From Roseithermus sacchariphilus (lineage in GTDB: Bacteria > Bacteroidota > Rhodothermia > Rhodothermales > MEBIC09517): 64,000 bases of DNA. Below the pieces are notes generated by a model, which was not told the DNA's origin, did not search any database, and saw nothing but the letters and a program-made list of their open reading frames with translations. Where the stretch lies: assembly GCA_003285105.1 (NCBI GenBank), contig CP030158.1, positions 682,001 to 746,000 of the forward strand. The letters are read 5' to 3'. The position numbers were made by a program, and so were the translations under genes. Below, piece by piece: positions 1 to 64,000 of this stretch; positions within the stretch are counted from its first letter, which is position 1, and each line of letters begins with the position of its first letter.

Positions 1-454
1 GCGCCCGGGCGGCCTCGACCAGCGTCTGCGCGGCCGCGGCGCTCACGTCGTGGAGCAGCGGCACGGCGGTGAGGTAGAGCATCCCGGCCTGCTCCAGCAC
101 GGCCCGGTCGTAGTCGTCGGCCTGGAGATACTGGTCGGCGGTGTCCGGCGTGCGGATCTGCACCCGGCGCGTGCCGTCCGCCGCTTCGAGGATCTGCACC
201 ACCCGCGTCGGGTGCAGCGGGTCGACCACCAGGTCGGCCGGCACGCCGGCCCGTACCAGCGCCTCGCGCACGAACCGCCCTTCGGCGTCCTCGCCCACCC
301 GGCTCCACAGCCGCACCGGCACCCCGTGACGATGCAACCCGACGGCCACGTTCGCCGGGGACCCGCCCGGGAAGCGTGCCCCGTCCGGGCCGAGCTCGTC
401 CACCACCGCCTCGCCCAGACACACGATCTGCGGGGATGTGGGTCGGTCCGGCAT
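1..454 (-). CDS. PfkB-family carbohydrate kinase (N-terminal part)
   Basis: This is the 5' part of a gene that runs off the left edge, leaving 151 codons. The start ATG at 454-452 opens MPDRPTSPQIVCLGEAVVDE. Residues 30-44 carry the PfkB signature GGSPANVAVGLHRHG, which in this family lines the sugar-binding site. The segments SRVGEDAEGRFV and TRVVQILEAADGTRRVQI are typical of fructokinase/ribokinase N-terminal lids. The expected role is ATP-dependent phosphorylation of a free sugar in the cytoplasm. The C-terminal GAGD catalytic motif lies outside the window, so the substrate cannot be named. It is divergent from the glycosyltransferase that starts at 569. Confidence 0.85.
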   Translation of the reverse strand, partial: MPDRPTSPQIVCLGEAVVDELGPDGARFPGGSPANVAVGLHRHGVPVRLWSRVGEDAEGRFVREALVRAGVPADLVVDPLHPTRVVQILEAADGTRRVQIRTPDTADQYLQADDYDRAVLEQAGMLYLTAVPLLHDVSAAAAQTLVEAARA

Positions 455-568
455 CGTTCGTCGAAGGCTGGTTCAAAAAAGCAGGCACATGGAAACATAC
501 GAAGCCGCGCGGTGTGCCGTCCAGCAGCGGCCCAGGGAGGGCCTTTCGCTGACCGATCGCGTGCCGGC

Positions 569-1672
569 ATGCCAACCGTCCTGCATTTCAAGACGAAGTA
601 CCTGAATCTCTCCGAGCTGTTCATCGACCGGCTGGTACGGCATCACGAGCGGTACACGCCCGTCGTCGGCACCGTCGAGCCCCGGCTCTACACCGAGGGG
701 CTGGCGGTACACGCGCCGGTGGGGGTGGGCCGGCTGGCGGCCGCGGTGGCCGTCCATCTGAACCGGACACCGCCGTTCCTCTACGACGTCGTACGCCGCC
801 ACCGGCCCGCCGTGATCCACGGGCACTTCGGGCTGGACAGCTACCGGCTGATCGGCCTGGCCCGGCGCACCCGGACGCCGCTGCTGGTCCACTTCTACGG
901 CTACGACGTCATTCGCCTGCCCCGCGAGGCCGGGTGGCGGCGGCGCTACCGCCGGCTGGCCCGGGCCGGGGCCGCCTTCGTCGCCGTGAGCGAGGCCATG
1001 CGGCAGGATCTGATCGCGCTGGGCTTCCCGGCGGATCGCATCGAGGTGATCCACCTGGGCCTGAACCCGGACGCCATTCGCTTCCAGCCACGCACTGCTG
1101 CCGGCCCGCGTCTGATGGCCATCGGCCGGCTCGTGGAGAAGAAGGGCTTCATCTACGCCATCGATGCGGTGCGTCTCCTCCGCGAGCAGGGCCTCCCCGT
1201 CCACCTGGACCTCTACGGCGACGGCCCGCTGCGCACGGCGCTGGCCGCCCGGATCGAGGCCGCCGGCCTCCACGACGCCGTCACGCTGCACGGCTCCTGC
1301 ACCAACGACCAGGTCATCGCCGCGCTGTACGAGCACGACGTGCTGCTCGTCCCCAGCGTGCTGGCCGCCGACGGCGACAAGGAGGGCCTGCCCCAGACGC
1401 TCGTCGAGGGGCTGGCCTCCGGCATCCCGGCCGTGGCCACGGCGCACGCCGGCATCCCCGAGCTGGTGCTCGACCGTGAGACGGGCCTGCTGGTGCCCGA
1501 GCGCGACCCGGCGGCCCTGGCCCGGGCCGTCCGGACCTACCTGGAGCACCCCGCCCTGGCCGCCGCCGTGAGCCGGGCCGGCCGCCGCGCCGTCGAAGCC
1601 CGGCACGACATCCGCACGATCGTCCGCCAGACGGAAGCGCTCTACGACCGCCTCGCCGGCACCGGACGATAG
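569..1672 (+). CDS. Glycosyltransferase family 4 (WcaL/AmsK-like)
   Basis: This is a GT-B retaining glycosyltransferase of 367 aa. The open frame extends much further upstream, but ATG 569 (MPTVLHFKTKYLN) is chosen because upstream sequence is antisense to the kinase. The N-terminal Rossmann half holds HGHFG (about 84-88). The C-terminal half has GRLVEKKG (about 186-193) and the donor-binding EX7E motif in EGLPQTLVEG (E272, E280). These are family hallmarks for nucleotide-sugar binding. The order resembles colanic-acid-type glycosyltransferases, suggesting cell-surface polysaccharide or lipid glycosylation. The exact sugar is unknown, and no other polysaccharide genes are visible nearby. Confidence 0.88.
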   Translation: MPTVLHFKTKYLNLSELFIDRLVRHHERYTPVVGTVEPRLYTEGLAVHAPVGVGRLAAAVAVHLNRTPPFLYDVVRRHRPAVIHGHFGLDSYRLIGLARRTRTPLLVHFYGYDVIRLPREAGWRRRYRRLARAGAAFVAVSEAMRQDLIALGFPADRIEVIHLGLNPDAIRFQPRTAAGPRLMAIGRLVEKKGFIYAIDAVRLLREQGLPVHLDLYGDGPLRTALAARIEAAGLHDAVTLHGSCTNDQVIAALYEHDVLLVPSVLAADGDKEGLPQTLVEGLASGIPAVATAHAGIPELVLDRETGLLVPERDPAALARAVRTYLEHPALAAAVSRAGRRAVEARHDIRTIVRQTEALYDRLAGTGR

Positions 1673-1688
1673 CCCGGACCGGGCCGGA

Positions 1689-3596
1689 TCAATGCACCAG
1701 CGACGCAGGCCGCAGGTGCTGCTTGTCGAAGCCGGGGCCGGCCCAGCTGACGGTCAGCGCTTCGCCGCCGTGATCCTCGAAGTACTCCAGGCGGAACGCA
1801 TGCCGGCCGGCGGCCAGCGCCACCTGCCCGTCGCGGCGGCGGGCGCTGTGCGAGCCGTCGTTGTCCACCACCGGCTCACCCCCGACGTAGAGCCGCGAAC
1901 CGTCGTCGCTGAGCACCTCGAAGGTGTAGATCCCGTCGGCCGGGGCCTCGACGTAGCCTTCGAAGACGAGGCCGTAGCCGTCCTCGGCCCGCTTGAGCGC
2001 TGCCAGGTCGAAGTGCTCGGTCGAGCCGGAGGCCACGGGCGTCAGCGCCTCGAAGTCGGGCAGGCGTTGCCAGCGGCCCTCGTAGTAGCGGTAGGCCAGC
2101 CCCGGCCGACCGGCAGGCGTCCGCACGGGGGGCCGCAGCGTCGCCCGGCGGAAGTCGACGGCCCGCACGCGGCTCACGGTCCCGTCCCGCGAGACGGCGA
2201 TGGCCTTGAGCGTCGCCGTCTCGGTCAGCCGGAGCGGGCCGGTGTAGCGGGGGGACTGCGGGGTCGGCGGCGTGCCGTCGAGCGTGTAGTGGATCGCCAT
2301 GTCCTCGAAGACGGCCCGGAGGCGCACCTCCGCCTCGTCCAGGAACAACCCACCGGACGGCTCCACCCGCGGCGCGGGCGGGACGATGACGCGGGCGCGC
2401 GCGGCGACGGGGTCGTGTACGGCGTCCTTGCGCAGCTCGAAGTAGTCGAACAGCCGCCCCTCCACGTCGATGGCCTGGAACTGGAGCGTCTGGTCGTGGA
2501 TGGCGAAGTAGGCGTAGTGGTGGACGCTCTTGACCTTGGCCGAGAACCAGGAGCGCGTCGGGGCGAACTGCTCCAGCCCACCGCCCCCGCCTCCGGCGTT
2601 GATGTAGATGACGCCGTTCTGCTGGTTCACCGCGCCCTCGTAGATCGGCCAGGTGCGCTCGTACATGTGGACGTGCCCGAACAGGCAGAAATCCACCCCG
2701 AACTGCTCGTAGAGCGGCACCAGGTCGCGCGCGTGCGTGCCGTAGGTCGTCGAGCCCGTCCAGCTGTTGCCGTGGTCGTTCTCCTCGGACGAATAGGGCG
2801 GGTGATGGTGGACGACGATCTTCCACGTCGCGTCCGACTTCGCCAGCTCCCACTCCAGCCAGTTCCATTGCTCCGAGCCCTCGCTGACGTCCCGGTTCGT
2901 GTCGATCATGAAAAACTGCGCGTTGCCGTAGCGGAAGGTGTAGTAGTACTCCGGCGGCGGGTTGTGGAAGTAGCGGTAATAGTTGTCGTGATCGTCCTCG
3001 TGGTTGCCCAGGATGGTGTAGAGCGGATAGCGGCTCATGAACACGTGGGCGGGCGGGAAGAAGTCGACCAGCCAGTCCTCCAGGTCGCCGCCACGGTCGA
3101 CGAGGTCGCCGGCATGGACGCCGAAGTTGGGACGCTCCAGGAAGCCCAGTTCCGCCAGCCGACCCCAGACGCGCGGGTTGTTCTGCGTGTCGCTGTAGAG
3201 CACGAAGGCGAAGGCGGTAGAGTCGTGCACGGCGGTGCGGAAGGTAGAGGGCTCGCTGGCCAGCTCCCGGCCGTCGGGCAGGACGGAGACGACGCGCCAG
3301 AAGTATTTCGTCTCGGGCTTCAGGCCGGTCAGCACCACCTCGTGCATCGTCCGCGTGCCGTCGATGGTGGCGGTCTGCGAGAGATTGGGGGCCTCGTCGC
3401 CGTAGCGGCTCTCGCCATACTCGACGCGGGTGGTAGCGGGCTCCTCCGTCTCCCAGAGGATCACCATGGACGTCTGAGTGCCGAACTGGAGATAGGGCGC
3501 CACCCGGAAGGCCGGGTCGGCGGTGGCGAAACCGAGATAGGCGAGGGCAAGGCCGGCCAGCGTCAGGCCGGACAGCACGACAGCGAGGCGTTTCAT
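1689..3596 (-). CDS. Secreted purple-acid-phosphatase-like metallophosphoesterase with PA14 domain
   Basis: This 635-aa exported protein begins with a signal peptide (MKRLAVVLSGLTLAGLALAY). A fibronectin-III-like purple acid phosphatase N-domain (about 32-120) follows, then a calcineurin-like phosphoesterase core (about 128-390). Metal-ligand motifs are visible in order: YSDTQNN, HAGDLVDRGG, LGNHEDDH, VVHHHPPYS and GHVHMYER. After the core come a chitobiase/hexosaminidase C-terminal-like module (about 415-480, HYTLDGTPPT) and a PA14-like module (about 500-630, FEVLSDDGSRLYVGGE) that may bind carbohydrate. It lacks a T9SS sorting domain, unlike the related enzyme at 21662-23722. It is last in a minus-strand run and 30 bp after the DUF6702 gene. 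The substrate is unknown; a phosphomonoester is inferred. Confidence 0.85.
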   Translation of the reverse strand: MKRLAVVLSGLTLAGLALAYLGFATADPAFRVAPYLQFGTQTSMVILWETEEPATTRVEYGESRYGDEAPNLSQTATIDGTRTMHEVVLTGLKPETKYFWRVVSVLPDGRELASEPSTFRTAVHDSTAFAFVLYSDTQNNPRVWGRLAELGFLERPNFGVHAGDLVDRGGDLEDWLVDFFPPAHVFMSRYPLYTILGNHEDDHDNYYRYFHNPPPEYYYTFRYGNAQFFMIDTNRDVSEGSEQWNWLEWELAKSDATWKIVVHHHPPYSSEENDHGNSWTGSTTYGTHARDLVPLYEQFGVDFCLFGHVHMYERTWPIYEGAVNQQNGVIYINAGGGGGGLEQFAPTRSWFSAKVKSVHHYAYFAIHDQTLQFQAIDVEGRLFDYFELRKDAVHDPVAARARVIVPPAPRVEPSGGLFLDEAEVRLRAVFEDMAIHYTLDGTPPTPQSPRYTGPLRLTETATLKAIAVSRDGTVSRVRAVDFRRATLRPPVRTPAGRPGLAYRYYEGRWQRLPDFEALTPVASGSTEHFDLAALKRAEDGYGLVFEGYVEAPADGIYTFEVLSDDGSRLYVGGEPVVDNDGSHSARRRDGQVALAAGRHAFRLEYFEDHGGEALTVSWAGPGFDKQHLRPASLVH

Positions 3597-3626
3597 GGGT
3601 GCGGGGGGACGGAGACGCCGGAGCGA

Positions 3627-4148
3627 TCAGGGCGTCAGGGTGAAGCGATCGGCGGTCGGGGTGAAGACGAAGACCCGTTCGGCGGCATCCGGCCGGCGGA
3701 GGACCACCCGGTTCTGCTGATCGGCGAACCGGTCGAACAGGAGGGTATTGCGCAGGTCGAGCACCGCCCCGGGCCGGTAGCCGTCGTAGGCGAGTTCGTA
3801 CCACCAGAGGCGGTGGTGGCCGAAGGTGTCTTCGCCGCTGGCGACGATGCGCACGGCGAGCGGGAGGCCGTCCTGCCGCAGCACGAAGCGCGGGGCCAGG
3901 TAGGCGGCGAAGCGGCCGTCGACCTCGGCGCTGACGGCCAGCCGCAGCGTGGGGTCGGCGTGGGCGTGCCGGAGCGCGTCCTCCAGGTCGTGCGCGAAGA
4001 AGCGGATGCGCCCGCGCAACCCGTCCGCCCCCGCCACCAGCACCGCCTCGCTGACGTGCTCCCGATGCCCCCACGACGCCGGCGGCATCAGGCCGGGCAG
4101 CATCGGGCCGAGCAGCAACAGAACCAGCAGGAGAGCACGACGCGGCAT
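3627..4148 (-). CDS. DUF6702-type small exported protein
   Basis: This is a 173-aa protein with a strongly hydrophobic N-terminus (MPRRALLLVLLLLGPMLPG) that serves as a signal peptide. Mature sequence includes HREHVSEAVLVAGADGLRGR and RFFAHDLEDALRHAHADPT. The 'H+xxVS...DDLE' pattern is typical of the Bacteroidota DUF6702 family, whose function is unknown. A later segment (WWYELAYDGYRPGAVLDLRN) resembles the family's C-terminal strand pattern. It lies between the PpiC-like lipoprotein and the secreted phosphatase. A heptamer repeat array starts 10 bp upstream of its ATG. The family call is from pattern recall, so moderate confidence. Confidence 0.7.
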   Translation of the reverse strand: MPRRALLLVLLLLGPMLPGLMPPASWGHREHVSEAVLVAGADGLRGRIRFFAHDLEDALRHAHADPTLRLAVSAEVDGRFAAYLAPRFVLRQDGLPLAVRIVASGEDTFGHHRLWWYELAYDGYRPGAVLDLRNTLLFDRFADQQNRVVLRRPDAAERVFVFTPTADRFTLTP

Positions 4149-4157
4149 GTTCGGTGG

Positions 4158-4206
4158 GCAATTAGCGACTGGCGACTGGCGAGCAGCAAGTAGCGACCGG
4201 CGGACG
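4158..4206. repeat. Heptamer repeat array, 7 units
   Basis: Seven consecutive 7-bp units, every one beginning GC: GCAATTA, GCGACTG, GCGACTG, GCGAGCA, GCAAGTA, GCGACCG, GCGGACG. It lies just upstream of the DUF6702 start codon. The unit GCGAGCA also occurs in the array at 58836-58982, so this is a member of the same intergenic family. Confidence 0.7.
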
Positions 4207-4226
4207 CCCTGGCCTCATCCGGCCAT

Positions 4227-4242
4227 CGAAGGTCGACCTTCG
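4227..4242. repeat. 16-bp perfect palindrome CGAAGGTCGACCTTCG
   Basis: This self-complementary 16-mer lies between the stop of the PpiC-like gene and the DUF6702 gene. It is built from the same GAAGGTC/TCGACCT heptamers seen upstream of the PpiC-like gene at 5813-5877. It is followed by eight Cs. It could fold as a short hairpin at the transcript end, but there is no T-run. Confidence 0.55.
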
Positions 4243-4251
4243 CCCCCCCCT

Positions 4252-5775
4252 TCACCGCCACAGCGGGTCGACGATGGGGAAGGGCTGCTTGTTGGCGTTG
4301 TTCTTGAACAGGTGCACGGTCATCGCCGGGTTCTTCGCCGACTCGGGGATGGAGAGCGTGTCGAGCACGGCCTCGTAGATCTCCACGTCGAGGCCGGCCA
4401 GGAGGCTGTCGGCGAGGCGAGCGAGGCGTTCCTGGACGAAGCGCGTGCGGATGCGGGCGAGGTCCTCGGCGTCGAGGTGTTCGAAGGGGCGGAAGGCGGT
4501 ATCCAGCGCGGCTTCCTTCGCGTGGTAGTAGGCCGCCAGGCGGGCCGTGTCGAGCGGCTCGTTCAGCCACGACGTACGCAGTTCCTGGAAGAGCCACTTC
4601 TCGCGCCACTGCGCCATCGTGCGCCGGAAGGCCGGATCGTCGTCCAGGGCCTCGTCCTCGGCCATCTGGAGGAAGACGTGGTCGCGCACGACGAGCGCCA
4701 CGACGTCGGCCAGGCGGGCCTTGAAGGCTCGTTCGTCCCGGGGGCGCAGCAGGTAGCGTCCCGGCGTAAAGTGAGCGAGGAAGTCGCGGATGGTCCAGGT
4801 CTGGTCGTCGAAGGAGACGAGGGGGAGGGCGTAGCGATCGCGGAGGAGGCGGGTGTAGGGGGTATCGAGCCGCTGCGTCTCGATGTAGTGGAGGAGGTTG
4901 CGCGTGGGCGGCGCGTCGCGGTACCAGGCCCAGAGCGCGGCGTGGAGCACCTCGAAGCCCTCACGCCGGGTCGTCACGTTGCGCGGGGCCATGGTCGCCG
5001 CAACGAAAGCCCTACCCTGCTCCATCGCCTTGCGGTTGTAGAGGATCTTGCGGTAGGTGGGCGCCTGCTCCACGTAGTCCGGCTCCCCGACCGGCCGGCG
5101 GCGGATGTCGGTCACCTCGAAAACGTACCACAGATCATCGAGCCGCACCGGCTCCGAGGGCGTGCCGATCTCCAGGTCCTGCAGCACCGCCAGCACGGCG
5201 GGGTCGATGTCTTCGGCGCGGACGTAGTCGGAGGTCAGTTCCTCGGCCAGCCAGTTGAGTTCGGCGAAGCGCTCCTGCCGCTCGGCCAGCGCGGCCTCGT
5301 AGCCCTGTGCCAGGATCTGCTCGCGCAGCCGCCATGCATCGGCCTCGTGGAGGGCCGGCAGGAAGCGGAACCGAAAACGGACGGCGTTTTTGTGGATCTC
5401 CGCACGGATCTCCTCCTCGGAGACCTCGATCCGGTCGAGCACGTGCGTCTCGAAGACCCGCTCGATCAGCAACTCTTCCCGGAGCGTGTGCAGGGCGTGG
5501 ACGACGGCGGCACTCGTATCGAGCCCGCGCCGCTCGGCCTCACGGGCCAGCGCCGCCTCGCGCAGCATCAGCGTCAGGTAGGTGCGCCGCGGCGCCGGCC
5601 CACGCCGCAGGTGCCCGTGCCCGAAGGCGTAGTTCAGCACGAACTCCTCCGCCGTGATCACCCGGTCGCCCACACGCGCCACGGCGGGCGGCTCCGGCTC
5701 GCTCGGCCGGCAGCCGGCCAGCGCAAGCACGGCGCACAGCACGATCGGAGCGAAGGAAAAAGAGAACGCGCGCAT
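4252..5775 (-). CDS. PpiC/SurA-like periplasmic lipoprotein
   Basis: The product is 507 aa. ATG 5775 was chosen over a longer frame because it gives a clean lipoprotein signal peptide with lipobox LALAGC (Cys22). Sequence after the anchor (RVGDRVITAEEFVLNYAFG and the long helices to about residue 120) matches the N-terminal chaperone region of SurA/PpiC-type prolyl isomerases. The middle (LDDLWYVFEVTDIRRRPVGE) resembles the end of a parvulin domain, though key catalytic positions are not clear. The C-terminal half is a helical region with no motif I recognise. The likely role is folding or escort of exported proteins. It lies downstream of a T9SS surface protein, which fits. Confidence 0.72.
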   Translation of the reverse strand: MRAFSFSFAPIVLCAVLALAGCRPSEPEPPAVARVGDRVITAEEFVLNYAFGHGHLRRGPAPRRTYLTLMLREAALAREAERRGLDTSAAVVHALHTLREELLIERVFETHVLDRIEVSEEEIRAEIHKNAVRFRFRFLPALHEADAWRLREQILAQGYEAALAERQERFAELNWLAEELTSDYVRAEDIDPAVLAVLQDLEIGTPSEPVRLDDLWYVFEVTDIRRRPVGEPDYVEQAPTYRKILYNRKAMEQGRAFVAATMAPRNVTTRREGFEVLHAALWAWYRDAPPTRNLLHYIETQRLDTPYTRLLRDRYALPLVSFDDQTWTIRDFLAHFTPGRYLLRPRDERAFKARLADVVALVVRDHVFLQMAEDEALDDDPAFRRTMAQWREKWLFQELRTSWLNEPLDTARLAAYYHAKEAALDTAFRPFEHLDAEDLARIRTRFVQERLARLADSLLAGLDVEIYEAVLDTLSIPESAKNPAMTVHLFKNNANKQPFPIVDPLWR

Positions 5776-5812
5776 AGGAGTGTGCAGAGGGCGTACGGAG
5801 GGCAGAGCGCCG

Positions 5813-5877
5813 AAAGGAGAGGTCGAAGGTCGGACGGGAAACGCGGTCCCCGAACCGACCTTCGACCTTCGTCCTTT
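5813..5877. repeat. Inverted repeat built of heptamers
   Basis: AGGTCGAAGGTCGG at 5820-5833 is perfectly complementary to CCGACCTTCGACCT at 5855-5868. AAAGG (5813-5817) and CCTTT (5873-5877) extend the stem imperfectly. It lies in the 129-bp gap between the stop of the large T9SS protein and the start of the PpiC-like gene, so it may act as an intercistronic hairpin. No T-run follows. Arms read as 7-bp units (TCGACCT family). Confidence 0.6.
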
Positions 5878-5904
5878 CCGGCAATCTCCCATCAACGCAT
5901 CGGC

Positions 5905-8900
5905 TTACTTGACGAGCAACATCTTCTTCGTCTGCACGAAATGCCCGGCTTCGATGCGGTAGAAGTAGACGCCCGAGGCCAGGTCGCGGGCATCGAAGGG
6001 CACGTGATACGAGCCGGCCGCCTGGTCCCGGTCGACGAGCGTAGCGACGCGCTGGCCGAGCAGGTTGTAGACGGCCAGCTTCACCCGGGCCGCCTGCGGC
6101 AGCGCGTAGGTGATGGTCGTGGTCGGGTTGAACGGGTTCGGGTAGTTGTCCCCCAGGGCGAACTCCTGCGGCACCTCGTCGGGGCCCTCGGTGTCCGTGC
6201 CGCGGATGAGCGTGAGCGAAAACTTGTATTCCCCGCGGGCCGGGTCGCGCCAGCGGCTCTCGTCCTGGTTCCGCGGCTCGGAAGCGGCGTCCTGGCCGAT
6301 GACGAGGAAGTAGTACGTGCCGGCTTCCTCGACCTCCCACTCGATCTTCGAGTGCCAGTCGAAGCCGCCGTCGTCGTTCTCGTCGAGGAGCTGACGGCTC
6401 GGGCCGTAGAGGTACATGTACATGTCCATGTCCCGCGGCCACAGCTCCCCGTCGAAGGGATGCGTCTCGCCGATGATGACGTCGCCGGGCTGGGCCGTGA
6501 TGCGGTAGTAATCCCGGTCGTCATGGTAGCCGGGGACCGAGGGATCGTAGAGCATGTAGTCGTACAGCACGCCGTCGCCCGGATGGTCGCCGCGCGCGTC
6601 GGCCTCGTCGAACGAGTCGTTGGGCTCGAAGGCCGTGCGGATCTCGTCGATGGCGTTGCGCTTCATGAGCACCTGGTACGTGCCGTCTCCCAGTTCGGCC
6701 GGGGCGTTGAGCGTCAGGTAGTAGGTCGTCGCCTCGTCGACGAGCAGGTTCAGCTTGATGTTGCCGCCCGTGTTGCGGGTGCGCCATCCGCCCGACTCGC
6801 TGTCGGTGACGTTGGTGCCGGCGGCATCGGTGAGCCGGGCACCGTTGTCGAACGGGCTACCGCTCATGCCCTCGTTGGTGAAGGTGCGGACGTGGTAGAT
6901 GTACCCCGGCTCCAGGTCGATCCGGTAGACGTCCACGTCGGCCGCATCGGTAAACGAGGCCTGGAGTATCCCCGCGGGGGCCAGCGGCGTCGCGTCGGCG
7001 ATGGCGTTGTTCGGCTCCACCTCGCCGAAGGCATAGGTGATGCGGAACTTGTACTCGGCGGTGGTCGGGTCGCGGTCGGTGCCGCTGCCGAAGTCCTGCG
7101 AGCGGATGGCGCAGAAGTAGGCGCCCGGCGTCGTCACCGTGTACTCGATCTTCGAGTGCCAGTCGTCGAACGGCGAGCCATCCTCCAGCATCACGGTGTT
7201 GTCGTCGTTGGTGGCCAGTTCATTGCCTTCGCTGTCGTAGAGCAGCATGTACATGTCGGTGTCCCGCCCCCAGAAGGCCCCGTCGTATGGGATCGTCTCA
7301 CAGACGAGCGTCCCGCCCGCCTCCGGCACATCGACGCGGTAGTAGTCGATGTCGTCGGCGAAGTCCGGGTTGGCCGCATTGAAGAGCATGGCTTCGTGGA
7401 CGACGCCGTTGGGCGTGATCGCCGGCGCGTCGCCCGTCGTGTCGTTGGGCTCGAAGGCATCTTTGAGCATCGTGTAGTCGTTGCTCTTGATGTGGATCTC
7501 ATAGTCGCCCGGCGCGGTACCGGCCACACTCACGAGATAGGCTCCGTCCTGCTCGGCGATGATCTGGAGCTTGAAGTTGCCGCTGCCGTAGCGGCCGTGC
7601 CAGTCGGACCCGTCGTGGAGCGACGTGCCCGGATCGGCGGCGTCGAACAGGTCCACCGTCATCGTGCTGCCGGTGTTGTTGGCCGAGCGGATGTGGTAGA
7701 TCCGGCCGGCTTCGACGGGCACGCGGTAGTAGTCCACGTCGGAGGCCGAAGTCGAGGCGGCGATGAAGCCTTCGAGCAGCACGGTGGCGGTGGCCGGGGT
7801 GTCGTTGGGCTCGACCTCCCGGACGGGGTCGCCCACGTTGAGCGAGTAGAGGCCGACGTGGTTGTTGCCCAGGTCATCCGTGGCCGAGGTGGCCGCCCGG
7901 ATCTGGATGATGTAGACCCCGTCGCTGGCCAGCGTGTAGTTGAGCCGCGAGAAGGCATCGCCGGCAGGCGTGCCGGTGGCGAGCACGTTCAGGCCGGCGT
8001 CGAGCAGCCGCACCTCGGCGGGAAAGTCCACGTTCGCCAGGTCGAAGGCGGCGGACTGGAGCTTCAGCGTCACCTGTTGCCCGGCCACGCCGTTGAACAG
8101 ATAGTGGTCCACGTCCCCCGCGGGGAAGATCATCCCGTTCTGCCGGGGCGACCCGACGCCGACGGGGATCTTGTCCCGCTGGAGGGCATCGGCCGGCGTG
8201 TCGTCGGGCTCGTTCTTGATGCGGTTCGGGTAGATCTCCGCGTCGAAGACGGCGAGCTGGTAGGCGCCGGCACCGGGGGCGGTCAGCTTGATCAGGTAGG
8301 CGCCGGAGGCCTCGGGGATGAAGCCGCCGACGCGGAAGTTGCCGTTGCCCAGCGCCCCGGCCACGTTCTGCCCGGCGAGCAGGTTGCCCGAAAGCGACGT
8401 GGTGCCGTCGCCGTTGTCCGTCTCGTGGTACAGTTCGATGCCGATGTCCCCGCCGGTGACCGTCGAGGCGAGCGAGAGGATGCTGTACATCCGCTGCTCG
8501 TGCATGAAGAGCCGGAACATATCCACCTCCCCGGCCCCGGTGAACGAGCCGGAGATGGTCGTATCCGAGCGAGCGGTGATCGGCATGGCCGTCTCCGGCG
8601 TATCGTTGGGCTCGGCGTTGGCCTCGATCAGGTCGTTCGTGTACTCGGTCACATAGATGTCGTACATGAACCGGCCGGGATCGCGGTTATCGACGTTGCG
8701 TCGGCAATCCGGGTAGGTATCGTCGGGGTCGTCGGTACAGGTCCGCGTCGAGGAGGCCCAGCCGGAGACCCACAGCCACAGCGGCGAATCGGTGGTGATG
8801 CCCTCGGCGGCGAGCGCCTCCGGGGTCAGGACGATGCGCGAGTGGATGTTGTTGGGGCCGTCCATGCTCTCGCGCGCGCCGTCGTCGTCCTCGGCCAGGA

Positions 8901-10005
8901 TGGCGGTATAGTCGCCGTCGTAGATGCGGATGCGCGGATCCTCCAGGCGCGATCCACCCGGCCCGATGCGGCCGTCGGGCTCGCGGTACCACCCGAAGAA
9001 CGGCATCGTCTCGACGACGAGCGTGTGGCCGGCCTTGTAGTTGAGCAGGAAGTGGTCGACGTCCTCATCGCCCTCGGCCAGGAGCTGCGGATAGGCGCTG
9101 TTGCTCTGCGAGGGCACCTCGGGCGTGACGACCTTGACGGTGTCCGGGTTGTAGGCCATGAACGAGCGCACCACGGCGTCGCTCGGCAGTTGCGAGACGA
9201 GGCCGTTGGTGAGCACCTCCACGTTGGTCTGGTTGGGTTCGAAGCGGTCCACCCAGTCGGACAGCGCCACGGAGTAGGCGGTGAGGTAGTAGGTCCCTTC
9301 GGCGCTGTTCGAGCCGTCGAGTTTGTCGCCGTTGAAAACCCACAGGTAGAAGGTGCCGGTGAGCTGGCGGTTGGTGGCGGGGTCGACGGGCGAGGTCCAG
9401 CCGGTCAGGCGGAAGTCGCCCGAGCCGTTGCGGCCGTCGGTATCGCGGCCCAGGATGTCGCCCCGGATCTGGTCGTTGCCGGTGATGCCGAGGAAGTCCT
9501 CCACGTAGGTCGTATCCAGGTCGCTCTCATGGAAGAGGCGCATGTTGACGTCGAGCCCGTCCGAACCGTCGGCGAGGAAGGAGTGGGTCGAGGCGAAGTA
9601 GTACATGCGCGTCGTGTCTACGGTGAAGGCGTAGACGTCGACGTCGCCCGCGGCCAGGGCCCCGCTGATGAGCTTGCCTTTCATGCCGGGGCGCCAGCCC
9701 TCCATCGCCAGGACGTCGTCGATGGCGTCGGCGGTGTCGAAGAAGTCGTTGGGTTCGGCCTCGGCCCGGCCGACGTAGTGCGCGTCGGCGGCGGTGAGGG
9801 AGTGCCGCAGGTCGGTGGCCGTGGGGGGCCGGGCGGTCAGGTACTCCGGCTGCACGCGCTGGAGCAGCGCCGGGCGGTCGCCATACTTGTCGAGCACCTC
9901 GGCCAGGTTGGGCTTACGAGGCGGCACGGGGCGATCCTGGGCCCGGACGGGCACCCCGGCGGCGGCCAGCAGAAGGAGGCAGAGCAGGCTGGTAGCGGTT
10001 CTCAT
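5905..10005 (-). CDS. T9SS-exported surface protein made of eight PPC-like repeats
   Basis: This is a 1366-aa secreted protein. ATG 10005 gives signal peptide [20 protein letters not shown]; longer alternatives add no signal. The body is a chain of pre-peptidase C-terminal (PPC) type beta-sandwich repeats. Eight 'EPN/EPDD' entry motifs are visible ([80 protein letters not shown]), each followed by DVDYYRV-like strands. No protease or other catalytic domain is visible. The C-terminus is a classic T9SS type A sorting domain ([13 protein letters not shown] to [10 protein letters not shown]). It therefore crosses the outer membrane and is probably cell-surface attached. Its function may be structural or adhesive (inference). 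Confidence 0.88.
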
Positions 10006-10197
10006 GGTACCGGGAGAGGATGATGGAGGAGGATGAGAGAGGGCGGGCATCGTGCAGATCACCGCTCCCGGATGCCACCCCGGAGCCCTGCACGGGGGAT
10101 GAGCGATCCCGGCAGGCGAACGGCCGTCCGCCGGGCGTCACACATCACGGTCGAGGCCGCCGGCCCGGAGGACGGCAGCGAAACGGTTCATGGACGG

Positions 10198-11355
10198 TCA
10201 GAGGTAAATGCCGAAGCTGATGCGGTGGGCCCTGTCGAGCAGGCCCCAGTCCGTCCAGGCATAATCGAAGACGAACTGACTGCGGTTCTGGAGCACGTAT
10301 TGCAGGCCGGCTCCGAGCGTGAGGCCTCCCCAGCGCCCCTGGAGGTCCGCCTCCCGGGTCAGGTAACCGGCGCGGAGGAAGAGGATCTCGTGGAAGCCGT
10401 ACTCCATACCCAGGTTGATGCTCTCGGTGGAGCCGGTCGGATGCACGAGGTCCACGGTCGTGGCGAGGTGGCCGCGCGCGGGCAACGGCGTCTCGTAGGC
10501 CAGGCCGAAGCGGAAGATCTGCGGCAGCGGCGCCGGATCGGTCCGGTAGGTGACCGGGATGTTCTCGACGCCGCGGTTGGCCCGGTCGGGGTCGATGATG
10601 TTGGTCAGGTTCTTGCCGGACATGCGCATATCGTCGCCGAAGTTGGAGATGCTCGACCCGATGGCCAGGCCGCGCAGGGGCGTCTGGTAGTAGACGCCTA
10701 CGTCGAGGGCGACCTGCGAGGCCGTTTCGCTCCAGATGCGCTGGTTGATGTACTTGCCGGTGATGCCGAAGGAGAAGGCCGAGATGAGCTTCGCGGCGAA
10801 CGTGACGTTGACGGCGTAATCCCGCGCGTCGTAGAACTCGCCGGTGCCCTCGGGCTCGGTGGCGGTGCGAACGGGCTGCTCGGGCACGGCCAGCGTGGTG
10901 AAGCTGGCCCCGAAGACGGCGTTGAAGAACGGCAGCGGCGTGGAGAGGGTGAAGAAGTCGAAGTTCGTGTCGGCCAGCCACTCGGCGTGCATGAAGGACG
11001 TCGTGAAACCCTCCAGGTAGGCCAGGCCGGCCGGGTTCCAGTAGATCATCTCGGCGCGGCCCGCCTGAGCGGTGTATGCCCCGCCCATGGCCTCGGCCCG
11101 GGCCCCGACGCCGATCTCCAGGAAGGCCGCCGCCACGGTCCCCTTGTTGGTCACGTCGGTCGGGTAGAGGCCGCCGTCGTCCTTGGTCGGGTCCGCGGCG
11201 TCCTGCGCCCGGGCGCCGGGCGTGAGGCCGGCCGTCACCGGCAGCAGCAGCACCGCCAGGCCCAGGGCCAGCGTCCGACCCCACCGGGCGGGGTTCGCCG
11301 GTCGGATGGCCGTGGGAAGGCCTCGCCTGCGCTCGTTCCACCTGCGTTCGTTCAT
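10198..11355 (-). CDS. PorV/PorQ-family outer-membrane protein
   Basis: The product is 385 aa. ATG 11355 is the likely start; a hydrophobic signal (TLALGLAVLLLPVTAGLTPG) follows a short basic stretch. The mature N-terminus has the family pattern 'AAFLEIGVGARAEAMGGAYTA' with 'YWNPAGLAYLEG' after it, as in PorV/UPF0164 FadL-like barrels. The rest alternates short strands and ends in an aromatic/hydrophobic C-terminus (HRISFGIYL). In T9SS organisms PorV acts as the shuttle that hands cargo to the attachment complex. Here it sits 14 bp downstream of a giant T9SS-like surface protein and a TonB-type receptor, so a dedicated partner role is plausible. Confidence 0.83.
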   Translation of the reverse strand: MNERRWNERRRGLPTAIRPANPARWGRTLALGLAVLLLPVTAGLTPGARAQDAADPTKDDGGLYPTDVTNKGTVAAAFLEIGVGARAEAMGGAYTAQAGRAEMIYWNPAGLAYLEGFTTSFMHAEWLADTNFDFFTLSTPLPFFNAVFGASFTTLAVPEQPVRTATEPEGTGEFYDARDYAVNVTFAAKLISAFSFGITGKYINQRIWSETASQVALDVGVYYQTPLRGLAIGSSISNFGDDMRMSGKNLTNIIDPDRANRGVENIPVTYRTDPAPLPQIFRFGLAYETPLPARGHLATTVDLVHPTGSTESINLGMEYGFHEILFLRAGYLTREADLQGRWGGLTLGAGLQYVLQNRSQFVFDYAWTDWGLLDRAHRISFGIYL

Positions 11356-11369
11356 AGCCACGCGGGGTC

Positions 11370-14300
11370 CTATTTGATGATGGCGAACCGCCCGACCCGC
11401 TCGCCGATGCCGGGGGCGTCCACGTGATAGATGTAGACGCCGAAGCTGACGTCGAGCCCGTCGTCCGACTGGAGATTCCACGTGGCGATGCTGCGGTCGC
11501 TGGTCGCCTGGTGGTCGATCCGTTTGACCTGCCGCCCGCTCATCGTGTAGATGCGGATGGTGCACTGCGGAGGCAGGTTGCGGAAGTCGATGCGCCGCTC
11601 GCCCCGCCCCGAAAGCTGCACGTTGCGCGCTTCGAGCGGGTTGACGGCGACGTACGGATCGGGCACGACGTAGATGGCGTCGAGCGCGCTCTCCGGCAGG
11701 GCCGTCTCCAGGCGGTGACCATCCACCTTGAAGCGCAGCACGTCGTCCCGGTCGAAGGGCTTGCTCGTCTCGAGCAGAAAGGCATCGCCGGCGACCGGGA
11801 GTTCGTGCGTGGCCACGCTGCGCATGGCATCCAGGTAGGCCGCCGGGAGCTGGGCGCCCTGGATCACCGGTTGCAGGCCGCCCAGCGTCACGAGGGAATC
11901 CAGGATGGCTTCATACCACGGCGCGATGCGCTCGAAGAAGGGAATCAGCTCCTGCCGGTCCAGGTCCGGCCCGAACGGGCGCCGGTGCAGGCCGCGCACC
12001 CGATGGACGGCCAGCGAATCGTAGAGGGTGTTGGCCACCGCGTCGATCTCCCCGAGGACGGTGGCGGCGTTCTCGCTCAGACCGAGGGCAAAGCGCCAGG
12101 TGGATTGCGCGTAGTAGCGGTAGCCGGCGAAGTCGATGCCGGCCACGCGCACGTTGACGACGTCCCCCGGCGAGAGGCGGCCGCGCACCGTGTCCCCCGG
12201 CACCGGCGGCACCGCCGGCTCGGTGAACTGGAAGGGCACCTTGCGCGGCGCGTTCAGGCTGGTCACGTCCCAGACGGCGAAGTTCGTCGGGATGCGGTTG
12301 GCCGGGCTGAGCGAGTTCGACGTGTCCGCCCCGGTCGTGCTGACCCGGATCTCATAGTCGAGCGGGACGGCCGTACCGCCCTCGGCCACGCCGACCGTCA
12401 CGGCGGTGCGGGGCCGCGGGGTGCCCCGCGGGGAGGCCTCGCCGTTGGGCAACCACTCGGCCCGCACCGGCCCGGGCCGCACCGGGTTGTCGATCGTGAA
12501 GCGCATGCCGTCGTACGTCCGCGCGCGCAGCACCTCGGTCGTGAACAGATCCGTGCTCGGCGTGCTGCGCTGCACCGCGGCCAGCGTGTCCACGGAGCCG
12601 TCCGGCCCCAGCCGGCGCAGCGTGAAGCCGGTCGTCAGGCCGTTCGAGAGGAACTCCGGGTCCAGGCGCTCCAGCGAGCCGTCGTCGGTGAACGTGAAGA
12701 CGTATTCGTAGCCCTGGCTGTTGGCCTCGTCCGGGATGAGGAACTCCACCTTCAGGCCGCCCGTGGCGTCGCCGCTCTCCCGGCGGATGCCGCCCTCGAC
12801 GAGCTGCGGCGCGACGTAGCCGAGCGCCGGCGGCTGCGGCACGACCACGGCGGCATTGCGGTCCACGTTGACGGGCCGGTCGAAGGCATCGACCTCGATG
12901 ATCTTGGAACTCTCCGTCGGGGAGATCTCGGCCAGGGCCTCATAGGGCGAGATGCCGCGCTCGAAGAACGAACTGTGGTACCCCTGATCGACCGACACGA
13001 CGGCGTAGTAGTACGTCCGCCCGTTGTCCACGGTCGAGTCGACGTAGCTGTACTGGAGGCCGCTGTCGGTGCCCATGTCGTAGCTGACGCCGAAGGCGCC
13101 CACGGGCACCGGGTGGGCCCCGGAGAGGCCGTTCTTCAGATCGAACTGGACGCGGTCGCCGGTGGGCGTGAGCAGGGGCTCCCAGAGCAGCGGATTGCCG
13201 AAGGCGTCGGTGATGGTCTTGATGTCGTTGAACTCCGGGTCCGTCGAGCGATAGACTTTGTACATCTCGAAGTCGAACCCGTAGATCGGGTCGCGGCTCA
13301 GCTCGGCGCTCTGGTCCCAGACCAGCGTCACGCGCCGGTCGCCCGGCACGGCGGTCAGGAAGGGTGTGCGCGGCGGGCGGGCGAAGTTGTAGTCGGAGTC
13401 GTAGATGTTCTGCATGGTCCGCTTGTTGCGGAGCATGTCCTGGAAGTCGTTGCCACAGAAGAAGGCCAGCGAGAAGCGCTGCTCCTGCCCGCGGGCGATG
13501 CCGGTGATGCCGGAGCTGTAGACGTAGATGATGTCGGCCGTCTCGGTGGGAGTGATGAACAGGCCGGGCTGGATGTACTCGTCCCAGAAGAGGCGATCGT
13601 CGTCCAGGTCGCGGTCGAACTCGGCCGGGGTGCGGATGACCATGCCGGTCAGGCCGATCTGGTCGATCTCGTCGTTGTCGGTGAATTCGAAGTTGGGCTC
13701 GCCGGGGTCGGGGACGCCGTTGGCCTCGGTGCCGTCGGCATCGGGGCCCGGGTAGTTTTCGTCTTCCGGACCGATGCCGTCGGAGCCGACGTCATCGTTG
13801 ACGGGCTCGATGGTGAGGGCGCCGTCGCCGTCGAGGTCTTCCCCGTCGTCCAGGATGAAGTTGTTGTTGACGTCTTCGTTGTCGTAGCGGCCGTTGCCGT
13901 TGACATCGACCCAGGCGCGCCAGTCGCCGTCGTTGTCGATCCCGTCGGCGCGGTCCTCGTCGACCAGGCCGTCGTCGTCATTGTCGAGGCCGTCGTCGGC
14001 CAGGCCGGGGCTTTCGAGGAAGCCGACGCCGGCATAGCCGACCTTGAAGCCGTTGATGGTGAGGTCGCGCTTGAGCCACTGGTAGGTGATGTCGTCCTCG
14101 GTGTCGAAGAAGGCCTCGTTGTCGCCCGTCTGCCCGGCGATGTCGTAGTCCACGATCATCGCCACGATGGCGCGGGGGATGTCCTTGCGGCTGATGTTCT
14201 TGACGTCGAGCGTGGCGATGAAGATGTCCTCGGCGAGGACGCTGGCCCACTGGTACTGCCGCACCTTGACCTCCACACCCAGGCCACGCCGTCCGCCGTC

Positions 14301-15266
14301 CTCCCAGGGGCGGCGGTCCGGCGCGCCGGTGGCCGGGTCCAGGAAGGGGGCATAGTCGAACTCGTCGTTGTCCCGGTCGTCGGCGACGTAGTAGGCCTCC
14401 TGGTCGGCGCGGATGAAGGCGCCGTAGGCCCCGTTCCAGCGGCCGGCCCGCACGCCCGGCCCGGGGTCGCACGCGGTGCCCGGCTCGAACGGGCACGGCG
14501 GCCGGTCGTCCCCTACGTACGACTGCGGCGGCCAGAAGGCCGGCCACGTCTCGGGCAGGTTGGACTGCGCCGTGTACTCCAGGCGATTCTCCAGCTCGGC
14601 ATCCAGTTGCCCGTTGTTGTTGAGGTCCTCGCCCTCGTCCAGCGTGCCGTTGCCGTTGGCATCCTCGTTCAGCCCGCCCACGAAGTAATAGCCGGCCAGC
14701 GCCAGCGTCTGGCGGTCGTCCGGGTTGTTGTTGAGCTGGTTGACGGTGCCGCGAGTGCCCTGCATGTTGTAGAAGCCCGGCACCGAGTTGAGGAAGTACT
14801 TGTGGCTGCCGCTGGGGGCCTGATCCCCTCCGCCGCGGTTGTAGCTGTCCGAGACGATGCGCAGCGTGTCGCCGGCGTCGTTGACGACCTCCCCGGCCAC
14901 GATGAAGCTCATCGTATGACCGTACTCGACGCCCGAGTTGCGCGGCCACTGGATCAGGTTGGGCCGCACGGACCCGCCCCAGTAACCGGCCGAGATGTTG
15001 ACGTTCGTCACGTACGGCACCTGGATCAGGTTGCCCGTGGCGATGCCGCCCCGCACGAAGTTGCGGAAAGACAGGTTGCGCACGGCCGACGCCGCCGTCG
15101 CGTGCGGGCCGTCGTACCGCGCCGCGGCCTGCTCCGCCTGCGCGGCCGCCCGCGCGGCGGCCTGCTCGCCGGCCAGCGCCGCCTTGGGCTGGGCCTGTAC
15201 GACGACCGCTGACCCCGACAGCAGGAGCAGCAGCACGAATCGGACGAACATGGATCCCGGACGCAT
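11370..15266 (-). CDS. Giant surface protein with Ca-binding-like Asp repeats and T9SS-type C-terminus
   Basis: The product is 1298 aa. ATG 15266 is used; ATG 15251 is an alternative and a TTG at 15278 is unlikely. A signal peptide (FVRFVLLLLLSGSAVVVQAQ) is clear. Residues about 200-230 and 420-530 are rich in DxNxDG-type loops (DANGNGTLDEGED, GIDNDGDW, DVNGNGRYDNED, DLDGDGALT) like dockerin or thrombospondin-3 calcium loops. A fibronectin-like stretch (TLVWDQSAE, YYYAVVSVDQG) follows. The end (IRIYTMSGRQVKRIDHQATS, FGVYIYHVDAPG) matches T9SS sorting domains. It lies between the TonB receptor (18 bp) and PorV-like gene (14 bp), very likely one operon. Function is unknown, perhaps a surface-exposed partner of the receptor. 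Confidence 0.82.
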   Translation of the reverse strand: MRPGSMFVRFVLLLLLSGSAVVVQAQPKAALAGEQAAARAAAQAEQAAARYDGPHATAASAVRNLSFRNFVRGGIATGNLIQVPYVTNVNISAGYWGGSVRPNLIQWPRNSGVEYGHTMSFIVAGEVVNDAGDTLRIVSDSYNRGGGDQAPSGSHKYFLNSVPGFYNMQGTRGTVNQLNNNPDDRQTLALAGYYFVGGLNEDANGNGTLDEGEDLNNNGQLDAELENRLEYTAQSNLPETWPAFWPPQSYVGDDRPPCPFEPGTACDPGPGVRAGRWNGAYGAFIRADQEAYYVADDRDNDEFDYAPFLDPATGAPDRRPWEDGGRRGLGVEVKVRQYQWASVLAEDIFIATLDVKNISRKDIPRAIVAMIVDYDIAGQTGDNEAFFDTEDDITYQWLKRDLTINGFKVGYAGVGFLESPGLADDGLDNDDDGLVDEDRADGIDNDGDWRAWVDVNGNGRYDNEDVNNNFILDDGEDLDGDGALTIEPVNDDVGSDGIGPEDENYPGPDADGTEANGVPDPGEPNFEFTDNDEIDQIGLTGMVIRTPAEFDRDLDDDRLFWDEYIQPGLFITPTETADIIYVYSSGITGIARGQEQRFSLAFFCGNDFQDMLRNKRTMQNIYDSDYNFARPPRTPFLTAVPGDRRVTLVWDQSAELSRDPIYGFDFEMYKVYRSTDPEFNDIKTITDAFGNPLLWEPLLTPTGDRVQFDLKNGLSGAHPVPVGAFGVSYDMGTDSGLQYSYVDSTVDNGRTYYYAVVSVDQGYHSSFFERGISPYEALAEISPTESSKIIEVDAFDRPVNVDRNAAVVVPQPPALGYVAPQLVEGGIRRESGDATGGLKVEFLIPDEANSQGYEYVFTFTDDGSLERLDPEFLSNGLTTGFTLRRLGPDGSVDTLAAVQRSTPSTDLFTTEVLRARTYDGMRFTIDNPVRPGPVRAEWLPNGEASPRGTPRPRTAVTVGVAEGGTAVPLDYEIRVSTTGADTSNSLSPANRIPTNFAVWDVTSLNAPRKVPFQFTEPAVPPVPGDTVRGRLSPGDVVNVRVAGIDFAGYRYYAQSTWRFALGLSENAATVLGEIDAVANTLYDSLAVHRVRGLHRRPFGPDLDRQELIPFFERIAPWYEAILDSLVTLGGLQPVIQGAQLPAAYLDAMRSVATHELPVAGDAFLLETSKPFDRDDVLRFKVDGHRLETALPESALDAIYVVPDPYVAVNPLEARNVQLSGRGERRIDFRNLPPQCTIRIYTMSGRQVKRIDHQATSDRSIATWNLQSDDGLDVSFGVYIYHVDAPGIGERVGRFAIIK

Positions 15267-15284
15267 ACGTGGCGGCAATCGACG

Positions 15285-18200
15285 TTAGAAGTGGACGGTG
15301 AAGCCGAACAGAATCTCACGCGGCTCGGAGAACCAGTGCGGGTTGCGGTCGGCCTCGGCGCTGGTGAACAACCCGACGTAGTCCAGCACCTTCTCCCGAT
15401 CCGCCTGCACCACGGGCAACCGCACGATCTGATCGGCCCGGCCGGAGACGGTGTTCACGATGCGGTGGTTGAGGATGTTGAACACGTTGTTTACCTGCAC
15501 CCGGACCCCGTAGCGCACCCGCCCCACGGCAAACCGCTTCTCGGCATTGAGGTCGAAGGCCACCACGAGCGGCTTGCGCTCCGAGTTGTCGAACTCGTTG
15601 TCGGGAAAGTTGAGGTTCGGATCCAGAAACGAGGGGGTATAGGGCTGCCCCGTCGCCAGCTGGCTGATGAAGCCGACGCTCCAGTCGTCCGGCACCCCGA
15701 CGTTGGCCGACAGGTTGAGCGTGAGCGTCTGGTCCCAGTCGAGGGGGATGAACTGCCGCTCCACGAACAGCTCGCCGACTTCGCCGGAGCGCCCGGCGAT
15801 GACGACGTTGGCGACGTCGCCGGGGTCGGAGGAGCTACCCCTGGCATCGGAGTAGGTGACGTCCAGCGAGGAGCCGAGCAGCCATCCGACGGGGCGGGTC
15901 ACGAAGGAGAGCGTCGTGCCTCGCACCAGGCCGTAGTCCCGGTTGATCGTGCGATAGTACTGCACGTTGTCGATCGTCGAGAGGATCTCGGTGCCGAGCA
16001 GGTTGCGGACGTTCTTGTAGAAGAGATTGACGTCGATGCCGATGAAGTCGGTGATCTGCTGTTGCAGCCCCATCTCGTACTTGATCGTGAGCTCGGGCTT
16101 CAGGTCGGGGTTACCGACGGTGCGCCCCTCCAGCCGGCCGATGTTGATACCGGTGAAGATGGGGTTCTTGAACATCTCCCGATAGGCCGGCATCTGCACG
16201 AAGTGACCGTAGGCCACGCGGAAGGCGCCCGTCGCCGAGATCGGATAGGAGATGCCGATGCGAGGGCTGACGTAGTGTTTCGGTTCGGTGCGCACGAAGT
16301 TGTCCTCGCGCCCGATGCGGTCGGTCGGGGTTCGCGGGTCTCGCAGCGATTCCTCGCGCACGTCGAACAGCTCGTAGCGCAGGCCCACCTTGAGCACCAG
16401 CCGGTCATCCACCTCCAGCTTGTCTTGGATGTAGGCGGCCACCTCGATGGGGGACTGCTCGAAGTGGTCGTTGACGACGGCGGCACAACGCTCGTTGACG
16501 GGTTCGGGCTGGCCGTTCGGGCCTTCGGGGCAGCCGAGCCGCTCTGGCACCAGCACCGGCACCAGGCCGCGCACCGCGGCCAGATAGTCCTCGAAGCGGG
16601 GGAAGTCCCCCGCCGAGGGGAAGGGGAGGTTACGGAACAGCCGCCCCGTATCGTCCGGATAGACCCAGGTGCGGTCCAGGTCCTCGATCACGAACGTGTT
16701 GTTGCGGAACTGGAAGCCGGTCTTGAGTTCGTTGCGATCGTTGACCTGCCAGGTCAGGTCGCCCGAGAGGATGAGCTGTTCCTCCGAGCTGCGGTCCTTG
16801 CCATTGTCCGTCGTACCGAGGCTGAAGCCGGTGACGTCGTCGCTGGCACTGAGATACTGGATGGCCGGGTCGTCGACCGAAGCGAAGCGATAGGCTTCGT
16901 AGCGGGCCGTCTTGTAGGAGCCTCGCAGGTTGACCACCATCGTGCTGCCGAGGGCCTGGCGGAAGGTGAGGATGTGCGTGAGCGCCCGGCTGTAGGCGGT
17001 GCTGCGATAGTCCGGCGCGTAGCGACGGCTGTTGGCGTAGCCCTGGCCCTGGCGCCGGTTGTAGAGCGCGGTATAGGTCAGGCGCGAGCGCGAGGAGGGG
17101 CGGTAGACCAGCTTCGGGTTCAGCGTCAGCGCGCGGCTCCAGCTCATGTCCACCACCGCGCCGTCGCCGTGCGCGAAGGTCAGCGGCCGGCCGTCGGCCC
17201 CGAGGATGACCTCGCCGGCCGGCGTCCGTGCCGTGTCGAGCGAGATCAGGCGGGTGTCGTCGGGCTGGTAGACGTCGCGGTACCACCGGCGGTACACGTT
17301 GATCACGAAGCCGTCGTCGGCCGTGAAGCGACGCACGCCCTTGAGCGCACCGGTGCGGTCCTCGAAGCGGCCGGTGAAGAAGAAGCCGAGGCGATCGAAG
17401 GCCGGGAGGATCGGGCCGCTGAGCGTGAGCGTGACGTCCCGCGTATCCAGCGGCTCGAACGTGTCGCCTCCGATGAACAGGGCATCCGATCCGGGATAGT
17501 ACCCGCCGGCGAGCGCCCGCACGCTGCCGCTGATCCGCCGGCCCGGATCGCGCGTGGTCACGCTGACGACCCCCGACTGCGCCCCGCCGAACTCGGCGTC
17601 GAACGTCCCGGTGAAGACCTGCAACTCCTGCACCGACTGCACCTCGATGTCCACCGTGTTGCCACCACCCTGGTTGAACACGTCCTGCACCGGGATGCCG
17701 TCGATCAGGTAGGCCGTCTCACGCGAGCGCCCGCCGCGGAAGTGGAAGCGCCCGTCCGACCCCGTCACCACCCCCGGCTGAAACCGCACCAGATCCCCCA
17801 CCTCCTGCACCGGCAGCTTCTCGATGGTGGCCTGATCGACGAACGACACGCTCGTGGTCCGGTCGCGGACGACGATGGGCCGGTCGGCCTGCACCACCAC
17901 CTCCTCGCCCTGGATCACCTCCTCGCGCATCTCGGCATCGACCGTCGTCGTCCGCCCCGAAAACACCTGCACGTCCGCCGTCCGCACCGTCGCAAAGCCG
18001 ACGTACGACATGACGACGGTGTACGTCCCGGGCGGCACGCTCAGCAGGAAGTAGCGGCCGTCCGCGTCGGTGATGGTGCCCAGATACGGATTCTCTTCGA
18101 GGTAAACGCTGACGCCCGGCAGCGTCTCGCCACGGACGGCGTCGCGCACGACGCCCGTGACCTTGCCGGTCGACTGGGCCCGGACGGCCGGCGAGGCGGC

Positions 18201-18308
18201 CAGCACCAGAACGACCGCCAGAACGACCGCCGGCGCAGCGGCGACTCGCCACCGCAGCACCGACCGGCAGAGCACGGCGCCGCGGCTAGCGCGGTCACCT
18301 GGACGCAT
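15285..18308 (-). CDS. TonB-dependent receptor with carboxypeptidase-regulatory-like N-domain
   Basis: This 1007-aa outer-membrane receptor starts at ATG 18308 (18329 is possible). The signal ends near VLAASPAVRAQ. A carboxypeptidase-D regulatory-like fold follows (GVVRDAVRGETLPGVSVYL, about 50-130). Next is the plug (VSFVDQATIEKLPVQEVGDL, RGGRSRETAYLIDGIPVQD) and a 22-strand-type barrel ending in REILFGFTVHF. It belongs to the SusC-like/CirA-like receptors that import siderophores, glycans or peptides. No SusD partner is visible; the next genes are a T9SS surface protein and a PorV-like barrel instead. A Bacteroidota-type promoter lies about 135 bp upstream (18444-18474). Its ligand is unknown. 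Confidence 0.9.
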   Translation of the reverse strand: MRPGDRASRGAVLCRSVLRWRVAAAPAVVLAVVLVLAASPAVRAQSTGKVTGVVRDAVRGETLPGVSVYLEENPYLGTITDADGRYFLLSVPPGTYTVVMSYVGFATVRTADVQVFSGRTTTVDAEMREEVIQGEEVVVQADRPIVVRDRTTSVSFVDQATIEKLPVQEVGDLVRFQPGVVTGSDGRFHFRGGRSRETAYLIDGIPVQDVFNQGGGNTVDIEVQSVQELQVFTGTFDAEFGGAQSGVVSVTTRDPGRRISGSVRALAGGYYPGSDALFIGGDTFEPLDTRDVTLTLSGPILPAFDRLGFFFTGRFEDRTGALKGVRRFTADDGFVINVYRRWYRDVYQPDDTRLISLDTARTPAGEVILGADGRPLTFAHGDGAVVDMSWSRALTLNPKLVYRPSSRSRLTYTALYNRRQGQGYANSRRYAPDYRSTAYSRALTHILTFRQALGSTMVVNLRGSYKTARYEAYRFASVDDPAIQYLSASDDVTGFSLGTTDNGKDRSSEEQLILSGDLTWQVNDRNELKTGFQFRNNTFVIEDLDRTWVYPDDTGRLFRNLPFPSAGDFPRFEDYLAAVRGLVPVLVPERLGCPEGPNGQPEPVNERCAAVVNDHFEQSPIEVAAYIQDKLEVDDRLVLKVGLRYELFDVREESLRDPRTPTDRIGREDNFVRTEPKHYVSPRIGISYPISATGAFRVAYGHFVQMPAYREMFKNPIFTGINIGRLEGRTVGNPDLKPELTIKYEMGLQQQITDFIGIDVNLFYKNVRNLLGTEILSTIDNVQYYRTINRDYGLVRGTTLSFVTRPVGWLLGSSLDVTYSDARGSSSDPGDVANVVIAGRSGEVGELFVERQFIPLDWDQTLTLNLSANVGVPDDWSVGFISQLATGQPYTPSFLDPNLNFPDNEFDNSERKPLVVAFDLNAEKRFAVGRVRYGVRVQVNNVFNILNHRIVNTVSGRADQIVRLPVVQADREKVLDYVGLFTSAEADRNPHWFSEPREILFGFTVHF

Positions 18309-18946
18309 GACATCGGACGCGAACGGCATCGGAAAAAGGGCGGCTGTGGAGGCTGGAAAAGGACACGTGCGGCGTCGCTCGTCTCGTCTATCCGCGTGCA
18401 CCCGGCCCCGCAGGCCCGAGCGCGCACACCTTCGATATACGAACAAAATGAAACTTTTCGAAAGACCCTGTCAAGATAAACGAAATAGACAATGATGCCA
18501 CACATCCGCCGCCTTTACCGTGGGGTACACGAAGATTCCGGGCGGCATCGGTCGAGAACGTCGCCTCCACGGGCTGAGTCCGGCGAGGCTCTTCCACCAT
18601 GAAAAGATCCAAAAATGGCATTTTGAAGGGGTTTTCACTGTTTCGCGCCGGGACCGGATCTGCCGGCCCGGCGGCCAATCGGAATCGCTATCGAGGATAC
18701 AGCTTCTGCGCCAGCCGGGTGTTAAGCGCAGGTTATCATAATGAAAACTCAGGGCAATGCTTTCGGAAAAGGCTTGCGTTTACGAAACCGATTGCCTACT
18801 TCCTGGTGAAACGCCCTCCCGAACGCCGTGCGGACGTGGCCCGGCGGCCTGCGCCGGGCCTCGCCACACCCGGAACCACGTTTGCACAGGCACCGTAGCC
18901 GCTCCCGATCTTCCATGCCGTTTACGCCCACGAAACCAGGCTCCGT
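18309..18946. other. Divergent intergenic region, 638 bp
   Basis: The gap separates the minus-strand secretion block from the plus-strand phosphonate cluster. It contains the promoter listed at 18444-18474. The stretch 18590-18800 is visibly lower in GC than its surroundings. Open frames crossing it (for example an ATG at 18599) lack any recognisable protein character. The promoter of the DeoR-type regulator should lie in its right part, but I could place only a weak candidate (TTG at 18774-18776, TACTTCCT at 18797-18804). Confidence 0.5.
18444..18474 (-). promoter_or_regulatory. Predicted Bacteroidota-type promoter of the TonB-receptor operon
   Basis: On the minus strand TTGACA is followed, 20 nt after its TTG, by TCATTTTG. 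This fits the Bacteroidota housekeeping pattern (TTTG, 19-21 nt, TAnnTTTG) with one mismatch. The surrounding region is markedly A/T-richer than the genes. It would give a 5' leader of about 125 nt before ATG 18308. Confidence 0.45.
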
Positions 18947-19717
18947 ATGGCCGATCTGAGCGCCGCCGAGCGGCGAATGCAAACCATCCAGCTCCTGCGC
19001 GAGCACGGACACGCATCGGTTGCCAAGCTGAGCGAGCGATTCGGCGTCTCCGAGGTGACCATCCGCAAAGACCTGCGCGCGCTGGAAGACGAAGACGTCG
19101 TCGTGCGGACGCACGGCGGCGCCGTGCTGGCCGACCACTTCAAGTTCGACGTCCCCTTCGACAGCCAGGCGGCCCTGCACGCCGAGGAGAAACGCCGGAT
19201 CGGGCAGGCGGCCGCCGCGCGCGTCACCGACGGCGACTCTCTCATCCTGACCTACGGCACCACGACGGCCCAGGTCGCCCGGCACCTGCTCGGGCGCCGC
19301 AACCTGACGGTGCTCACCAACTCCGTCCGCATCCTGGCCGAGCTCATCGGCAACCTGGAAGCCGACGTGCTCATGCTGGGCGGGCACCTGACCCAGGCCA
19401 CGGCCACCGTCGCCGGCCCCTTCGCCGAACAGATGCTGCGCGACCTCACCGTCCGCAAGCTCTTCCTCGGTTGCGACGGCGTGGACCCGGACCACGGGCT
19501 GACGACGACCAACGCGCTGGAAGCCCACCTGCACCGCCGGATGATCGACGTGGCCGAGGAGGTCATCGTCGTGGCGGACGCCTCCAAGTTCGGCCGGCGC
19601 GGGCTGAGCCGGGTCTGCGACGTCGACAGCATCGACGTCTTCATCACCGACAGCCGTGCCCCTGAGGCCATGGTCCGGCAACTCGAAGCCGCGGGCGTCG
19701 AGGTCTGTCTCGTCTGA
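18947..19717 (+). CDS. DeoR/GlpR-family transcriptional regulator
   Basis: The product is 256 aa, the normal family length. The N-terminal helix-turn-helix reads LSERFGVSEVTIRKDLRALE (about 28-47), the DeoR signature, followed by the linker RTHGGAVL. The C-terminal sugar-phosphate-sensing domain has the typical SLILTYGTTTAQVARHL, VLTNSVRI and FLGCDGVDPDHGLTTTN motifs. DeoR proteins usually repress adjacent catabolic genes and release DNA on binding a phosphorylated intermediate. Here the adjacent genes are PhnX-like and PhnW, so a phosphonate or phosphonoacetaldehyde-type effector is inferred. It is first in the plus-strand cluster, 26 bp before the next gene. Confidence 0.88.
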   Translation: MADLSAAERRMQTIQLLREHGHASVAKLSERFGVSEVTIRKDLRALEDEDVVVRTHGGAVLADHFKFDVPFDSQAALHAEEKRRIGQAAAARVTDGDSLILTYGTTTAQVARHLLGRRNLTVLTNSVRILAELIGNLEADVLMLGGHLTQATATVAGPFAEQMLRDLTVRKLFLGCDGVDPDHGLTTTNALEAHLHRRMIDVAEEVIVVADASKFGRRGLSRVCDVDSIDVFITDSRAPEAMVRQLEAAGVEVCLV

Positions 19718-19743
19718 TCCCCTCTCCTTCCCCTCACACCGCC

Positions 19744-20457
19744 ATGGCTGCTTCCCCCGTGCGCCTCGTCATCTTCGACATGGCGGGCACCACCGTCCAC
19801 GACGAGGACTTCGTGAACGTCGCCTTCCGGGCGGCCCTGTCCGAGAACGGCATCGCCGTAACGCGCGACGAGGTCAACGCGGTGATGGGCTACCCGAAGC
19901 CCCTGGCCATCCGGCGGCTCCTGGAACGACGCGCCGACGCCCCGGCCGCCGTCTCGGACGAGGCCGTGCACCGGCTGCACGAAGCGTTCCTGCACCGCAT
20001 GAACGCGTTCTATGCGACCGACCCGGCCGTCCGGGAGATCGAGGGCGCCACGGCCACGTTCCGCCGCCTGAAGGAGGCCGGCCTCCGCATCGCGCTCGAC
20101 ACGGGCTTCAGCCGCTCCACGGCCAACGTCATCATCCACCGGCTCGGATGGGACGCCGCCGGCCTGCTCGACGCCACCGTCACCAGCGACGAGGTCGAGC
20201 GCGGCCGCCCGCACCCGGACCTGGCCCTCCGGTGCATGGCGCTAACGGGCATCACCGACCCGACCGAGGTCGCCAAGGTCGGCGACACCCCTTCGGACCT
20301 GCAGGAGGGCACGGCGGCCGGCTGCCGGTACGTCATCGGCGTCACCAACGGCTCCCACACGGCCGAGGAGCTGCGCCCCTATCCGCACACCCATCTCGTC
20401 TCCAGCATCACGGACCTGCCGGCGCTCCTGCTCGACGCACCGGCCCCCTCGACCTGA
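19744..20457 (+). CDS. phnX-like: PhnX-like phosphonoacetaldehyde hydrolase (HAD superfamily)
   Basis: The product is 237 aa. HAD motif I is FDMAGTTV with nucleophile Asp12; DMAGTT is the PhnX-type variant rather than the common DxDGT. Motif II lies in ALDTGFSRS, and motif IV is KVGDTPSDLQEG. In the cap region Lys52 (VMGYPKPLAIRRLL) stands near the position of the Schiff-base lysine of PhnX (Lys53 in the Bacillus enzyme), by eye. PhnX splits phosphonoacetaldehyde into acetaldehyde and phosphate. Adjacency to phnW, 17 bp downstream, supports this. It could instead belong to the closely related 'phosphonatase-like' clade with a different substrate. Confidence 0.8.
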   Translation: MAASPVRLVIFDMAGTTVHDEDFVNVAFRAALSENGIAVTRDEVNAVMGYPKPLAIRRLLERRADAPAAVSDEAVHRLHEAFLHRMNAFYATDPAVREIEGATATFRRLKEAGLRIALDTGFSRSTANVIIHRLGWDAAGLLDATVTSDEVERGRPHPDLALRCMALTGITDPTEVAKVGDTPSDLQEGTAAGCRYVIGVTNGSHTAEELRPYPHTHLVSSITDLPALLLDAPAPST

Positions 20458-20474
20458 CGCCCGCCGGCGCTGCC

Positions 20475-21608
20475 ATGCCTTCTCCTGCCCCCCGTGACAA
20501 GCGCCTCTTCACGCCCGGCCCCCTCACCACGAGCCGGACGGTCAAAGAGGCCATGCTGCACGACCTCGGCTCGCGCGATGCCGCGTTCATCGAAACGATC
20601 CGGGCCATCCGCCACGACCTGCTCGCCGTCGCCGGGCTGCTGCCCGAGCACGGCTACGAAGCCATCCTGATGCAGGGCAGCGGCACCTTCGGGCTGGAAG
20701 CGGTCGTGGGCTCGGTCGTCCCGCCGGACGGACGGCTGCTGGTCCTCGTCAACGGCGCCTACGGCACGCGCATCGCGAAGATGGCGGAGATCCTGGGTAT
20801 TGCCACGCTCCTGCTGGCCGTCCCCGAGGATCAGACGCCGGACCCGGAGGCCGTCGAGGCGGTGCTGGCGGATCACCCGGACGTCACGCACGTCTTCGTG
20901 GTCCATTGCGAAACGACGACGGGCATCCTCAACCCGATCCAGGCCATCGGCGAACGGGTGAAGGCCCACGGCGCCGTCTACGGCGTCGATGCGATGAGCA
21001 GCTTCGGGGCCATCCCCATCGACCTGCCGGCCTGCGGCATCGACTTTCTCGTAACCTCGGCCAACAAGTGCCTCGAAGGCGTGCCGGGCTTCGCGGTGAT
21101 CCTGGCCCGGCGGGAGGCGCTGCTCGCCACGGAAGGCTATGCCCGCAGCCTGAGCCTGAACCTGCTGGACCAGTGGCGCGGGCTGGAAGCGAACGGGCAG
21201 TTCCGCTTCACCCCGCCCACGCATACGCTGCTGGCCTTCCGGCAGGCCCTGCAGGAGTTGCAGGCAGAAGGCGGTGTGTCCGGCCGCGCAGCCCGCTACC
21301 GCGCCAACCACGACACCGTCGTGGCCGGCCTGCGTGCCCTCGGCCTGCGCCCCTTCCTCGACCCGGCGCTGCAGAGCTACATCATCACCTCGTTCCATTA
21401 CCCGAAGGACCCCCGCTTCGACTTCGACACCTTCTACCGGCGGCTGAGCGACCGCGGCCTGGTCATCTACCCCGGCAAGGTCAGCCAGGCCAACCTCTTC
21501 CGCATCGGCCACATCGGCCGGCTGACGCCGCAGGACATGCAGGACCTGGTCGACGCCGTCGCGGAGGTGCTGGCCGGGATGGGGGTATCGCTACCCCTCG
21601 GCGCCTGA
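20475..21608 (+). CDS. phnW: 2-aminoethylphosphonate--pyruvate transaminase
   Basis: The product is 377 aa, a class V fold PLP aminotransferase. ATG 20475 gives KRLFTPGPLTTSRTVKEAML, the standard PhnW opening. Other family motifs are DLGSRDAAFIE, ILMQGSGTFGLEAVVGS, LVNGAYGTRIAKM and HCETTTGILNP. The PLP-binding lysine is in VTSANKCLEGVPGF. PhnW moves the amino group of 2-aminoethylphosphonate to pyruvate, giving phosphonoacetaldehyde and alanine. The product is the substrate of the PhnX-like enzyme encoded 17 bp upstream. The gene is co-directional and tightly spaced with its neighbours, so it is probably co-transcribed under the DeoR regulator. Confidence 0.92.
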   Translation: MPSPAPRDKRLFTPGPLTTSRTVKEAMLHDLGSRDAAFIETIRAIRHDLLAVAGLLPEHGYEAILMQGSGTFGLEAVVGSVVPPDGRLLVLVNGAYGTRIAKMAEILGIATLLLAVPEDQTPDPEAVEAVLADHPDVTHVFVVHCETTTGILNPIQAIGERVKAHGAVYGVDAMSSFGAIPIDLPACGIDFLVTSANKCLEGVPGFAVILARREALLATEGYARSLSLNLLDQWRGLEANGQFRFTPPTHTLLAFRQALQELQAEGGVSGRAARYRANHDTVVAGLRALGLRPFLDPALQSYIITSFHYPKDPRFDFDTFYRRLSDRGLVIYPGKVSQANLFRIGHIGRLTPQDMQDLVDAVAEVLAGMGVSLPLGA

Positions 21609-21661
21609 CCCGGCCCGGCGGGCTGCCTTCTCCCTCGCTGCTCATCCCGTTTCCCGTGGCC

Positions 21662-23722
21662 ATGCCCGCTTTCCGGCTCTGCCTGCTCACCGCCCTGCTG
21701 CTCACCGCCCTGCTGCTCGCGGCCCCGGCCGCCGCGCAGGACCTCCCCTGGTCCGCCGACTTCGAGGACGGCTCGCTCGAAGGGTGGACTCCCCGGGACG
21801 ACACCTACTTCGGCGCCCCCCTACGCTCCGGCCCGGGCCGGTGGACCGTGGAGGATGGCGTGCTCCGGCAGACGTCGAACGTCTGGGTCGGGGATCCGCC
21901 GCTGGAGTTCGACATCCACCTCGGCACCCACATCGCCGCCGGCAACCCGGCCTGGACCGACTACGCCCTGAACGTCGACGTCCGATCGGACGACAACGAC
22001 GGCATCGGCGTCGTCTTCCGCTATCGGGATCCCCTGAATTACTACCGGCTGATGCTGGTGGACGATGCGGCCAACGGCGGGCCGGTGCAGAAGCTGGAAC
22101 GGCGCGTGGACGGGCGGATCACGGTGCTGGCCGAAGACCGCAGCGGCCCGGCCTACCCGTCCGGGTGGTTCACGCTGACCGTCGACGTGCGGGGGGACTC
22201 CATCCGCGCCTATCAGAACGGCACGCTGCGCTTCGCCCTGCGCGACACCAGCGCCGCGGCCCTGACGAGCGGCCGCATCGGCCTGGCCGTGTATGCCAAC
22301 ACCGGCGCCCACTTCGACCACGTCGCCGTCACCGCCGAGGCGGTCGTGCGCGCCGCTCCGACCCCGCCCCCGCCGGCGGTGCGCACGCCGTACCTCCAGC
22401 AGGCCACACCCACCTCGATCCTCATCGCGTGGCAGACGGCGACCGAGACGACCGGAACCGTCGAATACGGCCCCACGCGCGATCTCGGCTTTCGGGTGGA
22501 TAGCCCCTCCCCGGCCTACCGGCACGCCGTCACCCTCGACGGCCTCACCCCCGGCACGACCTACTACTACCGTGTCTCGATCGGCAGCGAGGTGTTTTAC
22601 CCGATCACCCCCTTCCGCACGGCCGGGACCCGCGCCGACCCGCGGCTGCGCATGCTCGTCTTCGGCGACAGCGGCACGGACACGCCGCCTCAGCACGCCA
22701 TCGCCGCGTTGATGACGGAAAAGGCCCACGCCGACTTCGGCATCCACGTGGGCGACGTCTCCCAGTACCAGGGGGAGGAGTACGACCGCATCTTCTTCCG
22801 GCCCTACGCCGACCTCATCAGCCGCACGCCCATCTACCCCAGCATCGGCAACCACGACACCTACTACGACGGCGCGGCGACGTACCTCAACGTCTTCTAC
22901 CTGCCCCACAACAATCCGCAGCAGACGGAGCGCTACTACTCGTTCGACTACGGCCCCGTCCATGCCATCGCGCTCGACACCAACATCGGCTTCACCCCGG
23001 GGACGCCGCAGTATGAGTGGTTCGTGTCGGATCTGCAATCGGCCGCTGCGCAGGAGGCCACGTGGCGGTTCGTGTACTTCCACCACCCGCCTTACTGCCA
23101 GGCCTGGAGCGGCTGGGCCGGCGAGCCGAACGTGCGCCGGTACCTGATGCCGCTGTTCGAGCAGTACGGCGTCGACGTCGTCTTCAACGGCCACACCCAC
23201 GCCTACGAACGCGGCACGCTCAACGGCGTCACCTACGTCATCACCGGCGGCGGCGGTGGCGGGCTGGACGACTACGGGCGAGACGTGGCCCACATCGACG
23301 TGACGGCGCTGGAGCATCATTACACCCTCGTCGAGATCGACGGCCCCACGCTGGAGCTCTCCGCCATCCGCACCGACGGGACCGAGATCGACCGCTTCAC
23401 GCTGATGCAGACCGGGACGGCCTCTGCGCCGGAGGACGGCGGGCCGGGTGGCAGGGTGGCCACGGTGGTGCGCTACCCGAACCCGCTCGGGGCCGGCGTG
23501 CCGCTGACGCTGGCCTTCCGGCTGCCGGCGCCGACCCCCGTCACCGTCGCCCTCTACGACGCGCTCGGCCGCCGCGTTGCCATGCTCGCCGACGCCGCCT
23601 ACCCGGCCGGCGCCCACACCCTCTCCTGGACGCCCCCCGCCCACCTGGCCGCCGGCCTCTACCTGCTCCGCCTCCAGCACGGCACGGAGGCCACCGTCCA
23701 CCCGGTGACGCTGACCCGATGA
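21662..23722 (+). CDS. T9SS-exported purple-acid-phosphatase-like enzyme
   Basis: The product is 686 aa. ATG 21662 gives a signal peptide (LCLLTALLLTALLLAAPAAA). Residues about 25-225 form a LamG/DUF1080-like beta-sandwich (DFEDGSLEGWTPRDD, VVFRYRDPLNYYRLML). A fibronectin-type phosphatase N-domain follows (RTPYLQQATPTSILIAWQTA), then a calcineurin-like core with FGDSGTD, HVGDVSQYQG, SIGNHDTYY, FHHPPYC and GHTHAYERG. The C-terminus (VRYPNPLGAGVPLTLAF, ALYDALGRRVAML) is a T9SS type A sorting domain. It is therefore surface-exposed. It sits inside the phosphonate cluster and could release phosphate outside the cell. It is paralogous to the enzyme at 1689-3596 but has different accessory domains. 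Confidence 0.87.
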   Translation: MPAFRLCLLTALLLTALLLAAPAAAQDLPWSADFEDGSLEGWTPRDDTYFGAPLRSGPGRWTVEDGVLRQTSNVWVGDPPLEFDIHLGTHIAAGNPAWTDYALNVDVRSDDNDGIGVVFRYRDPLNYYRLMLVDDAANGGPVQKLERRVDGRITVLAEDRSGPAYPSGWFTLTVDVRGDSIRAYQNGTLRFALRDTSAAALTSGRIGLAVYANTGAHFDHVAVTAEAVVRAAPTPPPPAVRTPYLQQATPTSILIAWQTATETTGTVEYGPTRDLGFRVDSPSPAYRHAVTLDGLTPGTTYYYRVSIGSEVFYPITPFRTAGTRADPRLRMLVFGDSGTDTPPQHAIAALMTEKAHADFGIHVGDVSQYQGEEYDRIFFRPYADLISRTPIYPSIGNHDTYYDGAATYLNVFYLPHNNPQQTERYYSFDYGPVHAIALDTNIGFTPGTPQYEWFVSDLQSAAAQEATWRFVYFHHPPYCQAWSGWAGEPNVRRYLMPLFEQYGVDVVFNGHTHAYERGTLNGVTYVITGGGGGGLDDYGRDVAHIDVTALEHHYTLVEIDGPTLELSAIRTDGTEIDRFTLMQTGTASAPEDGGPGGRVATVVRYPNPLGAGVPLTLAFRLPAPTPVTVALYDALGRRVAMLADAAYPAGAHTLSWTPPAHLAAGLYLLRLQHGTEATVHPVTLTR

Positions 23723-23765
23723 CGACGGACCCAGGACGACGGAAGGGCGGCCTGTGACGCGTTTT

Positions 23766-23793
23766 CCCTTCCGACCTTCTCCCTTCGCCCTTC
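23766..23793. repeat. Four heptamers of the CCTTC family
   Basis: Units CCCTTCC, GACCTTC, TCCCTTC and GCCCTTC run without gap just 10 bp before the start codon of the PbfA-like gene. They share the 7-bp period and the GACCTTC unit with the inverted repeat at 5813-5877. Position so close to a start codon suggests it is part of the 5' leader. Confidence 0.45.
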
Positions 23794-23803
23794 CCCACCC
23801 CCC

Positions 23804-25173
23804 ATGCCCTCCGACCTCGACGCGCTCCGCTCCGAAGGGGACCTGAACCTCTCGCCGCACCGGCAGGCCTGGCAGACACGCCATCTGGACGAGACGGCCC
23901 GGCGGTTGGTCGAGGACGATGCGCGCTACTTCCTGCACCAGGCCCTCTCGACGCCCTGCCTGAATGCCCTGCAGGCCTGCGAGGGGCCGTACATCGAAGA
24001 CGTCCAGGGCCGGCGACTGCTGGACTTCCACGGCAACAACGTCCATCAGGTCGGCTTCCGGCATCCGCGGGTGATGCAGGCCGTGGTCGAGCAGCTCCAG
24101 ACCCTTCCCTTCTGCACGCGGCGCTACACCAACGACCGGGCCGTCGCGCTGGCAAAAAAGCTCGTCGAGCTCGCGCCCGATCCGCTGGGCCGGGTGCTCT
24201 TCGCCCCCAGCGGCGCCGACGCCATGAGCATGGCGCTGAAGCTGGCCCGTGCGGCGACGGGGCGGTACAAGACGATCTCCATGTGGGAATCCTTCCACGG
24301 CGCGACGCTCGACACCATCTCCGTCGGGGGCGAGGCGATCTTCCGGCAGCAGATCGGACCCCTGTTGCCGGGCACGGAACACGCGCCCCCCCGGACGCGC
24401 ACCATTGCCTGTGGGACTGCGCCGGGACGTGCCGCCTCAAGTGCGCCGAGTACGTCGCCTACATGCTGGAGCGTGAGGGAGACGTGGCCGCGGTCGTCTC
24501 CGAAACCGTGCGCACGACGCCCTTCGTGCCGCCGCCCGCCTACTGGCAGATCCTCCGCGAGGCCTGCGACCGGCACGGCACGCTGCTCATCCTCGACGAG
24601 ATCCCGCATGGCCTGGGCCGGACCGGCCGGTTCTTCACCTTCCAGCATTACGACATCGTGCCCGACCTCGTCGTGATCGGCAAGGGCCTCGGCGGCGGCG
24701 TCTTCCCGCTGGCGGCGCTGATCGCCCGGGCGGATCTGAACGAGGTCATGGCGGACAGAGCCCTCGGCCACTTCACCCACGAGAAGAACCCGGTGGCCTG
24801 TGCCGCCGCCCTTGCTACCATCGGTGTCATCGAGGACGAGGGGCTGATGCCGCACGCGGCGGAGCTGGGAGCCTATGCCCTCGGACGCATGCAGGCGATG
24901 ATGGAACGGCATCCCCTCATCGGCGACGTGCGCGGGCTGGGGCTGCTGATGGGCATGGAACTCGTCACCGACCGCGCGACGATGGCCCGCGCCACGGATG
25001 CGGCCGAGCGGGTGATGTATGCCGCCCTCCGGCGCGGCCTCAACGTGAAGCTGACCCAGGGCAACATCCTGCTGCTCACCCCGGCGCTGACGATCACGCG
25101 CGCCCAGATGGACGAGGCGCTGGCGATTCTTGACGAAAGCCTCGCAGAGGTCGAGGCCGATCGCTCGGCGTGA
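23804..25173 (+). pseudogene. pbfA-like: PbfA-like (R)-1-hydroxy-2-aminoethylphosphonate ammonia-lyase, frameshifted
   Basis: Joined across one frameshift this encodes about 456 aa of a class III PLP enzyme. The first frame (23804 to about 24385) reads NLSPHRQAWQTRHLDETARR, RYFLHQALSTPCLN, DFHGNNVHQVGFRHPRV and MWESFHGATLDTISVGGEA. The second frame (from about 24386) reads DAHHCLWDCAGTCRLKCAEY, LLILDEIPHGLGRTGRFF, the PLP-lysine region GHFTHEKNPVAC, and GDVRGLGLLMGMELV. The break is in a run of seven Cs at 24386-24392; eight would restore one frame. PbfA eliminates ammonia from hydroxylated aminoethylphosphonate to give phosphonoacetaldehyde, matching PhnW and PhnX next door. It may be a true mutation or a homopolymer error. 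An aminotransferase role cannot be excluded. Confidence 0.78.
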
Positions 25174-25273
25174 CCGGCCCGATGGCCGTAGGTTACGGGA
25201 ACGGGTTGACGGCGTGCCGGCTCACGCATACCGTCTCCCCGTCTCGTCGTTCACCCTCCAGGTCCCTGCCCCC

Positions 25274-26347
25274 ATGCTCTCCGGCCGCTGGCTCCCCGAA
25301 ACGAAGGCTCGCCTCGAAAGGCTGATCGCGCAGCACGCCGGCCCGGGGCGCCTCGCCGTCTTCGACTTCGACAACACGATCCTCTGCCGGGACGTGGGGG
25401 ACACGACCTTCGCCTACCTCGCCACGGAGGGCTGGCTGGACCCGGAGCGGCTGGCGGCGCTGTCGCCGCCGTTCGGCCTGCTCGACGCCGAGATCCGCCT
25501 CGACGACGGCGCGCTCGTCTACTACGAAGCCCTGCAACAGGCCACGGCCCACGTCCCCGACGAGCACACGGCCCCGGCCTCCGGCTACGTCTGGGCGGTG
25601 CAGGTGCTGGCCGGACTCACGCCGGACACCCTGCTGCACGCCACCCGGCAGGGCCTCCACCTCGCCGAGCAGGGCGGTCCGGCCGCGCCCTACCCGCTGC
25701 CGTTCGTCTACCCGGAGATGGCCGATCTGCTCGGGACGCTGCGCCGCCACGAGGTGGACCTTCGCATCGTCTCCGCCACGAACGTGTGGTCGGCCCGGTG
25801 GATGGTGCAGCAGTTCCTCAACCCGGTCCTCCAGCGGCTCCACGGACCGGCCGCGGTCATCGCCCCGCACGAGGTGCTCGGCATGGGGCTGCTGCTGCAG
25901 GACCAGGAGAGCGGGCGGCTCTACCGCGACGCGCACCTCGTGCACCTGGACCCGGCCTACGCCCACCTGGATCCCGAGGCGATGGCTCGCTACCGCCTCA
26001 CCCCCCACCTGGATCACCCGCTGCCGACGTTCACCGGCAAGGTGGCGGCCCTCCTGCAGCACGTGGGCCCGGAACCGCCGCTGCTGGCCGCCGGCGACAG
26101 CCTGAACGACCTCGCCGTGCTCCGCCACGCCACGCACCGCCTCTGGATCGCCCGGCTCGACGACCCGGCCCTCCAGGCCGCCGCGGCCCCCCTGGCCGAC
26201 GACGCCTGGCTGCTCCAGCCCGTGCTGACCGGACCGGCCCCGGGCTTCCTCGACCGGCGCGACGCCATCCCCGAACGGCAGCGCACCGGCACGGTGGCCT
26301 CAGCCCTGCGCCCCTGGCTGCGACGGGGGCGGCTGCTCGACTTCTGA
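25274..26347 (+). CDS. HAD-superfamily phosphatase (phosphoserine/phosphocholine-phosphatase-like)
   Basis: The product is 357 aa starting at ATG 25274. HAD motif I is FDFDNTI with nucleophile Asp31 and acid Asp33. Motif II is in RIVSATN. A Lys follows in FTGKVAALLQ, and motif IV is AAGDSLNDLAVL. A long helical cap insert lies between motifs I and II. The FDFDNT start and cap layout recall phosphoserine and phosphorylcholine phosphatases, but the substrate cannot be read from sequence. It follows the PbfA-like gene by 100 bp on the same strand and may dephosphorylate an organophosphate imported by the nearby transporter. Its last 48 bp overlap the 3' end of that transporter gene, which is antisense. 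Confidence 0.78.
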   Translation: MLSGRWLPETKARLERLIAQHAGPGRLAVFDFDNTILCRDVGDTTFAYLATEGWLDPERLAALSPPFGLLDAEIRLDDGALVYYEALQQATAHVPDEHTAPASGYVWAVQVLAGLTPDTLLHATRQGLHLAEQGGPAAPYPLPFVYPEMADLLGTLRRHEVDLRIVSATNVWSARWMVQQFLNPVLQRLHGPAAVIAPHEVLGMGLLLQDQESGRLYRDAHLVHLDPAYAHLDPEAMARYRLTPHLDHPLPTFTGKVAALLQHVGPEPPLLAAGDSLNDLAVLRHATHRLWIARLDDPALQAAAAPLADDAWLLQPVLTGPAPGFLDRRDAIPERQRTGTVASALRPWLRRGRLLDF

Positions 26348-27652
26348 GGCGGCCCCGGCCGCGCGCCCCCGCTCCTGCACGCGCCAGTACAGGAACGCCG
26401 CCACGAGCGTCAGCGCGGCAATGCCCGCCAGCACCAGGAAGACCGCGTCCCACCCGCTGCGCTGCGCGATCGCGCCGATACCCCAGCCCGAGAGGATACC
26501 GCCGAAGTAGCCCGCGCTGTCGGCCAGGCCGGCGGCGGTGGAGCTGCCCTGCTTGCCCCCGAGGTCGAGGGAGATGGCGCCGGCCAGGAACGAGTACGGC
26601 CCGATCATCAGCAGGGCCGCCAGAGACACCAGCAACAGCGGCACCGTGGCCGTGGCCGCCGTCTGGATCAGCCCCATCCCGCCGAGCACGAACACGAGCG
26701 GCAGCAACGCCCCCACCATCACCACCCCGCGCCGCGCCCCGGCGGCCCGGTCCGCCAGCCAGCCGGCCAGCAACACCGACAGGCCCCCGAAGAACGGAAA
26801 GAGCAGGCTGTACTGCGCGGCATCCCCCGCCGACAGGCCGGCCACCTCCGTCAGGTACGTCGGCGTCCAGAAGTTGAACGACTCCCGGATCATCGTCAGC
26901 CCCAGCGACATGATCATGACCAGCCAGAAGCCGACGCTCGTCAGGAACGGCTTCAGCAACGCCTTCAGGCTGGCCGGGCGCGCCTGCCCGCCGGCCGCGC
27001 CGTAGAGGTTGTGCGGGTTCACGTCCGGCTCGGGCTCGCCGATGTCCTGCGGGCCGGCCTTCACCAGGAAGTAATCCACCAGCGCGATGACGCCCAGGAT
27101 GCCTGCCGCGGCGTAAAACACGCCGCGCCACCCCACACCCAGGTTCACCAGCCCCCCCAGCACCAGCCGCGCCACCGCATCGCCGAAGAGGTAACTCAGG
27201 CTCAGCAGCCCCATCACCGTGCCGTAACGCTGATAGGAAAACCAGTTCGACGTGATCTTGACCAGCGCTCCCCAGCCCATCGACTGGATCAGGCGATTGA
27301 GCGACCACGCGACGGCGAACACCGCCACCCCCGTCCCCGCCCCGAACAGCACCGTCGCCCCGATGGATCCGACCATCCCGAAGAGGAACATCTTGCGCCC
27401 GCCGATGAAGTCGCACAGCATGCCGTTGAACAGCTTGCCGATGGCGTAGAAGAAGACGCCGGCGGAGACGATCAGGCCGATGGTTTCTTTGTCCAGCCCC
27501 TCCTCACCGAAGGCATCGAGCAGCAGCGGCGTGGCAATCGAGAAGTTGGAGCGGCAGAAGTAGTAGCCGGCGTAGCCGAGGGTGAGGGCGCTGACGGTGA
27601 TGCGCTGCCAGGTGCGCAACCTCGCGGAGCCCGGAGAGGCGGCAGGAGACAT
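26300..27652 (-). CDS. OPA/MFS-type organophosphate transporter (GlpT/UhpT-like)
   Basis: The product is 450 aa with about 12 hydrophobic helices. The first helix has GYAGYYFCRSNFSIATPLL, the signature of organophosphate:phosphate antiporters such as GlpT, UhpT and PgtP. The conserved loop KLFNGMLCDFIGGRKMF follows. Other typical segments are MGWGALVKITSNWFSYQRYG and IRESFNFWTPTYL. These proteins exchange sugar phosphates or glycerol-3-phosphate for phosphate across the inner membrane. Convergent placement against the phosphonate cluster suggests uptake of a phosphonate or phosphoester. ATG 27652 is chosen because upstream codons come from a heptamer repeat. The tail overlaps the HAD gene. 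Confidence 0.87.
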   Translation of the reverse strand: MSPAASPGSARLRTWQRITVSALTLGYAGYYFCRSNFSIATPLLLDAFGEEGLDKETIGLIVSAGVFFYAIGKLFNGMLCDFIGGRKMFLFGMVGSIGATVLFGAGTGVAVFAVAWSLNRLIQSMGWGALVKITSNWFSYQRYGTVMGLLSLSYLFGDAVARLVLGGLVNLGVGWRGVFYAAAGILGVIALVDYFLVKAGPQDIGEPEPDVNPHNLYGAAGGQARPASLKALLKPFLTSVGFWLVMIMSLGLTMIRESFNFWTPTYLTEVAGLSAGDAAQYSLLFPFFGGLSVLLAGWLADRAAGARRGVVMVGALLPLVFVLGGMGLIQTAATATVPLLLVSLAALLMIGPYSFLAGAISLDLGGKQGSSTAAGLADSAGYFGGILSGWGIGAIAQRSGWDAVFLVLAGIAALTLVAAFLYWRVQERGRAAGAASEVEQPPPSQPGAQG

Positions 27653-27738
27653 GTAAAACGACCGTGCGGGGAAACGACCGGAGCAGCACGCCAGAACCCG
27701 GCGCACACGAGATCGCAGAATATAGGCCCTTTTTCGTT

Positions 27739-27899
27739 TGTTGGCTGCGGGCTGCGGGCTGAGGGCTGCGGGCTGAGGGCTGCGGGCTGAGGGCTGAGGG
27801 CTGAGGGCTGCGGGCTGCGGGCTGCGGGCTGAGGGCTGCGGGCTGAGGGCTGAGGGCTGCGGACTCACAGCTAACAGCCAGAAGCCCATAGCCCATAGC
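27739..27899. repeat. Heptamer repeat array, 23 units
   Basis: On the minus strand 23 consecutive 7-bp units run from 27899 to 27739. They read GCTATGG twice, GCTTCTG, GCTGTTA, GCTGTGA, GTCCGCA, then a long series alternating GCCCTCA and GCCCGCA, ending GCCAACA. All but one begin GC. It lies upstream of the OPA-type transporter start and directly after the stop of the small gene at 27906. Units GCTTCTG and GCTGTT- recur in the array at 58836-58982. Confidence 0.85.
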
Positions 27900-27905
27900 C
27901 CCGAA

Positions 27906-28127
27906 TCACTTCTCGTCGAGGTAGAGATTCTCGCGGGCCCAGGCCGGGGGCATGGGGGCCGGCTCGCGGCCCACCGGGGCAGCCGGGTCGAAGAACAGGG
28001 TCAGGACCTGGTCGAGGGCCTCGGGGAGGCTCAGACCGTGCCGGGCGGCGTAGGTGCGCAGCGCGGCGAGGCACGCCGCCGATACGGGGAGGTGTACAGG
28101 CCGGGGGATGCGGGGCATCGTCTTCAT
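27906..28127 (-). CDS. Small protein, possibly ribbon-helix-helix type
   Basis: The product is 73 aa from ATG 28127 (MKTMPRIPRPVHLPV); several closely spaced ATGs upstream make the start uncertain. The middle segment LAALRTYAARHGLSLPEALD resembles the helix pattern of CopG/ribbon-helix-helix proteins, with a strand-like start before it. The C-terminus is proline-rich (PAPMPPAWARENLYLDEK). No neighbour looks like a toxin partner. I do not recognise a family; a DNA-binding or antitoxin-like role is only a guess. Confidence 0.45.
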   Translation of the reverse strand: MKTMPRIPRPVHLPVSAACLAALRTYAARHGLSLPEALDQVLTLFFDPAAPVGREPAPMPPAWARENLYLDEK

Positions 28128-28423
28128 CGACATCGTCATCAACCTTATCAACCTTCGGAGGAGCGCGTGTGGCCGCCGGGCAAAAGCGGCGGCTCCGGGA
28201 TGCGAAGCCGCCGCGACCGGGAGGGACCGCCGGTGGGTACGACGTCTGGGCGCTCGTCACCAGACCGCGGGGAGTCTACCGCCGGCGTGTAATGCCGGGT
28301 TAATCAGGATGTTAGGATTCCGTTACCCCCGCCGGGAAGCCGGGCGAGCGCGGTGCAACGAAACCCGCGCTGCCGGGTATGGAAGGGCACACCCACCCCT
28401 TCCCGCTTCTCCCCCGCACGCCG

Positions 28424-28702
28424 ATGTCCCGACCCGATCGCGCTCCGCTGGAACTGTCCGAGGTCTTCACCCTGCTGGTTTCAAGCCAGGCCATCACCCG
28501 GGCTCGCTTCACGGTGCTCATCGAATGCATCGCCCGCATCCTCGCCCATCTGGAAGACCGCGATGAACAGGCGTTGCTGGCGGAACTGCGACAACGGCTC
28601 GAAGACGAAAAGAAGTCGGAGTCGGACTACCTGAAGGAGTACCTGCGCCGGCTGCGACACGACGCGCCTTCTGAGGACCCCTCTGCCGACCGCGCCGAAT
28701 GA
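28424..28702 (+). CDS. Hypothetical 92-aa helical protein
   Basis: ATG 28424 opens MSRPDRAPLELSEVFTLLVS. The sequence continues as two predicted amphipathic helices (FTVLIECIARILAHLEDRDE and ALLAELRQRLEDEKKSESDY) and a charged C-terminal tail. It has no signal peptide, membrane segment or Cys. It is isolated: roughly 300 bp of sequence without a clear gene precede it, and the next gene is convergent. I recognise no family. The codon pattern and acidic/basic heptad-like helices suggest a real small cytoplasmic protein rather than chance. Confidence 0.5.
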   Translation: MSRPDRAPLELSEVFTLLVSSQAITRARFTVLIECIARILAHLEDRDEQALLAELRQRLEDEKKSESDYLKEYLRRLRHDAPSEDPSADRAE

Positions 28703-28732
28703 CGCATCCGAGGCCGGCAGCCGGCCTGCGTC

Positions 28733-29185
28733 TCAGAGACGCCCTGCCGGAACCCCGACGTCCGAAGACCGCACCAGCCGCTGGTACCGGCGCACGGCCC
28801 GGGCCATGGGCTCGGTGAAGAAGCCGGACGGGTCGTACGTCGCGATCGGCACCCACTCGTAGGCGTCGTGCTCCTCGGAGAGCCGCACCGGCCCACCCCG
28901 ATACGCGGCCCGGTAGGCCACCCCGAGGCCGTCCGTCCCGGCGCTGACGATGGGATGGGGGAAAAGAAACAGCGGCTCCTCGTCCAGACGGCAGGCGAGA
29001 TCCGGCCCCAGCTCCTCCCGCAGCTCGCGGCGGATGGCGGCGGTCCAGTCGCCGTAAAACTCGGAACGGGAGAGCCGCCCACCGGGCAGGTCCCCCGCCT
29101 GCGTGATCCGGTCGCGCAGCACCAGAAAGGCATCACCGTGCCGCAGGAACACCTTGAGCGTGATCTGAAAGAAGCCGGGTTCCAT
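28733..29185 (-). CDS. Nudix hydrolase
   Basis: The product is 150 aa. The Nudix box is GGRLSRSEF followed by AAIRRELREELGPDL (about 35-62), with the catalytic REL..EELG helix intact. The stretch between the GG and the helix is a little longer than the canonical 23-residue box. The N-terminus (FFQITLKVFLRHGDAFLVLR) and DAYEWVPI are typical strand segments. Such enzymes hydrolyse nucleoside diphosphates linked to another group; the substrate is unknown. It ends 11 bp upstream of nothing obvious and starts just after the SAP-like gene's stop, so both may share a transcript. Confidence 0.82.
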   Translation of the reverse strand: MEPGFFQITLKVFLRHGDAFLVLRDRITQAGDLPGGRLSRSEFYGDWTAAIRRELREELGPDLACRLDEEPLFLFPHPIVSAGTDGLGVAYRAAYRGGPVRLSEEHDAYEWVPIATYDPSGFFTEPMARAVRRYQRLVRSSDVGVPAGRL

Positions 29186-29196
29186 CGAGGTCGGGG

Positions 29197-29634
29197 TCAG
29201 GCGTCCGCCGTCGGTCGAGGGGCTGCCGGCGCACTCGCCCGTTCATGCGCCCGCAACGCCTCCATCAGCTCGGCCTTGTTCATCGAAGAACGCCCGCGGA
29301 TGTCCAGCGTCCGGGCGCGCTCGTACAGCTCGGCCTTCGTCCAGGATGCATAGTCCGTCGTCACCTCGTCCGTCGCCGCCTCGTCCGTCGCCGCCTCGTC
29401 CGTCGTCGCCTCGTCCGTCGTCGCCTTGCTCCCCGCGTCTTTCTCGGGGGGAGCGCTACGAGCCGGCGGGGTGGCAGCCGGTCCGGCCCCGGGCGGAGTG
29501 GCGGTCGGCAGGGAGGGGCGGGGAGCCGCCTCCCGGACGTAGCGATACCACGAACTGATCGCCAGGGTCGCCACCGCGGCCGTGCCGGCTACGAGCCAGT
29601 TGATCCAGGTGCTGGAACCCTTGAACCATTTCAT
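29197..29634 (-). CDS. Membrane-anchored protein with TDEA repeats and SAP/Rho-N-like C-terminus
   Basis: The product is 145 aa. An N-terminal membrane segment (WINWLVAGTAAVATLAISSW) is followed by a Pro/Ala-rich linker. Next come five near-identical 5-residue units (TTDEA, TTDEA, ATDEA, ATDEA, TTDY-like) between about residues 73 and 95. The C-terminus (SWTKAELYERARTLDIRGRS, MNKAELMEALRAHE) is a SAP or Rho-N-terminal-like helix-turn-helix, a fold that binds nucleic acid. The expected topology is a single anchor with a cytoplasmic or periplasmic nucleic-acid-binding tail. A related Rho-N-like opening is seen in the Rho of this window ([20 protein letters not shown]). Confidence 0.65.
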   Translation of the reverse strand: MKWFKGSSTWINWLVAGTAAVATLAISSWYRYVREAAPRPSLPTATPPGAGPAATPPARSAPPEKDAGSKATTDEATTDEAATDEAATDEVTTDYASWTKAELYERARTLDIRGRSSMNKAELMEALRAHERASAPAAPRPTADA

Positions 29635-29703
29635 GGGCGTCTCCTCGGGTCGGTTGATACGGTCAGGCAGCCACCCGGCCGGTGGACTCCCCGAGGCGCC
29701 GTC

Positions 29704-30192
29704 CTACAGGAAGAACCGGATGCCGAAGCCACCGCCGATGTCGACGTCCGTCTCTTCGAGCAGCGCCAGCCGAGGCGTCAGCCGGGCATAGAACTCCAGA
29801 CGATCATACCGATACCGCAGCCCAAAGGTGCCGCTGACCCCGAGGGCCACCTCGTCGTTGTTCGGCTTGCGGTCCCGCAGCCCGATGAACACCCCCGGGC
29901 CGTAGAACAGAGACGTGCCGGGGGGATCGGCGATGGCACGGTCGTAGAGCCCGTGGACGTTGAGGTAGAAGAAATCGTCCAGGTCCCACGCGGCCAGGAT
30001 GTCATACGACATGGCGCGCGCGCCGTAGATCCCGACCGACACGCCCGTGGGCGCGCCGATCTGTGCGCCGAGGCTGATCGAGCCCGGTGGTTGCTGTGCG
30101 CGGGCCGGCAGGGCCATCGCCGCCGTAAGCATCAGACAGGCCGCGACCGCCGGCACCACGCGCCGGCTCAAGAAGGGGTTGAAGAAGGGCAT
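29704..30192 (-). CDS. Small outer-membrane beta-barrel protein
   Basis: The product is 162 aa from ATG 30192 (MPFFNPFLSRRVVPAVAACL), which gives a signal peptide ending ALPARAQQ; ATGs at 30228 and 30240 are alternatives. Mature sequence alternates hydrophobic strands (ISLGAQIGAPTGVSVGIYG, DFFYLNVHGLYDRA, LFYGPGVFIGLRD, LEFYARLTPRLALLE) and ends in GGGFGIRFFL with a C-terminal Leu after Phe, typical of outer-membrane barrels. It is followed downstream by the SAP-like gene and preceded by the OmpA lipoprotein on the same strand. It has no known specific function. Confidence 0.72.
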   Translation of the reverse strand: MPFFNPFLSRRVVPAVAACLMLTAAMALPARAQQPPGSISLGAQIGAPTGVSVGIYGARAMSYDILAAWDLDDFFYLNVHGLYDRAIADPPGTSLFYGPGVFIGLRDRKPNNDEVALGVSGTFGLRYRYDRLEFYARLTPRLALLEETDVDIGGGFGIRFFL

Positions 30193-30348
30193 TTCTGGCA
30201 GATGCAAAGGGGTGGTCTGTGGGTTCATGATGGGAGCCATGGGAACCCCCCGCGCCGCCGGGGATGCACACGCCGCTGCACGCGTCCACCGCTGCACGCA
30301 TCGGGCGGGAGGGCTCGGGGCAATGCAGGTCAGAGAAAAAGGCCAGGG

Positions 30349-31068
30349 TTAGTTGCCCTGCTGCTCGGTCAGCTCCTGGCGGTACGCCTCCGAGGCATAG
30401 ATCGCCACCTCGACGCGCCGGTTCTGTTGCCGACCGACGGCCGTCTCGTTCGACGCCACGGGCATCGTCTCCCCATGCCCGACCGTCCGAATCCGGCTCG
30501 GATCGACGCCCTGGTAGATCAGGTAAGCCGCCGCCGACTCGGCCCGGCGCTCGGAGAGGCGCTGGTTGTACTCTTCCGGCCCGGTGCTGTCCGTGTGACC
30601 GGCAATCAACACCTCCGTGTTGGGATACTTCTTCAGGCTTTCGGCCAGCTGGCGGAGGTTCTCCTTTGCCGTGTCCGACAGCTCCGACGAGTCGACTGCG
30701 AAGAGGATGGCGGAATCGAAGGTGATCTGAATCCCCTCGCCGACGCGCTCGACCTCGGCGCCTTCCAGCTCCTGCTCCAGCTCCTCGGCCTGCTTGTCCA
30801 TCTGCCGCCCGATGATGGCGCCCGCCGTGCCGCCGACGGCCGCGCCGACGATGGCCCCGGCGGCGGTGTTGCCGGCCGCCTTGCCGATGACGCCGCCGAC
30901 GACCGCTCCGGCTCCGGCCCCGACGACGGCGCCTTCCTGCGTCTTGTTCAGCCGGGCACAACCGGTCAGGCTTCCGAGGCCCAGCAACCCGGCCAGCAAC
31001 AGGGTGACGGGCCGCCGCGCAATCGCCTGAAGCGTGCTGCCCTGCGGCCTGTGTGCATATCGTTTCAT
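30349..31068 (-). CDS. OmpA-family lipoprotein with glycine-zipper
   Basis: The product is 239 aa. ATG 31068 has a strong Shine-Dalgarno site (AAGGAG, 8 nt upstream). The signal ends in the lipobox LGSLTGC. A glycine-zipper region follows (AVVGAGAGAVVGGVIGKAAG and GAIVGAAVGGTAGAIIGRQM, about 47-90). An OmpA C-terminal domain comes next (TFDSAILFAVDSSELSDTAK, VLIAGHTDSTGPEEYNQRLS, RAESAAAYLI) that binds peptidoglycan through its Asp/Arg pair. The role is anchoring the outer membrane to the cell wall, as in Pal or YiaD proteins. It is transcribed towards the small beta-barrel gene, 156 bp away. Confidence 0.88.
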   Translation of the reverse strand: MKRYAHRPQGSTLQAIARRPVTLLLAGLLGLGSLTGCARLNKTQEGAVVGAGAGAVVGGVIGKAAGNTAAGAIVGAAVGGTAGAIIGRQMDKQAEELEQELEGAEVERVGEGIQITFDSAILFAVDSSELSDTAKENLRQLAESLKKYPNTEVLIAGHTDSTGPEEYNQRLSERRAESAAAYLIYQGVDPSRIRTVGHGETMPVASNETAVGRQQNRRVEVAIYASEAYRQELTEQQGN

Positions 31069-31323
31069 GGAAAGTCTCCTTCGATGGATGACGTCTGGAA
31101 TCCGCGAACCTGTACCGGGCCACCGCCGGCCTGCAAGCCGGAGCGACCACGGCGTCGGGCTCATCAAACGGAGTGCCCGCTGCTTCGTTTCACCCCGCAC
31201 AAACGCCTGAGAATCAATTCGTTAATGCCTGTTTCAACCCCTGCCAGCCGGTGTTCACAGCGCGGAAACCGCCCCTCCGCCCCCCGGATGTGCACGGCGC
31301 TCGCCCACCGAACCGTCTACGAT

Positions 31324-31569
31324 TCAGGACAGATTCACGGCGTCGATCCGGTCGATCAGCCGTCCCAGATCGACCGGCGGCAGGTCGTGGTACCAGTCGA
31401 CGTGGGGGGACCAGCAGAGGCAGGCCAGGCATTGCGTGTCGCGCCAGACGTAGCCGCACGCCGGGCAGCGCCCGTGGGTATCGAAGGTGTTCCACGCGTG
31501 GCCGCAGCGGCAGCGCCAGCGAGACGCGGCGGACGGCGCCCAGGCACACCGGGGACAGAAGATCTTCAT
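31324..31569 (-). CDS. Small zinc-ribbon protein
   Basis: The product is 81 aa starting MKIFCPRCAWAPS. Four Cys pairs are visible: FCPRC, RCRCG, GRCPACG and CLACLC, with CWSPHVDW after them, enough to bind two zinc ions. No catalytic motif is seen. The start codon overlaps the stop of the ThuA gene as ATGA (31566-31569), which implies translational coupling. It may assist or regulate the ThuA-domain protein or be an RNA/DNA-binding ribbon. I recognise no precise family. Confidence 0.62.
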   Translation of the reverse strand: MKIFCPRCAWAPSAASRWRCRCGHAWNTFDTHGRCPACGYVWRDTQCLACLCWSPHVDWYHDLPPVDLGRLIDRIDAVNLS

Positions 31570-32360
31570 CGTCCGGGATAGACGGATTGCACGAGATGCT
31601 CCGGGGCGGCCTGCTTGCTGCGGCTGGCCCACAGAATGCCCCGCGTGGTGAGGGTCCAGACCTCGGGCACGTCGAAGTCCTCCGGCTGATGCCCGATCGA
31701 CGAATAGAACACCCGCCCTCGCCCGTACCTCTTCTTCCAGACGACCGGCATCACGGCCCCGTCGATCCAGGGATCGTGCTCGCCGCTGAACGTGGTGGTC
31801 GCCAGCACCCGGTTCGCCGGGTCCACGTGCATGTAGTACTGCTCGGTGCCGGTCATGTGGAAGTCGCTCAGCCCCGCCGTGATCGGATCGTCCGGGTCCA
31901 CGATGTGGACGTCGTAGTCGATCTTACCGCCGGGGTGAGCCACCCACTGCCCGCCCGTCATGTACTGATACTCCGTGTGTTCGCGGAACGCGTCGCAGAG
32001 GCCGCCGTGCCATCCGGCCAGGCCGGTGCCGCTTTTGACGGCCTCCAGCAATCCGGCGGCCTGCTCCCGCGTGATCGTCCCCATGGTCCAGAGTTGGACC
32101 ACGACGTCGACCGCCGCCATGAGGTCCTGATCCAGGTAGGCATCCAGCGAATCGGACACCGCCACCTCGAAGCCGGCTTCTTCGAACCAGGGCAACAGGC
32201 GATCCCGGAACGCCTCGGGCTGATGCCCGGGCCACCCGCCGTAGACGAACAGCGCACGGGATACGGGGCGAGCAGAGGGCGATGCCGCTCCGGGGCGAGG
32301 CAGGGCCACGGTGAGGCCCGCCGCCGCGGCGCGGCGCAGGAAATCGCGTCGGCTGATCAT
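31566..32360 (-). CDS. Tat-exported ThuA-domain protein
   Basis: The product is 264 aa. ATG 32360 gives a twin-arginine signal (SRRDFLRRAAAAGLTVAL). The mature part is a ThuA (trehalose-utilisation) domain with a class I glutamine-amidotransferase-like fold: RALFVYGGWPGHQPEAF, VDVVVQLWTMGTITREQAAG, GLAGWHGGLCDAF, EYQYMTGGQWVAHPG and VFYSSIGHQPEDFDVPE. The function of ThuA proteins is not settled; they are commonly found with sugar oxidoreductases and isomerases. A Tat-exported sugar-isomerase-like protein is encoded about 16 kb away. The stop overlaps the next gene's start by 4 bp. Confidence 0.85.
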   Translation of the reverse strand: MISRRDFLRRAAAAGLTVALPRPGAASPSARPVSRALFVYGGWPGHQPEAFRDRLLPWFEEAGFEVAVSDSLDAYLDQDLMAAVDVVVQLWTMGTITREQAAGLLEAVKSGTGLAGWHGGLCDAFREHTEYQYMTGGQWVAHPGGKIDYDVHIVDPDDPITAGLSDFHMTGTEQYYMHVDPANRVLATTTFSGEHDPWIDGAVMPVVWKKRYGRGRVFYSSIGHQPEDFDVPEVWTLTTRGILWASRSKQAAPEHLVQSVYPGR

Positions 32361-32554
32361 GGCCGGTGAGGGGCTGGTGTGGGAGGGTTGTGCCGGCGGG
32401 CCGGCGCCGTAGCGGCACCGGTCGTCCGCTCCGAGTCCAAAGTACGGCACGGCCGCGACCTTTTTCGAGCCTTCGCTCAAGTCCGCTTAAGTCGCCGCCC
32501 CAATGGCCGATACCCGGATGATCGCTGCCGGCTTTCTCCTCATCGGTACCTGCC

Positions 32555-32755
32555 ATGCGCCCCGACCTCAGCCCCTTCTCGCTCTCGGATCTGCTGCAGC
32601 TCATCCTCGAAGCCGGGCTGCTGCGGAGCTACCAGATACGCCGGCGCCGCGTACACCTCGACCTGCACGACTACGCCATTACCATGCGGCCTCGCCGCGC
32701 GCGCCGCTGGGCCGAGGCCGTCCTCTGCACTCCGCTGCCCGTTTCGAGCCGTTAG
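32555..32755 (+). CDS. Hypothetical 66-aa basic protein
   Basis: ATG 32555 opens MRPDLSPFSLSDLLQLILEA, followed by GLLRSYQIRRRRVHLDLHDY and a basic tail. The first part is a plausible amphipathic helix. It is convergent with the broken membrane-protein gene at 32778-32971. No family is recognised and the evidence is only an open frame with reasonable composition in a gap between clear genes. It could be chance in this GC-rich sequence. Confidence 0.3.
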   Translation: MRPDLSPFSLSDLLQLILEAGLLRSYQIRRRRVHLDLHDYAITMRPRRARRWAEAVLCTPLPVSSR

Positions 32756-32777
32756 GGGCAGCGCCTGAGCGGCCCGC

Positions 32778-32971
32778 CTACCCGGCTCGCCGGGTGGCCC
32801 CGAGCACGACGGCCAGCTGCGCCGAAAAGCGCCACCCCACGACGACGGTGGCATGCAGGACGAGCAGGTAGAGCCAGATCGGATCCGGCAGCCGCCCCGC
32901 CAGGAGGTACTGCCCCCTCCGACGAGGCTGCTCAGCATCAGCAGGAGCGGGTGGAAGACGTCGCGCAGCAT
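32778..32971 (-). pseudogene. Small two-helix membrane protein with a frameshift
   Basis: From ATG 32971 the first frame gives MLRDVFHPLLLMLSSLVGGG. The second frame continues QYLLAGRLPDPIWLYLLVLH, then ATVVVGWRFSAQLAVVLGAT to the stop at 32778. The junction is a run of five Gs (plus-strand Cs 32913-32917). One extra G would make a continuous 64-aa two-helix inner-membrane protein. The total length is 194 bp, one short of a multiple of three. No family is recognised. Either the gene is truly broken or the run was miscounted in sequencing. Confidence 0.5.
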
Positions 32972-33128
32972 GGGAATCCTGACGAATGATGACCCATGCC
33001 GCCATGATAGGCCAGGGCTCGCCCGGGCTCCCACCGGCTCCGGCGCGACTCGCGCGGACGGTCTGGCGCACGCCGCCGGGAGATGCGGCGCATCGCCACG
33101 GGGGTTCATCCCCCCGGCCCACGAAACG

Positions 33129-33159
33129 AAAAACGCCGCCCTCGAGGAAGGCGGCGTTT
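33129..33159 (-). terminator. Intrinsic terminator after tRNA-Lys
   Basis: On the minus strand AAACGCCGCC pairs perfectly with GGCGGCGTTT (10 bp stem, 9-nt loop) and runs into TTTTT. It lies 20 bp downstream of the 3' end of tRNA-Lys and fits Rho-independent termination of that transcript. Confidence 0.8.
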
Positions 33160-33178
33160 GCGCGTGGTTTTCAGGAAG

Positions 33179-33251
33179 TGATCCCGCCAGGATTCGAACC
33201 TGGGACCCACTGATTAAAAGTCAGTTGCTCTGCCAGCTGAGCTACGGGATC
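33179..33251 (-). tRNA. tRNA-Lys (anticodon UUU)
   Basis: The 73-nt sequence folds as a full cloverleaf. The acceptor GATCCCG pairs with CGGGATC, with discriminator A. The D arm is GCTC/GAGC with AGCTGGCA. The anticodon stem ACTGA/TCAGT carries loop CTTTTAA, so the anticodon is TTT (Lys). The T arm CCAGG-TTCGAAT-CCTGG is canonical. CCA is not encoded. A promoter-like element (33279-33309) and a terminator (33129-33159) flank it, so it appears to be transcribed alone. Confidence 0.96.
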
Positions 33252-33278
33252 GCCGGCACGCTCGGCGTGCTAGACGGG

Positions 33279-33309
33279 TGAAGGTACCGCAGCGAGCGTT
33301 ACCGTTCAA
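33279..33309 (-). promoter_or_regulatory. Predicted promoter of tRNA-Lys
   Basis: On the minus strand TTG (33309-33307) is followed after exactly 20 nt by TACCTTCA (33286-33279), a TAnnTTnn-type -7 box. The tRNA 5' end lies 27 nt further down, giving a leader of roughly 20 nt. The spacing is the same as in the two other promoter candidates of this window (18444-18474 and 52193-52223). Confidence 0.5.
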
Positions 33310-33399
33310 GCTACCTACGCCGGAGCCGCTTGAAGGTTTTTTGAACATTCACCCGACGATGAAGCGACGCGCAGCAACACCGGATCGCACCGCCCGGAC

Positions 33400-33433
33400 A
33401 AAAAAAGGCCGCTCCCGTTCAGGGAGCGGCCTT
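33400..33433 (-). terminator. Intrinsic terminator of the 21-codon mini-gene
   Basis: On the minus strand AAGGCCGCTCCC pairs perfectly with GGGAGCGGCCTT (12-bp stem, 5-nt loop) and is followed by seven Ts. It lies 33 bp after the stop codon of the mini-gene at 33466-33531 and would end its transcript before tRNA-Lys. Confidence 0.85.
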
Positions 33434-33465
33434 GCAGCTTTGCACGAGCGTGCAAAACCTGGAGC

Positions 33466-33531
33466 CTAGTAGCGACGGAACAGTTTGCCGCCCTTGACGC
33501 TCTTGAGCTGCTTGGTGGACAGCTTCTTCAT
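33466..33531 (-). CDS. 21-aa basic mini-protein with a double-glycine-like motif
   Basis: The frame encodes 21 residues: MKKLSTKQLKSVKGG followed by KLFRRY and a TAG stop. An SD-like AGAGGT lies 6 nt before the ATG, and a strong terminator lies 33 bp after the stop, so it behaves as a complete transcription unit. Eight of 21 residues are Lys or Arg. The LKSVKGG pattern resembles the end of double-glycine leader peptides of bacteriocin or signalling precursors. Only six residues would remain after such cleavage, and no peptidase-transporter gene is nearby. It could instead be a nucleic-acid-binding or regulatory micro-peptide. The family is unknown. Confidence 0.6.
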   Translation of the reverse strand: MKKLSTKQLKSVKGGKLFRRY

Positions 33532-33871
33532 AACGCTACCTCTGGGTTGGTGGTGAAACAGGAATGAGGTACTCGTAGCAGCAGGGCGGACCACAAAGCG
33601 GTGGAAACGACCCGATCTGCCGCTATCATGAAAAAAATTTCATATTCCCCTGTCATGCGCCTTCCCCTCAAACTGATATCAGCCATCTGGCGCACATGGA
33701 TGACTGTCCATGCGCCAGAGGCGCATAGCACGGGCTTCTCCTCCACCCGGACGCTGCCCACGCGAACGAAGCGCTCACCGCGTCGTTAGAGGGCGGCGCT
33801 GCGGGGTGCGCCGCCGTCCCGGCGCCCGCTCCGCGCGGCGTCGTCCCTCCCCCAACCGTCTCGCGTGTCGC
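33532..33871. other. Intergenic region upstream of mini-gene and RoxA-like gene, 340 bp
   Basis: This is a divergent gap. It includes an A/T-rich island near 33620-33650 (TGAAAAAAATTTCA palindrome-like element). A hairpin lies at 33687-33718 in which CTGGCGCACATGGA faces TCCATGCGCCAG with a 2-nt bulge and 6-nt loop. I find no convincing TAnnTTTG promoter box on either strand. No protein-like frame is present. Confidence 0.5.
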
Positions 33872-35047
33872 ATGTCCGTCCTCCCCTCCTCGCCCCTGGG
33901 CACCCTCACCGTCGAGCAGTTCCTGGCGGAATACTGGCAGAAGAAGCCGCTGTTGATCCGTGGCGCCCTGCCGGGCTTCACCTCACCGCTCTCCCCGCAG
34001 GACCTGGCCGGGCTGGCCTGTGAGGAGGAAGTCATCAGCCGCCTCGTCCTGGAGCGCGGGGGCGACTACCCCTGGCAGCTCCACTACGGCCCCTTCACGC
34101 CGGAGGACTTCGAGGCCCTGCCGGAGACGCACTGGTCGTTGCTGGTGCAGGAGGTCGACCGCTACGTCCCCGAGGTGGCGGCGCTGCTGGAGCACTTCCG
34201 CTTCGTGCCGAACTGGCGCATCGACGACGTGATGATCAGCTTCGCCCCGAAGCACGGCGGCGTGGGGCCGCACGTGGACAACTACGACGTCTTCCTGCTC
34301 CAGGGCCTCGGCCACCGACGCTGGCAGATCCACCACACGCCCGTCGAGGAGGAACACCTGGTGCCGGACCTGGACGTGCGCATCCTGGCCGACTTCGAGC
34401 CGGACGCGGAATGGGTGCTGGCCCCCGGCGACCTGCTGTATCTGCCGCCGCGCATCCCGCACAACGGAATCGCCGAGGACGACTGCATGACCTACTCCAT
34501 CGGCTTCCGCGCGCCCAGCACGGTGGAGCTGCTGGAGGGCTTCCTCAGCCACGTGATCGAACACACCGACCCCGGCCGGCGCTATGCCGACCCGGACCTC
34601 CGCCCCCCCGCCGAGCCCGGAGCCATCTCTCCTGAAGCCCTCGCCCGTATCCGCTCCATGATCACCGAGATCTTCCAGGACGAGCAGGCCATCGACCGCT
34701 GGTTCGGGCGGTTCATGACGGAGCCCAAACGGGGCTTCCAGCCCGGCCCTGACGACGTGTGGGACCCGGCCGAACTGGCCGATGCACTCCGCGAGGGCGC
34801 GACCCTGCACCGGTATGCCATTGCCCAGCTGGCCTTCATCCGCCATGCCGACGGCTCTGCCAGCCTCTTTGCCGGCGGCGCCGAGCACCGGCTGCCCGCG
34901 GACCTCGCCTTCGCGGCACCGCTGATCACCGGCACGGAACCGCTCGACGCCCGCACCCTGGCGCCGCACCTGGACCACGAAGCCCTGCTGGATCTGCTCG
35001 CCACCCTCGTCAACGACGGCGCTCTGCTGGTCTCGCATCCGGCCTGA
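33872..35047 (+). CDS. roxA-like: RoxA/YcfD-like JmjC cupin oxygenase
   Basis: The product is 391 aa from ATG 33872. The N-terminal JmjC/cupin domain (LTVEQFLAEYWQKKPLLIRG) includes the Fe(II) ligands H134-x-D136 in GPHVDNYDVFLLQG, and the distal His is probably in LPPRIPHNGIAE. GHRRWQI and APGDLLYLPP are typical of the YcfD/RoxA group. In E. coli this 2-oxoglutarate oxygenase hydroxylates an arginine of ribosomal protein L16. The C-terminal dimerisation and winged-helix part is also present. Assignment to L16 hydroxylation is by family; no ribosomal genes are nearby. Confidence 0.83.
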   Translation: MSVLPSSPLGTLTVEQFLAEYWQKKPLLIRGALPGFTSPLSPQDLAGLACEEEVISRLVLERGGDYPWQLHYGPFTPEDFEALPETHWSLLVQEVDRYVPEVAALLEHFRFVPNWRIDDVMISFAPKHGGVGPHVDNYDVFLLQGLGHRRWQIHHTPVEEEHLVPDLDVRILADFEPDAEWVLAPGDLLYLPPRIPHNGIAEDDCMTYSIGFRAPSTVELLEGFLSHVIEHTDPGRRYADPDLRPPAEPGAISPEALARIRSMITEIFQDEQAIDRWFGRFMTEPKRGFQPGPDDVWDPAELADALREGATLHRYAIAQLAFIRHADGSASLFAGGAEHRLPADLAFAAPLITGTEPLDARTLAPHLDHEALLDLLATLVNDGALLVSHPA

Positions 35048-35073
35048 CCCCCTCACCCCTCGCCCGTTGCCTT

Positions 35074-35622
35074 ATGCTCGAACCCTGGCCCAGGCTGGAC
35101 AGCACGGTCCGCGCATCGTACGAGGTCTTCCGGGTGCGGGAGGACCGCTGCCGGTCCCCGCGGACGGGGCAGGTGCACTCGTTCTATGTGATCGAGTCGA
35201 ACCCCTGGGTGAACGTCATCCCGCTGACGCCGGACGGCCGGATCGTCTGTGTGGAGCAGTATCGCCACGGCATCGAAGCGGTCACGCTGGAGATCCCCGG
35301 CGGCGTGGTGGACGCGGCGGACGAGACGCCCCGGCAGGCCGCGCGCCGTGAGATGCGGGAAGAAACCGGCTACGACAGCGCCGGGCTCGTCGATCTGGGC
35401 GTGGTGGCGCCGAACCCGGCCATCCTGAACAACCGCTGTTACACCTTCCTGGCGCCGGACGCCCACCCCGTGGGCGGCCAGCACCTCGACGGAACGGAGG
35501 AGATCGCCGTCACGCTCGTGGACGCGGCCGAGGTGCCCGCCCTCATCCGCTCGGGGCGGATCAGCCACGCCCTCGTCGTGGCGGCGTTCTACCTGTTCGA
35601 CCTGTGGCAGCGCACCCGATGA
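35074..35622 (+). CDS. ADP-ribose pyrophosphatase-like Nudix hydrolase
   Basis: The product is 182 aa starting MLEPWPRLDSTVRASYEVFR. The Nudix region is IPGGVVDAADETPRQAARR then EMREETGY, with the catalytic RE..EET helix intact and one extra residue before the first conserved Glu. Upstream, VNVIPLTPDGRIVCVEQYRH is the typical ADP-ribose pyrophosphatase strand pair. Such enzymes split ADP-ribose into AMP and ribose-5-phosphate, clearing a reactive metabolite in the cytoplasm. It starts 26 bp after the RoxA-like gene, so the two probably share a transcript, with the K+ channel gene 27 bp behind. Confidence 0.85.
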   Translation: MLEPWPRLDSTVRASYEVFRVREDRCRSPRTGQVHSFYVIESNPWVNVIPLTPDGRIVCVEQYRHGIEAVTLEIPGGVVDAADETPRQAARREMREETGYDSAGLVDLGVVAPNPAILNNRCYTFLAPDAHPVGGQHLDGTEEIAVTLVDAAEVPALIRSGRISHALVVAAFYLFDLWQRTR

Positions 35623-35649
35623 TCCCGCTCACCGCCGAGAGATCCTCGC

Positions 35650-36468
35650 ATGTTCGGTAACGCGCGCCTGCACGCCTTCCGTCGTCGGCTGCACGAAGTC
35701 ATCTTCGAGGCCGACACCCCCGCCGGCAAGACCTTCGACGTCGCGCTCATCATCACGATCCTCGCCAGCGTCGGCGCCGTGATGCTGGAGAGCATCGCCT
35801 CGTTCCGGGCGGCGCACGGGGCGGCGCTGCGCTTTGCGGAGTGGGGCTTCACCCTCCTCTTCACCCTGGAGTATCTGCTGCGGCTCTGGACGGTCGGCCG
35901 GCCGCTGCGCTATGCCACGAGCTTCTTCGGCATCGTGGACCTGCTGGCGATCCTGCCTACGTACCTGAGCATCCTCCTGCCCGGCGCGCAGTACTTTCTG
36001 GTGATCCGGCTGCTGCGCGTGTTGCGCGTCTTCCGCGTGCTGAAGCTGGCGCAGTACCTCATCGAGGCCGACGAGCTGCGGCGGGCGCTGCGGGCCAGCC
36101 GACGCAAGATCATCGTCTTCCTCGTCGCCGTGCTGACGCTGAACGTCATCCTGGGCTCGCTCATGTATCTGGTGGAGGGCGCCGAGAACGGGTTTACCAG
36201 CATCCCCCGCAGCATCTACTGGTCCATCGTCACGCTGACGACGGTCGGCTACGGCGACATCTCACCGCGGACCAACCTGGGCCAGGCGCTGGCTTCGTTC
36301 ATCATGATCATCGGCTATGCCATCATCGCCGTGCCCACGGGCATCGTGACGGCCGAGATGACGTGGACCAGACGCCGGCCGGTATCGACGCAGGTGTGCC
36401 CGCAATGCGCCGCCGAGGGGCACGACCCGGACGCCGTCTTCTGCAAGCGCTGCGGCGCGCGGCTGTAG
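35650..36468 (+). CDS. Voltage-gated K+ channel with C-terminal zinc ribbon
   Basis: The product is 272 aa with six membrane segments. The fourth carries a voltage-sensor pattern of basic residues every third position (R120, R123, R126, R129, K132 in RLLRVLRVFRVLKL). The pore loop contains the K+ selectivity filter TVGYGD (198-203). The last 27 residues form a zinc ribbon (VCPQCAAEGHDPDAVFCKRC), an uncommon attachment for a Kv-type channel. It would pass potassium through the inner membrane in response to voltage. Gene order after RoxA-like and Nudix suggests co-transcription; no functional link is evident. Confidence 0.9.
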   Translation: MFGNARLHAFRRRLHEVIFEADTPAGKTFDVALIITILASVGAVMLESIASFRAAHGAALRFAEWGFTLLFTLEYLLRLWTVGRPLRYATSFFGIVDLLAILPTYLSILLPGAQYFLVIRLLRVLRVFRVLKLAQYLIEADELRRALRASRRKIIVFLVAVLTLNVILGSLMYLVEGAENGFTSIPRSIYWSIVTLTTVGYGDISPRTNLGQALASFIMIIGYAIIAVPTGIVTAEMTWTRRRPVSTQVCPQCAAEGHDPDAVFCKRCGARL

Positions 36469-36504
36469 GCGCCCGGGCGCAGCGGCCGCCGGCGGCCGCC
36501 CGGC

Positions 36505-38421
36505 TCAGGCCAGCCCCGGCCGCAACCCGCCCGGCGCCCCGGACCACGGGCCGGCGTCTCCATGCGAGGCCAGCGCCGGCAGCGTGAAGCTGAACTCGCT
36601 GCCCTGCCCGGCGGCCCCCTCGCTGCGCACGCCCACCGTCCCGCCGAGCCGCTCCACGATGCGGCGCACGATCGACAGGCCGAGGCCCTGCCCGCCGGCC
36701 TTCACCTGCTCCAACCGCTCGAACGGGCGGAACAGCCGGCTCTGCGCCTCGGGGCTGAGGCCGTCTCCGTTGTCCCGCACCCAGAAGCGCACCCAGCCGT
36801 CGCCCTGCACCTCGGCCCCCAGCGTCACGTGCGGAGGGCGGCCGCCGTACTTGATGGCGTTGCTGATGTAGTTGACCCACACCTCGGCGACCCACGGCCC
36901 GTAGCCGACCGCCACCGGCCACGTCTCGGGCTGCGTCAGCACCGGCTCGTGCTCGTCGAGGAGATACCCCAGGCGCTGGAGCGCCTCCGCCACGATGCCG
37001 CCCATGTCCAGCGGCGCCGTCGTCACCCCCGCCCGGCGCACGTTCGCCAGCAGCATCAGCTCGTCGATGAGGTTGTTCATCTTGTGCGCGTAGCGGCCGA
37101 TATGGCCGGCAAACTCGCGGAGCTGCTCCAGCGTCAGCGTCTCATGTTCCCGCTCCAGCACGTCGGCAAAGCCGATCAACGTCATCAGCGGCGATTTGAG
37201 GTCGTGCGCCACCGTGTGGGCGAACGCGTCCAGCTCTTCGATGAGATGGGCCTGCTCCTGCTCGGCCTGCTTGCGCTCGGTGATGTCCCACCCGGTCGAC
37301 TGAAACTCCACGAGCACGCCGTCATCGTCGAAGAGCGCGCGGTCGGTCCAGTGCTGCCAGCGGAGGGTGCCGTCGGGCATACGAACCTGGTGTTCGATGC
37401 TGCGCAGCGGCTGCTCCGGGGTGAAGGTGGCGAGGTGGTGCAGGAACCGCTCCCGCTCCTCCGGCGGCAGCCAGTCCAGGAAGTTGGCGCCGATGAGGGC
37501 TTCCGGGTCCCGGCCCATCATGCGCCCATAGGCCTGGTTGGCAAAGGTCAACGTGCCGTCCGGGCGGAAGCGGCAGACGTACTCGGCCTGATCTTCCACG
37601 ATGGCGCGGTAGCGCGTCTCGCTCTGCAGGCCCACGGCGTGGGTCACCTGCCCGCGGCGATCCCGGAGCGGCGAAAGCATCAGGTCGCTCCAGGCGGTGC
37701 TCCCGTCGGGCCGGCGTTTTTCGAGGGTGATGCGGCAGGACGCCCCGCGGCGAAGCGTCTGCTGAATCTCCTGCGGATCGACGGCCCGGGTGCGGAACCC
37801 CTGCAGGTCGCAGCAACTGCGGCCCAGGTACTCCTCCGGGCGGAGGCCGGTGATGGCCTCGAACGCCGGGTTGCCGTAGACGACGGGCAGACCGGGCTGC
37901 CGCATGTCGGCGATGATGAGGCCGAGGCCGGCCGCCTCCACGGCACGTCCGTGCAGGGTCAGCGCCTCGTGCACCCGGTTCCTGGCCTGCTCCATTCGAT
38001 CCATCCGCCGGATCTGCTGCGCGGTGGTCAGCACATGCCCCAGCCGATCCCGCGCGATCACGTCGCAGGCGCCGGCCTGCAGGCCGCGGAGGATCTCCCG
38101 GTGCCCGACCTCACGGGCAACGAGGATGACCTCCACCCCCGGCCGCGCCGCCCGCACGGCGTCCAGCACCCGCTCCGGGCTGGCATCGTCCACATCCGCG
38201 ACGACCAGATGCCAAGGCTCCCGTTGCAACACATACCGCAGGACGTCGGCATCGGGGACCTGCTTGACGAACGGGTGCAGGCCGCCCTCCGCGAGCAGGC
38301 GCTCCAACGTGGCCGCATCCGTCCCGTCCTGCTGAACCACGAGCACGCGGAAACGCGGCGCTTGCGGCTCCTCTCCCTCCTGTCCGACCCCGGGTCGCCG
38401 TCGTGTTTTGCTTTCAGGCAT
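36505..38421 (-). CDS. Sensor histidine kinase with pseudo-receiver, LOV-like PAS and PAS domains
   Basis: The product is 638 aa from ATG 38421. Residues 24-140 form a receiver-like domain (RVLVVQQDGTDAATLERLLA, HLVVADVDDASP) in which the usual C-terminal Lys is not evident. Residues about 155-270 form a LOV-like PAS: VVYGNPAFEAITGLRPEEYL, then GRSCCDLQG (200-208) in place of GRNCRFLQG. The cysteine that forms the flavin adduct in LOV domains is kept at 203, but the neighbouring Asn and Arg are replaced. A second PAS is at about 271-385. The HisKA H-box is AHTVAHDLKSPL (phospho-His about 406), and HATPase motifs YISNAIKYGG, DNGDGLS and GQGLGLSIV complete the kinase. No response regulator is adjacent. 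Confidence 0.88.
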   Translation of the reverse strand: MPESKTRRRPGVGQEGEEPQAPRFRVLVVQQDGTDAATLERLLAEGGLHPFVKQVPDADVLRYVLQREPWHLVVADVDDASPERVLDAVRAARPGVEVILVAREVGHREILRGLQAGACDVIARDRLGHVLTTAQQIRRMDRMEQARNRVHEALTLHGRAVEAAGLGLIIADMRQPGLPVVYGNPAFEAITGLRPEEYLGRSCCDLQGFRTRAVDPQEIQQTLRRGASCRITLEKRRPDGSTAWSDLMLSPLRDRRGQVTHAVGLQSETRYRAIVEDQAEYVCRFRPDGTLTFANQAYGRMMGRDPEALIGANFLDWLPPEERERFLHHLATFTPEQPLRSIEHQVRMPDGTLRWQHWTDRALFDDDGVLVEFQSTGWDITERKQAEQEQAHLIEELDAFAHTVAHDLKSPLMTLIGFADVLEREHETLTLEQLREFAGHIGRYAHKMNNLIDELMLLANVRRAGVTTAPLDMGGIVAEALQRLGYLLDEHEPVLTQPETWPVAVGYGPWVAEVWVNYISNAIKYGGRPPHVTLGAEVQGDGWVRFWVRDNGDGLSPEAQSRLFRPFERLEQVKAGGQGLGLSIVRRIVERLGGTVGVRSEGAAGQGSEFSFTLPALASHGDAGPWSGAPGGLRPGLA

Positions 38422-38598
38422 GGTGCCGTTCCCTCTGATTGGAATACCCACCCAGATGCCTCCGGCTTTTCCCGGAAAATCCGCATCCGGTGTCCAGGCA
38501 AACGGCGTGCCCGGCCCTTTCGGGGGGAAGGTGGGAACATCCGACCGCATCGGGGGAATGTTTTTCCGCTTTGCCCTCCCATCGCTGCCCGTCGCCCC

Positions 38599-39273
38599 AT
38601 GCTGCTACACCCCGCCTGGTCGCTCTTCGAACGGATGCTGTTCGACCGGCCCTCCGGGGCGGATCTCTTCAACCCGTACCGCGACCGGCATCCGGCGCTG
38701 GACCGCCCGGAGGCGCCGGCCATCCGCCGGGCCAACCTGCAGCGGTACCTGGCCGCCTACACCCGCCGGCCCCGTGTGCTGCTGGTGGCCGAGGCGCCGG
38801 GTCCGTGGGGCTGCCGGTTCTCGGGCGTCCCCATCACGAGCGAGGCCCAGCTCGTCGATCCGTCCTTCCCGCTGGAGGGCGCGCCCTCCGGCCGGGACGA
38901 GACGCCGCACGCCGAGTACAGCGCCTCGATCTTCTGGCGGGTGATGCAGCCGTTCTTCCCGCACTTCTTCGTCTGGAACAGCGTCCCGCTGCATCCGCAC
39001 CGGCCGGGCGAGCCGCTGACGATCCGCCCTCCGCGCCGCCGCGAGGTGAAGGCCTACGCCCCGCTGCTGGCCGCCCTGGTGGACGTGCTGCGTCCCGAGC
39101 GGGTGCTGGCCATCGGCCGGCAGGCGGAGTTCGCGCTGGCGCACGTCGGCGTCGAGGCCACGTACGTCCGCCATCCCTCGCAGGGTGGCGCGACGCGGTT
39201 CGAGGCAGGGGTGACGGCGGCGTTCGAGGCGATGGGCGGCACGGCCGGAGCGCCATCGCCCGCCGATGCGTAG
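38599..39273 (+). CDS. Uracil-DNA-glycosylase-superfamily protein
   Basis: The product is 224 aa. The segment LLVAEAPGPWGCRFSGVPIT resembles motif A of the UDG superfamily (GEAPG-type). ASIFWRVM, HFFVWNSVPLHPH and LAIGRQAEFAL resemble later strands, and VRHPSQGGATRF matches the HPS motif B region. The family includes base-excision glycosylases and some proteins of unknown activity. The catalytic water-activating residue cannot be placed with confidence. It is divergent from the histidine kinase and 42 bp upstream of the WYL regulator. Confidence 0.75.
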   Translation: MLLHPAWSLFERMLFDRPSGADLFNPYRDRHPALDRPEAPAIRRANLQRYLAAYTRRPRVLLVAEAPGPWGCRFSGVPITSEAQLVDPSFPLEGAPSGRDETPHAEYSASIFWRVMQPFFPHFFVWNSVPLHPHRPGEPLTIRPPRRREVKAYAPLLAALVDVLRPERVLAIGRQAEFALAHVGVEATYVRHPSQGGATRFEAGVTAAFEAMGGTAGAPSPADA

Positions 39274-39315
39274 TTTGTGCCTCCGCTGCTCCGCTCTCCT
39301 TCCACGCCCCGGCCC

Positions 39316-40260
39316 ATGACGCGATCCGATCGCCTGCGTGGCCTCGTGCACACGCTGCAGACCCGGCGCTGGCTGCGCGCCGCCGACCTGGCCGAGCACT
39401 TCGGCGTCAGCCGCCGCACCGTGTACCGGGACGTACAGGCCCTCTACGACGCGGGCATCCCCATCGTCGCCCTGCCCGGCAAAGGCTACCGGCTCGACGA
39501 CGCCTACGTCCTCCCCCCGCTGCTGCTCACGCTCGACGAAGCCGAGGTGGTGCTGCTGGGCACCGCCGGCCTGGCCGACGCGGCAGACGAGCCGCTGCGG
39601 GCGGCGGCACGCTCGGTCCGCGAGAAGGTGACGGCGGCCCTTCCGGCAGAGCAGCGCGACGCCCTCACCCACCGAACGGCCGGGCTGCGGTTCGTCCCGA
39701 TCCACACCGCGGCGCCCCCCGGCGAAGGCGCACACCTGTCCGTGCTGCGCCGGGCCGTCGAGGCCGGGCGGGCCGTGCGCCTCACCTACCGGGACCGCGG
39801 GGCGGTCGCCACGACCTGCACCGTACACCCCTACGGCCTGATCCAGCAAGGCGGAGCCTGGCACCTCATCGGGCGGGACCCGACCCGGCAGCGCGTACGC
39901 TCGTTTCGGCTGGCCTGGATGGACGAGGTGGCGGTGCTGGAGGATCGCTTCGAGCGCCCCGCCGGCTACCGCAGCGCACTCCCGGACGGCCCGGCACCCG
40001 TCACCGTGCAGGTGCTGTTCGACCCCGACGTGGCGGACCGGGTGCGTGTGGCGCCTGCGTTCCACCCCGCCGAGACGACGCCCCACCCGGACGGCCTGCT
40101 CGTCACGCTGAAGGTGCCGCACGAGGACGCGGCGATCCCGTGGCTGCTGAGCTGGGGCGCACACGTCCGCGTGCTGGAGCCCGCCGGCCTGCGGCACCGC
40201 CTCGCCCGCGAAGCGGCGCGCATCATCGCCCGGTACCGCACCGAGCGAACGCTGTTGTGA
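39316..40260 (+). CDS. YafY-type HTH/WYL-domain transcriptional regulator
   Basis: The product is 314 aa. ATG 39316 gives an HTH_11-type winged helix (LRAADLAEHFGVSRRTVYRD, then VQALYDAGIPIVALPGKGYR). The WYL domain follows (about 140-220): VRLTYRDRG, HPYGLIQQGGAWHLIGRDP and RVRSFRLAWMDEV. A WCX-like C-terminus ends the protein. WYL regulators bind ligands, often nucleic-acid fragments, and control stress or defence genes. The neighbours (UDG-like, CutC) do not define a target. It is 24 bp upstream of cutC on the same strand. Confidence 0.87.
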   Translation: MTRSDRLRGLVHTLQTRRWLRAADLAEHFGVSRRTVYRDVQALYDAGIPIVALPGKGYRLDDAYVLPPLLLTLDEAEVVLLGTAGLADAADEPLRAAARSVREKVTAALPAEQRDALTHRTAGLRFVPIHTAAPPGEGAHLSVLRRAVEAGRAVRLTYRDRGAVATTCTVHPYGLIQQGGAWHLIGRDPTRQRVRSFRLAWMDEVAVLEDRFERPAGYRSALPDGPAPVTVQVLFDPDVADRVRVAPAFHPAETTPHPDGLLVTLKVPHEDAAIPWLLSWGAHVRVLEPAGLRHRLAREAARIIARYRTERTLL

Positions 40261-40284
40261 CCCTCCCAGACACGATGCCTCCCC

Positions 40285-41046
40285 ATGCCCATCCTCCTCG
40301 AAGTCTGCATCGCCTCGGTCGATGACGCCGTGATCGCGGCTGGAGCCGGCGCGGACCGCCTCGAACTGAACGCCGCGCTGGAACTGGGTGGCCTGACGCC
40401 CTCGCTCGGCACCCTCATCGCCGTCAAAGAAGCCGTCGACCTCCCGGTGCTCGTCATGCTCCGGCCCCGTCCGGGCGGCTTCTGCTACAGCACCGCCGAC
40501 GTCGACGTCATGCAGCGGGATCTCGACCTGGCGCTGGAGCACGGCGCCGACGGCGTCGTCTTCGGCCTCCTGACCGAGGACGGCCGGGTCGACGCGGCGC
40601 GCTGCGCCCGCCTGCTGGCGCGCTGTGGCGGCCGCCCGGCCGTCTTCCACCGGGCCTTCGACGTCACGCCGGACCCCGCCGAGGCGCTCGAAACGCTCAT
40701 CGACCTCGGCTTTGCGCGGGTGCTGACCTCCGGGCAGGAGGCCAGCGCCTACAACGGCGCGGCCTGCATCCGCCGCCTCATCGAGCAGGCGGCCGGGCGC
40801 ATCGAGATCCTGCCGGGCGGCGGCATCAACGCCTTCACCGTGGCCGACGTCGTCGCCCGCACCGGCTGCACGCAGGTTCACGCCTCGCTGCGCACCAGCC
40901 GCCGCGACCCCTCCACCGCCGCCCGGCCCCACATCCGCTTCAGCAGCCCCGTGCGCGCGGGCGAGGACCGCGTCGGCCTCACCGACGCCGAGGCCGTCTC
41001 CGACCTGCGCCGGCGGCTCGACCAGGCCACGCTCGATGCTCGTTGA
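40285..41046 (+). CDS. cutC: CutC family protein
   Basis: The product is 253 aa, normal for the CutC TIM-barrel family. Family motifs are LLEVCIASVDDAVIAAGAGA, DRLELNAALELGGLTPSLG, VLVMLRPRPGGFCYS, GVVFGLLTEDGRVD, VFHRAFD, RVLTSGQE and ILPGGGINA. CutC was described as a copper-homeostasis protein in E. coli, but its biochemical role is not settled. It lies 24 bp after the WYL regulator and upstream of gcvP by 114 bp. No copper genes are nearby. Confidence 0.88.
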   Translation: MPILLEVCIASVDDAVIAAGAGADRLELNAALELGGLTPSLGTLIAVKEAVDLPVLVMLRPRPGGFCYSTADVDVMQRDLDLALEHGADGVVFGLLTEDGRVDAARCARLLARCGGRPAVFHRAFDVTPDPAEALETLIDLGFARVLTSGQEASAYNGAACIRRLIEQAAGRIEILPGGGINAFTVADVVARTGCTQVHASLRTSRRDPSTAARPHIRFSSPVRAGEDRVGLTDAEAVSDLRRRLDQATLDAR

Positions 41047-41160
41047 ACATGCCAAAACGGCGTGAAGCAGGGATCAGGGGCCGCGCTCCGTCGGTTCCAC
41101 CGGCACCCGCGCAGACCCCTCGGCGCCCCGGCTGTGCCACTCACTCGGTTCTCCTGCTCC

Positions 41161-44058
<2,898 letters not shown>

Positions 44059-44067
44059 GAGGGTGCG

Positions 44068-44415
44068 ATGCGATCCCCCCGGTTCTACCTCGCCCACATG
44101 CTGGACCAACTGGCTTACCTCACAGCAACATCGGCCGGGCTTACCAGAGAGGCTTTCCTGAACGACCGCACGCTGATCCTGGCGGTCGAACGCAGCCTGG
44201 AGATTATCGGCGAAGCAGCCGGTAAACTCGATGACGGCTTCAAGGAGGCGCACCCCGAGATTCCCTGGCGCAACATCCGAGGCCTCCGCAACATCATCGC
44301 TCACGTGTACTGGAACGTGGACTATGACATCGTGTGGAACGTAATCAGCGAGGACGTGCCGCGTCTCCACAGGCAGCTTCGCACCCTGCTCGACTCGCTG
44401 GAGGAGGACGAATGA
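44068..44415 (+). CDS. hepT: HepT-like toxin (DUF86 RNase)
   Basis: The product is 115 aa. The RX4HXY motif is R74-NIIA-H79-V-Y81 in LRNIIAHVYWNVDYD. The fold is the four-helix HepT type with LAVERSLEIIGEAAGKLDDG. In studied HepT/MntA systems HepT is an RNase, and its motif tyrosine is AMPylated by the nucleotidyltransferase antitoxin. SD sequence AGGAGG overlaps the gcvP stop codon. The stop overlaps the antitoxin start as ATGA. Base composition is visibly lower in GC than gcvP, in line with recent insertion. Confidence 0.88.
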   Translation: MRSPRFYLAHMLDQLAYLTATSAGLTREAFLNDRTLILAVERSLEIIGEAAGKLDDGFKEAHPEIPWRNIRGLRNIIAHVYWNVDYDIVWNVISEDVPRLHRQLRTLLDSLEEDE

Positions 44416-44705
44416 CCAAAACCGATATCATCGATCGCATCCGGGCCCACGAGGCCGATCTCAGGCAACTCGGCCTGCGGTCGCTCATGCTGTTCGGCTC
44501 CATGGCGCGCGGCACGGCTACACCCGCCAGCGACGTGGATTTCCTGTACGAATTCGAGGAAAACGAGGCCACGCTGGAGCACTTCCTCGAACTCAAGGCC
44601 TTGCTGGAAACCCTGCTGGGATGCTCCGTAGACCTCATCTCGAACCGCTACGCAAGCCCTCACTTCCGCCGCTCGATCCGTGGTCAGCTAGAACGGGTCC
44701 TCTGA
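44412..44705 (+). CDS. mntA: MntA-like nucleotidyltransferase antitoxin
   Basis: The product is 97 aa. It has the minimal nucleotidyltransferase signature GSX10DXD: G29-S30 then D41-V-D43 in FGSMARGTATPASDVDF. The third carboxylate is probably in CSVDLISNRYA. The family blocks HepT by attaching AMP to its active-site tyrosine. The start overlaps hepT by 4 bp, so translation is coupled. The stop codon lies 6 bp before the second copy of the 46-bp gcvP repeat. Confidence 0.87.
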   Translation: MTKTDIIDRIRAHEADLRQLGLRSLMLFGSMARGTATPASDVDFLYEFEENEATLEHFLELKALLETLLGCSVDLISNRYASPHFRRSIRGQLERVL

Positions 44706-44711
44706 GCCGCA

Positions 44712-44757
44712 CCCCCGATGGAGGCCTACGCCGACGACGTGGCCGTGCCGGGCGTGT
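44712..44757 (+). repeat. 46-bp direct repeat, copy 2
   Basis: It is identical to 44011-44056. Read in the gcvP frame it ends in TGA (44757-44759) instead of TAG. The convergent SDR gene stops at 44760. This layout suggests the second copy is the original gcvP 3' end, displaced by the HepT/MntA segment, with copy 1 now ending the gene. Confidence 0.95.
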
Positions 44758-44759
44758 GA

Positions 44760-45536
44760 TCACGGCATCGTCAGCCCGGCATCGACGGAGAGCGACTGTC
44801 CGGTGACGGCGTTGCTCAGGTCGGAGGCGAAGAACAGCACGGCCTGCGCGAACTCTTCGACGGTCACGCACGTCCGCAGCGGGGAGCTGTTGGCGACGAT
44901 CTCGAAGACCTCCTCGGTGGTCACCGCGCTGGCGTCGGTAGTCCGCAGCAGCCCGCCGGCGACGAGGTTCACCCGGATGCCGTGCGGCCCCAGCTCCGCC
45001 GCCAGATTGCGCGTCAGCCCCACCATCCCGGCTTTGGCCGTGGTGTAGTCGTAGTAGGTGACGACCGGGTTGTAGACGAGGTTCGTGGAGATGTTGATGA
45101 TCTTCCCGAACCGCTGGGCCTTCATGGTCGGCAGCGCGGCCCGCGTGGTGTTCAACACGCCCCGCACGGCCCCCTCGTACTGCCGCGTGAAGTGGGCCCA
45201 TTCGACGGTTTCGACGCTCGTGTACGGCGCGGCGGGGTCGAACCGGTAGGAGGGCAGGGCATTGTTCACGATGACGTCGAGCCGCCCGAACCGTTCGACG
45301 ATGGCCCCGACCATGGCCTCCACCGCCTCCGGGTCGGTCACGTCGGCCTGGTACGTCATGGCCGTACCGCCGGCTTCCTTGATGGCGGCAGCGACGGCAG
45401 CGGCTTTATCGGCGCTGCGTAGGTAGTTGACACAGACGGCGGCGCCTTCGCCGGCGAGGGCACGGGCCATGGCGGCCCCGGCCCCCCGGCTGGATCCGGT
45501 GACGAGAGCGACCTTGTCGGCAAGCAGCATGGCCAT
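44760..45536 (-). CDS. Short-chain dehydrogenase/reductase (FabG-like)
   Basis: The product is 258 aa from ATG 45536 (45530 is equally possible). The nucleotide-binding motif is TGSSRGAGAAMARAL. NNA occurs in LDVIVNNALPSYR, and the active site is YDYTTAKAG with Tyr-x3-Lys and the catalytic Ser in NISTN. The C-terminus GQSLSVDAGLTMP is typical of classical SDRs such as 3-oxoacyl-ACP reductase. The substrate is unknown. It converges on gcvP and is flanked on both sides by HepT/MntA pairs. Confidence 0.88.
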   Translation of the reverse strand: MAMLLADKVALVTGSSRGAGAAMARALAGEGAAVCVNYLRSADKAAAVAAAIKEAGGTAMTYQADVTDPEAVEAMVGAIVERFGRLDVIVNNALPSYRFDPAAPYTSVETVEWAHFTRQYEGAVRGVLNTTRAALPTMKAQRFGKIINISTNLVYNPVVTYYDYTTAKAGMVGLTRNLAAELGPHGIRVNLVAGGLLRTTDASAVTTEEVFEIVANSSPLRTCVTVEEFAQAVLFFASDLSNAVTGQSLSVDAGLTMP

Positions 45537-45642
45537 CCAGCGATGTGATGGTGGGAATGTGGTGCGGCGTGGAACCACACCGGCCAGACGGTTGATCCAT
45601 GCTACTCGCCGGCCGCCGCCTCGGCCGCGTGCGCCTACACGC

Positions 45643-45984
45643 TCATGAGGCGCCAAGGTCGCGCCTCATCCGATGGATCACCTGCTTCAAGATAGGCAGA
45701 TCGTCCGCAACGATGCGCCAGATCTGTCGCGGATCGATGCCGAGGTAATCATGCACGACCACATTGCGAAATCCACTGATGCTTCGCCAGTCAATGACGG
45801 CATACTGCTGCTTGATCTCTTCCGATAGCCGCTGTGTGGACTCAGCCAGGGTTTGCAGGTTGCGGAGGACAGCATCCTGCGTCTTCTCATCTTCGTAGAA
45901 CGCGTGCTCGCCGGCTGCGGTATAGCGCTCGATCCGAGCAATACGCTCAGCGATGTACTGCACATACACGCGATCATCCTTCAT
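45643..45984 (-). CDS. hepT: HepT-like toxin, second module
   Basis: The product is 113 aa. The RX4HXY motif is R73-NVVV-H78-D-Y80 in FRNVVVHDYLGIDPRQIW. The helix NLQTLAESTQRLSEEIKQQY matches the DUF86 pattern. It is only distantly similar to the HepT at 44068-44415, so it is a separate acquisition rather than a local duplication. It overlaps the preceding antitoxin gene by 4 bp (ATGA at 45984-45981), in the order antitoxin then toxin, opposite to the first module. Confidence 0.87.
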   Translation of the reverse strand: MKDDRVYVQYIAERIARIERYTAAGEHAFYEDEKTQDAVLRNLQTLAESTQRLSEEIKQQYAVIDWRSISGFRNVVVHDYLGIDPRQIWRIVADDLPILKQVIHRMRRDLGAS

Positions 45985-46265
45985 AGCGGCACGGCCTCAC
46001 GCAGCACCTGATCACGCAGGGCGGGATGCAGCGCGTCCTCTGTTACCACCTCAACGCGACACCCCAGCAATGCTTCGAGATCGGCCACCAGACCGCCCGG
46101 AAAGAAAAAGCTGCGCTCCGGTCCGGCCTCGACGAGCAAGTCCACGTCGCTATGCTCCGTCGCATCGCCGCGGCCCCGTGAACCGAAGACGCGCACGTGG
46201 TGCGCCCCATGCCGACGTGCAATGCGCACGATGGCCTCACGATGATGTTGCAGTAGCGGGTCCAT
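45981..46265 (-). CDS. mntA: MntA-like nucleotidyltransferase antitoxin, second module
   Basis: The product is 94 aa from ATG 46265 (MDPLLQHHREAIVRIARRHG). GSX10DXD is present as G28-S29 and D40-V-D42 in FGSRGRGDATEHSDVDLL. A hydrophobic segment FFFPGGLVADLEALLGCRVE follows with the last carboxylate in VEVVTEDAL. A longer open frame continues upstream but has no protein character there. The gene precedes hepT on the minus strand with a 4-bp overlap, so the two are coupled. Confidence 0.86.
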   Translation of the reverse strand: MDPLLQHHREAIVRIARRHGAHHVRVFGSRGRGDATEHSDVDLLVEAGPERSFFFPGGLVADLEALLGCRVEVVTEDALHPALRDQVLREAVPL

Positions 46266-46626
46266 AGGTGGGTGATGACGCCCGGCCCGGACCATGAGTT
46301 TCCTGCCATCCCGCAGCCCGGTATCCCCACCGACCGCTATGTTCACGCTACACGCTTTACCGGCTGCCTCATCCAAGCAGCTTCCTACCCTATCCCTGGC
46401 CTCGAACCCGAAGGCTCGATCCGACGGGCAGTTCTCTCGAATAAAGGCCGGGCGGGTCCCCTCCGCGCCGCGGCACGCCAGGCCGACTCGACGAGGATGG
46501 GAAGCACCGGTCCCGCCTGGCGTGCCTTGATGGCGCTTCCGGCACGTCGTAGCTTGCCGTGTCCCGCCGCTCCGTTCGCCAGGCTCCGGCCCTCCCGGCG
46601 CCGCCCCGTACCGTCCCTGCCCTGCC
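46266..46626. other. Intergenic region, 361 bp
   Basis: No convincing gene. A frame from 46294 (plus) has odd composition and I treat it as non-coding. A 12-bp perfect inverted repeat, GGCACGCCAGGC (46472-46483) and GCCTGGCGTGCC (46515-46526), could form a hairpin with a 31-nt loop. Promoters for the mntA gene (leftward) and the beta-barrel gene (rightward) must lie here but no clear boxes are seen. Confidence 0.5.
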
Positions 46627-47319
46627 ATGTCGCGTCGTTCCCATGCCCTCGTCCTGCGCTCGTCGTTCCTGCTGCTGCTCGTCGCCGGCGGGCTCATCGG
46701 GCCGGAGGCCCTGGCCCAGCGCGTCCGCTTCGGGCTGGAAGCCGGCTTCAGTTCGATCAGCCACCGATACAGCGAGGTGCCAGACACCTGGGACCTGCTG
46801 TTTCGCACCTCGTACAGCGTGATGACCTTCGCCGACATCGACACCCGCAGCGACCTGGACTTCCAGGTGGGGGTGCGCTTCGTGCCGCTGGGCGCGGCCT
46901 ACGACTACAGCGCCGAGGTGCCGGAGGAGCCGGGCAGTTCGCAGAACATCCTGCGCGAGGGCACCATCACGATCACGCAGCAATACCTGTTCTTCAGCCT
47001 CCGGGCCCGTTATCAGATCGGCACGACGCCCCTCTACGCCATCGCCGGGCCGGAGCTGGGCTTTCTGCTGGATGCGTCCCTGGAGCAGGACGAGCAGGTC
47101 CCCGAGCCGGTGTTGACGAACAGCAACATCGACCCGCAGATCAACGGCGTCAACACGACGCTGGGCGGCGGCCTGGGCGTGCGCCGGCCGCTGGGCAAGC
47201 TGCAGGTCTACACGCAGGCGATGGTCCTGCTCGGGCTGCAGGACGTCCCCCAGGAGCAATACTGGGCGCGCACCTGGCGCACGCGGGAGCTCACGCTGCT
47301 CGTGGGGCTCGTGCTGTGA
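46627..47319 (+). CDS. Outer-membrane beta-barrel protein
   Basis: The product is 230 aa. A signal peptide (LRSSFLLLLVAGGLIGPEAL) ends at ALAQ. The mature protein starts RVRFGLEAGFSSISHRY and alternates long strands (LDFQVGVRFVPLGAAYDYS, QQYLFFSLRARYQIG, PLYAIAGPELGFLLDASLEQ, LGGGLGVRRPLGKLQVYTQA). It ends in LTLLVGLVL. This is the eight-strand 'outer membrane protein beta-barrel' type common in Bacteroidota. Function is unknown. The neighbour downstream is convergent. Confidence 0.75.
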   Translation: MSRRSHALVLRSSFLLLLVAGGLIGPEALAQRVRFGLEAGFSSISHRYSEVPDTWDLLFRTSYSVMTFADIDTRSDLDFQVGVRFVPLGAAYDYSAEVPEEPGSSQNILREGTITITQQYLFFSLRARYQIGTTPLYAIAGPELGFLLDASLEQDEQVPEPVLTNSNIDPQINGVNTTLGGGLGVRRPLGKLQVYTQAMVLLGLQDVPQEQYWARTWRTRELTLLVGLVL

Positions 47320-47359
47320 GGTCGGCCCCCGCAGAATGCCATTGCATCCGGGGCGCGGC

Positions 47360-48274
47360 CTACGTCGTGCCGGCCGCCTCGTTCGTCACCAGCCGGTAGA
47401 GCTTTCCCGGCAGTTCGCGGCCCAGGAAGGCGGCCATGCGCCGGGTGGCGGCCGCCACCCCGGCCAGGTCGATCCCCGTCTCGATGCCGAGTTGATCGAG
47501 CAGGTAGACGGTGTCCTCCGTGGCGATGTTGCCGGTGGCGCCGGGGATGAAGGGGCACCCTCCGAGCCCGCCCAGCGACGTGTCGAACCGGGTGACGCCC
47601 ACCTCCAGCGCCGCCACCACGTTGGCCAGGCCGAGGCCGCGCGTGTCGTGCAGATGCAGCACGATCGGGACGTCCCCCATCACGGCCTGCACCGCCTGCA
47701 CCCGCTCCCGGATCATCACCGGGTTCGCCAGCCCCGTCGAGTCCGCCAGCGACAGCGATTCGATGCCAAGGTCGCGGAAGCGCCCTGCCATGGCGAGCAC
47801 CCGGTCGAGCGGCGTGTCTCCGGGGGCGGCATAGCCGAAGACCGTCTGGAGCCCGAGTTGCACCGCGACGCCGTGCCGGCGGGCCGTCTGCACCATGGCC
47901 ACAGCCGCCTCCAGCCCCTCGTCCACGGTCATGTTGGCGTTGTCACGGCTATGCTGCTCGTTCGTGGCGATGGACAGATCGACGTGGGAGAGCCGCGTGC
48001 GCAGCGCCCGCTCCAGCCCGCGCGGGTTCAGGACGAGCCCGCTGTAGACGACGCCCGGCCGCTCGGGGAGCCGGGCCACGAGCGCCTCGGCATCGGCCAT
48101 CTGCGGCACCCACTTCGGATGCACGAACGACGTCACCTGGATGCGCGACACCCCGGCCGCCACCAGCTGCTCGATGACGGCCCGCTTCAGTTCGGTCGGG
48201 ATCGGCTTCTGCTCGAACTGAAACCCGTCCCGCGGCCCGACTTCGCAGAGTTCGACGCGTGGAGGATAGGCCAT
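47360..48274 (-). CDS. Hydroxymethylglutaryl-CoA lyase-like enzyme
   Basis: The product is 304 aa, the HMG-CoA lyase/homocitrate-synthase TIM-barrel family. Motifs are RVELCEVGPRDGFQFEQKPI, QVTSFVHPKWVPQMADAEAL, SLSLADSTGLANP, HLHDTRGLGLANV and the cysteine loop SLGGLGGCPFIPGATGN, close to the HMG-CoA lyase signature. The enzyme cleaves HMG-CoA to acetyl-CoA and acetoacetate in leucine breakdown. The FQFEQ loop in place of the usual 'LQNE' leaves room for a different acyl-CoA. No leucine-catabolic genes are adjacent. Confidence 0.82.
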   Translation of the reverse strand: MAYPPRVELCEVGPRDGFQFEQKPIPTELKRAVIEQLVAAGVSRIQVTSFVHPKWVPQMADAEALVARLPERPGVVYSGLVLNPRGLERALRTRLSHVDLSIATNEQHSRDNANMTVDEGLEAAVAMVQTARRHGVAVQLGLQTVFGYAAPGDTPLDRVLAMAGRFRDLGIESLSLADSTGLANPVMIRERVQAVQAVMGDVPIVLHLHDTRGLGLANVVAALEVGVTRFDTSLGGLGGCPFIPGATGNIATEDTVYLLDQLGIETGIDLAGVAAATRRMAAFLGRELPGKLYRLVTNEAAGTT

Positions 48275-48334
48275 GAGACGCCACGAAAAGGAGGAGGATC
48301 GAGCGGCGAGGACCAGGCAAACCCGTCTCTTTCA

Positions 48335-48355
48335 CCGATCTTCGACCCTCATCCT
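48335..48355. repeat. Three TCGACC-type heptamers
   Basis: CCGATCT, TCGACCC and TCATCCT run without a gap upstream of the HMG-CoA lyase-like gene. They share the 7-bp period with the TCGACCT units at 5855-5875 and 4227-4242. Confidence 0.35.
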
Positions 48356-48384
48356 CCACACTTGATCCGGTAGCAGGGCACCCC

Positions 48385-49380
48385 TTACGTCACCTTCGCC
48401 TCCAGCGCCTTCAGCACCCGCATCGACTCGTTGGCGATGACCTCGTCTTCCGGCTCGAAGTCAAAGATTTCCAGCGAGATCCACCCGTCATAGCCGATGT
48501 CCTTGAGGGCCTGAAAGGAGGCGGCATAGTCATGGATGGCATTCCCGGTGCCGAGGTAGCGGCCGTCCATCTCCTGGATCTGCACGTGCTTGATGTAATC
48601 GGCGTAGTCTCGGATCAGCCGGTCGAAGCCATGCAGTTCGCCCGTGGTGTTGTGGTAATCGAACATCGCGTTGATGGCCTCCGGGCGGCCCACGGCGTCC
48701 ACGATCTCCCGGGCCTCGAAGAGCAGGTTGACGACGTCCGTCTGATCGGGCGAGAGGTGTTCGAGCAGCACCATCACCCCCCGGTCGGCGGCATGATCGG
48801 CGACGGCGGCGAGGCCGTCGACGAGCCGGCGCTTGGCCTCGCCGACGGTCGACCCGCCGGTGGTGCTGCGTTGCCCGGGCGAGCCGAAGATCAGGTAGGG
48901 GCCGTTGAGATCCGCCGAGAAGTCGATGAGCGCCTTGAGGTAGTCGATGGCCTGCCGGCGCACGGCTTCGTCGGGGGTGGTGAAGTGGAGGCCGTGCGGC
49001 GGCGGCGTGAAGAGCCAGTGCAGGCCCACACAGGCCAGGCCGTGGTCGTCCATGACGCGACGAAACTCGGCACGGTCGGCGGCGGTGAAGTCGCGCACGC
49101 TGTTCTTGCCGTAGTCCACCACGAGCGAGAACGGCGCGATCTCGACGGCTCCGTAGCCGGCTTCGCTGATGACCTGGCACTGCTCGGCCCAGGGGCGGCC
49201 CTGCATGCATTCGTTGCACATGGCGTACCGGAAGCCGCTCCAGCCGGAGGCGGTGGAGGCCGGGGACGCAGCGGGCGGCGCATCCGCCTCGGCGCAGCCG
49301 GCGGCCAGGCTGCCGGTGGCCGCCAGACCGAGGAGCCCGCCGGAGGTTTTCAGAAAGGTGCGACGATCGAGGGAGGACAT
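48385..49380 (-). CDS. Tat-exported sugar phosphate isomerase/epimerase-like lipoprotein
   Basis: The product is 331 aa from ATG 49380. A twin-arginine signal (LDRRTFLKTSGGLLGLAATG) ends in lipobox SLAAGC, so it is a Tat lipoprotein. The mature part is a xylose-isomerase-like TIM barrel (hydroxypyruvate isomerase group): EAGYGAVEIAPFSLVVDYG, GLACVGLHWLFTPPPHG, VMVLLEHLSPDQTD, AMFDYHNTTGE, HVQIQEMDGR and GWISLEIFDFEPED. These supply the metal ligands of the family. Substrate unknown. Similar Tat-exported proteins accompany ThuA-domain proteins; one is encoded at 31566-32360. Confidence 0.83.
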   Translation of the reverse strand: MSSLDRRTFLKTSGGLLGLAATGSLAAGCAEADAPPAASPASTASGWSGFRYAMCNECMQGRPWAEQCQVISEAGYGAVEIAPFSLVVDYGKNSVRDFTAADRAEFRRVMDDHGLACVGLHWLFTPPPHGLHFTTPDEAVRRQAIDYLKALIDFSADLNGPYLIFGSPGQRSTTGGSTVGEAKRRLVDGLAAVADHAADRGVMVLLEHLSPDQTDVVNLLFEAREIVDAVGRPEAINAMFDYHNTTGELHGFDRLIRDYADYIKHVQIQEMDGRYLGTGNAIHDYAASFQALKDIGYDGWISLEIFDFEPEDEVIANESMRVLKALEAKVT

Positions 49381-49532
49381 GGGAGGGTGGGGCTGAACGG
49401 TAAAGATCTTTGCATTCCGGCACAGAATACGACGGTTGGTCCCGGAACGCAACGCAGCGCCACCCTACGCGCTGCCCGGCAGAGAGGGCAACCCCGTATC
49501 GGCACGTGGACACCCCGCAGCCCCGTCAGCAC

Positions 49533-49561
49533 AAAAAAAGACCGGCCCTTGCGGACCGGTC
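49533..49561 (-). terminator. Intrinsic terminator after the 87-aa gene
   Basis: On the minus strand GACCGGTCC and GGGCCGGTC pair over 9 bp (one G-U) around a GCAA tetraloop and run into seven Ts. It is 64 bp beyond the stop of the gene at 49626-49889. Confidence 0.78.
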
Positions 49562-49625
49562 CGATGCGTTTCCGGCAGAGGATCTGACCCGGGGCGGCCG
49601 CCGCACGCCGTCAGGCCGGTGTTGC

Positions 49626-49889
49626 TCAGGCCCGCGTGGCCCCCAGCAGATCGGCCACCTCGTCGACCTTCGGCAGGTTGAGCCCCTGCGGCCCGAGGTC
49701 CTCCAGGGCGTCGTACACCCACGCCGTCAGCGCGGTGCGCTCCTGCTGCGTCGTGCCGTCGGCGTCGATCACCGACATGATCTGCGTCCAGACGGCGTCG
49801 GCGATCTGGCCGGTGACGTACCGGGCAAAGAGCAGCGGGAGCAGGGCCGTTGTCGAAACGGAAGCGGGGCGTTGGAGAGAAGCGGGCAT
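49626..49889 (-). CDS. Hypothetical 87-aa protein
   Basis: ATG 49889 has a good SD site (GGAGGT, 5 nt spacing), and a terminator follows at 49533-49561. The gene therefore looks like a complete small unit. The sequence MPASLQRPASVSTTALLPLL is followed by two helices (RYVTGQIADAVWTQIMSVID and TALTAWVYDALEDLGPQG) and an acidic-helix tail (VDEVADLLGAT). No signal or metal motif. It is not recognised; a soluble helical protein is likely. Confidence 0.6.
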   Translation of the reverse strand: MPASLQRPASVSTTALLPLLFARYVTGQIADAVWTQIMSVIDADGTTQQERTALTAWVYDALEDLGPQGLNLPKVDEVADLLGATRA

Positions 49890-50057
49890 GGCGGACCTCC
49901 AGAGCGGGCAGGTGATCGGACAGGATGGCACATCCCGAAAGGCGCATCCGTGCTTCACAGGTTCTAAACAAATACCGGGCCGAATCCAGGCCGGCGCGGG
50001 GTTCGCCCGGCACGGGCTTCCCACACCGCGGTCATCCTGCAGGCTTTTCCCGGCGCG

Positions 50058-51575
50058 TCAGGAAGGGATGACGATCTCCCGCCGCAAGCGGGCCACCGGA
50101 ATGCCGAGTTGCTCGCGGTATTTGGTCACCGTACGGCGCGCGATCTTGAACCCGCGCTTCTCCAGCATCTTCGCGATCTTCTGATCCGAGAGCGGCTTCT
50201 GCTTGTCCTCCTGCTCGATGATGCTCTGGATGATCGCCTTGACCTCCTTGTTGGAGACCTCCTCGTCCGAATCCGCCTTTTTGATGCCTTCGGAAAAGAA
50301 GTACTTCAGCTCGTAGACGCCGAACTCCGTCTGCACATACTTGCCGTTGACAACGCGGCTGACCGTGGAGATGTCCATCTGAATGATCTCGGCCACATCC
50401 TTCAGGATCATCGGCTTGAGGTAGCCCTCGCCGAATTTGAAGAAGTCCTCCTGGAGTTGCACGATGGCCTGCATCACCTTCATCATCGTGTGGCGGCGCT
50501 GGTTGATGGAGTTGATGAACCAGCGGGCCGCCTCCATCTTGTCCTTGAGGAACTTCCGCGTCTCGGCATCGAAGCCGTTCTGCGCGTTCTTGCCCTTCTT
50601 TTGCTCGGCGGCGAGTTGCTGGAGCATCTGGCGGTACTGGCGCGAGATGCGCAGCTCCGGGGCATTGCGCCCGTTGAGCATGATGATGAAGTTGCCGTCG
50701 ACGTAGCGGACCGTGAAGTCCGGCGTGATGTAATTCTGAGCGGCCGAGAACTCCCCTTCGCCCGGCTTCGGGTCGAGGCGCTGCACCAGGTCGAAGGCCT
50801 CTTTCAGCGCCTCCTCGTCGATGTCCAGCCGCTTCATGATCTCCCCGAAGTGCTTCATGGTGAAGGGCTTGTAGGCTTCCTTCAGCATGCGGATGGCGGT
50901 ATCGCGGCCGGGGGTGTCCTCGGGCATGACCTCCAGCTGCACGAGCAGGCACTCGCGCAGGTCCCGCGCGGCGATGCCGACGGGGTCGAGCCGCTGAATG
51001 CGATGCAGCACCCGCTCGACGTCCTGCTCGGTCAGCAGCACGCCCTGGTTGAACATGATGTCGTCGATGATCGACTCGAGCGGGCGGCGGAGGTATCCGT
51101 CTTCGTCGATGGAGCCGATGATCTGCTCGGCGATGAGTTGCTCGGTCGAGTCGAGGTCGAGCAGGGCCACCTGTTCCATCAGGTGCTCGGCCATCGAGAC
51201 GCGGGCGGGCATGGGCAGCTCCCGTTCCTCCTCCTCGCTGCTCTGGTCGACGCGGGCTTTGTAGCCGTAGAGATCGTCGCTGCTGTTGAGGTATTCCTCC
51301 CAGTCGTACTCCTCCTCCGTGTCGATCTCCTCGCCCAGCTTCTCCTTCTCCTCCTCGCCGGCCTCGTTCTCGGCGGCCTCGGCCGTCTCCTCATCGGTCT
51401 GATCGGTGACAGCCTCTTCCTCGTCCGCCCCTTCTTCCAGGAGCGGGTTCGACTCCAGCTCCGCCTTGATGCGCTGTTCCAGCTCGAGCGTGGGGAGCTG
51501 CAGCAGCTTGATGTACTGGATCTGCTGCGGCGAGAGCTTTTGCTGCTGGGTGAGTTTCTGCTGCAGGTTGAGCAT
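50058..51575 (-). CDS. rpoN: RNA polymerase sigma-54 factor
   Basis: The product is 505 aa. ATG 51575 opens MLNLQQKLTQQQKLSPQQIQ, the Gln/Leu-rich region I that binds activators. A very acidic region II follows (about 50-125, DEEEAVTDQTDEETAEAAEN). The core-binding part and HTH come next (LKDVAEIIQMDISTVSRVVN), with the RpoN box ARRTVTKYREQLGIP near the end. Sigma-54 directs transcription from GG/GC promoters with ATP-driven activators. The enlarged acidic region is longer than in E. coli. No activator gene adjoins. The DUF3109 gene starts upstream in the same direction, 37 bp away. Confidence 0.95.
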   Translation of the reverse strand: MLNLQQKLTQQQKLSPQQIQYIKLLQLPTLELEQRIKAELESNPLLEEGADEEEAVTDQTDEETAEAAENEAGEEEKEKLGEEIDTEEEYDWEEYLNSSDDLYGYKARVDQSSEEEERELPMPARVSMAEHLMEQVALLDLDSTEQLIAEQIIGSIDEDGYLRRPLESIIDDIMFNQGVLLTEQDVERVLHRIQRLDPVGIAARDLRECLLVQLEVMPEDTPGRDTAIRMLKEAYKPFTMKHFGEIMKRLDIDEEALKEAFDLVQRLDPKPGEGEFSAAQNYITPDFTVRYVDGNFIIMLNGRNAPELRISRQYRQMLQQLAAEQKKGKNAQNGFDAETRKFLKDKMEAARWFINSINQRRHTMMKVMQAIVQLQEDFFKFGEGYLKPMILKDVAEIIQMDISTVSRVVNGKYVQTEFGVYELKYFFSEGIKKADSDEEVSNKEVKAIIQSIIEQEDKQKPLSDQKIAKMLEKRGFKIARRTVTKYREQLGIPVARLRREIVIPS

Positions 51576-51612
51576 GACGGCCTCCGTAACGCTGATCCTT
51601 CCCTTCGGGCGA

Positions 51613-52188
51613 TCAAGACAGCTCCTTCCGGCGCCTGTCCCAGGCCGCGCGAAACGCGTCGTACCACGCGGTTCCGTACTTGCGGACGAGGGGCCGTTGG
51701 AGAAAATCGGCGAGTTGCACCCCTTCGCGGCAACCGTGGGCCCGCCCCGGGTCACACACGGGCACCTGCTCGTAGTTGAGCACCTCCAGGGTCCCGTAGG
51801 TGGTGGCGCGCAGGGGAAAGAGATGACACGATATCGGCTTCTCGAAGTCGATCAGGCCTTGCTGATACGCCCGCTGGATGCCGCACAGCGCCACCGGCCC
51901 GTCGTACACGACGAAGACGCACTCGGCATCGTCGATGCAGGGCGTGGCGTAGGTGCCGTCCTCCGTTTCCTCCCAGACGCCCCGCTCGTCGATGACGGCG
52001 AGGGCTTCGGGACGGAGCAGGGGGCGGACGGCCGGCAGCACCTGCTCCAGCACGGCCCGCTCCTCGGGTTCCAGCGGAGCCCCGGAGTCGCCCTGCACGC
52101 AGCACGCCCCGTGGCACGCGCTCAGACGGCACGCAAACGGCGCTTCGAGCAGCTCGTCCGATATCAATATGTCTCCTACAGCAAACAT
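51613..52188 (-). CDS. DUF3109 family Cys-rich protein
   Basis: The product is 191 aa. The opening VGDILISDELLEAPFACRLS then ACHGACCVQGDSGAPLEPEE is the family hallmark, with a Cys cluster (C-x3-C-x2-CC) that suggests a metal or Fe-S site. Others are PCIDDAECVFVV, LCGIQRAYQQG, SCHLFPLR and PVCDPGRAHGC. The function of DUF3109 is unknown; it is common in Bacteroidota. Its predicted promoter box ends five bases before the ATG, so the mRNA may be leaderless. It reads towards rpoN. Confidence 0.86.
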   Translation of the reverse strand: MFAVGDILISDELLEAPFACRLSACHGACCVQGDSGAPLEPEERAVLEQVLPAVRPLLRPEALAVIDERGVWEETEDGTYATPCIDDAECVFVVYDGPVALCGIQRAYQQGLIDFEKPISCHLFPLRATTYGTLEVLNYEQVPVCDPGRAHGCREGVQLADFLQRPLVRKYGTAWYDAFRAAWDRRRKELS

Positions 52189-52501
52189 AGTGCCAACCTA
52201 ATAAAAAAGAGCCACCCACACAAGAGGGGATCGAAATTATCCGGCCTTTTCTCTCTACAGGGCGGTCATACCGAGATCATACGGCACGGATCTCAGGCCG
52301 TTTGTAACATCCGTCCCGTTGCGGGACCGTGCGACGCCGGAACGAGGCTCCCCGGCGGGTCGTCCTTCCCGTAGCGCCGTGCCGTAGCGCCGGGGTCCGG
52401 CCCGGTGTGCGAACGTGACACGCGGCTGTCACCCCGAGCCCTGATCTTTACGCAGACCGGCCGGTCCGGCCCCGCCCCGCCGTTTCTTTCCCCGTTGCCC
52501 G
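52189..52501. other. Divergent intergenic region, 313 bp
   Basis: It lies between DUF3109 (leftward) and ruvB (rightward). The left part is A/T-rich and holds the promoter at 52193-52223. The right part is GC-rich, with a 12-bp palindrome GACCGGCCGGTC (52455-52466). No protein-like frame and no clear ruvB promoter were found. Confidence 0.5.
52193..52223 (-). promoter_or_regulatory. Predicted promoter of the DUF3109 gene
   Basis: On the minus strand TTG (52223-52221) is followed after 20 nt by TAGGTTGG (52200-52193), one mismatch from TAnnTTTG. The start codon begins at 52188, only 4 nt past the box. Transcription would start at or very near the ATG. Confidence 0.4.
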
Positions 52502-53533
52502 ATGCCCACACCACCCCGTTCCAACGCGCTCTCGCCCGGCCTGCACCGGGCGGAGGAGGACTTCGAGAAGCTGCTGCGCCCGCGCTCGCTCGACGAGTTC
52601 ATCGGCCAGCAGAAGATCAAGGACAACCTGCGCGTCTTCATGACGGCCGCCCTGCAACGCGGCGAGACGCTGGACCACGTGCTGCTGTCCGGCCCCCCGG
52701 GGCTGGGCAAAACCACCCTGGCCGGCATCATCGCCGAGGAGATGGGCGCCCAGATCAAAGCCACCAGCGGCCCGGTGCTCGACAAGCCGGCCTCCATCGC
52801 CGGCATCCTGACAAACCTGAACGAGGGCGACGTCCTCTTCATCGACGAGATCCACCGGCTCTCGCCCGTGGTGGAAGAATACCTGTATTCGGCGATGGAG
52901 GATTACTTCATCGACATCGTCATCGACGCCGGGCCGAACGCGCGCAGCGTGAAGATCAGCCTGCCGCCCTTCACACTCGTCGGGGCCACCACGCGCAAGG
53001 GGCTGCTGACGGCGCCGCTGCGCGCCCGCTTCGGCATCGACTTCCGCTACGACTACTACACGGCCGACATGCTGCGCGAGATCGTGCTGCGCTCGGCGCG
53101 CATCCTGGGGGTAGAGATCAGCGAGGAGGGGGCCCACGAGATCGCCCGGCGAAGCCGGGGCACCCCGCGCGTGGCGAACCGGCTGCTTCGCCGCACCCGC
53201 GACTTCGCCGAGGTCGAGGGCGACGGCCGCATCACGAAGACCATCGCCGATCACGCCCTCAATGCGCTGGATGTGGACGAGGAGGGGCTGGACGAGATGG
53301 ACACGCGCATCCTGCTGACGCTCATCGAGAAGTTCGGCGGCGGCCCGACGGGGCTGTCGAACCTGGCCGTCTCGGTCGGGGAGGATGCCGGCACCATCGA
53401 GGAGGTGTACGAGCCGTACCTGATCCAGGAGGGCTTCCTGGAGCGTACCGCCCGCGGCCGCGTCGCCACCGCCCGCGCCTACGGCCACTTCGGCTACGAG
53501 CCGCCGGCCCGGACGGGCCGCCTCTTCGATTGA
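52502..53533 (+). CDS. ruvB: Holliday junction branch migration helicase RuvB
   Basis: The product is 343 aa, normal length. Motifs are [20 protein letters not shown], Walker [11 protein letters not shown] (63-72), Walker [11 protein letters not shown], sensor region [20 protein letters not shown], arginine finger area and C-terminal winged helix ([20 protein letters not shown]). RuvB is the hexameric motor that drives branch migration of Holliday junctions with RuvA and RuvC. Neither partner is in the window. Confidence 0.97.
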
Positions 53534-53627
53534 CCGCCCGGATGCCGGACCCGTCCCGGCTTGACTCTGCACGCCCCACAACGGATATAGGAGGCTCGTG
53601 CTCCTCTCTCCGGCATCCTCCCCCCGC

Positions 53628-54965
53628 ATGCCGCACCGCACCGCCCTGCTCGGGCTGGCCCTCGCCCTCCTCCTGCCGGCCCGGCTCGCCCCCGCCCAGC
53701 CGGTGCTGACCTGGCAGGAACTGCCCAACGCGCCGACGACCTCGCGCCACAACGACGTCTACTTCGTCACACCCGACCTGGGCTGGATCGTCAACGGGGC
53801 CGGACAGATCTACCGCACGGACGACGGTGGGACGTCCTGGACCCTCCAGCTCGATCAGCCCGGCTCGCACTTCCGCTCGGTCGGCTTTCTGGACGCCCGC
53901 CGGGGCTTCGCCGGCAACGTGGGGACGGGCGAGTTCGGCACCACGGACCCGGCTCCGCTCTACGAAACCCACGACGGCGGCGCCTTCTGGTCGCCCATCA
54001 CCGGGTTCGACGGCCCGACGCCGGCCGGGCTCTGTGGCATGCACGTGGTCAACGACTCCACGGTCGTCGCCGTCGGGCGGGTGCGCGGCCCGGCCTTTTT
54101 CACGCGCACGACGGACCGCGGCCAGACCTGGCAATCGGTGGACATGAGCGCCTACGCCGCCGGGCTGATCGACATCTACTTCACCCACCCCGACTCCGGC
54201 TTCGCCGTGGGCCTGACCGACACGGAGCACGAGCGCTCCCGCGGCATCGTCCTCCAGACCACCGACGGCGGCGCCACCTGGACGCCCCGCCACACCTCGA
54301 CCCGCACGGGGGAGTGGGCCTGGAAGCTGTCCTTCCCCTCGCGGCGCGTCGGCTACGTCTCCCTCCAGCGCAACAGCCAGACGCCCATCTTCTTCCTGAA
54401 AACCACGGACGGCGGCCATACCTGGCAGGAAAAGCTGTTCACGACGAACTACTACTTCGTGCAGGGCATCGGCTTCATCACGGAAACCCACGGCTGGATC
54501 GGCGGCAACAGCTCCTCGCCGGTCTACGCCACCACGGACGGCGGGGAGACGTGGCATACCGAGCGCCTTCGGCCCCGCCTCAACCGCTTCCGCTTCCTGG
54601 GCGACTCGCTCGGCTACGCCGTCGGCCGGTCCGTGCACAAGCTGGCCAACTGGACCGCCACGCCGGCCGAGCCGGTGCCGGAGGCGCCGACGCTGTGGCT
54701 CTATCCGAACGTCCCCAACCCGTTCACGGCGCAGACGACCCTCCGCTACGACCTGGACGCCCCCGGCACGGTCGACCTGGCGATCTACGACGCGCTGGGC
54801 CGCCGCGTCCGCACGCTCGTGACCGGCCGGCAGCCGGCCGGGCTGCACACGATCCCGTGGGACGGCACCGACGACGCCGGCCGGCCGCTACCGAGCGGCG
54901 TCTACTTCAGCCGGCTGCGGACCGCCTCGGCGCTGCACGCCCGTGCACTCATCCTGCGCCGTTGA
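53628..54965 (+). CDS. T9SS-exported YCF48/BNR-repeat protein
   Basis: The product is 445 aa from ATG 53628 (signal LLGLALALLLPARLAPAQ). A GTG at 53598 is less likely. The body is a beta-propeller of YCF48/BNR type: Asp-box-like repeats such as YRTDDGGTSWTLQ, YETHDGGAFWSPI, TRTTDRGQTWQSV, LQTTDGGATWTPR, LKTTDGGHTWQEK and YATTDGGETWHTE. The C-terminus (LYPNVPNPFTAQTTLRY, AIYDALGRRVRTLV, GVYFSRLRT) is a T9SS type A sorting domain. It is thus probably a secreted or surface propeller with an unknown ligand. Confidence 0.88.
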   Translation: MPHRTALLGLALALLLPARLAPAQPVLTWQELPNAPTTSRHNDVYFVTPDLGWIVNGAGQIYRTDDGGTSWTLQLDQPGSHFRSVGFLDARRGFAGNVGTGEFGTTDPAPLYETHDGGAFWSPITGFDGPTPAGLCGMHVVNDSTVVAVGRVRGPAFFTRTTDRGQTWQSVDMSAYAAGLIDIYFTHPDSGFAVGLTDTEHERSRGIVLQTTDGGATWTPRHTSTRTGEWAWKLSFPSRRVGYVSLQRNSQTPIFFLKTTDGGHTWQEKLFTTNYYFVQGIGFITETHGWIGGNSSSPVYATTDGGETWHTERLRPRLNRFRFLGDSLGYAVGRSVHKLANWTATPAEPVPEAPTLWLYPNVPNPFTAQTTLRYDLDAPGTVDLAIYDALGRRVRTLVTGRQPAGLHTIPWDGTDDAGRPLPSGVYFSRLRTASALHARALILRR

Positions 54966-54971
54966 CCGGCC

Positions 54972-55538
54972 TCACTCGAAGGCGCCGACGCGAACCGTCA
55001 GGCCGAGGCCGGCATCGCTGACCTCGACGCCGGTGATGCCCGGCAGGTTGACGCTGGTGTTCAGCCGGAAGGAGGCGCTCAGGCCCAGGCGCAGCACCGG
55101 CGAGACGACGAACACCACCATCATCTCGGGCTCGGCGATGTAGAACGTGTCCTCCAGCAGGCGCGCGTCGGTGTCCTGGTGGGCGTAGGCCAGTTCGCCC
55201 ACGCCGAGCAGCACCTGCGTGGAGAAGTGGATGGCGTCGTCCGGGTCGTTGATGTACTCCAGCGTCAGCCCGCCGTAGCGCATCTGCAGGTACGCCGGGG
55301 CGGCCTCGTAGTCCGGCTGGATGTTGCGGCTGAGCAGGCTGAACCCGCCGAGGCCGACGCTGTAGGTGCGGTTGATCAGCCAGGCGCCCCGCACACCGCC
55401 CATCACCCCCCAGGCTTCAAAGGCCCGGACCACGCGCACGACCGGTCCGCCGTAGACGCCGTTCTCGCGAATGAGCTGTGCGGCGGCGGGCCATGCCCCT
55501 CCGGCCAGCAGTCCGATCAGAAGCAGCCATCGTTTCAT
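54972..55538 (-). CDS. Outer-membrane protein, small beta-barrel
   Basis: The product is 188 aa from ATG 55538. The signal is MKRWLLLIGLLAGGAWPAAA. The mature sequence (GGPVVRVVRAFEAWGVMGGV, YSVGLGGFSLLSRNIQPDY, STQVLLGVGELAYAHQDTDA, LRLGLSASFRLNTSVNLPG) alternates hydrophobic and polar residues as in a barrel and ends GLGLTVRVGAFE. Not recognised beyond this. It converges on the YCF48-like gene, with 6 bp between stop codons. Confidence 0.68.
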   Translation of the reverse strand: MKRWLLLIGLLAGGAWPAAAQLIRENGVYGGPVVRVVRAFEAWGVMGGVRGAWLINRTYSVGLGGFSLLSRNIQPDYEAAPAYLQMRYGGLTLEYINDPDDAIHFSTQVLLGVGELAYAHQDTDARLLEDTFYIAEPEMMVVFVVSPVLRLGLSASFRLNTSVNLPGITGVEVSDAGLGLTVRVGAFE

Positions 55539-55680
55539 GGGAGCCCGGTGCCGTTGCGTCCGTGAGTCTGCGCGAGGGGGCGGCCGCCGGTGCGCATCGG
55601 GCCCCGGGCCGCCCGCGCCCAATGTAGCATCCGCCCCGCGCGAACGCCAGCCCCGGCCGCACCGCCGCGTCGCCCGCGGC

Positions 55681-56190
55681 TCAGGCCGCTTCGGCCTCCC
55701 CGCCGCCGGGCCGCCGGGCCAGCTCCCGGTCGAGCAGGAACAGGTGCGAGTTGGAGTCGCCGATGAGCTTCAGATGGTCGATGATCTCGCGGGCGCTCTC
55801 CTCCTCCTCGACCTGTTCATCGACGAACCAGTTCAGCAGCGTCTGCAGCGGATAGTCCCGTTCCTTCGCGGCCAGGTCGTAGAGCCGGTGGATGCGCTCG
55901 GTGATGTGCTGCTCGTGCCGGAGCACCTGCTCGAAGGCCTCCAGCGGCGTCTCGAAGGTGACCTCCGGCTTCTTCAGCGTCTGCAACTCCACGTGCCCGT
56001 CGCGCTGGAGCATGAAGGTGTAAAACTTCATGGCGTGCGCCGTCTCCTCCTCCCACTGCACCTTCAGCCAGTGGGCAAACCCCTTCAGGTTCATCTCCTC
56101 GAACCGCGCCGACATCGCCAGATACTGGTACGCCGACTGGAATTCGGCCTGGATCTGGTCGTTGATCGCTTGCTCTATCTTTTTCTTCAT
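55681..56190 (-). CDS. ftnA: Bacterial non-heme ferritin
   Basis: The product is 169 aa. Ferroxidase-site residues are visible: Glu16 (IQAEFQSAYQY), Glu49/His52 (EEETAHAMKFY), Glu93-region (FEQVLRHEQHITERIH) and Glu/Gln in VDEQVEEEESAREIIDHLKL. ATG 56190 (MKKKIEQAINDQI) is preferred over 56211 because it begins the conserved helix. The 24-mer oxidises Fe(II) and stores ferric iron in the cytoplasm. The gene is isolated between a beta-barrel gene and a divergent WG-repeat lipoprotein gene. Confidence 0.93.
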   Translation of the reverse strand: MKKKIEQAINDQIQAEFQSAYQYLAMSARFEEMNLKGFAHWLKVQWEEETAHAMKFYTFMLQRDGHVELQTLKKPEVTFETPLEAFEQVLRHEQHITERIHRLYDLAAKERDYPLQTLLNWFVDEQVEEEESAREIIDHLKLIGDSNSHLFLLDRELARRPGGGEAEAA

Positions 56191-56380
56191 GATGGTACAC
56201 CGGGGATGCATGCATGGGATCGTTCACGCCGTTGAAACGCCCGTGGTGCGAAATGGTTGATCGGGCCTGCCGGCCAAACATTCCGCGCCGCGCCGGGTAT
56301 GTGCGGGTGCCGGCCCCGGACGGGCCGGGCGCACCGCCGCCGTCGCACCGCTTCCCCGTCACCGATCCCTGTCCGATCCC

Positions 56381-57118
56381 ATGCGCTTCGTCCTTCCCGG
56401 CCTGCGGCCGGGCCTGATGCTGCTGAGCCTGGTGCTGAGCCTGGTGCTGAGCGCCTGCGGCGGACGCGAGCCGGAGGCGCCGACGCCATCCGCCGCCAGC
56501 GCCGCCCCCCTGTTTCCCGTCGAGCAAGAAGACCGATGGGGGTACATCGACACCACCGGCACCGTCGTCATCCCGCTGCGCTTCGAGCGGGCGTGGCCGT
56601 TCTCGGAGGGCCGCGCGCTCGTGCGGCTCGGTGGGCGCTACGGCTACATCGACCCCGCCGGCCGCCTCGTCATCGAGCCGCAGTTCACCGACGCCTGGCA
56701 TTTCTCCGAAGGGCTCGCCCCGGTCGAGGTCGACGGCCGGTGGGGCTTCATCGACACCACCGGCGCCGTCGTGGTCAACCCCCGGTTCGAACTGGCGCCC
56801 GGCCTGCTGGAGGAAGATCCCTACGAGCCGCGCGACCTGGACCTCGTCCGCCGGGACGGGCGCTACGGCTATGCCACGACGGACGGCCGCCTCGTCATCG
56901 AGCCGCACTACGACCAGGCCTGGTACTTCTCCGGCGGCCTCGCCCGCGTCCGCATCGACGGAAAGTGGGGCTACATCGACCGGCAGGGCCGGGTCGTGAT
57001 CGCGCCGCAGTTCGACCAGGCCTGGGACTTCTCGCACGGCCTGGCGCTGGTCCGCCTCGGCGACCGCTACGGCTACATCAACCGCCAGGGCGCCTTCGTC
57101 TGGGGGCCGACCACCTAG
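56381..57118 (+). CDS. WG-repeat lipoprotein
   Basis: The product is 245 aa. The signal MRFVLPGLRPGLMLLSLVLS ends at lipobox LVLSAC. Then come about six WG repeats: DRWGYIDTTGTVVIPLRFE, GRYGYIDPAGRLVIEPQFT, GRWGFIDTTGAVVVNPRFE, GRYGYATTDGRLVIEPHYD, GKWGYIDRQGRVVIAPQFD and DRYGYINRQGAFVWGP. The repeat makes a beta-propeller-like or solenoid fold of unknown function, usually periplasmic. It precedes PorX by 151 bp on the same strand, possibly by chance. Confidence 0.88.
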   Translation: MRFVLPGLRPGLMLLSLVLSLVLSACGGREPEAPTPSAASAAPLFPVEQEDRWGYIDTTGTVVIPLRFERAWPFSEGRALVRLGGRYGYIDPAGRLVIEPQFTDAWHFSEGLAPVEVDGRWGFIDTTGAVVVNPRFELAPGLLEEDPYEPRDLDLVRRDGRYGYATTDGRLVIEPHYDQAWYFSGGLARVRIDGKWGYIDRQGRVVIAPQFDQAWDFSHGLALVRLGDRYGYINRQGAFVWGPTT

Positions 57119-57269
57119 CGCCGGCCAGGCATCCCGGATCTCGCGCCAGGCATACGGCCGTGGATCTTCGCGCGGGGGCCAGGCGTGGCACCCCCTGAGC
57201 CCCACGGCCCGGTGCCGCCCTCCGCCGTACACCGCGGCGATCCGATGACCGAAGCCTCCCCTCTTTGCC

Positions 57270-58829
57270 ATGCCTGCCAACCCCCGCATCCTCTGGGCGG
57301 ACGACGAGATCGACCTGCTCCGCCCGCATATCCTCTTCCTGGAATCGAAAGGCTACGACGTCACCAGCGCCACGAACGGACCCGACGCCGTCGAGCAAGT
57401 CCGGCAGGGTCACTTCGAGGTGGTGCTGCTGGACGAGCAGATGCCCGGCATGGGCGGGCTGGAAACCCTCGCCGAGATCAAACGCATCGCCCCGGACGTG
57501 CCCGTCGTGATGGTGACCAAGAGCGAGGAGGAGCACCTGATGGAAGAAGCCCTCGGCGGCCAGATCAGCGACTACCTCACCAAGCCCGTCAACCCGAGCC
57601 AGATCCTGCTGACCTGCAAACGCCTGCTCGAACGCTCCCGCCTGCGCAGCGAGAAGCTCTCGCAGACCTACCTGCAGTCCTTCGGCGAGATCTCGCGGGC
57701 GCTGATGGACCCGCTCTCCCCCGATGAATGGGTCGACCTCTACCTGAAGCTGACGCGCTACGACATGGACCTGGAGGGCGACGAGAACGTCCGCCAGGTC
57801 CTGGCCGATCAGTTCCGCGAGGCCAACCGCACCTTCGGACGCTACATCGAGGAGCACTACCGCGACTGGATCGCCGCCGACGCACCGGACGCCTCCCGCC
57901 CCGTGCTCTCGCACGACGTCGTGCCCCGCTTCGTCCTGCCCGAACTCGCCCGCGGCAAACCGGTCGTCTTCTTCGTGATCGACTGCATGCGGCTCGATCA
58001 GTGGCTGGAGTTCGAAAAGCTGCTCTATCCCCTCTTCGACCTGCAGAAGGCCTATCATTACGCCATCCTGCCGACGGCCACGCCCTACGCCCGCAATGCC
58101 ATCTTCAGCGGGCTGCTCCCCCGCGACATCGCCCGCCGCTACCCCCGCGTCTGGTCCCAGGGCGAAGATGACGAGCACAGCCGCAACCGCCACGAAGAGG
58201 CGTTCCTGCAAGACCTGCTCGGCCGCAAACACCGCGACGTGCGGCTGCGCTACGAGAAGCTGATCGGCACGCAGGACGGCCGCGCCTTCGCCCAGGCGGT
58301 CCACGAGCTGCCCCGGCACGACCTCTCGGCCATCGTCGTCAACTTCGTCGACATCCTCGCCCACAGCCGCTCCGACTCGGACGTGCTCAAGGAGATCGCG
58401 CCGGATGAACGGGCCTACCGTGCCCTGACGCGCACGTGGTTCGAACACTCCTGGCTCTACCAGGCCTTCCAGGACCTCGCCCGCACCGACTGCACCGTCA
58501 TCGTCACGACGGACCACGGGGCCATCCGCAGCCTGCACGCCACCAAAGTCATCGGCGACCGCGAGACGTCTACGGCGCTGCGCTACAAGTACGGCCGCAA
58601 CCTCAAGTGTGACGAGCGGCACGCCATCCTGGTCAGGGACCCCCTGGAGTTCGGCCTGCCCCGCAACAACAGCAGCACGAACTATATCATTGCCAAGGAA
58701 GATTACTACTTCGTCTACCCGACGAACTATCACCACTACCTGAACCTGTACAAAGACACCATGCAACACGGCGGCGCGTCGATGGAAGAAATGATCCTGC
58801 CCGTCGTCACCCTGCGCCCCAAGGGATGA
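57270..58829 (+). CDS. porX: PorX, T9SS response regulator with PglZ domain
   Basis: The product is 519 aa. The receiver domain (ILWADDEIDLLRPHILFLES) has phospho-acceptor Asp55 in VVLLDEQMPG and Lys in YLTKPVN. The rest is a PglZ (alkaline-phosphatase superfamily) domain: FFVIDCMRLDQWLEFEKLLY, ILPTATPYARNAIFSGLLPR, VNFVDILAHSRSDSD and VTTDHGAIRSLHATKV. This RR-PglZ layout is unique to PorX, which with PorY controls T9SS genes. PorY is not in the window. The heptamer array starts 7 bp after its stop and fills the space to tsaE. Confidence 0.95.
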   Translation: MPANPRILWADDEIDLLRPHILFLESKGYDVTSATNGPDAVEQVRQGHFEVVLLDEQMPGMGGLETLAEIKRIAPDVPVVMVTKSEEEHLMEEALGGQISDYLTKPVNPSQILLTCKRLLERSRLRSEKLSQTYLQSFGEISRALMDPLSPDEWVDLYLKLTRYDMDLEGDENVRQVLADQFREANRTFGRYIEEHYRDWIAADAPDASRPVLSHDVVPRFVLPELARGKPVVFFVIDCMRLDQWLEFEKLLYPLFDLQKAYHYAILPTATPYARNAIFSGLLPRDIARRYPRVWSQGEDDEHSRNRHEEAFLQDLLGRKHRDVRLRYEKLIGTQDGRAFAQAVHELPRHDLSAIVVNFVDILAHSRSDSDVLKEIAPDERAYRALTRTWFEHSWLYQAFQDLARTDCTVIVTTDHGAIRSLHATKVIGDRETSTALRYKYGRNLKCDERHAILVRDPLEFGLPRNNSSTNYIIAKEDYYFVYPTNYHHYLNLYKDTMQHGGASMEEMILPVVTLRPKG

Positions 58830-58835
58830 TGAATG

Positions 58836-58982
58836 GCTGTTGGCTGTTGGCTTCTGGCTGACGGCCCACGGCGAGCAGCCCACAGCGAGCCGCCCACAGC
58901 GAGCCGCCCACAGCGAGCAGCCCAAAGCCAGCAGCCCAAAGCCAGCAGCCCAAAGCCAGCAGCCCACAGCGAGCAGCCCAAA
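58836..58982. repeat. Heptamer repeat array, 21 units
   Basis: All 21 consecutive 7-bp units begin GC: GCTGTTG twice, GCTTCTG, GCTGACG, GCCCACG, GCGAGCA, then alternating GCCCACA/GCGAGCC and GCCCAAA/GCCAGCA pairs. It fills the porX-tsaE gap and stops one base before the tsaE ATG. GCTTCTG and GCGAGCA are shared with the arrays at 27739-27899 and 4158-4206. Confidence 0.88.
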
Positions 58983-58983
58983 G

Positions 58984-59466
58984 ATGACGCTCCAACGCGA
59001 AGAAGACGCTGCGAGAGATCGCACGTCGGCCGTCTTCTCCCGGCCTCGGGAGACGGCGTCCGAGGCCGAGACGCAGGCGGTCGGGGCGGAGCTGGCGCCG
59101 CGGCTCTCGCCCGGCGACGTGGTGGCGCTCTACGGAGATCTGGGAGCGGGCAAGACCCAGCTCGTCAAAGGCATCTGCGCGGCGCTCGGCGTCGACCCGA
59201 CCCTCGTCAGCAGCCCCACGTTCACCATCGTCCAGGAATACACCGGCCGCACCGGACCGCTCTACCACATCGACGCCTACCGCATCGCCGACCCCGCCGA
59301 GTTCTTCGAGCTGGGCTATGAAGAGTATTTCTACGGCGAGGGCCTCTGTTTCGTGGAATGGCCCGAGCGGGTGGAGGCCCTGCTGCCGCCCCACACCCTG
59401 CGGCTTCGCCTGACGCACGCCGGCGGGGATCGGCGGCGCATCGAGCCGATGGCCCCACCGCGCTGA
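58984..59466 (+). CDS. tsaE: tRNA threonylcarbamoyladenosine biosynthesis ATPase TsaE
   Basis: The product is 160 aa from ATG 58984; an upstream frame through the repeat is rejected. The Walker A is GDLGAGKTQL (51-60). LVSSPTFTIVQEYTGRT, HIDAYRIADPAEFFELGYEE and LCFVEWPERVEALLP are the classic TsaE motifs. It works with TsaB and TsaD to make t6A37 in ANN-decoding tRNAs. The ATG lies one base after the last heptamer, so the repeat is its 5' leader. Confidence 0.94.
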   Translation: MTLQREEDAARDRTSAVFSRPRETASEAETQAVGAELAPRLSPGDVVALYGDLGAGKTQLVKGICAALGVDPTLVSSPTFTIVQEYTGRTGPLYHIDAYRIADPAEFFELGYEEYFYGEGLCFVEWPERVEALLPPHTLRLRLTHAGGDRRRIEPMAPPR

Positions 59467-59482
59467 GGCGCGCTGCCCGCCC

Positions 59483-60796
59483 ATGAACGCCGTCGACTAC
59501 CTCCACCGTCTGCCCCGGTTTGCCGAGCAGGGCGCGGCCGCCTTCCAGCCGGGTCTGGAACGCATGGACGCGCTGCTCACGGCCATGGGGCGCCCGCACG
59601 AGCACTTTGCCAGCGTCCACGTGGCCGGCACCAACGGCAAGGGCTCGACGGCCTCGATGCTGGCCGCCATCGGCACGGCGACGGGCCGCCGCATCGGGCT
59701 CCACACGTCCCCGCACCTGGTCCACCTCACCGAGCGGATGCGGATCGACGGCGTGCCGGCCCCCACCGCCTGGCTGGAGGAGGCCGTCGCCCGCTACCGG
59801 GACGTCTTCGACGCCGTACGGCCGAGCTTCTTCGAGGCCACCGTCGCCCTCAGCTTCCGGTACCTCGCCGACGCCGGCGTCGACCTCGCCGTGGTGGAAG
59901 TGGGCCTCGGCGGGCGGCTGGACGCCACGAACGTGCTGCGCCCCGTCCTCTGCCTGATCACCAGCATCGGGCTGGACCATACGGACCTGCTCGGCGACAC
60001 GCTCGCCGCCATCGCCACCGAGAAGGCCGGCATCATCAAGCCGGGCATCCCCGTCTTCACCTCGGCCACGCAGCCCGAGGTGCTGGACGTGCTGCGGCGC
60101 GTGGCGGCGACGCAGGCAGCCCCGTTCCATGCCCTGTCCGACGAGGTGCGAACGACCCCGGGCACCGCCCGGCCCGATCACCAGTACCTGAGCCTCCGCA
60201 CGCCGCAGGGCGACTACCCGGACCTGTGCCTCGGCCTCGGAGGCCGGCATCAGCACCACAACGCCGCGCTGGCCGTCCGCGCCGCCGAGCAGGTCTTCGC
60301 ACCGCTGTCCCCGGAAGCCGTCCGCACCGGCCTCCGCGACGTGCGGCGGCTGGCCGGCCTCCGGGGCCGCCTGGAGGTCCTGTCCACCACCCCCCTGATC
60401 GTCGCCGACGTCGCCCACAACGCCGACGGGCTGGCCCAGGCGCTGGCCTTCGTCCGGCAGCACCGGGGCACCGGACGGCTCTACGTGGTCCTGGGCTGGA
60501 TGCGCGACAAGGACCTGGACCCGGCCGCTGCCCTGCTCGCCGAGGCCGAAGCCACCGTCTTTCCCGTCGACCTGGACTCCCCCCGCGCCCTCCCGGCGGC
60601 CTCGCTGGGCGCCCACCTGCGCGCGCAGGGCCTAGCCACGGCAGGTGGAGGGCGCGTACCCGACGGCCTCGCCTGGTTTCAGCGCCACGCCACCCCGGCC
60701 GATGTCTTGCTCGTGACCGGGTCCCACCAGGTCGTGGAGGCGCTGCTGCGGAGCGAAGCGGCCCCCGGGAAGGCCGTCAGGCCGGAAAGTTCATGA
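59483..60796 (+). CDS. folC: Bifunctional folylpolyglutamate synthase/dihydrofolate synthase
   Basis: The product is 437 aa, a Mur ligase-type enzyme. The P-loop is VAGTNGKGSTASML (47-60). LHTSPHLVHLTERMRIDGVP, VVEVGLGGRLDATNVL, ITSIGLDHTDLLGDTLAAIA and VADVAHNADGLAQAL are signature regions. It adds glutamate to dihydropteroate and folates in the cytoplasm. It begins 16 bp after tsaE and is probably co-transcribed with it. Confidence 0.93.
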   Translation: MNAVDYLHRLPRFAEQGAAAFQPGLERMDALLTAMGRPHEHFASVHVAGTNGKGSTASMLAAIGTATGRRIGLHTSPHLVHLTERMRIDGVPAPTAWLEEAVARYRDVFDAVRPSFFEATVALSFRYLADAGVDLAVVEVGLGGRLDATNVLRPVLCLITSIGLDHTDLLGDTLAAIATEKAGIIKPGIPVFTSATQPEVLDVLRRVAATQAAPFHALSDEVRTTPGTARPDHQYLSLRTPQGDYPDLCLGLGGRHQHHNAALAVRAAEQVFAPLSPEAVRTGLRDVRRLAGLRGRLEVLSTTPLIVADVAHNADGLAQALAFVRQHRGTGRLYVVLGWMRDKDLDPAAALLAEAEATVFPVDLDSPRALPAASLGAHLRAQGLATAGGGRVPDGLAWFQRHATPADVLLVTGSHQVVEALLRSEAAPGKAVRPESS

Positions 60797-60846
60797 AAAT
60801 TCCCCCACCCCGGCGGATACGCTGGGATTTTTCCCCGTTCGAGCCC

Positions 60847-60854
60847 TACCTTAG
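60847..60854 (+). promoter_or_regulatory. Possible -7 box (TACCTTAG) upstream of rho
   Basis: TACCTTAG fits TAnnTTnG, in a locally A/T-richer stretch after the folC stop. No good TTG is found 20 nt upstream. If used, the rho mRNA would have a leader of about 275 nt, long enough for autoregulation. Confidence 0.28.
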
Positions 60855-61136
60855 GCATACCGGCTCGTGCGCGCACCAGCCTCCCGTACCGCCCTCCCTT
60901 CCGCTCCGGGCACGCGCACCCCACCCTGGTCTCCCCCCTGTGACCCTGCCTACCATCGCCGAACACGTACCCCGCTGAGTCGACCGAGGGCATCGGACGC
61001 GCCGAGACCCACCGAGCAGCCTCGCTGCATGGACCCCTCCTTCCCCATGGCGCTCGACGAGCCGCCGCCAGACCTCCGGTGAGCCTATCCCATCGGTCGT
61101 CGAGCAGGCCCCGGTCTCATTTCCCCCTGTAAACGC

Positions 61137-63194
61137 ATGAAAATCTCTGCACTGCAAGAAAAGAAACTCGCCGAACTCCGTGAGATCGCGCGGGAGATGG
61201 ATCTGTCCGGCTATTCGGGTATGCGCAAGCAGGATCTGATCTACCTGATCCTGGAAGCGCAGGCCGAAGCCGCCGCCGGCAACGCCCCGTCTCGCCCCCG
61301 TCGGGCCTCGGCCCCGCGCAAGCGCGAGGCCGCCGCCCGGCCTACCCGGCCCCAGAAAAACGGCGCGTCGGCCGACGCCTCCGAGGAGGCCACCCCCGAG
61401 GCGGCCCCCGAAGCCGCCTCGCCGGATCGCCCCGCCCGCTCACGCCCGAAAACGGCCCCCGGCCATGCCGGCACCGGCCCCCGGGAAGCCGATACGACCA
61501 CGCGGGACGAAGCCGTCCCGACGACGGAACAACCGCAGGCCCGTGCCGCCCGGCCGGCCCGCAGCGAAGGCCGCTCCCGCCGCAGCCAGCGCGACGAGCG
61601 CACGCGCCGGGACGACCGCCGCAACCGCAGCGAAGGCCGCTCCTCCAGCGGTGAATCCGACGACGAGCGCACCCGCGCCGAGGCCGGTCGCCATGCCTCG
61701 GACGACCGCCGCACCAGCGCCTCGGACGACCGCCGCACCAGCGCCTCGGACGACCGCGGCGACGACAACGACCGTGGCAACCGGGACGACCGCCGCCGCA
61801 GCCGCAGTCGGGGCCGCGGACGGGGCCGCAACCGCGGTGAACGCAGCGACAGCAGCCGCAGCGACCGCGGCGACAGCAACCGCGGCGACAGCAACCGCGG
61901 CGACGGTAACCGTGGCGACAGCAACCGCGGCGACAGCAACCGCGGCGACAGCAACCGCGGCGACAGCAACCGCGGCGACAGCAACCGTGGCGACGGCAAC
62001 CGCGACGACCGGCGGCAACGCATCTACGAGGGGCGGCCTGCCTACATGGCGCAGTACGACCCCAACAAGACCGAGCTGGAGGGCATGATCCGCAAGGTCG
62101 GCGTGCTCGAGATCCTCCCGGACGGCTACGGCTTCCTCCGCTCGCCCGAGTACAACTACCTGCCCAGCCCGGACGACATCTACGTGTCCCCGTCTCAGAT
62201 CAAGCGCTTCAGCCTCAAGCTGGGCGACACGGTGGACGGCGAGGTGCGGCCACCCAAGGAAGGCGAGCGGTTCTTCGCCCTGATCCAGGTCAACACCATC
62301 AACGGGCGGCGGCCGAGCGAGCTGGAAGAGCGCCCCAGCTTCGACTACCTCACGCCGCTCTACCCGGAAAAGCACCTGCGCCTGGAGACGAAGCCGAGCG
62401 AGTTCAGCACCCGCATCCTCGACCTGTTCAGCCCCATCGGCAAGGGCCAGCGCGGGCTGATCGTGGCCCAGCCCAAGACGGGCAAGACGATCCTCCTGCA
62501 GAAGATCGCCAACGCCATCGCCGAGAACCACCCGGAATGCTACCTCATCATCCTGCTGGTCGATGAACGGCCGGAGGAGGTGACGGACATGATCCGCAAC
62601 GTCCAGGCCGCCGAGGTGATCGCCTCCACGTTCGACCAGGAGCCCGAGCGGCACGTGGAGGTGGCCAACATCGTGCTGGAGAAAGCCAAACGGCTCGTCG
62701 AAGCCGGGCAGGACGTGGTGATCCTGCTCGACTCGATCACCCGCCTGGCGCGTGCGCACAACGCGGTCGCCCCCAGCCAGGGCCGCACGATGAGCGGCGG
62801 CATCGAGGCCGGCGCCCTGCGCGGGCCGAAACGCTTCTTCGGCGCCGCCCGCAACGTCGAGGAAGGCGGCTCGCTGACCATCATCGGCACCGCGCTGATC
62901 GACACCGGCAGCCGCATGGACGAGGTGATCTTCGAGGAGTTCAAAGGAACCGGCAACATGGAGCTGGTGCTGAACCGCTCCCTGGCCGACCGCCGCGTCT
63001 TCCCGGCCATCGACGTCGTCAAGTCCGGCACGCGCCGCGAGGAGCTGCTGCTGCCGGACGTGATGCTCAGCCGCATCTGGATCCTCCGCAAGATCCTGGC
63101 GGACATGGAGCCCATCGATGCCATGCAGTTCCTCCTGGAGAAGATGCGCGGCACCCGCGACAACGAGGAGTTCCTCGTCACCATGAACACGTGA
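61137..63194 (+). CDS. rho: Transcription termination factor Rho with a long disordered insertion
   Basis: The product is 685 aa, against about 420 in E. coli. The Rho-N helical domain is at the start ([20 protein letters not shown]). Residues about 50-300 are disordered and charged, with many Arg/Asp/Ser, ASDDRRTS repeats and nine units of RGD-S/G-N. The RNA-binding CSD follows ([20 protein letters not shown]). The ATPase core has Walker A AQPKTGKT, Walker [15 protein letters not shown], the Q-loop region SQGRTMSGG and the R-loop [20 protein letters not shown]. Rho ends transcription by translocating along nascent RNA. Long insertions are known in Bacteroidota Rho. A strong bidirectional hairpin follows the stop. 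Confidence 0.96.
61866..62000 (+). repeat. 15-bp tandem repeat coding [10 protein letters not shown], 9 units
   Basis: Nine in-frame units of CGCGGCGACAGCAAC type, the third and ninth with GGT/GGC for Gly. Near-identical DNA, including synonymous sites, suggests recent expansion by slippage. It codes Arg-Gly-Asp-Ser/Gly-Asn units inside the disordered part of Rho. Confidence 0.93.
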
Positions 63195-63221
63195 GTTCGC
63201 CGGTCCGCTCTGTGCAAACGA

Positions 63222-63257
63222 CAGAGGGGCGGCGCCTGCGCAGGCGTCGCCCCTCTG
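63222..63257. terminator. 18-bp hairpin between convergent rho and beta-barrel gene
   Basis: CAGAGGGGCGGCGCCTGC (63222-63239) pairs over its full 18 bp, with one G-U, to GCAGGCGTCGCCCCTCTG (63240-63257). There is no loop spacer beyond the tip and no long T-run. It sits between the two stop codons (63194 and 63280), so it probably ends both transcripts. Confidence 0.7.
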
Positions 63258-63279
63258 CATTCTTCGCCGTCGCCCCGGG

Positions 63280-63987
63280 CTACCACCCGATGCCGACGGC
63301 GATGCGGAATCCGCGGGTGTGCAGCGCCGGGCCGCCGGCCTCCTCCATGAGGTCTGCCAGCCCCCAGGCGTACCGCGCATCGAACAGCACACGCCGCACC
63401 GGGCCGGCCTGCGCGGCCTCGTGTTCCAGCCCGAACCCGAGCATCAGCCCGTAATCTCGCGTCTGCAGGGTCTCGTCCAGATCCTCCGCCTCCACGACGA
63501 AGTTAGGATCGTCCACCCGCGTGAACAGCCGCGTGCCCAGGTACGGCCCCGCGCCCAGGTACGGCATGGTGCCGGCCACGTCTCCCGGCAGGTACGTCTT
63601 CACCAGCAACGGGACGTCGAGATACCCCAGCGTGAGATCGGCCTGCCCGGCCCCCGTGAACCAGGCATCGAGGTCCTCTTCGCCGCGGCGAACGGCGAGG
63701 TGCGCTTCGGGCTGCACGGCCAGCCAGGGAAGCAGCCGATAGCTCAGCTGAAGCCCCGCCGTAAAGCCCGCACCGCCTTGCCCGAACAGGTCCGCATCGC
63801 TGGTAAAGGTGGTGCCGATCATACCGGCACTCAGGTTGATCCCCCACCGGTGCGGCGATACCACCGGCTCCGGCGAGGACAGCGTCGTGGTCTGGGCATG
63901 CAGCGCGTGCGGCACACCGGCTCCAAGAGCAAGCACGAGCACGAGTGCCATCACCATGCGCTGCACCCGTAGCCATAGCGTCTTCAT
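63280..63987 (-). CDS. Outer-membrane beta-barrel protein (porin-family)
   Basis: The product is 235 aa from ATG 63987, close to the window edge. The signal is MALVLVLALGAGVPHALHAQ. Mature strands include WGINLSAGMIGTTFTSDADL, GFTAGLQLSYRLLPWLAVQP, TLGYLDVPLLVKTYLPGDVA and RDYGLMLGFGLEHE. It is the PorT/OMP_b-brl type: 'DVPLLVK' and 'LLPWLAVQPE' are frequent in that family. The C-terminal strand FRIAVGIGW ends in Trp, as outer-membrane barrels often do. Function unknown. Confidence 0.8.
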   Translation of the reverse strand: MKTLWLRVQRMVMALVLVLALGAGVPHALHAQTTTLSSPEPVVSPHRWGINLSAGMIGTTFTSDADLFGQGGAGFTAGLQLSYRLLPWLAVQPEAHLAVRRGEEDLDAWFTGAGQADLTLGYLDVPLLVKTYLPGDVAGTMPYLGAGPYLGTRLFTRVDDPNFVVEAEDLDETLQTRDYGLMLGFGLEHEAAQAGPVRRVLFDARYAWGLADLMEEAGGPALHTRGFRIAVGIGW

Positions 63988-64000
63988 GGCTGGTACCTCC

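Follow-up and report, generated by a model that had tools for sequence, protein, structure and literature searches.

Several secretion systems in which a C39-ABC exporter (PCAT) handles small peptides with a double-glycine (GG) leader can be compared with a 21-codon mini-gene located in the window, i.e. the whole 64-kb stretch of DNA analysed here. Peptide signalling is, to our knowledge, well charted in Gram-positive bacteria and hardly at all in Bacteroidota. CSP has 17 residues, and we know of no GG signal as short as the six-residue cargo of the mini-gene.

The pneumococcal systems ComAB-CSP, BlpAB and RtgAB (PMC7018657, PMC7595303) share with the mini-gene system a C39-ABC exporter and a leader with hydrophobic residues at positions -15, -12, -7 and -4 followed by GG, and part of their cargo acts as signals, for which histidine kinases encoded nearby are the receptors. 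They differ from it in that the mini-gene stands in a Gram-negative setting with an HlyD adaptor, has a cargo of six residues and is unlinked to the exporter gene in the source genome. The bacteroidetocins and the Bacteroidales GG-motif RiPPs (PMC6671954, PMC10352776) have in common with it a Bacteroidota GG leader, a PCAT exporter and the TIGR01847 model, but their cargo is larger and either kills or is enzymatically modified, whereas no modification enzyme was recognised beside the mini-gene. As for EbfG1-4 and PteB of Synechococcus (PMC4997328), they likewise combine a Gram-negative PCAT with small GG proteins, and their non-bacteriocin role (biofilm) shows that GG cargo need not kill; the EbfG1-4 cargo is nevertheless of 6-7 kDa, unlike a hexapeptide. 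Finally, Nostoc HetC (PMC10986499) is a PCAT acting in development, for which the authors ask whether PatS- or HetN-derived peptides could be cargo; no GG peptide is known near hetC, and its comparison with the mini-gene system is one of description, not of sequence. No PCAT cargo of about six residues was found described in the open-licence literature, and the mini-gene is unusual relative to known PCAT substrates in the very small size of its cargo.

Organisation of the mini-gene

The whole cassette lies on the minus strand, where AGAGGT, ATG, 21 codons, TAG and a terminator follow each other. The sequence-only reading had described a 21-codon gene with a Shine-Dalgarno sequence and a 12-bp terminator with T7, and these are present exactly as it put them. 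The features are as follows:

33538..33543, minus strand: Shine-Dalgarno sequence AGAGGT, six bases before the ATG (read from the sequence)
33466..33531, minus strand: mini-gene of 21 codons plus TAG, MKKLSTKQLKSVKGGKLFRRY, with the ATG at 33531-33529 and the TAG at 33468-33466 (sequence, homologues and synonymous-biased divergence of the homologues)
33487..33531, minus strand: double-glycine leader MKKLSTKQLKSVKGG, with M-15, L-12, L-7, V-4 and GG (TIGR01847, NF047798 and the recognition positions of PMC7018657)
33469..33486, minus strand: predicted exported cargo KLFRRY (deduced from the GG cut site)
33436..33459 (approximate limits), minus strand: second hairpin, downstream of the stop codon and ahead of the terminator (transcript folding)
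33400..33433, minus strand: intrinsic terminator with a 12-bp stem and T7 (sequence and folding)

The terminator stem (9 GC of 12 bp) encloses a 5-nt loop at 33433-33405 and is followed by seven T at 33406-33400, and the fold of the mini-gene transcript is more stable than its own shuffles (z = -3.0). Although below the reach of standard gene finders, this 21-codon gene appears genuine. Downstream of its terminator, a tRNA-Lys(TTT), the only match of an Rfam search of the window, is found on the same strand at 33178-33251, with a terminator-like stem after it at 33131-33159.

The neighbouring gene at 33872-35047 is JmjC_2/ROXA-like and divergent from the mini-gene, and no kinase adjoins this copy. 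Together with the basic charge of the peptide, this neighbour would fit an action inside the cell, whether through RNA binding by a micro-protein or through regulation of the RoxA-like gene, both of which had been put forward from the sequence. However, nothing points to RNA binding, the conserved residues are explained by the leader grammar described below, and the idea of a RoxA regulator was dropped because no homologue was found near a JmjC gene. Intracellular action is scarcely credible on these grounds.

Leader match and chance expectation

On the 15 leader residues, TIGR01847 gave 18.5 bits (curated cut-off 15.7) and NF047798 gave 23.6 bits (curated cut-off 23.5), while in a TIGR01847 search of the whole genome the mini-gene was the sole match, with a weak E-value of 0.14. 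GG leaders bind the C39 domain through positions -4, -7, -12 and -15 (PMC7018657), which are occupied here by V, L, L and M, respectively, all four hydrophobic.

ORFs containing some GG are common in this 69% GC sequence, with 15 in the window vs. 38 per shuffled window. For the full leader grammar followed by a core of up to 15 aa, a pattern written after the case was seen, the window gave one match, and 60 dinucleotide-preserving shuffles (ca. 3.8 Mb) gave none. Concerning other peptide classes, the rSAM-modified RiPP model TIGR04149 gave only 12.9 bits vs. a cut-off of 25, and class II bacteriocins, usually characterised by bactericidal activity or by a cargo of some tens of residues, differ from the mini-gene product, whose cargo has six.

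The exporter of the source genome

A single C39 domain exceeds the Pfam cut-off in the genome. It makes up the first ca. 145 aa of a PCAT of 734 aa (P0001, C1:1564017-1566218) with the domain order C39, ABC-membrane and ATPase. In an alignment read by eye, the Cys, His and Asp motifs of this PCAT appear to be intact, and an HlyD-family adaptor gene (P0002) comes after it. An IS605-type TnpB gene (Cas12f1-like TNB domain) is found on the opposite strand between the two (L037:6836-8017; C1, ca. 1.563 Mb), where it splits a PCAT-HlyD pair that is adjacent in relatives. The mini-gene and the PCAT are 850 kb apart; the linkage of peptide gene and PCAT, absent in the source genome, is present in its nearest relative (G005), Fulvivirga, Reichenbachiella and Cyclobacteriaceae.

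Relatives within the order

Among the 114 genomes of the order that were searched, 21-residue mini-genes were found elsewhere in G005 only, as two intact copies, MKKLSRKEMKRVVGGGILVKV and MKKLNRKEMKGVIGGGVLVKI, and a third, degenerate one. The PCAT search of the order gave 69% identity in G005 and 32% or less for the other full-length matches, so that independent searches for exporter and mini-gene singled out the same two genomes (chance probability 1.6e-4). One of the G005 mini-genes is located 0.7 kb from the G005 PCAT-HlyD pair.

Between the intact copies, 8 of ca. 14 synonymous and 5 of ca. 49 non-synonymous sites are different (p = 6e-4), a bias which extends over the core and is as expected for a translated, selected frame. 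The frame-conservation check proposed by the sequence-only reading, with a random synonymous pattern as the sign of a spurious frame, was thus run on homologues and yielded a bias. As far as sequence can tell, the mini-gene is a real, selected gene.

Upstream of the G005 copies, ca. 110 bp are common to them (z = 7-17). The upstream region of the window mini-gene does not align with these, and for this reason no promoter is claimed. This same lack of upstream conservation would favour a chance, untranslated ORF, a reading made very improbable by the profile matches, the same-length homologues, the phyletic pairing with the exporter and the synonymous bias among homologues. As to the cores, KLFRRY is unlike GILVKV and GVLVKI of G005.

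The degenerate G005 copy (C587; L061, about 7420-7490) has an ATA start, GS for GG and no Leu at -12; it still adjoins an intact sensor kinase, and its upstream region is conserved.

A DNA-level search of 60 relatives gave, apart from the window itself, weak short matches only. Among the order-level candidates, a 55% match in G056 (L002) is apparently part of an unrelated coding sequence, read in its own frame, and most other weak matches sit in other frames or genes. Some of the class-level matches, in another family of the class, are ordinary GG peptides whose Cys-rich cores have ca. 40-65 residues; many peptides of this kind occur at L093, L094, L098, L102, L114 and L115, likewise in another family of the class.

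The exporter clade beyond the order

PCAT orthologues, 43-55% identical, were found in Sulfidibacter, Reichenbachiella, Fulvivirga and several Bacteroidota MAGs. They form one clade (support 100/99) without the other PCATs of the order, in a tree for which the program issued a long-branch warning. Wherever the genes of a locus were listed, the PCAT is followed by an HlyD-type gene, the Pfam check covering P0002 and the G005 gene only.

In Fulvivirga, Reichenbachiella and one Cyclobacteriaceae genome, the PCAT is flanked by mini-genes of 22-26 codons, often in tandem, with cores of 7-11 residues. Three were found in Fulvivirga sediminis (cores PELRIDRRP, PEMKIRERD and PEIRVGPGS), two in Reichenbachiella faecimaris (PEMWIEGGG and PEIIVGGGE, with a clear terminator after one of them), and five in tandem within ca. 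430 bp, with a terminator at the end, in a Cyclobacteriaceae MAG (WPKAWKV, DHKNWPFAPVR, CWPKEWKI, KDLQDWWR, the latter after AG, and RKRPGRA). The PCAT locus of a Chitinophagales MAG holds one 20-codon ORF with the core PIELVEF. Two Cyclobacteriaceae leaders encode identical peptides, with nine synonymous and no non-synonymous differences. Also, a 190-aa protein adjoining a PCAT (L121:8981-9553) has a GG-type leader and then a weak match to an intein/Hint-like splicing domain.

These recurrent loci bear on whether the mini-gene is a relic, i.e. a gene for a longer GG peptide cut back to the leader part, which would still be transcribed, but functionless. The clearly degenerate C587 copy would fit such a fate, but several genera have cores of 6-11 aa next to the same exporter, the synonymous bias in G005 includes the core, and the ribosome-binding site and terminator are intact in the window copy; we consider a relic improbable.

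In family f37 (G277, G404, G431, G492 and G542-G545), the PCAT clade is present in six of the eight genomes and no recognisable short-core GG peptide was found. The pairing of PCAT and mini-gene is therefore frequent and not universal, or the f37 substrates look different. Loci of other PCAT lineages (L169-L174) showed no short-core mini-gene of the same type.

Sensor kinases near the mini-genes

The C68 mini-gene of G005 is arranged divergently with a Reg_prop/Y_Y_Y histidine kinase gene at a distance of 250 bp, and another Reg_prop/Y_Y_Y kinase has the degenerate C587 copy ca. 340 bp upstream of it. Thus, Y_Y_Y kinases adjoin two of the three G005 copies, one of these two being degenerate, for which a post hoc test gave a chance of ca. 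1e-5 (12 Y_Y_Y matches in the 4.4 Mb of G005). The two kinases are mutually the closest in the set (48%), as if peptide and kinase had perhaps been duplicated together. At other PCAT loci, a Y_Y_Y kinase was found in Reichenbachiella, a TPR-histidine kinase in Fulvivirga and a LytTR protein in Chitinophagales.

It is because of these kinases that a signal is preferred over an effector, and this is the weakest link of the argument. The PCAT-exported cargo could instead be an extracellular effector, such as an antimicrobial or a protease inhibitor: bacteriocins gave the leader models their names, and the tandem, diversified cores of one Cyclobacteriaceae genome could suit an arms race. Against this, 6-11 residues are small for a pore-former, and neither an immunity nor a modification gene was recognised next to the mini-genes examined. 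An effector role is a possibility to be kept in mind, albeit an unlikely one, and the signalling function is a hypothesis that we regard as reasonably probable.

Proposed mechanism

A 21-aa precursor would be encoded by the mini-gene as a stand-alone cistron, equipped with a ribosome-binding site and a terminator of its own. In the single PCAT of the genome, the C39 peptidase domain would recognise the 15-aa leader and cut after Gly-Gly, and KLFRRY would then pass to the outside through the PCAT, the HlyD adaptor encoded near it and an outer-membrane TolC-type channel. Once exported, the hexapeptide (6-11-mers in relatives) would most likely serve as a signal outside the cell, with a periplasmic sensor kinase as its probable receptor.

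The double-glycine leader and secreted hexapeptide proposed from the sequence alone held up, as a prediction, against the profile matches, the PCAT recognition positions, the phyletic pairing, the synteny in relatives and the synonymous-biased divergence. Gene anatomy, leader match, conservation and pairing with one PCAT clade are direct observations, and leader cleavage and export by the PCAT are what we infer, with good support. The predicted product shows those features of a PCAT substrate that can be tested by sequence and would work like a PCAT/GG-peptide system; that it is such a substrate is very likely. The account as a whole, that of a PCAT-HlyD-exported ultrashort peptide most likely acting as a signal, seems to us rather probable.

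Implications

The mini-gene suggests that C39 exporters may handle cargo of six residues. More tentatively, and with appreciable doubt, it may belong to a Bacteroidota-wide (perhaps also Acidobacteriota) form of peptide signalling, in which one PCAT-HlyD clade would export peptides of 6-11 residues from unannotated mini-genes, with periplasmic sensor kinases of the beta-propeller (Reg_prop/Y_Y_Y) type, or related ones, as the receptors. The mini-gene peptides are candidate ligands for the Reg_prop/Y_Y_Y kinases, and ORFs of 20-30 codons with MKKL...GG leaders can be searched for around this PCAT clade. An exporter clade with such tiny, predictable cargo would offer a concrete route to the signal peptides of Bacteroidota.
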